From assembly GCF_000006565.2 (NCBI RefSeq), contig NC_031478.1, positions 2,339,874 to 2,403,873 of the forward strand: a DNA stretch of 64,000 nt, given 5' to 3'. This document shows, in pieces, positions 1-64,000 of this stretch (positions within the stretch are counted from its first letter, which is position 1; every line of letters begins with the position of its first letter). The position numbers and the translations under genes are program-made. Below the pieces are notes generated by a model. It saw only the letters and a program-made list of their open reading frames with translations, was not told the DNA's origin and searched no databases. Origin of the DNA: Toxoplasma gondii ME49. Its lineage: Eukaryota; Apicomplexa; Conoidasida; Eucoccidiorida; Sarcocystidae.

Positions 1-3000
1 AGCAATGGCGCATAGGCGGTTCAAGTGACTATGAGCAGCTCCCAATGCCTGCGTTTGACACAGCTTCAGGCAAGCGTGGGCATGACGAGCAGAGCACACG
101 GGCCAACTTGTCTGGCAGCTGTCACAGGCTGATTGCCGCCATTCAAGAGCTCACGAATGTCATTACAGTCGTCACAAACAAAATATCGATGGTGAATGCG
201 AGCGGCGCCGTCCTCGACAAGGCGGCCTGCAGCCACTCTTCTCGGAACGTCGCGTTTTCCTTTAGCAGCGATTTGAGGCTGGACCTTCCCAACCCGGTAG
301 CTCACGTGGAAGTGGCATCCTCTCCAAACGACGCTGCCGACGGCTCTCCGCTGGGTCGTACCAAGGTGCGCACGTGCGCTGGATCGTGCGCAGAGAGTTT
401 TACTGAAGACAGCAGAGAACCGAAAGGCGTCGATACGGAGGTGCTCGCAGGACCTCTGATTCAACAGCTGTGCGAATTGTTCCTCGCTGTGGGCAGACGA
501 TTCGTGACTGCAGAACGAAGGGCTTCTTTCTCGCAGTTGCTTGGCTCGTTGTGCTACAAACAATGGCAACTCCAAAATGCGCGGGAGGCTGCTAGTATAC
601 GCGACCGCAACGTGCTGCGACAGCAGGTCCAAGCCCTGCAGATGCAAGTGAGTCCTGTACAACCGTTCCAAGAGATCGCCTTCTGTGGATCTACTAATTG
701 TCGTCCGTGCAATAGTTCCATTTCTCGCCGAGGGGTCAATATGCGGCGCGTACTTCGTCCAGGTTCGCGCAGACGAGGCGTCCCAAGATCGCATGGTCGC
801 ACGGCTCTGTGGCCTCTACCAGCAGCGGTGCCGCGATCTGGAAGACCAGCGAGAAGCTGCCGTGCGAGATCTCCGGTTCCACGAGGCCAAATGCTCCCAG
901 CTGACGCTACAGCTGGAGAAGGGCAAAGAACACATGGCTGCGCTGCAGCGCCGCCTTTCCTTCCTGCAAGCGTCTGCAAAGGAACGCGAGCTTCTAGCTG
1001 AGGCAACGGCCGAGGAAAAGGCGATGTCACGATTGCAGAGCTACAAAAAGGAGATCATTGAGAGCCTACTCTCTCAGGCTGGCATAGCCACATCCGGAGC
1101 TGATGGCGTCTACCCGACTGGACACTCCTATCCAGGAAAAGGTCTCTCTGACCAGCTCGCCCAAGAGCGAAGAGATCGTGCGGCCCTTCACCTGGCTCTG
1201 AAGGAAGCTCAGCGGCGGCATGCTTTGTCCGAGAATCGTCTCGAACAAGCGAAGAAGCAAGTGACTGTCGTGGCTGAGCTTCTGCGCCATGTCTCCAAGG
1301 AGCACGCCGTTATCGTAGGTAGGTGTTCGCCGCCAATCCGTGTCAGGCCTCTCCTCTCTGAATCACGCCACAAGTTGCGATAGTCACTGTTAGCTTATCT
1401 CCTCCCTTGTCTTCTCGAGAAAAGTCTACACTCTTCGACGTTCCAACTTATTGTGTAACACGCTTGTTCAGCCGCTCTGCACGAACTCTGGGGGCCGTTC
1501 CTCAGCAGGGCACTTAACCTGCGCATTACAGTCTGGATGCAGAACAGTTTTCTCAGCAGCGCAACGCTGACCAACACGTAGGTGCCGCTAGTCCATCGGG
1601 TCGCGAGGAGATTGGTTGTTCACAGACGGCGAGCTTGTCGAGTCGCCAGCGGAAGGATACCGAGGAGCTTCCCTTTCTGCTGATGAGCCAAAGGTCTTTT
1701 GGGGACTTCGGCCGCCGTCGGTGCCGGAACAGGCAGCCACTGACATTCTTGGTGTTGCGCCCGTTGCACAGTTAAGGAGCGAGATTGCCACCTTACGCGA
1801 GGTTGTTCATCAGCGTGAAATGGACAACGAGCGACAGGAAGTCGCATTGTCACATTCTCGGCTCGAAGCAAATATGCTTCGACAACGCAACGAAGCTTTG
1901 AACGACGAGATTCGGGCCAGCCTCACGCAGCTGGACGAAGCCAGACACTCTCTGGAAGAGTCTGCTATCCTGCGGCAGAGACTAGAAGATGTTGAGGTGG
2001 GCAAATTTAGAGTGAAAAGATTGACCTAATCAGTTGTAGATACTCTGAATTCGTCCATCCCTCTGGCTACATGCGGCATTCTCATGTTTGGGGCTTAGGT
2101 AAACAGCCTGACTTTTGAGGCTGCCGGAGATACTTAACTGGCGTAAAGGGGCACGCCTCAACGTATTACCCTGGTGCCGTGAATACTTTGACCGCATGTG
2201 GGGGCTGGCTTTGTACTGAATCGAAGTCTCTTTAAACGGGCTCACTGAGAGTGGGCTGTCTCTCTTGGAAAACGGCATGAAATTACGAATTCCACGGAGT
2301 GTGTATTTTTGTCCGGTTCCGTCGGAACGCGTGGCTGTTAAGCGTACATCGTACGTGGTCTGCGGCACCTGCCTCGCATTACTTTTTCCAGCTTTGGGCG
2401 AATCGCATGAACGAAACACACCAAGCAGAGATAAACACCTTGAAGCAGGCACAGGAGTTTCATCTGCAGCGAGCCGTCGCCGAAAACACGGAAAAAACGA
2501 AGGAACAGCTTCGAGAGGCAGCAGAAGCTAATCGGCAATTGAAGGAACAGAACCTCGGGTTACAGGGCGAGATTAAAATGTTAAACTTCAAGGTGCAACG
2601 CTTCAGGGAGTCAACCATGCGACACCTGTCCTTACAAACACACTTTAAGTCGACCATCGAAGAGTGGCTGAGAGGCGTCGACTTCGGTTCCGACGGATCG
2701 AATGACACACGAACTTCACATCCGCAGCCTCCTCGGCGCGGGGCTCCGAATGTGGTAAGAGATTCATATCGCGTTGTTGTTCGAGCACATCTCTCAAAAA
2801 GGAACCCTACGCAGCAGGTTTCTGCGCGCGCCTTTAAAGGTTCGGTAGCGGCAGTGGATCACGTAGCCTATGCCGGGAATATTTCTCGTGGACAAGCCGA
2901 AATCTCGCAGCTCCCTGGTGTCTAGCATACCCATGTGCTGCTTTGGTACAGGCTTCAAAAGAAATATCCGGGAAGCAGAAGAGAGGTGTAAACCCAATGG

Positions 3001-5772
3001 TTGGCTCTCGGCGTCAGGCACCAAGTGACCCCGTTCCATATCAGGTCATGAGGCCGGGCTACGTGCCGCTCGACGCCGTCCGCTCCGTTCTCGAGACGCT
3101 TATTCAAGTACGTTATCCTGACTGTGTTTCTTCCACAGTGCACAGGTATAGTGCTCTATTTCCTCAAATATGCAGCCTTCTTTCGCGCCAATCTTCAAGA
3201 CTATGTCGTTTGGTCTGCTTGTGTTGGGTCGTCGTTGTTCCTCAAACAGGTCTGCGTCCAGCTGGGGGCAGCAGAGCAAAACACTCTCGAGCAGAGAATT
3301 GCAGATGAGCCGGACACTGTTTTATCTGCATCACCGACAAGTCTGCTCCTTGAGCCACTCTCAAAGCCGGGCCCGAGCATGGCCCTCGACTCGCAAGCTA
3401 TCTTACAGGGCCAGAGGCTGGTGATTCTTTGCCTCTACTCAAAGCTGGTGGAACGTCTTCCGGAGCTGCGGAACAACCTCCCGGCTCCGATGAAGGCAAC
3501 CAGCGACCCTTTTCCTCTCACAACGGCGTTCCCACGCTTTTCATGTACCAGCCCGTCTCGTCTAGTTAGTACGTTAGATATTCCTGCTCTCCTGGGCACA
3601 ACTGAAAATGCGGGGGGTTGTTCACGATGTTCTTCTATGGATTTGGCCTGGAGAGCCAAGTGCAGACTTCCCCTGGAAAGAGGGAGCCAGCAAACGGAGG
3701 TTGAGCTGGGAGCTCGGCGGCTCCAGTCTCTTTTGCAGCTCTGTCTCCAAAACATCGTGGTCGCCCGATGCGCCCAAGAAATAATTACAGAACACATTAC
3801 GGCGCTACAGAAAAAACCAGACTGTCATGCAGATCCTGCTCTCCCGCTTTCCCAAAACAGTGGAGAAACCGTAGGTGGCATTCAAGGACAACTGCGGCTT
3901 TCGACACGTTTTCGGAGCACTGAGAGTCCAGTAGCTGCCGGACAAGGAGCGAATTCTCTGTTTTATCTATCAAATGCGCTTCCACTTCTGTGTTTACTTC
4001 ACCACGCAGCCGGAGAAGCTATTCCGACGCTTGAAAAGGCAGATTCAGTAGCAGAGTCACTTGCTGTGAAACTTGGGATCATTTTTTCGATCCCAGTGAC
4101 GGTTCCAGAGAAGCGCAGCCCTCCGCAAACCAGTTTCTGGGGTCTACCTACATGTGGGCAGTCTGACACTCTTCTTCACCCCCACAGTTGCTCAGACCAT
4201 GCCTCAGCAACTCCCTTATATCGTAACATCCACAGAACATTTGCCTTTCCAACCCAGAAAAAGGGAGTTTTCTGTCAGGCGGCATCAATAAAAAGGCTGT
4301 CTCACAAACATGCTCGGCCACAAATTGCCACTTTAGCAAACCGGCGGGGAGCATGGGAGAGAACAACCGACACAAAAAAGGATTTAACCGCGGCGCAGCT
4401 GAGCATGAAGTGCGGGCGAAGCCCGAGTAAACCATACTCGGCACCGATACTTGCTCCTCACTGCAGCACTCCTGGCCAGCTTCACAGTTACTGTCATTTG
4501 AATCTATGCACGCCTCCGGATGTTTGCTTTTCTCCCCCACGGTACTTCGAGGAGGCTCCGACAGCCCAGTCAACGGCAGCATGCAGTGTAGAGTCGCTGG
4601 AAGCCTCTAGTGAGGCAAGTATTTCTGAGTGTCTCAGCAAGCGTGGCTGCCTTCAGCATACGCCCGCGAGAGGCTTCTATCCTCGCAGTCTGAGTCTGTC
4701 ATCCCCTCATACGACATGCGAGAGATGCAGAGAGTTTCCTTGCACTCTCGCACGAATGTCGCCGAAACCGTATCGTCTCGCCTGCCGTCGCAGCTTCTCG
4801 ATGCCTCCGACCGTTCTCTCCTGCAGCCCTGCACGAACTTCCCAGTCTTCTTGTAGCTTGACTGCCATTGGGGCTCGAGAAAGTCCCCTCTCCCCCCTCA
4901 CTTGTAGACGAAAACTCGATCAGTCGCCCGGCTGCCCCGTAGCGGGCGAGCTGGGATCAGTTGTTGAGCCTCCTACGCTCCAGTCGTTCGGATGTGCTGC
5001 TTGTCGCCAAGGTAAACATCGCTGTATTGATCGCATGCCTCCATCCTCGCAATCCGCTTCCTCCAAGGCGCTGTTATGTCGCTCACAACGCGTCGAAAGT
5101 TTGCGAGGTCGCAGCCGTCCAGTTCAGATTAGAAACGAGAACCTTTCCATCGTCCACCTTGCTCCCGGCCGCCCAGAATGGCTGCCCCCGCCTCTTCTCC
5201 CCTCCGTGTGTCCGTTATCAAAAACCAAACATGCGACAGATCGATGTGTGCTAAATCAGGGAAGTGAAGGAGAAAGCACGTCTCCGAGTCAGCGTGCCAC
5301 CTCACGTCAAGGGTCCGCAAACCAACAGGAGGATCCCGCGGTAAAGCAGAAGCCGCAAAACACTCCAAAGCGGACAGGAGCTGCAGCGGTTGAGAAGGTT
5401 TTCGAAGCAAAATCGGAACGAAACATCCTCTCAGCAGGCAGGCAGGAAGTCCGAGGTGGTGTGGCTGTCACTCCGGAAGGCAAAGCATCCGCCAGGGGAC
5501 CTAGCTGTTCTCCCCTCCACCACCTGAGGCAAAAACAGCCAACGGCAAAAGACTTTTCTAAGGTCTGCCGACCCTCAAGTTGCACTGAAGCGGTCAGACG
5601 CAATAACCCCCGCGTGGGTCCAGCACGAGGAACATCAGGGTTCTCTTCTCCAAGCTGTCCCCTTCCGAGGAAACCAAAACTGTCTGGACGGCCCTGCGGC
5701 AGGTCCAGCTCGTCAGTTGCATGGGAAAACGGTCTGTGTGCTGGGACGCCGTTTAGTAGAATCACGAACTGA
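1..5772 (+). CDS. coiled-coil protein with long Ser/Pro-rich C-terminal tail (5' partial)
   Basis: I do not recognise a family. The frame is open to the left edge, so the start is outside the window. Exons joined by GT-AG with matching phase: <3-647, 763-1318, 1626-1996, 2392-2754, 2952-3107, 3250-5772 (stop TGA), giving at least 1537 residues. Exons 1-4 are rich in Glu/Gln/Arg/Leu with heptad-like spacing (for example 'LREVVHQREMDNERQEVAL' in exon 3), so an extended coiled coil is likely. Exon 6 is one 841-codon block rich in Ser, Pro, Cys and basic residues with no recognisable domain. It could be a cytoskeletal or centrosomal-type scaffold, but that is inference from composition only. The intron between exons 5 and 6 is also open in frame, so retention cannot be excluded. 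The coding strand is clear; the function is unknown. Confidence 0.62.
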
Positions 5773-6710
5773 AGCAGAGGTCTGTCAAGCGTCCGAAACG
5801 CTCCAGACGTGTGAATGTGTGTGTTTGGCTCAAGTTCGCAGACACGAGAAAGTGAAGTCAGTGCCGACATGAGGCTTAGAAAAGCCGCCGGAGCACAATA
5901 GAACTTGGATCCGGTAAAGAAAGCCCTTCAAGATCCAAAACAGTCCGACTCGTAGTATATACTCCCCACCAAGCATGTGCAGTCATCTCAGAGGAAACTG
6001 TCGTGTCAATCTTCTCGCTGCGAAGTAACGCCCTGCTGAGGGGACCCCAAAAGAACAGAAAACCATTAGCATCAGTTGTTCCACTTCCTTATTTCGACCG
6101 TTTCGTGTAAGTGGAGACTCCGAGCGAAGAAACAAAGTGGATTCTCACAACTTCACGATGCTGATTCGCCTTTTCGCGGTTCTCCTACAGCACATAAATC
6201 TCTAAAGCGTCTGGAGCCACGCCTGATAAACTACTCTTCGGCATACAGCTCCACAACTTTGGAATTCCCGTCCTATGCTGGTTCCTGCTTTTGTCTAAGG
6301 GATGTGCCTAGCGAGAGGCTCCAAGCTTTAAGCACAGTTGACAAGCCTGCTTCTCGCATTCGGGGAGCCAGCTGCACATAAAGGATAGCTGTTTTTCGGA
6401 CAAATTACACAAATTTATAAGTGATTGAAAAGTGCTGGATGTAGTCTCCCTTTTCGACAAGATCGGCAAACACCACACATGACGACTCACTTCACAAAAC
6501 CACGTTCGAAAACCGGTGCCAAAAAACCTTTGCGAACCTTGCCGTACGCAATGCCCGGCTGGTGTGAGTGCAGAGTTCACATTCCCGCGCACTGGTTGCC
6601 GATTCACCTGAAGCCATGAGGCTGTTTCACTACACGCTTCTGATCTGAACGACAGAGAGCTCCGTTTCAGAGCGTCAGACATGAACCTTTGTTAATTTCC
6701 GTCCCACTGT
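5773..6710. other. intergenic, convergent 3' ends
   Basis: This lies between the stop of the left-hand plus-strand gene and the tentative 3' end of the giant minus-strand gene. I see only short frames without splice support, and no RNA gene or repeat. It probably contains both 3' UTRs. Confidence 0.4.
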
Positions 6711-7414
6711 TCAAGATGTCGGGCAGACAAACGAAACACCCACACACGCCCATCCGCTGAGAACGGAGACAACTTCTTGACAAGCTGAACCAGGAAAAAA
6801 ACATACGCAGCCGCAGAGCTGAAATGCGGGAACCACGCAAACACGCGAACGCGGGTAGACTGGGTTGACAGAAGGGGCTCGACAAACGCCGTCTGGAGTG
6901 TAAAAGTTCTCAAGGCCCCGACCGGTTTTCAGAATAGCAGCCAGTCCAGTTTGCCCACGACTGCGATAGGCACACACAGGCTCAAGATATAGCGGCGTGA
7001 AAAGCATTCCACAGTGTTCCAATTTTGTTCCCCTGACTCCAAGTGCAGATATAGCCTCCCGCGTCACGCCTCCACTACTCTGCAGCGTCTGTGGGTGCCC
7101 AAGACCGTAAGACAGCGTATGGGAAAGACGAGCTCGAAGAGTTCGAAAGCCGCTTTCGAAGCTGCAGACACGCAAGAAAGGTAAAAACGAGAGACTGAGC
7201 TTCGTCCAAGCCTCAAAAACAGACGACAATAAGCTAAATCACTTGGAGGGGCATCCCCTGAGCGCTGAGAACTCACTCATTCGTGGCGCCCAAGACGAGT
7301 ACGTACTTCTAAATTTAACGGCGCCACGCAATAGACAACCTGTCACAACAGACTCCGGCCTCCTCTCGCCCTCTCTTCCAGTCTCGCGTACCTGCTGAGG
7401 TGGCCTCCACCACA
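6711..7414 (-). CDS. tentative 3' exons of the giant minus-strand gene
   Basis: The second exon of the giant gene ends at a strong donor (gag|gtgagc at 7571), so coding should continue. A phase-consistent continuation is a 23-nt exon 7414-7392 followed by an exon 7161-6711 ending in a stop. That final exon would add about 150 residues with no recognised domain and a Cys/Val-rich end. The acceptor before 7414 is weak and a micro-exon is always suspect, so this is a proposal. The true 3' end may use other exons in 6.6-7.5 kb. Confidence 0.25.
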
Positions 7415-7570
7415 CTCAGTTGCACAAAGAGACACAAGGCGAACACGCGAGTCAAAAAACTTCTCTGAGAGTTTTCCCACGTGTGTGAGATGCGAGACAC
7501 ACATCCACAATACTTTACATTTTGCTCACCAAATCTCTCCAAATCACCCCGTTTTTCACATCTGGCTCAC

Positions 7571-10500
7571 CTCAGCGTCATCTCCAGAGTCGCCTGAGGG
7601 CCCGTCTTCTCTCTCCAAAAGATCGGCTCTGAACGCGTTCAAGCCCCCAATCTTCGAAGCATTTCTTCGCGCCAAAGTCGCCGAAAACCCTAGACCTCCT
7701 TTGGGTTTGCAAAGTTTTCCTTCCTCTCTTGCTTCGCTATATGCCCGACTACCTTCGAGAGTCCAAAGTCGCTGTTCACCGGTCTCGGCGCCACTCGCGA
7801 CCCGACCTTTCTTCCAATGTCGAGACCGCTGCGCATCTCCGCCATCCAGCCTCCGGTCCTTCCCGTCCGGGTCCTCAGCGACAACTCCGGACTCTTTTTT
7901 AGAGCCCGCGAGGTCTCTATTCGCCGTCGAAGCCGGTGGCCTTGGTCGTACAGGAGTTGCAGCCTTCGCTGTCTTCGAAGCAGTCTCGTGGGGGGATGAG
8001 GCAGAAGGGAAACGCGGCACACCGGTGTAGCGATATGTGTGTGTGTCGACTCTGTCTCCGTTGCTGGCAGGCGACGCCGATTCCTCACTGCTGGACTCCA
8101 AGCTCGACTCCGAAGGTCGAGCTAAACACTCTCTGGACGCGCCCTCCAATCGTCTTAGATAGGACAGGCACCTCTGGAGGGCCTGGAAAGCACACGCAAA
8201 CCAGGAAAAATGGAAAATCAAGTCAGGATGAGGAAAACCAGGGACGCTGCAAGACCCAGAAAAAGTCATGAGTGCGAAAAGCAGAAACAGAGAGCATATG
8301 AAGGCGAAAGATGCACACAGAGAGAATCGAGCACAAAGAGAGAGGAGGGCGAAGAAGACGAAAGAGAATAAGGCACGAGAGGGAGGAAGAGAAAGAAGAA
8401 AACGAGGCACAAACTAGGCAAGAGAAGAGGAACTCTACCAATAGAAGGCACAGGCAGGAAGACGAAACTGTGAAGATTTGAGCGACTGTCGCAGCAGTTG
8501 AACAGAGGGAAAGGGATTGTCGATACACAGGGCCTAAGAGGCCCACTCTTGAACTCTCCTAAAGTGAACGCCTTCACATTTCGGCGTTGCCGCGTGCAGC
8601 AGGCGACTGTCAACGCACTTTGGAAGCGAACCGGATTCGACGCAGCCCACACACAAGCCTAAATCCTAAACCCCGACCCCTGAACCCTTTCTACGATCAC
8701 TCAAAGCAGAGAACCGCAAAGTTTACCTGGGCGTCTGACTGGCTGCGCCCAAGCCCCACGGCTTTTGGCCCTGGGAAAGATGAGCCGAGGCGACTCGCGA
8801 GGGAAGTCTCGCTTCCGGCCTTTACCCACAGACCTTCTCCTTTCTTGTTTCCGTTGTCACGGGCTCTGAGCTTTCTCTGCTGTCCCTCGGAGACACTCAA
8901 GGCGGGGAGCTCTCGGGCTACGAGGGCGACAGACGGCGAATTCTTTCGAAGACAGGATGCGTGAGGCACAGAGTTTCGGAGATCGCGTTTCAGGTGCGGC
9001 GTCGCCTCCACTCCTGCGAAGGAAGAAGCAGAGGCCGAGAGAGGAGTGAAGAACTCTGACAAGCCCCCTGCGCTGCTTCTGCGACTCTCTCGCTCGCCTC
9101 CGTCGGCCTCGCTGTCTTGCAGAACGAGTTCCCTGAACCCGATGCCAAAGTCGGGCGCGAGGCGAGTCGCGGCTCTGTCCTGACTACTGAGTGTCTCCTT
9201 CTCATCTGTGGCTTTTGGCGGTTCTCCTTCGTTCTCCTCGCCGCGACTTTGAGCGAGTTCCTCTCCCGCAACTCCCCCCCTGTGAGGTCGTTCGGGGGGT
9301 CTCTGCACCTTGTTTTCCGCGCTTCTTCTGCTCAGCTTCCCCGCTGTCACCTTCCCTCGCAGCACAAGAGAGGCCTCCTGAGAGGACAGCTGACATGGCG
9401 CCGGCGTCTCCTTCCACCAGGTGGAGCTCGCGCTCGAGGGAAAGACCTGAGGGTGTTCCGCCGCATGCGGAGGGTCTGGAAAAAGCCCACACGCGCGACC
9501 GTGACGCATGCGCGTCTGCAAAAACGCCTCCACCTTCCGTTCACTCTCTGTCCATTCTTCTTGGGACGGGGGGGGCGGCTTGGCCTCGGCTGGCATCGCA
9601 TGCGCCGGGGCACCGCTGCTCTTGAGTCCGAGAGATTTCTTCTCTCCATTCGCGAAGAACGCGTCCTGAGCGAAAGATTTCTTGAGAGCACAACGCTCAG
9701 ACGCAGCAGTCTCGCCTGACGCGTTCCCCAGTTCTCTTCCCTCTGATTTCTCTCGTGTCTCCTCTATCCTGGGACGTGTGCGACACCCCGTCGCTCTCTT
9801 CTCGAGCGGTGCAGAGGACCTTCCGCCGATGCATGCAGTCTCCAACCTGTCTGCACCCTCGTCCGCCAGCCACAGAGCCGCCCCTGTGAACTCTGTTGTC
9901 TCTCTCGTGGCCGCCGATCGCTCCCTTTGCTCTTTTCCCTTCCTCTTTTCGCCCTGAAGATCCGCGGGGTCTCGAGGGGGCAAGGCGGCATGTGTCTCGG
10001 CGCGTTTCGCAGTTTCTGCGTCGACGAAGAGCTGAATGGAGTCCAGCAGATCAAGCAGAAGTCTACCGTCTTCTTTCTTTTTCGATCGTTCTCGACGTCT
10101 GTTCTTCCTGTCCGCATGTCTCCGAGCTGGAGAGGCGCCCGACGCCCCCCGTGACCGCGCCCCGTCCTCGGACCCGGAAGCCCCGATATCGCGGGAGATG
10201 TCAGGCTCCACGTCCCGAGGTCCTCTTCTCTCTTCGCGGAGGCTCTTCCTGTCGCTCTTTTCTGGAGAAGACACGAAGGAGCCCTGACAATTCGCAGAGC
10301 TGCTCGAATATCCGCCCGGGCACGGCGGCATCAGAAACCCTCTCTTGCGTTCGAGAGAGGAAGCTAAGGGGGACCGACGACCTCTCGATCTGCCGGTCCA
10401 CGCTGTTTTTTCCGAACTTCGACTCCACAAACTCTCCTCAAACTCCTGGGGGGGGCTTGAGGCCCGAGTGTGAGAAGAACGCGAAGTACCCGACTCCGTC

Positions 10501-13500
10501 GTCCGCTCTTCGCTGCCTCCGTTCTTCGGTGAAGCCCCGCGTTTCTCCGGCCCTTCTCTCGACTTCCAGACGACCCGAGAGTTTGCAGCTCGCGACTGTC
10601 TCTGTCCTTTCTCGTTCCTGCATTCCTCCGTCAAATGGCCTGTGCTGAGTTGTCTCGAGGGCGCTCGACGCCCGGTGTTTCCGAGGCTATGTTTTTCTTT
10701 CCCGTCCTTCCACGAAGAATCCTCAGCTGTCTCTACAGCAGTCAAGGGAACCTTGGCTGTCGCGCCACCTCCGCCCTCCGCTTCCCCACGCGCAACCTTG
10801 TCCACGTCGACGAGATCCTTCGACCTAATTGCGGCCTTCTTTCTCTTCTCGTCCCTGTCCTTCCTTCTCAACGCTTCCTCAAAAAGATGGCTGTGTCGAA
10901 ACAAGTCTCCCCTCAGCGCGCCTTCGCCTGTGGCTCCCTGCAGAGAAAAACCGTCGACAACGTCCCCCGGGGGTAGAGGGAGACGGACAAGCGGTTCCGG
11001 AAGGACCGCTTGCACAGGGACTCGAGAGCTTGCTCGGCTCCACAATGGACTTTTCAAGTGAGAATCTGCGCTCTGTTCAACGCTCTCTTCGTCTCTCAGC
11101 TTCGACGCACTACGTGTCTTCGCAGGCTTCGTCCAGGTGTCTGCACACCTCGAGGACTTGTTCGCTGCCCTCGAGTGTCTCTCCTCTTTACTCTCGAGCG
11201 AAATCGGCACCCCGGGTCCACCTGTCGCCATGGCGCTACGACGGCGGCGTGGCTCCCGGCCCTCGATCGCGCTGCTGCTGTCCCGTCGCTCGCGGTGTAA
11301 GTACACTTCATCTTTGTTCTGCCCGTAGGATCTTTCGCGTCTGAAGGACTTGTCGCGGGAGGTTCTTCCTCGCGGCTCTTCTGGGCGGAAATCAAAGTCG
11401 TTGTTGGTGACAACCGGTTTCCTCTCTCTCGCCGCAGCACTCGCGTCCTTCCCTTCGCCGTTCTTCCTCTCTTCCCGTTTCCGTTGTCTCTCCACCCCAC
11501 AGGGACTGCTTGGCTTGATGTGCGTGCTCTTCCTGTCGGGGTTTCGTTTCTCCGGCCGGTTGTGAGCGAGTCCGTTGGAGGCCGGCATAGGAAAAAAGTC
11601 CTTCTTCTCGCGTCTGGAGACCCCGCGACGCCTGTCGGCTCTCTCTTCTTTCGAGTTTCCTCTCCGCTCTCCTTCCGACCTCTTGCTTTCTCGCCCGCGC
11701 ACTTGTGCAGCCACCTCGCTCGTCGACTTCTGCCTCTCCTCGGCGTCTGATTTTGGCCGGTCGTTCTCGCTCGGAATGTCCGACCGCAACGCTTCGTGAC
11801 TGAGAAGCAGCAGGAGCGGCAGAAGTTCGGCGAGCAAGGCCCGGTCTGGTCCGCGAGCCTTTCCCTTTTTTTGCTGCGCTGCGCGAGTCTTGTCCGCTTC
11901 TTCCTGCGTGTCGTGGCCTTCTGTGGCCTCTCCAGTCGAGAGATTCGTCCCCGACGCTTCTCTCTGCTTCAGCCGCTCCACGAGCACCTCCAGCAGCTGC
12001 CTGTACACCTGACACATGGCCTTTCGCGCGTCGCGTGGAGCCTCGGCGAGCGCCAGCAACGACGAAGAGACGCCGCCGCTGCGCTCCTTCGCGGATTTCT
12101 CCTTTTCTTCCCGTTTGTGCCGTTTTTCTGCAGCCTGCTGACTCCTCTCAAGCTTTTTAACGCCTGCCTCATCGAAAGAAGCCTGCCACGAGGCGGGGTT
12201 TTTCTTCTTCCCCGACTTTGAAGGCTGCGCCCACGATGACACGTCCAAGGCTGAGAGCGTCAGGGGCCGTTCGCCATCGAAGAACTTCTCCCAGCTGTTT
12301 ATTTCCTCTCTCGAAAGTCCCTTGGTCTCCCCGTTCGCATTTCGCGCTCCTTCGCTCTGCTCTTTCTGCCCCGTCCGTTCGTCTTCTTTTTTGACCTCGC
12401 GCGTCGTCGCTCGATGGTGAACAGAGAAGCCTTCCGCCGACCCATCCGCCAGCGCATATGCCCCGCGATTGCAAGAACAGAGTTCCCCTCTTTCCTTGCT
12501 GCCCTTTGTTTCCGTTCTCTCCCCACACGCCGTCCACAGCAGCGGCAGGACGTCGCTCGGCGTCGACTGGAGCAGCGGCCGCGAAGAGGCTGTCGGTCGC
12601 CCCGCTTTCCTGCGTTCTGATCTTTTCTCCGGAGGAAAAGGAGACACTTCCTGTCCGCTGTATTCTGCCTTTTTCTGTCCTGGCAGCGCAGACGATGAGA
12701 GGCCGCCCTTCTTCTCTCGCGCCTTGCCGCGAAAGTCCCCGTCGCCTCCACAGGTGTCTGTACACGGGGGAAGAAGGTGTTGGAGAAGGCCAGAGAGGCG
12801 AGCAGAGCCGGGAGCGTGGAGAGATGAAAGCAGCGAGAGCGCCAAGGGTGGAAGCGAAGAAAGGAGGCTCGAACACCGCGTTTCCGTGGAGTCCACAGAA
12901 GACAACAGATGCGCAGTGAGATCAGCCACACGCTCCGCCGCAGCTCGTTCTTTCACCGACTCAACACAGTCTGCTCCTGAGGCTGGAGGAAGAGTGTCTT
13001 CGACCAAACCCAGCACGGCAGACGAAGAGGAAGAGAGAGAACAGACAGACGAATCGAGCGGACGGAAACTCAGCTGCGAACTGGGACCGAGAGTCGAATT
13101 CGAAGAAGGGTTCGAAACCAGCAGTCTTTGCTTGGCAAGCCCCGAGCAACTTTTGCAGATCGTCGACGTCTTTATCGCTCCTCGCGTGTCTCTCCTCTCT
13201 CTCCCAGAACCGCCAGAGGATATGTTCAGGGCGTTTCTCGCTCCTCGCGCGTCCAGGATCTCTTTGCTGCCCACCTCGCCTCCTCCTGACCCCCCAGATC
13301 TTCGCCCTTGAGGAAACTGCTTCCCTTTCGACCCTTCTCCTTCCTCGTCCTTTCCACGCAAATGATTCACGACGCAGAATTTTGAAGAGAAGAGCCCCAG
13401 ACGGGGACCTCGAGGCGGCGGCGACGCCGGTCGTGGACTCGGCGCGAGTGGAGAGACAGCCGGCAGAGGACGAGGCTGCGGGGTGGAAGAAACGGCGGCA

Positions 13501-36734: not shown

Positions 36735-38100
36735 ACAGAATCGCTGGTTCATCAGAGGCAGTGCAGACCGCATACACTACCGGAAAGAAATCCGAGCAAG
36801 GACATACAGGCCGGAAGACATACTTTAAGGTCACGTATTCGTACAAGAATATATGCATATCTACATGTACGCATGTGGATATGTAGGAATGGGGTCAGCT
36901 GGGTAGAACTCGAAGAGTGGAAATACAGGGTACAAGTCGCGCTTGGGAACGGGTGTTTTTGTTCCGCTGAGAGTGTGTGTTCATCCGTTGACTGCCTTTG
37001 TTTTTGATAAAGGGATAGTACACTGCGTCAGGATCTGCCTGACACGCGTAGCTAATCGACTCGACTCTGTTTTTCTTTCTATTAGACAGGAGGCGTGTGT
37101 CTGTTGAGGACTTTCGAACAGCGAGCGCTTTCTCGTCCTTGAAACCTGACGTATCTTCAGAGTCAGGCGGTATATTCACCTGAGAAATAATCAACTTGCC
37201 TGCTGATGCCTGGCAGTACATTTAGGCGCCGGCGGCTGGAGTGATTGCCAGTAAACCTTTATGGCCAACAAGCGAACACGAAACCAAAACAGCCGAGTGA
37301 ATGCCCTCAGTATTTGGATCTAAAGGTGCGCAATGTGAAAAAGACACTCGTGTGTCTGGAGAAGGCCACGAAAATCGCCTCGCAAACAGTATCCAACCTT
37401 CTGCTGTTCTTTGTTGGCCGTGGTGCAGTAGTCGTGGGCTAACCTATCCGTCTGACGGTTCAAACGCAGCGACTGTGAAGAGGATAATCCACCGTCGTGA
37501 GGGTTGTCATGGAAATGGTACGCATGGTTACAATCCCGTGGAACAGTTCTTTTGGTTCAAGTTTTCTGTGCGTCGTTCCGACAGATTTTCCCCCCAAAAC
37601 CACAAGTATAATCCCCTTGTGGTAAAGGAAGTACTTGCTTTCCAGTCTACACAACACAATTGCCGGCCTCTAGCATCCTATGACAGTCTGCGACGTTTGT
37701 TAATCCATGCTCAGGGAAGCCCTCGCTAAGCAGCGGCTCGCGTCGAAAACCACGCCGACTTTGATGTACCTGTGTACAGACAACTAGCGGAAAGCGAAAT
37801 TCCAATGCCAGTGGACCCCGGATAGCGCTTTTGCTGTCTCAGAAAGCCTTTTTGATTTGAGAACATACCCCAGAAACTCATTTGTCCCCTTGGTAGTCCA
37901 TATCCAAGGAAGGCAATAATTCGATGAAATGTAGATACAATAATTGTAAATGGCGATTAATCTACAGAAGCGTCGAGGACTCTCCGTTCATACCAGGCGT
38001 AAAAAACGTCCATCCAGTTACTAAACAGGTGTCAGGCCAACAAGAATCTGGTCCATGTATTCCGTACAGACTAACATTAGGAAGGAGACTACCACAGTGA

Positions 38101-38131
38101 ATTTTAGGTTTTCCAAGAAATATATTTGGAA
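38101..38131 (+). repeat. partial copy 3 of the dispersed repeat
   Basis: The stretch attttaggttttccaagaaa and its continuation parallel aattttaggtttcccatgaaatctatttgg of copy 1. It is more diverged than copies 1 and 2. Confidence 0.35.
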
Positions 38132-38376
38132 AAAGAGACTTGCTAGTATTACCGTAATTACATAATATACAGTCCCAGCCGTTCCGGTTAAGCTATAGAA
38201 GAGTCAATAAAAGAGTTAGACAGTCGAAAGGCATAGAAAGCATCAAATTCACTGACTGGTAGTAAAAAATTGACTTGTGTAGCTATTTCGCAGACTGTTT
38301 CAACGATATGAATAAATAGACGTTCTCTGCAAGCACTACGCCATCCAGTGTAACCTCAGTTTGTCCACCATCATGC

Positions 38377-38418
38377 AATATATATGTATATATATATATA
38401 TATATATACATATATATT
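38377..38418. repeat. TA/TATG microsatellite
   Basis: A TA run of about 40 bp interrupted by single G and C positions. Intergenic. Confidence 0.85.
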
Positions 38419-39341
38419 GCGGATGGTTCGCGATCAAAGCCCACATAGGGTTACGTATCATACCTGAACCGTTGAAGACGAGTTACCGAAGTGGTCATGG
38501 CATGACAACGGAGACTTGTCGAATCTCCTCTCGCAGTCGATTTTCTCGTCGATTCATAATCTTTATACAGAACTCGCACACCACGACGCTAGAAACCACG
38601 CGAACGGAAAGGGAACTCGGCTGCTGGTTTTGCAGCGTTCATTTGGCCCCTCCCCGCAGTATGAACTATGCAGCCAGCCTTTTCCCTACGCATCGTCACA
38701 AACGCTTCCCCGACAGCTTCTGTCTTGCAAAAGAATACACTGAAAGCGCTTTGCTGGCTGTAAGAGAGGAAACAAAACCGTGTCTGAATGCCGCCTCAGA
38801 GTCAAGACCGGTTCGTTCGCTGACGTCACCGCGCATGCAGCGCGATTTTTTCGCACACTTTTCAGCCCAGCAGCCCCAGACAGCATTTGCAGCGGCGCGT
38901 ACTTTCGTACATTTTTCGAGCGGCCCTTTGCTCAAGGAATGTTAATGTCCATCGAGTTCTATCATCAATGCTATGACTGTTTGGACATGTTTGCGGTACA
39001 CGAGCAGCTATACGCTGGGAGGCTTTGCAGGCGAGCCGTCAGACCCCACCACGGGGTAAAGAAATCGCCATCGCCATATCGTGTAATTGCGTCTTTCTCC
39101 GAGTTTTCTGACGCCCTGCTTTCTGAGGTATTTGTTCCGGTTTCCGTGGTGTGTAGTTAATCGCTGTGCTCTGTTTCTGTGCTTGACCCATCGGCCGCGC
39201 CAAAATGGCCGGTGCAAGGACCCAGCTCTCGCGTAGAGGTGGGTCTGCGTTCTTTACTGTTTGCCGTCTGTGAGTCCTTGAGAAGAGCAAATCACCTGAT
39301 TTTTCCGCTTGCGTCGTCTCTTCTACTTGCTTCTCGCCACC

Positions 39342-41277
39342 ATGTGGACATCTCTCCTCCGCCTCTCGCAAAGCTACCCGAAAGGGTCGTTTCATGAAGG
39401 TCACATCAACCCTTTCGCCGACGTCCAGTGGTACGACCTAGAGCCGCACACGAGGTGTATGTACACCCCAGAGAAATATACCTGCATCGCACTTCCAAGA
39501 CTTGCCGAAAATGGCGACGATCTGGAGACACGCTTCTTCTTTATTCTGGCGGGAATTGGGGAAGATCTGCGGTGATCTCATCAGCTAACGGGTGTTCTAC
39601 GCATCCCGAACTCTCGAGTCTGTCCGGCAACAGAGACGTGATCCGTGCCTTACACGTGTTCTCAGCTGCTGACGTCGGACCTCGAATGTTGCGGTGTACC
39701 CGACTTCGTTATCTGTGTGTGCTTCGTGAATGGGCATTCGCTTTTGAAATTAGCTGACCTTTCCCGCTGTCATTCCCCCCGCCGTGGAACGATGGCTGTA
39801 TATACCTATAGACGAATCTTGCTTACTGTGAATGGCCGACGTGGCTGCGCTGCTACAAGCCGAGGATGAGAACTCTGAATATTATCTGGCTTGTTATTTC
39901 CTGCTTCTCTATTCAGCCGGTAGCGACAAAATCTACAAATCCACACTCACTTTCGGTAAAAGAGTTCCGACACTGTCGTCGTGAAGTGCCTAGTTTCTGT
40001 CCGTGTTGCCACCGGTGCTTCGAAGGCGCTTGCCTGCGTACGTCTTTCTGTTCCGCACAGCCGTGACCGTCGTTCATGACCAGGCCGAATGGGTGCCTCG
40101 GGTCGAGGGCGGCGGCAAAGTGAACGAACTTTCGTTTCTGGGTCATTGCCCAATGTGTTCGCAGGATAAGTCGGCCCTTTATGAAACGTAATATGCCCAG
40201 AGATCACCACCCTCTTGCGAAGCAACACACGAGCCTGAAGGCTGTGACGATGCTGGATGAAGAGAGTGGCAATCACTGGCATGTCCTCGACGGCAAAGGA
40301 AGAGTGAGGACATCGTTTTCACGCACAGTTGACTCTTGAGCATGTTTGAATGCAACTTCTACTCGCGTTGCTGCATTCTGTGAACTGCAGTCGCTGCAGG
40401 ATGCAAACGTGGAGTTCGATGCAAGGCTTTTTTTCAAGAGTCTTGTTTGCAGGCACTCGCTCTCCCTTCTGTCGTACCAGGAACTCCCGTGGAGCCCCTG
40501 TTCTCAGTGGTGTCCCCAGACAGTCATTCCTCCTCTCCTTGCCCATGAAGGCCGCAAGGAGCCGCGAGAAACTGCTTTCCTTCTTTCCGCTTTCTCCCTT
40601 CGTGGTTGCTGTTGAACGGGTTTAGTTGCCAGAAATGGTGCCTAGTTGCCATTCTGCCGTTTTCCCTCTCAAGGGAGTTCCTGATCTTGGCGGTGTTGAA
40701 ACGATGTCTTCACCAACTAACTCGATTGTTCATGCGTGAGCTTCGTTCCCGGCTTCTCTTCTTGTCGCAGAGCGTCGGAGGCTTGGCGGCGCAAGTCGTT
40801 CGTCTTCTCCAAGGGAAGCATCGTGTCGATTTTACTCCGCGCACTGCCGCGGGAGATAGCGTGATTGTGGTGAATGCGATTCATCTCAAGATGGCTGGAC
40901 ACACGTGGGATACAAAGGTGTACAAGTTTGATCGGAAAAGTAAGGAGGAACAGAGAAAACGATTGTTGCATGTTCACGTCAGGTTTAGGTCCGCAGCCAC
41001 ACGCGTGGAAGAGTTTCTAGTCATCCGTCTACCGAATTGGTTCTATGTTTATACTAAACCAATACTGTTAATTACTACAGCTTCCAAGCAAACATGATTG
41101 CCGGTAGGATATTGAAATCCAACAACAGTCGCCACATACACTCTGAGGCAATGGTGGCTTCTATCTCGCTTCATGTTTTCTGCATTGATCTGTCTCCTTG
41201 TGTCATTCTTTAGACTCTTCCATGTGATGTCGCATCAGATCTTCTGTGTGCACATGCACGTGCATATATCCATTATG

Positions 41278-41322
<45 letters not shown>

Positions 41323-43026
41323 CGAGTTTTGTCCCGTGTACGTTTTTGGACCTGTGAACGTCGTCCGCATTTTTAGTCTGGACGATATGTTGTGCATGTT
41401 GCCGAGAAGGATAGGAAGAAGAGGGATCGGCGGGAGGCATCCTCGACGTTACCACTGAATAGGCAAGTGACGGCTTGGCGTCTACTGTCTATACTTCGCA
41501 TCAACTGTTTGTGTTTTTCTAACTGTCCATCGCAGCTCATCCGGCTGGGCCGAAAATTATCACGGCCAAGACGATCATGGCGCGAAACCCAGCTATGATT
41601 GTAAGCTTCTCTGCCAGCACTGCTGAGAATCATATACGAGACGGAGTTCGCTGTTGCCAGGCAGAGAGAGGCGCGGGAGACCGACGCTGTTTTCATCTGC
41701 TGCCGAGTTTCCGCAGTCAACCGAGCGCCCTAGAGGAAACGTGGGTTTCTTCGCATCCCAGCTACCACGGCTGTGTGCTCCGCAGTATAAGCCGAGTTCG
41801 AGTGGAGCGACTTGGTCGTGAGCGTGCCGTTTCTGGTCTGCGTTGTGATACATTTGTCTTGCCTAGCGAAGAGGCCATTCATTGTACCGCTTTAATATCG
41901 TGGGACAGATGTCGCGGGGGAGGGGGCAGCTGGGACAGAAGGCACACATAAGCAATGCCGCGAGACGAAGAAGAATTCTGCTTTGTCAGGCAAGTTAAGA
42001 CATGCAACTTGTTGATACGGAAATCCTGAAAAATCATTAGGTACAAGCTAGTCGCAAAATGGTTTTTTGCTGGTCTCCTATTTTCTCATCCGCTGTACCT
42101 ATAGCTCAACTTGGCTGTGAAACGCATGCTGCCTCCGAATCGACTCCGTCCCATCATGTACAGGTGAGTTTTGGTGGCTTTCTCGGGCGCTTGTCAGTGT
42201 ACATTTCTCCGGTCTTCTGCTCCAGTTTATGTCCGTGGAGGTGATGCGACTGGTTTTATCGAACTTCGCTTGTCGCTCTTTTTACGAGTTCCCAGCGGCT
42301 TCTCGAATAGCGTCGTGTCGATTTCGTCTGACCCGTGTTTTTTTGCCACTGCTACTGTTTCGGGTGTCTTCCTTTCTTCCACAGGGATGCCTTTCAGTTT
42401 GCCGAGTCTCCTTGTGAGCCCCCTTCTTCCTCTCTGTGTTTCCCCATTTCGCCTTTTCCTGTGTGTACATCTTCTCTGGAGTCATATCAGTGTTCTCGGT
42501 GCTGCAGTCCCTACACAATTTGTTTGTTGCGCTGGCGTAGATCCCCGAGCTGGACTACTGGTTTCGATCTTAATTTTCTTACTGCCGGCGGTTGGGTCTA
42601 CGTTCATTCCCAGCCAACATCGTTAGTGCCTACGGGGCAACCGCTCCACACACGTTTGAGGGAGTAGCAGCAGTAGTGCCCAGCTAAACTTTGACTTTTA
42701 AAATCATTGTGGCATCATGGCAGGGGTGTCGTGCTCTGACGTCGCTCGGGAACAGGTGGTGACTGTCGTCCTTCCTCCTGTAGCCCGTGCTTCCCTCTCA
42801 GGCTCTTCGACGCCTGCCGTCATGTGCGTATTTGTGTCCGTGCTTCTTCAGAAAGTTGTTCGTCTATGCAGGCGCCCTCCACCCCCACTGGCAAGTTCCT
42901 CAGGTCATCGTCCCTGCTAAGACACCGGCAGAAGTTTCCTTTTTGCCTTTCTCCGTCGAACGTGCCGATCCCGTTCAAGCTGCTGCGCGCATTGCAGCTC
43001 TGGGGGATCGCATGAAGATGGAGTAG
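39342..43026 (+). CDS. mitochondrial large-subunit ribosomal protein uL13m
   Basis: Five exons in phase: 39342-39454, 40773-40939, 41536-41600, 42105-42163, 42852-43026 (TAG), coding 192 aa. Family signatures in order: 'FADVQWYDLEP' (the W-x-x-D-A start of uL13), GGLAAQVVRLLQGKH (family GRLAs.IA.LL.GKHK), TPRTAAGDSVIVVNA (family tP..d.GD.VvVvNA), MAGHTWDTKVY, then [39 protein letters not shown] (family AV.GMLPkN.L......LkVY.G..HPH). Together these make the identification firm. The ATG at 39342 follows 'gccacc', a strong context; the first ~25 residues are basic and hydroxylated, as in a mitochondrial targeting sequence. The exon 2 start is chosen at the second AG of 'cagag' because only that keeps phase with the exon 1 donor. 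An extra small exon in intron 1 cannot be excluded. Confidence 0.88.
39454..39467 (+). repeat. 14-bp near-palindrome at the uL13m exon 1 donor
   Basis: ggtgtatgtacacc, the exact reverse complement of the perfect copies at 14720 and 49402. Its first base is the last base of uL13m exon 1 and the next two are the GT splice donor. Confidence 0.7.
41279..41319. repeat. (TA)n microsatellite in uL13m intron 2
   Basis: The longest uninterrupted TA run in the window (about 20 units), inside the second intron of uL13m. Confidence 0.9.
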
Positions 43027-44562
43027 CGCGTGTTTTGACTGGGAAGCAAAAGGGACGCATCGGGAAAAGTGGAACTGTTTTGCATTGAGCAGGACCAGGC
43101 GAAGAAAAGGGCACGCTTGCATAGGTGGACATTTTTACTCAATTCCACAGAACCGCGGAACGGTGCTTTCCCACGAGATGCGTGACGGGGCTTTAGTCGC
43201 CGGTTGTCTTCCTTGATACGTTGTTCCCGCTCACTGAAACGACGACAAGCGGCAGGGCTGGGAGTTGTTGAAACGGTGAATGCCGTTTTTCCAGTCGCAG
43301 GCATTACCATTATTATTAGTACCCACACACACTTGCGTCTGTCTGTTTGTCTCCTACAACCGTCTCTCCCGTGCCATCTTCAGGGAACCTAGTTGTGTTT
43401 CATCATTATGTCCTTTTCAATCGTTCTGCACCGATTTGTTGCTGCGGTTTGCTGGAAAAGGACCCTGGAGATGGTTACAGCCCGAACGATGGTACTGGCA
43501 GTAATAGCATCTGAGTAGTAGACTGGTCTCGTTGTTGATACGAGCGATAACAACAGTCCAAGTATTGCGCCAGGAACATAACCGATGTGGAATAGCCGTA
43601 GCGTCGTAGAATGTTGAAGTCCAGCACATGTAGCTGTCTTAAGAATTCCAGGGGGATGGTGAAAGTCTCTGAAAAACCTGTAGAAGATGGTCGGAAAACG
43701 TGTTTGTGGGGTCATGTAGCTGTCGGCTCGTGTACCTCAAGAATCGTGCAGGAAATATAGTTCTGAAGCGTTCAGATCCACCCTTGATCTCTGAGCTTTC
43801 ACACTGTAGTGTTCGATAACACAGTTCACCTTTCGCCATATCGAAGAAAACATGGATGGTGGTACGCGGCCGATCTTTGATTCCGGAGAGTGCGCTGTTT
43901 TTGGAAAACTCCCGAGCACAAAAAGCTTCACCGAATTTCACCGACGGCCCTCAAGTCGTTTCGCTTTTTCAAACGCCTGCCATCATTGTTTTGGCTACCG
44001 ACGAAACTGCTTTCCTGAACAGAGACATTCTAAACTCCGAAACGACGTTGTTATCTATAGTTATGTCACACTGGACAATGTCGAATGCGGTGTCCGCATA
44101 TACGCGCACCAGGTACGCGCCTAAGATACTATTATATAAAGAGACGGAATCCGTCTGGGGCAGTAAAACAATTTCGTGGCTACAGCTGCAACAGTTTACT
44201 TCCATATCGACCAAAGACGACGCATTGAAAAAGTTGTGCACACCATTCATGCTTCACCACCTGCTGCGGGTGACCGGAGTACCTTTGCATCACTTCCATC
44301 GATCATGTGCCGCCAATGGTTGGCGCTATTGAAAGAATCCGTTGGGTAGCCCCATCGTACCGCTTTTTCGTAAGTTTGGAATGCCGAGTTTGTAGCATTT
44401 TTTCCTGAGCACTTTAGCCCAAAGGTGCCTGATTCCGTTCTGCGAGTGAAGGCTACGACCTCTGGACCGCTGTGAGGCGTAGCCTTTTGACCGAGAGTTT
44501 TCTGTGCTTTCATTTGTGACGCAGGTCTTTGTTTACCGGAGCCACCTCCTATTTGTGTCAGC

Positions 44563-44640
44563 ATGATTTCGAGAACATTCAGCAAATATGTGAGTCTACG
44601 GGCACAACTTGTCTTTTATCGGTGTACTCTAACTGTAACA
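44563..44640 (+). pseudogene. probable NUMT: 5' end of mitochondrial cob
   Basis: From the ATG at 44563 the translation is MISRTFSKYVSLRAQLVFYR followed by C and T. This closely resembles the N-terminus I know for coccidian apocytochrome b (M-V-S-R-T-L-S...S-L-F-R-A-H-L-V-F-Y-R-C). The frame reaches a stop shortly after 44640. A nuclear insertion of mitochondrial DNA is the natural reading, because such NUMTs are abundant in Toxoplasma. The comparison is from memory. Confidence 0.55.
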
Positions 44641-45257
44641 ATGTAGCGTCCGCTCTCTTCTAAGTCAGGCTCAGTGAAATGTTGCTATTTTTGTTATAAG
44701 CGTAGAACCAATCCGGTAGCAAGGTATCAGATAATAGCTAATGTAACGTACATGACGCACGCTGTTTGTGGACGGGCACTACTGACTTAGAGCATTCCCT
44801 GGGTTCCGAGTTCCCATTCCGCTCCGGGTTTGACCAGGGAACAGCGAAAGTGACGAGTGCTCGCCTCTCCGAGCTGTTGACTGGGACTGGAAACAAGAGA
44901 TATTTACATTGTTTATTTCCAATCACAAAAGCTGACGGCTAACTCATTGTCTCACATTACACGACAGTCGACGCACACTCATGAACGGTCTGCCCGAACG
45001 AGGCGCCTGCACCGACGCAGGAGACGAAAAAGCGGAAGATGGCATGAGAAGCACAGCCTTCTCGTGAATGCACGAGGAAAGTTGCTTTTCTCCACGGAAT
45101 CATGGTTGAGTGCGAGGCAAGAAATGCAATGGGGAAAAAAGCCACAGACAAAAAATTTCTTCTGTGAATCAGACTGGCATGTGCGTTTTACACGCGCGTA
45201 CGGACAGCGTTACCCGCTAACCCTGTACACGCCCACAAACACTGCAGGCAAACACTG

Positions 45258-45270
45258 TTTAGGGTTTAGG
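45258..45270. repeat. short interstitial telomere-like sequence
   Basis: tttagggtttagg, nearly two units of TTTAGGG, the Toxoplasma-type telomere repeat, in intergenic DNA. Confidence 0.4.
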
Positions 45271-47219
45271 AAACACACCTGGAAAATTCATCTCCCCCGT
45301 CTTGACTTTTCTCCCACCGGGAGATGCTGTGGTTGTCTCTGGAAAAACCGATGGGTGCTCGGCTCTCCGCCGAGTCACTCCTCGGTCAACGCCGATACTT
45401 TTCAGTGACAAAAATACGACAAACCTCTTCGTGCACGCCTGCGTGCACGAGTCTAAAAATGTACTTTCGCACTTTCACCACCCCGATCACCGCAGATGGT
45501 CTTGTAGCTGTTTTTCGTATGTGTGGCCACACACGGTTGCGCTGTGTCACGTGTTTTCCACCCTACTCAGGCACGGATGGCATGCCGCTCAATGCCTCGG
45601 TTGTGTTGTTACCGAAGCAGAACGTCTGCTGCGCTTCCGTCCTTTCTGCTACACACTTCACTTTCGCCGCACTACCCGTCACGCATGGTGCTTTTTCTTC
45701 CTCATGACAGAAACATAACACAGGTGAGTGTGCGTGCAGGCGACGGAGCCAGGTCATCACGGACACAATCCACCCTACGCACTATAACGCGCTCATCTCC
45801 TCTCGAAGGGAAAAATGAATTATACATGCGGGTAGCCAAGCGCCAACACACACACACACACGTGTAAACATACAACTATGTATAGATACATATATATGGC
45901 GGGCCCAGCCATCTAACTCAGTGCCTCCAGAAAGAGCAGAACAGTTGGAATACACGCGTTCCCCCGCCCCGTTCATGTCCACTTGTTCCTGTTCCAAAAC
46001 TCGCGACAGTTCAGTCCCTGCGTTCGCTTGTCCGAAGCGAAACACCTGGTCCTTCGCGATCGCCGTTAGGATGGGTTTTCGCCTTGTCGCCAAAAAAGTA
46101 TAGAAGGCGTCCTCAGCTCCCCGGCGTCAGAACAAAACCGATAACTTCTCCGATTGGGGGTCTTCTTCGTCAGTCTCAAAGACGAGATGGAGTTACGGCC
46201 TTTTCAGTGCGTGAACGCAACAAGAATCGGTTTCGCCACCCAGTCTTTCTCGCCTCCCTCGAAGCCGAGTGATTCTCGGAAAGGGGTGGGAATTTCGCAC
46301 AACATACTTGCACGTTGAAATGCTCAACGGACACGAGTTTCACTGTCACCCATATCCGTTTCAGTCTCATAGGAAGCAGCTCGTCGCATCTATCTACTTA
46401 CCCACAGAAGCGAGTAAAAGTACAGAAGCAGAGAGGTGAACTACTTCTCAGGAGCTCGTACACCACCCAGCAGGGTAAGACACGCGGCAAGTCTCTCGCC
46501 GCCGTCCTTTCGCTGCTACCTATTCTTTGTCGAGCACTTCTCCAGTCGGCACTCACAGAAAAAAAGGCTACCCAGCAAACCAGAAAGCAGAGAAATCTAT
46601 ACATGCGTATACGGATGGACCGCGTCACGGAAAAAAGATGCGTTGAAACCAGACAGCATCTCTCTCCCACGCACATGTGCCGGGATGGACCGCTGCAGAC
46701 AAGAGACCCTTATTTTCCGATAAAAAACCCAAAGCTCTAGGAACTCTTAACGCCCGGAAGCGCAGTGTCTCGGCACCCCCTCCCCCCCACGCAGACCTAA
46801 ATGAACCGCGAACGCGGGTCCACACCCGAGACCCCAAAATTCGGGTATCTTCCGCAAGACCGGTTCCGGCCGTTTTCGCTGTTTTTTTCTTTTCCCTTTC
46901 TTTCGTTCTCTCGCTCCGGCACACACCGACGCTGAGAGACGCATCATCTCTCACTCTCTGGAAACGAACGGCCTGTCTCTTGCGCCTTCTCGCGGTTCCC
47001 CCTATCTCAAGCATCTTGCGTGGCGTTCGCCGCCGCCTCCCAGACACTTCGTCCATTAAACGATCGGCCTCCCTCCTTGAACCCGTCAAACAGCTCGGAA
47101 CAGCACTGCCCTGCAACGAGTCCGTGTGGGTAAACTCCACTGTGTCCACGCAAAAACGTGTTCTGGAGTCCCCCACTCCGAGTTACATCGCAGTTGTTTT
47201 CAAGTTGCACTTGCCGCCT

Positions 47220-49627
47220 CTACTTCCCGGCGTCTGTCCCCCGAAGAAACTGGCTTCGACCCTCCTGAAGCGGGTCGGGGACAGGGAGGCCCTGTCGCTG
47301 GAAGCCCGCTCGAAGCTCAGCAACATCGGCGCCTAGCACAATCGCGCCGAGAGAGAGACACAGAATACCCCAGACAGTCGCGTCTCCTCTGGCCGCCGCA
47401 TCGAGGACAGGACGGCCGAGCACGCGGGCGAGTTTCCATTCCAAAACGCGAGCTGAGGGAAACGGCTCGATACCCCAGCAAAACCACCGATCGGGTTGAA
47501 AGCGTCCAGCCGTCACGCCCGCGGCCTCCAAAAGAGTTTTCGTCTCCACCGGCAAAGGCCACTCCGGGCGCCCTGGGGCTCCTCCCCGCAACAGACGCCG
47601 TAGAAAGGCCCGCCGATCTTCTGCACCCTGCAGCTGCTTCTCGAGGGAGAAAGAAGGATGCTCAGACAATGCGAGAGGAATTCCGATTCCCCCACGCTGC
47701 GCAGACAGTCCGCAAACGCCTGAAAAGAAGGGAGAAAACTCGACAGCAGAGACATTACAGACACCTGAGACAGAAGAAAGGCGATGGAAGGGGACTCGTG
47801 TTCTTAACCTATAGGGAAACAGAAACATTGCGAGCTGGCGTTTGTTTCGCGCTCTCACACACACGCACATGCTTGGGAGGCGCGCGTCGTACCTAAGGGC
47901 CCTGCGCGTCTCGGGAGCGCGCGAGGCAGAGGCGGAGGGAGGGGCGACGATCTCGAGGGAGACAAGGAGAGAGAATCCGGAGGGCTCGCACCTGTCGCGT
48001 TTGCGCGTATCGGCGACGTGTCATCCTCAGAAGACCCGGGCAAGGCGTGGTTCCGGAGCTGTCCAGAAGGTTGACTGCCCGGGGGTGTCGCGCGGCTCGG
48101 AGAACCGCTAGGCGCCATAAGTTGCGGAATGCTGGCCGCCGTTCCAGCGGTCGCTGCAGGCGTCCGGCCCCCAGAGGAGACACCGGGACTGCCACCTTCT
48201 CCGAAGCGTTTGAGAGTCTGCGACGAAGCACATGAAGCACTGGCCTCCCTTGAGAAATCTCCGCTGCGAGTCCTTCCCGCTCTCTCCACCTTCTCTGCAG
48301 TTGCACCTGTGGCCGGTCCCGGGCGCGTTCTTGACAGCCAGGCCGGCGCGGGTGGGGTCGTTCGACCCGGCGAGTCGGAGGCCGGCGAGTTCTTCGCTTT
48401 CTCTCCACGTTCACTAGGAGAGGCACCGCCTCCGTTCGCTGTGACAGTCGCTACCTTCCCCTTCGTCCCTGAGGACACAGTCGACGAGGGGCGGCCGCGA
48501 GCGCCGCCAGGCGGCACGGACAGCGGGAGCGGAAACGCGGGCGGGGGACCCAACGGCGTAGCACGCGCGCGGTGGCAGGTCTTCATCGACTCAGAAGCTT
48601 CACCTGACGCCTCCTTCTCAACCACAGAGAGTCCGTCACCTTCGTCGTCTTCCGGACTCTTTAAGCGCCTGTGCTCAGGGCCGCTCTGAGGGTCAGCCGA
48701 GCTCGCAGGAAGCATGGAGGGAAGCATCGGAGAGTTCAGTTGTTTCAGCCACGACGGCAACGCCGGAGGCTCTGAAGAAGACGGGAGTGCGCGCCCACGA
48801 AGGTGAGGGCCGCCGCTGGACCCCGAGACCAAATCTGCACTGGAGGACGATGAATACGTTTCTCCACTCTCCGACAGCGACAAGGCACCTGCGGACAGTT
48901 CCGGGGACCGCTCGACATTTGAGATGGCGGCGTCAGGCTGCAGAGCGTGTCTGAGAGAGTCGCCGTCAGAAACCTTCCAGTCGAGAGGAGCCGAAGTCGC
49001 AGAAGAAGCATCCGGCGACAACGCAGATGTGCCGAACTGCGGCGAGGCGGCGGACGCGCGTTCTGGCGGTTTGTGGTTCACGCACCGGGAACACGCTGTT
49101 TCTCGACCTTCGCCGTCACTGTCTCTCCCCGAAAGCCCCTGTGCTTCTGGTCTCTTCGAGTCAGACGAATCCACCGACAAGTCGACGGCAGAGGCGAGGC
49201 GACTGGAGCGATGGGAGCTGGGAGCCGTCGTTTCCTCAGAGGAACCGGCGTGATCGCTGTTTCCCGGTGTTGAAAGGGCAAGTGCATCACCAATTCTCGC
49301 GCTTCGCCTTATCTCTTCGCCTCTCTGGCGGCCTTCGCTCTCGAAAGAATGCGCGGGAGGCGGCCGCGTTTTGTCGTACCCCCTGCGCGACCCCAGGATG
49401 CGGTGTACATACACCGGGGCTTCGTCGACTGCTGCGGCGCTTGACCCGCGCGGGTGGTCACTTTGTCGTCGAGTTCCTGAGGGGTTGGGAGACTTTTTCT
49501 CCACATTCGGTACGAGAGCAGACTCGGAGGCGTTTGCTTTTTTCGGGGGCGGGCCGCTGTCGACGTCCGACACGCACGCCTCTTCCGGACGCTTCCGGAG
49601 GCGCGTTTTCGGCGCGCATGCAGCCAT
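47220..49627 (-). CDS. Pro/Ser-rich protein with a C-terminal hydrophobic segment
   Basis: No family recognised. Exon 1 is 49627-47893 and exon 2 is 47719-47220 (TAG). The 173-nt intron has donor ttag|gtacga and acceptor tttcag, both at phase 1, giving 744 aa. The start is the first in-frame ATG (49627, context cgaaATGGct). The frame is open upstream without an ATG, so a further 5' exon is possible. Exon 1 codes a disordered region rich in Ser, Pro, Gly, Arg and Ala, with a short order-prone patch 'PALPSWLKQLNSPMLPSMLP'. Exon 2 is more ordered, with Trp-containing helices and one hydrophobic stretch (VWGILCLSLGAIVLGADV) near the C-terminus that may be a membrane anchor. A tail-anchored or single-pass membrane protein is an inference. 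Confidence 0.65.
49402..49415. repeat. 14-bp perfect near-palindrome GGTGTACATACACC
   Basis: A perfect copy of the recurrent motif, here inside the coding exon of the 744-aa protein, where it encodes part of 'PVYVHR'. Confidence 0.75.
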
Positions 49628-52600
49628 TTCGGAATGCAACGGGCTCTGCTGCAGCCGTTCGGGCACAGTTGTCGGTGACTTTCTACGAGCGAAGTTCAAA
49701 AACAGAAGAAAACACAGGACGAGACAGCCGCCAACAAGAACGGGTGTGTCCAGTCGCTCGAGCTCCCTGGGGCGACTTTGCTCGTCAGTGACAGACGAGG
49801 CGGGCCACGTGCTCTACAGAATCGACTGGAAAACAGAGGAAGGCACCCCACCTGGAAAGTTAAAGGGAGTCGCAGAACGCAGACGCACGCGGGTTCCACC
49901 CCACATAAGGTGCAGGGGCACAAACTCGGAGACACATACGAAACAACTCCCCGGTGACCTTGTGCCCCGGACCGCCTACTCGTCATCAGAAATTCACGCA
50001 CGTCCGTTCGCAGAGAAACGCAGAAAAGAGTGTATGGGGAAAAAGACGAACGCCCCAAGAAATTACGCGGATCAGACATACAGGACGACGTCTTGTGGAC
50101 GCCCGAGACCGGGATCTACATGGTCCGGTAAACGCAGATTAAATGGTGAAGGCGCTTGTTGACCAGGTCAGATGCCCGTGCTGCTGTGATTGCCACGAGG
50201 GACTGAAGATACACAGCAGGTTGCACTCTCGTTCTGTTAGATGAAGATGAACACAGAGGTCTGCAGAATCTTCCATGGGACAACATTGTGGTACGAGATG
50301 GCAACGCAGCATCGCTCAGAAAACTAGAAAGGCAGAAGGGTCAGGGGAAGTTTCGTTCGTTCATCTTGCCCGCATTGCGTGATCACTGCAACGATAAGTT
50401 AGATTCGAGTCGCCTCCAGCTTTCGAAAATAGCCACAGAATCGATGCAACCTACACAGGGTCCCGGACGCGCCCGCGACGCACGAGACAGGGACAAGGAA
50501 ACAGACGATCACCAGTATACCGCAGTGTGTAGCGCAGTGGCAAGACCCTGGTGGTGAAAAACTCGAAAAAGGCATCTCCGCGCCAGGGAAAACACACGAG
50601 ATCGAAAAAACTGATATCTGGGAAGAACGGCAACGACTGAGGGAGCTGGAAAACGAACGCGCGTGGAAACCGCCTCCAGTCAAGCTCAATGTCGTGCCTC
50701 TTGGTTGCCGCACCGCGCAGGTGTCCTCGCACTGGCACGAGAAAGCCGTTGATTTTTCGGCAGAGCCTCGACAGCACGGGAAAAGGAAAAGAGGGAAAAC
50801 TCCCAAAAATCTCAGAGAAACCTGGGAGAAGAAAAGTTACTCACACAGAAGCCAGAACACACGGCGCAGCAAGGCGCACTGCCGGGCGGCGGAAACCCCC
50901 TCTCCGAGTTAAAACGCATTTTTTACGAGGGAGCCGACAGCTGCCTGCCAACCAAGACGCGTCGAAACGCAAAAAGACCACTGAAGTTTCAGAACAGCGC
51001 TGTAGACAAACCCGCAGTTGGCATGCAGGCGAAACAGCACCAGTTCCCCCCTCCCCAAACTGCAAGTGGCGCGTAGGTGCAGTTCCTGCGGAAGGAGACT
51101 GGCATCTGTCCGACTGGTACACGTGGGAAGGAGCGCCTGCAGGCTGCTTCGGGTACGCAAAAGGAGATTCAACGGTCTCTCAAAATACGTAAACTCCCGT
51201 CCGTTCGTCGGGAGGCATCTCGCGCCGTGTGTGTACACAGAAGAAAGCAGACCAGCTAGAGCTGGAAGTGTCTGTGAGTTGCCCGAAGATCTATGTTTGA
51301 AGAACCCAGCGTGTACACACCACTGTGCACTCGTAGCGACGGGAGAGGAGACGAACAGACGACTCGAATACGACACTCCAGCAAACGGACCTGACGCCGC
51401 TTCGAGTTCATGAGTGCCCGTTTCTCAATTTCCGCGTGCCAGTGGTTGTAAAATCCGGTATTCGAAAAAAACCGAGGAAACGGCGCCAACGAGCGACAAC
51501 GCGACGCAGACGACGGAGACTGCTCTGGCGGGCACATGGCGTTCAGCGCGATTCAGCGACGCACCAGCAAATGGAGACACAACCAAATGGGTTCCTGTAT
51601 TGGCTGTTGTGTCGCAATTCCCCCGCCTGTGTAGTGGTACCAGTCGAGTCTGAGGTCTCTAGGCGGCAACGTGAGGAGCCTCTGGCCACGCTCAGGTCCC
51701 GCTGGACGCTGACGGCGTAAGCAGGAATCACCCCGGCACCACGAACACACGCCGGGACTTTGTGCTCTCCACACGGGTTGCCAGCATCGCAGATAAGAGA
51801 CGGAGTGCCCACCAACAAGGCGGGTCTCTGTTCCGAAGTCCTGTCCTCGCTCCAGTGAGCTGTACGAACCAAAGCTCGTGGCCGTGAATCGCGGCTTCGT
51901 TTTCGACCGATCTCTCAAAACGCGGAGGAGCTGTCGATGTGGAGGGTTAAGATGTCCGTGTTTGATGCAAGCAGCTTTTACACAGTAGACAGCCTGTGCT
52001 CGGAGGACCGCACACACGTTGACGGTGCCTGAAATTCGAGCGCCGGAGACGCGACGAAGTGTCGTCGTGGTACCGAATAGGTCCCCCGCTACACACAGCC
52101 CGGTGTTCGTCAGTCGGTAGCCACTTGCTAACTTGCAACTGCCCCTCTCGCGATCTTCTCGCGGCACATGAAACGGAAGCAAATGATACTATGACCATTT
52201 GTAAATTTAGGAAACATGGAGAGTGTATACACGCAGTGAAAAGCGGTAAGACTTGACGCGGTCGTTCGGCCGTCCTCGAGGAAGATACCGGAAAGCATTT
52301 CGGCTGTGGGTGCAGACTGTTCTACCTGCCTACAAGAATGTGCTTTTGACGTTCAAGTGACCCCAAGTACACCAAACACACGCAAGTACAACGCTGAATC
52401 TTCATCGCCTCCGGGTGGGGGCCTCGGGAAACATGGACGCGCACCATGATCGTTTCGCCGTGTGTCTATGGGTACTGAGAAGGCAGACATGTCATGCCCC
52501 ACCCGTTTTCCTAATTGTCGCTAGTACTCCGACCTCAGTTCGGCGACCGCTGGTTGTCCCGTTTTGCCCAGTACAAGAAGCACGTTCATCCCGAGTGCGC

Positions 52601-54133
52601 GAGAGGCTCGGGGCAGCCAAACACGTCCGAAGTCGAACACGAATACCATTCTCCTTCTTTGGTGTTGATGTTCTTTCGAGTACTTGGGCAAAACTACTGT
52701 GTTTCTTGTGAAAGCGAGCGTCTTCAACTACCGGGACGTTTGCAGCGAAAAGAAACAGAACCATACCGTGGGGAGCAAGGGCGATGCAAACGATTTAGAA
52801 AATGACGTGCGACTGGATTTAAGGCAAACGCATTTTACGCACTTTGTTGAAAGGCAGTTGTCGTACTCGACCCTGAATAACGGAATTCCCTAACAGGGAG
52901 ACTGCGACGGTTAGGTCAACATGTCTACATTTACATTCTTTTGCATATACAAACATACCCAAACCCAAACAAAGGCATGCACACCACAGATACCACTGTG
53001 CTTCTGTACATTCGAACGCCAGCCTTTCACATACTAGAGGTGTCCACATACACATTCATATACATCCATATAAACGCAGAACCTCAATGTGAGTTGTCGC
53101 CCATCCCTACCTTCGAGGCATGAGCCCCTCCACTGCCGATTCAGTGGAATACCTCATGGATCAGCATGCACACGGGTTCGCCGTACTGGAGTGTGGCATT
53201 CCCCGCCCTGTTCGTGGAACCGAATCTGTCTGCAGCTGAGCTGCTCTTCAAATGAACGTGAGTGCACCATGAACGAACAAGTATTCCTGCGGAATGTGTG
53301 CCGAACAATGACGAGACACTTCAAGTCGGCACAAAAACAACCATTTTCGACAGCGACCGAAGACGGAAAACTTGGAAGGAAAGAAACGTCCGGCGCGTGT
53401 AGAAAATCCATTCTGCTACGTTTTTATCTGTATAGACTTTTCCGGTGTATGCCATCACACGGAGATCGTCCCCTTACAGTTCTTGGGTTGAACCGGAACC
53501 TCTTTGTTTCTGTGCCTGTCCGCACTTTGGGAAAATGCGTGGATTCCTCGATGTCTAAACCCTTCTTCATAAGAGAAACACACAGCTCTGCACTGTCTGT
53601 TCCTAGCCAAGAATTCGCCGCGTGCAGACGTCTTTACTGCCACGCCGCCTCTATGCGTCAGAGACCCCGTGAGCTCGTTGATTCCAAACTGCTGGGTCTA
53701 CGTGCTTGTACTTCTCTAAACCCTTTCGGCACAAGCTCGGAACGACCGACACGTACTTCTTTCCCCTTTCGTTGCCTTCGCTCGCTTTGCAGAAAAGAGT
53801 ATGTTAATCGGGGACACCTGTCAAAACGCCTGACGCGTGTTTTCACTCGTTCCGCTTTTCTCGATCCGAGACACCCCGAAATACTGGAAAAAGAGCCTTT
53901 ACAGGTCTACAGGGAGTACGTAGTATTCACTCCTCGCAGTAGCGGCTGGACTCTCGAAGAGTCAAGTCTTGTCCACACGTACCAGGCGCAAGACGCTCTC
54001 TCCAGTGGCGAACGCGCCGTCCTTTCTTCGGAGCTACATGCAACCCGCCTGCCACGCGCCTTTGTTGGAAAAGCCACTGCAGGCGGTCCCCCTGCGCCTC
54101 TCTCTCGCCCTCTTTGCGACACTCGAGTCGATT
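49628..54133. other. intergenic, divergent from the 744-aa gene and 3' of the CAP gene
   Basis: No splice-supported or family-supported gene. Several long frames on the plus strand (for example 53089-54180) have no ATG at their ends and no recognisable domain; the last one lies partly antisense to the final CAP exon. The stretch should contain the 5' region of the 744-aa gene and the 3' UTR of the TSP1-CAP gene. Confidence 0.35.
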
Positions 54134-57100
54134 TTAAAAAGGCTTGTACGGATTTTTTTGGGACCAGATGTCCCGCGTGACCCGACACGCTTTCTGACTG
54201 GCTTCGTCCTCGGCTGCCTGAAAGATTTCCGGGTGAATCTCTCCCAGTTTCTCTGCCACCCGCCGGCTAAAGGGATAAGTACCCTCGATGTTTCCTCCTG
54301 AAACACGGTAAAGGAAAGGAGAGAAAGAATCGTGGTAGAAGACACCCCGAAAACGCCGCTGTCTGCCTCGGCACAGCCTCGCGAGTTCCTCTCGGCCTTC
54401 CCCGCACTCACCTTCGGCGTAGTTGCAGACCGTCAGAACTTTCTGGCCAGCCTTGTCCCCCAATTTGCACGGCTGACGACAATGGCGAACCGCGCATGCA
54501 CCGAAAAGAGACCGGTCACTCATCAGCTGCGTGAAATGCCCAACCATGATGCCTTCCGCGTGACTCTCAGGATTGCACTTCGACAGCGGCTGCGCCACAC
54601 ACGGATTTCCCGTTCTTCCGTATCTGAAAATCACAGTCAAGGCGCACTTAAAGACAAGCAGATAGACCCATAGATATATCTGAAGAGATGAGAGACGCGG
54701 CCAGAGGCCCGAGGAACTCGAGAGGAGAAAAGCTGGCTTGACCTCCCGCCGTCTCCGCGTGCACAGTGACGTCGAGAGTTGCTGTGATGAGGACGCCGCC
54801 TGCGACTCGAACAAAAAGCTCGCGAAGTATATCCCTAGCTGCCACAGAAGGAGTCAATGAAACAGATCGGTCGGCACACAAAGCAAACGGAAGTTCGAAA
54901 AAAGAACACGCAAAAAAAGGGAGTAGGCGACTGGCAGTTCTCACCCTAAACTGAGGCATGGAGGGTACCGCGACGGACCTAGCGAAAAGGCTGCGTTTGC
55001 TGCAAAGTCTTCCCTTTCTTTGTGGACCCTTCAAAAGACAACCGCCACTCCCGCATTTCGCCTGCATCTCCTTGCCACATAAAAGGCCGTTTTAATGTTC
55101 GTCAGACACGTATTTTGCCTCCAAGCTGCGAAATGTTTTGTGGTCTGTTTCTCCTCACTTGTAGCAGTGAACTTCATCGAACCAGCCGGCGGGGACATCT
55201 GCCCACGAGGTCGATCCCAGCGTGCACGAAATGGAAAGGTTTTCGCCCGTGGTGTTGAACTCTGGAGCGTTCATCTGCAGAGACAAGATCCAAAGGGAGC
55301 AAAAACCGAAGGGCTCCAGAGAAAAAGCTAGAAACGCTTCTAAGATACCCATAGCGAAGTGGAGAAAAACACTGAAACAAATTGCCACCGAAGATATAGG
55401 ACCCTTGGAAAGAAAAAAAGACCCTCTAGTCGAGAAAAACGCACCATGTATCTTTAGAGGGCAACAGAACAACAAAGCAAGAAGACTCGCCACAAGGTCG
55501 ACTCCGTTCGACATCTTTGAACACTCGAAAGTTACATTCGAAGCAGCTGCTTGCAAAGGGCAAAAATAGTATCTGCCGAGTGAGAGATAAACCGCGGCTA
55601 CATGAGGCCGACAGGAAACATCTCCCCTCTCTTCTCACTAAATTTACAACACGCAGTTTAGCTACCAGACCTTGAGAGGCGTGTGTGTAAGGATATGGGT
55701 GTGAATCTGCATTCGAAAGTACACTTGATCTTTCGCCTGCATCCGTTAAAAAAACCAGGAGTTCTCCATGTGTGTCGGGGACTTCCGCGAGTCCAGAGAA
55801 CGCCTGTCTGCGTCTTTCTCTGAAGAGTTGTAACGGGCAAAGGCGTCTATATATACACATATATACATGGATGCACAGCGAAAAAAAAATTTGTGTTCGA
55901 TTTTAACCGTAGGAACTCCCACAAATTATAGTGAAATCCCCCTTCCCATTTTCAAAGTGTAGCGGCCATCAATTTTATAACTACTTCCACTGATCCCGGT
56001 ACACTCTTTGTACGCGATTTTCCGGAGAACATGCCTTTTGACAGGGGTACGTCGGAACTGAATGCGTCTGAAGCTTACATAGGCAACTCGCGTCTCTCGA
56101 TCAGAATGCCTTATCGAACAACCTTCTTCTTCTAGGCGCCACGCCCAGTACTCGGCGAATTTCTTCAGAGACATGTTGAACTCCAGCGGACGGACACCGT
56201 ACCGGCGACGAAACGCGTTGTGCTTCTCTAAAAGGACTGAACAGTTTTCCAGAAGAAGAAGCAGAGAACAAGAGGCGCATGCTGGGCCGAGGCAGAGAGA
56301 AACGAGCTGATGACGGTAAGATAAAAACATATAACAATTGACCCATCCATCTCCGAAACACGTGAATGTATGGAATTCGCCTTTTTGACACAGTCCTGTT
56401 GAGAACAAGTTTCACTCAAGTGAGGATACGAATTCCCCAGAGAAGCACGAGCAAGAAGCAAACCACGGAGAGAAAACTTCCTTCTTCTCAGAATAAGTAT
56501 CCTCGTCTGTCAGATTTCTGTAGACCTTTGAGTCCAGACAAAACTCCTGTATGCCTATCTCGGATCCCTTCAGGAGTCGCCTTACTTGAATCAACCGCCG
56601 CCTCGTCGACTGCAAGAAACCGAACAAACGCGAGAGAAAAATACGTGCTTTGCAGAGATTTCTTTCTTCCTCATCTCTCTGTAAGTACACTACACCCACA
56701 ATCTCAGTAGGCACTGGCACTGAGGGGTGTGTTCACTAAAAACGTTTCTTTCCACTTCCGTCGTAAGCCGATTTTTATCCACACCGGAAACAGTCAGTCT
56801 TTGTCCTTCGCTTCCCGGTCTCTATCAAGGACTGCTGTCTTTGTCTTGACTTCCAGATGAGCAAGAAACCTCTGCCTGGTGCTCATCAACGCGCTTTTTT
56901 CGACAAAACTCGGAAAAGGCTCGGCCTCCTCGATCATGGCTCAGAGGATGTTCACGTTCAGACGCCGACGGTGTAAGGCTCGAACGGAATGCCTGACCAT
57001 GTGTGCTGTTATGTTGATCAAACACGCTTCGTCAATAAAAATACTTCACTGACATGTTGACACAAGAATGAAACACTACAGAAAAACTTCTACGGAACTG

Positions 57101-60100
57101 TTTGAATCAAGCCATGACAAATAATGCCATTCACAAAGACAATCGAAGTAAATACCTGTGATGCTCAGGTGTCCAGGAACTCGTGGGTACAGCTTGGATA
57201 GCCACCGGTGATGCATCCCCAGCACAGTGTGATTATATGGACATGGGCATCCCGAGAGAAAAAGCTTATACTGATGTTGAACAAGTTCTACGTCTACACG
57301 GTCACCATCTCAACCTGCGCTGCTCACAAACTCCAGCCTAGATCCGGTATACGAAGATGCAGAAAATCTCCATCGGGAGTCCACCTCGTACGCGCAAGAC
57401 ATTCCAGACGAGCACATACACAAACGCCCCAAATCGCGTCTCTTTTTCGCCGTTCTGCTTTCTCCTTACTGGGCGGAATAATGTCGTCGTCAGTCAAGCC
57501 GAGAAGAGAGACACACTCGAATTTGCCCGGGGCCGTCTGTCGCAACTCTCGCAGAAAGTACGCGCGCACAGCTGCGCCGGGTGTTTGATCGCCTAGAATT
57601 TCTCCGCCTTCGCGTCGAAAGCGTCTCGTGTGGCGGGTCGCAAAAATCGAACACCTCCCCGCCTCACTTTCCACTGCAAGCACAAACAGGCGTTCTCGTT
57701 CGCAACTCCTGTGAGTCGCTGAATTGCAGGACAGGGCGCCGGACGCTCCACCGACAAGAGAGACGGAAAGGCGCATTGTTCTCGACTGTTCAACTGTTTG
57801 ACGCGCCGAGGTCGCTGGACGAGACAAAGAATCCGACACTGCAAGCAAGACTCGAGCGGAAGAGTTCCTCTCACAAGATACCGACCGGAGAAGCGGCCTC
57901 AAGAACTCTACGAAAAGACACAGTCTTCGGCAACAAAGGTTGTTCTTGGATCCTGAATTCCGCGTGCGATTTCGGCTCACGCGTCGTGAATATTCAATGG
58001 TTCTATCAAAGGAAAACCGTTTCATTCTTTCCGAACTAAGCAGACACCCCAAAACGCGTCGTCTTTGCATTGGGAAGAACAATGTTCCACCACTATTTTA
58101 TTGAGTCCAAAGTACCTTGATACAGTGCCAGCAATAGATGAGAAGACACTCTTTCACCGTCGACTCCAAGAGCGAAAGAAACTGGTCCGTCGACACACGG
58201 TAAGTTTCTTTCATTGCCCACACGAGGACTCAGTGCGAAAAGACGAAGAAAAGAGAGGGAACCCCCACTAATATTTTGCAAGAGAAAAACACAGGAGATG
58301 CAAACGTGGCGCCTTTGGAAAAGAAGAAAAACTCGGGAAGGAGCTGCAAGGCGCTTTCCAGGAAAATTGCAAATTTCCGTTCGCGAACTTTCACGCCATC
58401 CGCTTTCAATCGGAAATTACTTTCGTCACTCGCCACATGAGGCAGTTCAGATGAATCTACCAAACATTTCCAGCTGTCACAAAAAGCAAGTCTACGAAAC
58501 AACACGGGAAGTGCGTCTTCGTCAAAAGGATTAGCTGCGACGCTTTCTACTCAACATTTGGACCCGATGCATAGTGCTTTGAACGGTAGTCCCAGAGTGG
58601 AATGAAAAAACTTGCATTTTGTTGATGAATTGTATCAAAGACGCGAAAACGTGTACTGTTCCGAGAGAGAAAGAGAGCTCGGGTGTGCAAGAAAAACCGA
58701 CAGCTCAAACCTCGCCACGAAGTCTCTCTGCAGTTGAAACAGGCGACGTATAAACAACGAGTGACCTGCAGCTCCACGACTACGTCTGACAAGCGAGAAA
58801 CACACCTCCACCCTTCCTTCGAGGGAAAACGACAAAGAACAGTCACCTTCTATCCACCGAAACCAGCAGAGCTGAGAGAAAGGCAACGGACAAAAGAGGT
58901 TGTGCCACACCAAAGACACCAAACGTTTCAGAGATGTAGCCCAGGACGAGACTACTGGCGCATCTGTCATCTGCGCAGCAACTTCAAGACCAACGCTGGA
59001 GGAAAAAGGCGTCGACGGACCGCTCGCCCACGTCGTCTCGTCGGGGAGCAAAGCGCCGAGTTCGTCGAAAATCGCCTGAGGCATGTAGTCTGGGCGCGTC
59101 ACCCGAAGAACCTTCCATTTGCTCGCCAGATCTACGAAGAAAACAGACAAAGATCCGTCTCCCTTGCCGTTGCGAAAGAACGTTAGACCGAGAAAGACTC
59201 CTTTGACGTCCTGGGAGGAGAAACATCCTGCTCAGAAGAGATTCCCGCCACACATCTCGTCTCTTTTCTAAACAAGGACGGAGTTAGAGAGTCAAGACCT
59301 TTCTGCTCAGCAAGTAACTTTAGGACGACAACTCTGGACGAGCTGGGACTCTTCAAAAGCATCTCTCTTCCACCGACCTCGGCATCCGGAAATGGCTTCG
59401 CAGTGAGAAAGAACAGAGACCGTTCCGCAGTTAAAACCATCGGGCTGAACGTGGAAAAACAAAGTCGTGCCAACCCCACACTGCGTCGAACAGACTGTCG
59501 GCGTCGAGACGATGTGCGGGCAACTTGCTGAAAAGAAAAAAAGGCAGAAACGAACGAAGGTGGCCAGACGTTCACAGATGGAACGAATACGTGTGACAGA
59601 GGTTAAAACAAGGAATGAGAAGCGAGGTGATTTTCGAAAGTGGACAAACTGTGACGAGACTTTTAAAACAAGAGGCAATGTGACACGCGTTACAAAAACG
59701 GAGTGAACACGAGGAAAGCGACAGAAACGAAGTGAAGACGTTTCATCTCCCAGAATGAAACTCCGAGTTCTTCTATCGGCACAGGTCCTGGTGCTGAGAA
59801 ACTTCCAGTGTGCAGTTAGAGAGACACATGCGAAGACATGTGTACGCGACGAGGCAGCGAGTAGGCTTTCGGACATCAAGACACTCAAGAAAGTATGCTT
59901 GACAGTTCTACTTCATGAACTCTCTGCAGGCATGGAGGTACGGGACTCTATCTGCAGCCAGTCATCTCCACCTCTCTCCCTATCTATCTCAATGTATATA
60001 CGGATGCTAGAAAGCATCGATGCGCACAATCATATTCATCTCTGTCTATCCGAATCTGCTCGAGACCAGCTGAGGTGCACAGACACACACAAACACACAG

Positions 60101-62417
60101 ACATCTGCGAATACCTCTACTTACATATATTCATACATGTATGACCTATCTATCTCTGAATCTGCCTATCTCTCCATCTTCCAATCTATCTCTTTAGCTT
60201 AGATCCAACGGAGAGGCAGGTGTGAGACAGAGAACCACAGTTTCGGACATACGTAAGTGCGTTTTGCTGAAGGTGGAGGGTTTGAGTTGATGGCCCAGGG
60301 AAGCGAAATCGGGGGTGGACTGTAAAACGCGTTCTTTGAAGAACTGGAAAAGTTCATTTTCTTGAGGAGCAAGGGAAATCACTCTCGGCGTCTCTGGATA
60401 CACCGCAACGCGTCCTCCAGTTCGAGGCGCTGGAGCAATGGGCGCCGGCCGCCCGGCCATCAGGTGAGAGAGAGGATTCGATTTCCTCCGAATCGCCTCC
60501 TCGTCTGAAGGACAGGAAAAGCCACCGAGGGCAGAGGAAAGGCAAACAAAAATACTTGGTTGTCGTCCTTCACAGTGAAGACAAGACACCTTTCCACGTC
60601 TCTTTACCCTCACTTCGAAAAGAGCGAAAAGCGTCGACAATTAAATGAGCCACCACCCGTTTTCTGTGTATAGCTTTCACCATCCCATATTCTAAATTTT
60701 AGTACTCTTGACACGTCCAACGCGCAAAAAAGAACCAAAAATTCAGTTGGGATCTCTCACCTCCTGGACAAGGAATGTACGCGCCAGTTGAAACGAACTC
60801 GTTGACGAACGCGGAAGTCTCTTTCTGTCTTTGCCGACCGGTGTAGAAGAACGTTCGCAGCGCCAGACCGCATTCTGTATCTGAGAGAATTCGTTTCTTG
60901 AAATGGCGTCTCGACGGCGCCGTCTCAAAGGTGAAGTACACCGAACCATCCGCGAGGACCTCTGCAGTGCAAGCGTTCGAAAAAATCGAGAAACGGACAC
61001 AGTTTCCCTGCAACATTCGTGGAAGCGCTCAGACGCGCTGTGAGGAGAAGATGCTTCTCACTGTTGCTGCGAATGAAGACAGCGTTCCTCATTTTACTTT
61101 TTCCTCCAAAAAATTTCCTGCTTTGCATGCACGCCTCGTCTAAATTCGTTTTCGCGCCCTTCTCCAAAGTCAGGTCGACCGAAAAGAGTATCGGCGTGCA
61201 GCGAGTTAGAGCTCCAATCTCAGAGAAATGTAAACTTGACAGAGAACTGGAGCTTTACGATCCGATAAAGGTGGACGAATGAGAGAGGATATCCCCAGTT
61301 CAAATCTCAGATCACTGAACATGATGAGAGACGATGTTCGTAACTCGAATCTCAAGTGACTATGGACAGATCAGGAAGGACACGATTTGAAAAACAACGC
61401 CTCGAATCCGCAAAATCTCACGGTGTCCCTGTTTATTTGGTCTGATGTATATATAGATTTTCGAGTCGCGCAAGGTCTTTGCGCAAAAACGAAATCTGCT
61501 TTACATGAAAGTATTCGAGTGGATCTGGTAGCGCATTAGAGCGTCGAGCAACAAAGCGAAGGCACACACACTGGCAACTTCCCTTTTTCTGCGCGAGAGA
61601 AACTCAGGCTGTTCCCTTCTCACGCTATGCCACCGAAGAAAGCATCTCCGAAAACCCGCAACGTTTCTAGTTGCCTTTTTCGAAAACCAACGAAAAGCTG
61701 TTGTTTCTGATTATGAAAAATCTTCACGTAACGTCTTCAGACGAGTCCAGAAAGTCGACGGCGCACCTGACTCCCATGTAGATTCATCGGGAAGTTTTTC
61801 ACCAAGTTCGAGGAAAATGGGTTCAGGCACATCCGGCGGCTTCGCCACTCCCAAAGCACTCCATTTCTCTTGTGGGGCTGCATGCGCACAGAGTGGAAGT
61901 CGCAGCGACAACGCAACCCTCGAAATCAGTACGACACAAGGAACTCAAGAACCGTAGGCGCATGCATTTCCACGTCTCGTTTAAAAAGGATTACATACAC
62001 AAATCTATCTCCATGCATAAAAAACATGTATATTTATACATGTATACGAATATATATATATATATATGTGTATAAACGGAGATAGAAACCTAATTGTGTA
62101 TGTTGAAGAAGCGAGAAGAGTACATGCAGATGAGCGTTTTTGCAAGCGTTTAACTAATCACTCTTTTCACGAGAGGTCCAGACACCGGGGAAGCGTCTTT
62201 TCGCCTTCAAACCTCTACCACGGGAGAAAAGCCAGACGACATTCGATCGAGCAGACTTGAGGTGCAAGCATGTAAGTGTACGGTTCTCACGCATGCATTC
62301 GCTTCGGCAAGCTGACTACGAAGGGAAACCAAACACTGTCTCTATCTGTCTCTATTCTCCACACACTTTATCACAATTACACAGACATGTCTAAGTATAC
62401 ATGCACTCTACACATGA

Positions 62418-62448
<31 letters not shown>

Positions 62449-63559
62449 CATGTCTATGTAGATAGATCAACAGGTAACATATACGTATATACACGCAGAA
62501 GTGACTTGCACATATATGACGAAAAGAAAAAACTGTGTCAGACTGGAGAGAGACCGGGACGCCAGAGGAGACAGGCTCAGGTGCTGACAGTGTGGTTCCC
62601 CGGTTTGTCGCTGGGCGTTGTAGCCTGAAACATCGTAGAAAAATTGCTTGGAATGTTCAGAAAACATTCTGAGTCGATCGAAGAAATTTTCTCAAACGTT
62701 TCCTAAAAAACTGGAAGATGCCTGAAAACGGTCGAAGAAGTCTCTCAAAAAGGTCTTTTTCGAAGAAGTCTCTCAAAAAGGTCTTTTTGTTTGTTTTTTC
62801 CAGAGAACCTGATCTCACATCTCACACTCACTGGGGCAGCCTGAGACGCCCACACAGCCGCGCGAAGAGAAGAAAGTGGAACAGCTGTCTCCTCGTCGCT
62901 CTTGCGCAACTTGGAACCGGTGACCCTTCCCACAACTCGCTGAGCAACGACTCCAAGTCGATGTGAATTCCGGACATCCGTCTGAGGACGAAACAGAAGA
63001 GAACATGGAGAGGGAATCGGGGAGAGAGAATCGGGGAGAGAGAATCGGGGAGAGAGAATCGGAGAGACCACAAACATTCGTGTCTGTCTACGTATGCGTC
63101 TCTAATGATTGACCCATCTACCTGGCTGTAGGTATGTTTCTCTCGGTCTACCTCCCTCTCTCTATAACTGTCAATGCACATCTATCTAGCAACACCGTTC
63201 ACACACTACCTTTTTCTGGGGAGTAATGTACTACGAGTTGGACTCCTGGTTTAGATCTTGAAGGTGTCTGCTTTTCTGTATCCACGCATCATTTTATATA
63301 TGGTGACGTCTGTTTCTCGAAGAGCTCTGCATCTCTCTCTCATTCTTTCTCCATGTTGCCTATGTCTCGCTGTGGTGGACGTTGGAAAAATGGAGACGAA
63401 CGCGACACAAAGTCTGTCCTTTCCTTTCTTCTGCCTTACAATCCCATTCTTTGCCTTCGAGGAGAGAAACCGAGTCTGCAACGATCGCGAATTCTGAGTT
63501 CTGCACTGCCCACTTCGCCACAAGACGCGCCAGAGCCGGTTCAAGTGCACTCGCGTTTT
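54134..63559 (-). CDS. modular TSP1-like repeat protein with C-terminal CAP/SCP domain (5' partial)
   Basis: A likely secreted or surface adhesin-type protein; the N-terminus lies beyond the right edge. Thirteen exons are all phase-consistent: 63559-63440, 62981-62832, 61877-61767, 61027-60761, 60504-60253, 59527-59378, 59131-59021, 57673-57470, 56609-56526, 56236-56079, 55274-55159, 54623-54412, 54297-54134 (TAA); at least 699 aa. Exon 62981-62832 codes a TSP1 domain (CPEFTSTWSRCSASCGKG, then C...C...C); 59527-59378 codes a second, divergent one (VCSTQCGVG) lacking the Trp. The last four exons code a full CAP domain: EKHNAFRRRYGVRPLEFN, HSDR, TGENLS, WFDEVHCY, VGHFTQ, VCNYAEGGGNIEGTYPF. The two His and two Glu of the CAP cavity are present. 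The other exons hold two unknown repeated modules. Extra class 1-1 exons may be missed, especially at 57.7-59.0 and 61.9-62.8 kb. Confidence 0.8.
62049..62068. repeat. (TA)n microsatellite in TSP1-CAP gene intron
   Basis: A TA run in the intron between the first TSP1 exon and the 37-residue module exon. Confidence 0.8.
62427..62449. repeat. (TA)n microsatellite in TSP1-CAP gene intron
   Basis: A second TA run in the same intron, preceded by ACATACATA. Confidence 0.8.
62733..62788. repeat. perfect 28-bp tandem duplication
   Basis: Two identical 28-bp copies (62733-62760 and 62761-62788) beginning cgaagaagtctctcaaaaag. They lie in the intron just downstream of the first TSP1 exon's donor. Confidence 0.9.
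63019..63060. repeat. three perfect 14-bp tandem repeats
   Basis: The unit ggggagagagaatc occurs three times with a partial fourth. On the coding (minus) strand it is a pyrimidine tract about 40 nt upstream of the acceptor of the first TSP1 exon, so it may serve as its polypyrimidine region. Confidence 0.9.
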
Positions 63560-64000
63560 CTAAAGAGGGAATGCCAGCAGAAACAGAGAAAAAAGTAAAA
63601 CTGTGTCTCGCAGGACCCCAAGCGCATGCAAGTGACAGCCAACGCGGCGGAAACACGGCCCGTGGAACTCGTACCTTCGAAAAACGCAGAGGAAACCTAT
63701 CCCGGAGGCGAAAGCAGCGTTAAACGCCACAGAAAATGGTGATCCTTTGTCAGGGATGCACTCTGCCAGCATGATTCAATCACTCCCACTGCCATCTGAG
63801 ACGCAGTCTTCTCTGCATGAAGACGCATGCATATCCATGCAGACTGCTCAGAACATGTGGACCTGTCCCATTGATTCCCCTCTTAGTACGACGGAACTGA
63901 TCATCCTCCCATCTAAGCAGTCATTTCCTCTGTACATACACATCGTTTTACAGATATACATTTGGAGCATGACACGCTTGGAGAGGCCAGATCCTGTCGG
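63560..64000. other. right edge: upstream intron(s)/exons of the TSP1-CAP gene
   Basis: The minus-strand stretch around 63660-63772 reads 'SPFSVAFNAAFASGIGFLCVF', which could be part of an earlier module, but no phase-consistent exon could be fixed. Nothing else was supported. Confidence 0.3.

What the first reader, a model, noticed from the sequence alone, without database searches (positions are those of the whole stretch)
54134..63559. A TSP1-repeat protein that ends in a complete CAP/SCP domain
Seen: thirteen minus-strand exons that join with matching phase, coding TSP1-like Cys patterns and then a full CAP domain including GENL-, GHFTQ- and CNY...GN-type motifs. Known: TSP1 domains mark apicomplexan adhesins such as the MIC2/TRAP type, and CAP domains occur in secreted cysteine-rich proteins. 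Inference: the combination in one polypeptide suggests a secreted invasion or egress factor with adhesive and lipid/sterol- or Ca-binding CAP functions. I do not recall a described protein with this architecture.
Basis: partly seen in the sequence, partly recalled or inferred. Interest (0 to 1): 0.75.

Follow-up and report, generated by a model that had tools for sequence, protein, structure and literature searches.

The report
Toxoplasma TSP1-like repeat plus CAP protein
This is a real 16-exon Toxoplasma gene for a protein, probably secreted, that ends in a CAP (SCP) domain and carries two copies of a block containing thrombospondin-like repeats; databases already name it an SCP protein, but the repeat half is not part of that name and no test of its function was found.

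Summary
The 13 minus-strand exons at 63559..54134 join without a stop; with three exons upstream of the window they form a 16-exon, 820-codon gene. An annotated T. gondii protein, 'SCP family extracellular subfamily protein', agrees at 812 of 820 residues without a gap. CAP is complete (PF00188, 51.4 bits, whole profile) and its H/E/E/H residues align with solved CAP proteins. TSP1 is right but weaker: repeat 1 misses Pfam's cut-off (19.5 of 21.6 bits), yet profile comparison and shuffles support it; repeat 2 is degenerate and rests mainly on duplication. New: an exon triplet is duplicated (150/111/201 and 150/111/204 bases, phase 1). It matched nothing else in this genome, and three capped protein searches found orthologues only in Toxoplasma, Besnoitia and Neospora. 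Hydropathy shows no membrane anchor and Pfam no VWA, so it is not a MIC2/TRAP-type adhesin. An invasion or egress role is untested. Verdict: real, already catalogued gene with an apparently undescribed architecture; moderate interest.

The parts
63440..63559 (-). Exon D, residues 164-203: lead-in to cassette 1
   Evidence: Exon model, residues; helix 169-183 in a low-confidence model
62832..62981 (-). Exon E, residues 204-253: first TSP1-like domain, six Cys, WSRC, O-fucosylation sequon CSASCGKG
   Evidence: Pfam TSP1_CCN 22.6 of 27 and TSP_1 19.5 of 21.6 bits; hhalign 95.1% with shuffles; first Foldseek row is CCN3 TSP1, E 0.37
61767..61877 (-). Exon F, residues 254-290: cassette 1, KW..LGV..P.IFLELG..LP.E..W segment
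   Evidence: duplicated in exon J, 0 of 2000 shuffles reach the score
60761..60961 (-). Exon G, residues 291-357: cassette 1, RRHFK..ILSDTECGLALR segment
   Evidence: weaker duplicate of K, 11 of 2000 shuffles reach the score
60253..60504 (-). Exon H, residues 358-441: Pro-rich linker, then predicted helix, before cassette 2
   Evidence: helices 404-420 and 422-430
59378..59527 (-). Exon I, residues 442-491: second, degenerate TSP1-like domain (six Cys, no Trp)
   Evidence: Homologous to exon E, 0 of 2000 shuffles; hhalign to T. gondii TSP1s 54.5% only; window piece has no Pfam match, Neospora counterpart TSP1_CCN 15.1 of 27 bits
59021..59131 (-). Exon J, residues 492-528: duplicate of exon F, same length
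57470..57673 (-). Exon K, residues 529-596: duplicate of exon G, one codon longer
56586..56609 (-). Exon L, residues 597-604: 24-base linker exon
   Evidence: 7 of 8 residues identical in Besnoitia
56079..56236 (-). Exon M, residues 605-657: CAP domain, first part, with H648
   Evidence: Pfam CAP 26.9 bits in this exon's frame
55159..55274 (-). Exon N, residues 658-695: CAP domain, GENL and WFDEV
54412..54623 (-). Exon O, residues 696-766: CAP domain, GHFTQ and CNY
54134..54297 (-). Exon P, residue 767 to the stop: end of CAP domain and C-terminal tail, not hydrophobic

Best explanation
One T. gondii gene encodes a probably soluble, secreted, disulphide-rich protein: signal-peptide-like start, low-complexity stretch, two tandem cassettes [TSP1-like domain, segment F/J, segment G/K], each preceded by a predicted helix, then a C-terminal CAP domain. 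Shown: gene structure, cassette duplication, complete CAP domain with its four aligned H/E residues, TSP1-like domain 1 (below Pfam's cut-off). Inferred: it enters the ER, TSP1 domain 1 is O-fucosylated by POFUT2, and the protein is released as a soluble ligand whose TSP1-like cassettes dock on a partner protein or glycan while the CAP domain binds metal, lipid or protein. A role as a partner in parasite surface or secretory complexes fits better than a MIC2-like motor-linked adhesin, because no anchor was found.
For: Model agrees with the annotated protein. CAP: 51.4 bits over the whole profile; aligned to pseudecin E 3.2e-5 and GLIPR1 E 0.0012 with H648, E668, E691 and H725 on their H/E/E/H counterparts (positions). 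CAP is among the best conserved parts: 159 of 216 residues identical in Besnoitia, level with exon J (26 of 35), against 30 of 50 and 26 of 49 for the TSP1-like domains. TSP1: hhalign 95.1% for the exon E pair; 0 of 200 free and 0 of 200 Cys-fixed shuffles reach its score. The 20 PDB sequences matched by the 5-sequence repeat profile at E up to 1 (best 0.0003, two under 0.001) are by name all molecules known to carry TSP1 (the last point is recalled). O-fucose motif fits CX2-3S/TCX2G (passages of PMC6939170). The six most hydrophobic 19-residue windows lie in residues 1-30; no other exceeds 1.25.
Against: No expression, localisation or binding data were found for this gene. TSP1 domain 1 misses every Pfam cut-off, domain 2 of T. 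gondii has no Pfam match, and the genome-wide PF00090 search did not list the gene. Cys-fixed shuffles alone reach up to 79.6% in hhalign for the exon E pair, so the percentages are inflated by cysteine spacing. Structure models are poor (mean pLDDT 38.7 and 35.3) and leave the CAP region without a confident model. In Neospora as annotated, exon E and the second half of CAP are missing and only 46 of 86 aligned CAP residues are identical, perhaps an annotation fault, which could not be checked. No dedicated signal-peptide, membrane or GPI predictor was run.
Confidence: 0.5

Rival explanations
1. An oocyst, sporozoite or sexual-stage secreted protein with no role in tachyzoite invasion; CAP acts in wall or extracellular matrix chemistry.
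For: T. gondii SCP-named genes are on oocyst or sporozoite lists: TGME49_278120 in PMC9207213 and (as 078120) PMC3616887, and TGME49_020280 in PMC3616887 (passages).
Against: No call tied either ID to this gene; that they lie elsewhere is recalled gene numbering only. If 278120 were this gene, this rival would gain directly.
Confidence: 0.25
2. A lipid or sterol exporter of the yeast Pry1 kind: CAP binds a sterol or fatty acid, and the TSP1-like cassettes only position it.
For: Complete and well conserved CAP domain. Sterol binding by Pry1 is recalled knowledge.
Against: No lipid-binding motif or cavity was tested. In Eimeria SAG19, a CAP-fold coccidian protein, the lipid pocket is absent (passage of PMC7979774).
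Confidence: 0.15
3. The helix plus TSP1-like hairpin is a cystatin-like fold, so the cassettes are protease-inhibitor-like rather than adhesive.
Confidence: 0.07
4. Two separate genes read as one.
For: A 1347-base intron between exons J and K.
Against: Annotated proteins of three genera run from cassette 2 into CAP, and my separately made model agrees.
Confidence: 0.03

Closest known systems
CAP superfamily (CRISP, antigen 5, PR-1), PF00188; pseudecin and GLIPR1 the nearest solved sequences found
   Same: Complete domain, GENL, GHFTQ and CNY..GN cores, aligned H/E/E/H
   Different: Preceded by two TSP1-like cassettes
Eimeria SAG family (EtSAG19), CAP fold
   Same: CAP-fold proteins of coccidia
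   Different: Eimeria SAGs are membrane-anchored, over 80 in E. tenella, with almost no sequence similarity to other CAPs (abstract and passages of PMC7979774); here one cassette gene, no anchor seen, and a CAP that Pfam recognises
CCN3 TSP1 domain (6rk1)
   Same: Best match of the cassette profile among solved chains (E 0.0047) and first Foldseek row (E 0.37)
   Different: CCN proteins carry other domains and no CAP (recalled)
MIC2/TRAP adhesins
   Same: TSP1 domains with O-fucose motif, same parasite group
   Different: No VWA and no membrane anchor found here
Other T. gondii SCP-named genes (TGME49_278120, TGME49_020280)
   Same: Same kind of annotation name
   Different: Probably other loci (recalled numbering, not established by a call); the cassette matched nowhere else in this genome

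Membership tests
CAP superfamily | PF00188 match over the whole profile above the curated cut-off | tested here: met
   51.4 bits against 21.1, profile 1-117 of 117
CAP superfamily | Conserved H/E/E/H residues | tested here: met
   H648, E668, E691, H725 align with pseudecin (positions); that these are the CAP tetrad is recalled
CAP superfamily | Strict CAP1 and CAP2 signature patterns | tested here: inconclusive
   Cores GHFTQ and CNY..GN are present; the strict patterns were only recalled, and the Trp recalled for CAP1 is Ser here
TSP1 domain (PF00090) | Score above Pfam's cut-off | tested here: not met
   19.5 of 21.6 bits for exon E; no match for exon I; not listed in the genome-wide search
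TSP1 domain (PF00090) | Profile similarity to bona fide TSP1s beyond chance | tested here: met
   Exon E pair: 95.1%, 0 of 200 free and 0 of 200 Cys-fixed shuffles. Exon I set alone is weaker: 54.5%, 0 of 200 and 1 of 200
TSP1 domain (PF00090) | Six Cys and Trp ladder | tested here: inconclusive
   Six Cys in 5 of 5 repeat sequences aligned; one Trp in domain 1, none in domain 2
MIC2/TRAP family | VWA domain | tested here: not met
   Not among Pfam matches at E up to 10, whose filters drop most matches above 0.1
MIC2/TRAP family | Transmembrane anchor near the C-terminus | tested here: not met
   Hydropathy only: the six best windows lie in residues 1-30, all others at or below 1.25
Cystatin fold | Structure match | tested here: inconclusive

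The most novel reading that the evidence does not exclude
A soluble TSP1-CAP ligand restricted to Toxoplasma, Besnoitia and Neospora, in which a duplicated TSP1-containing cassette of otherwise unknown fold carries a CAP domain to a surface or complex: a CAP domain recruited into the apicomplexan adhesive secretory repertoire.
Probability: 0.25. Interest if true: 0.6.

Novelty: new variant of a known kind. Interest (0 to 1): 0.36.

Why it matters
It shows that the database name 'SCP family' describes only about the last quarter of this protein. Much of the rest is a duplicated cassette with a TSP1-like domain and segments that match no Pfam family. If secreted, it is a candidate with which the role of CAP proteins in cyst-forming coccidia can be tested by gene removal.

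Tried and rejected
The automatic exon chain took wrong frames or odd tiny exons in places; replaced by the hand-checked model. NCBIfam, a library for prokaryotes, gave 0 matches for 2 of 2 proteins. Rfam gave 0 matches at its gathering scores in the window. The weak CAP-query match on contig C5 (E 0.43) lies in what reads as repeated sequence and was dropped. The other PF00188 match in the genome (2 matches from 7 scored candidates) is on C14 (ORFs); whether it is TGME49_278120 was not established. The cassette-only protein search returned Neospora and, at E 0.054, a weevil spondin-1, a TSP1 protein. D against the helix part of H (not all of exon H) is not similar by shuffle test (1709 of 2000 reach the score), so duplication is claimed for three exons only. 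Foldseek gave 141 matches at E up to 10 and none at E up to 0.001. Fold matches outside residues 149-256 and 401-485 are hardly tested.

Literature: 10 searches of open-access PMC full texts. Passages only were seen in PMC9207213, PMC7979774 (with its abstract), PMC4501334, PMC3616887, PMC4340605, PMC13125899, PMC8993856, PMC2575384, PMC9815656 and PMC6939170; other papers only as search listings. No TSP1 plus CAP protein appeared in what I saw; the TSP_1 combinations listed for T. gondii in the part of a table of PMC2575384 that I saw are with VWA, PAN, Notch and Sushi. A 2007 survey of apicomplexan adhesion domains (recalled) was not looked up.

Full report
Origin. The window lies at C12:2339874-2403873 of a 65,284,747-base genome. 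The protein that agrees at 812 of 820 residues is named as from Toxoplasma gondii FOU, so the species is T. gondii. Strain and chromosome were named by no call; from recall of the contig length it would be ME49 chromosome X. The gene ID was not learned.

Gene model. I joined exons by hand from the sequence and splice sites before any search for homologous proteins; a Pfam scan of single frames and a PF00188 search of the genome had come earlier. The result has 16 exons, 15 GT-AG introns, 820 codons and one stop. Three lie upstream, the first coding a hydrophobic N-terminus. The 11 junctions from B/C to L/M are all phase 1, as expected of shuffled or duplicated extracellular exons (inference). 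The annotated FOU protein has the same length, with 8 substitutions and no gap. Besnoitia besnoiti (1054 aa, 62% identity over 99% of the query) and Neospora caninum (647 aa, 58% over 74%) have orthologues. The Neospora entry as annotated lacks exon E and stops within CAP.

CAP. Pfam CAP matches residues 607-764 over its whole profile, 51.4 bits against a cut-off of 21.1. By sequence the nearest solved chains are pseudecin (E 3.2e-5) and GLIPR1 (E 0.0012). In the pseudecin alignment the H of HSDR (648), the E of GENL (668), the E of WFDEV (691) and the H of GHFTQ (725) meet their counterparts (positions). In Besnoitia 159 of 216 CAP residues are identical, level with exon J (26 of 35) and above the TSP1-like exons (30 of 50, 26 of 49); in Neospora, whose CAP end is missing, 46 of 86.

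TSP1. Exon E misses Pfam's cut-offs: TSP_1 19.5 of 21.6, TSP1_CCN 22.6 of 27, and the genome-wide PF00090 search at E up to 1 did not list it among 36 matches. Other evidence is favourable. Against 13 TSP1 domains of the same genome (13 of the 29 matches; alignment), the T. gondii and Besnoitia pair scores 95.1% in hhalign; no shuffle of 200, nor of 200 with the cysteines held in place, reaches its score, although Cys-fixed shuffles get up to 79.6%. A profile of both repeats (5 sequences, three genera) matched 20 PDB sequences at E up to 1, best 0.0003, named as circumsporozoite protein, thrombospondin, F-spondin, CCN3, sporozoite surface protein 2, TRAP, properdin and vasculostatin, all TSP1 carriers by recall. 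Foldseek's first row for the whole model is the CCN3 TSP1 domain, at E 0.37 and probability 0.93. Exon I is less sure: no Pfam match in T. gondii, though its Neospora counterpart reaches 15.1 of 27 bits for TSP1_CCN; 54.5% in hhalign, with 1 of 200 Cys-fixed shuffles above it. It is kept as TSP1-like because it is homologous to exon E (0 of 2000 shuffles), has the same length and the same six cysteines.

Duplication. Exons E/I are 150 and 150 bases, F/J 111 and 111, G/K 201 and 204. Shuffle tests give 0, 0 and 11 of 2000; exon D against the helix part of H gives 1709 of 2000 and is not claimed. The two-cassette query has no other match in this genome at E up to 10 (8 of 8 matches are exons of this gene). 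Three protein searches found orthologues only in Toxoplasma, Besnoitia and Neospora; the only other row was a spondin-1 at E 0.054. Each search scored only about 8000 candidates of limited length, so absence elsewhere is not proven. Segments F/J and G/K match no Pfam family.

Function. Shown: the sequence features. Inferred: secretion, soluble state (the six most hydrophobic windows are N-terminal and no other exceeds 1.25; no dedicated predictor was run), O-fucosylation at S219 in CSASCGKG (consensus and the POFUT2 role in T. gondii from passages of PMC6939170). SCP-named T. gondii genes appear on oocyst lists: TGME49_278120 has values 531 and 326 in sporulating oocysts and 0 to 3 in the other listed stages (passage of PMC9207213); 078120 and 020280, in the older numbering, are in the oocyst/sporozoite protein list of PMC3616887 (passages). 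No call tied any of these IDs to this gene or excluded it; that they lie elsewhere is recalled. An oocyst or sexual-stage role is thus a serious rival.

Verdict. Real gene, correct coordinates for the part inside the window, complete CAP, TSP1-like rather than Pfam-grade TSP1, new detail of a duplicated cassette. The protein is already catalogued as an SCP family protein; the combined architecture was not seen in the 10 searches made. New variant of a known kind, moderate interest.

Noticed in passing
window 23025-33237, + strand: RNA polymerase Rpb1 domains 1, 3, 4, 5 and 6 in successive open frames: a gene for the largest subunit of an RNA polymerase, Rpb1-type.
   Followed up: no
window 8700-17804, - strand: A single open frame of 3035 codons without any Pfam match at E up to 0.001.
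   Followed up: no
L020 4034-5070 (C14): A second T. gondii CAP locus with a start that looks like a signal peptide; the cassette query had no match there.
   Followed up: partly
P0003, Neospora caninum 647 aa: The annotated Neospora orthologue lacks the first TSP1-like exon and ends in what looks like read-through of an intron within CAP, perhaps an annotation fault.
   Followed up: no
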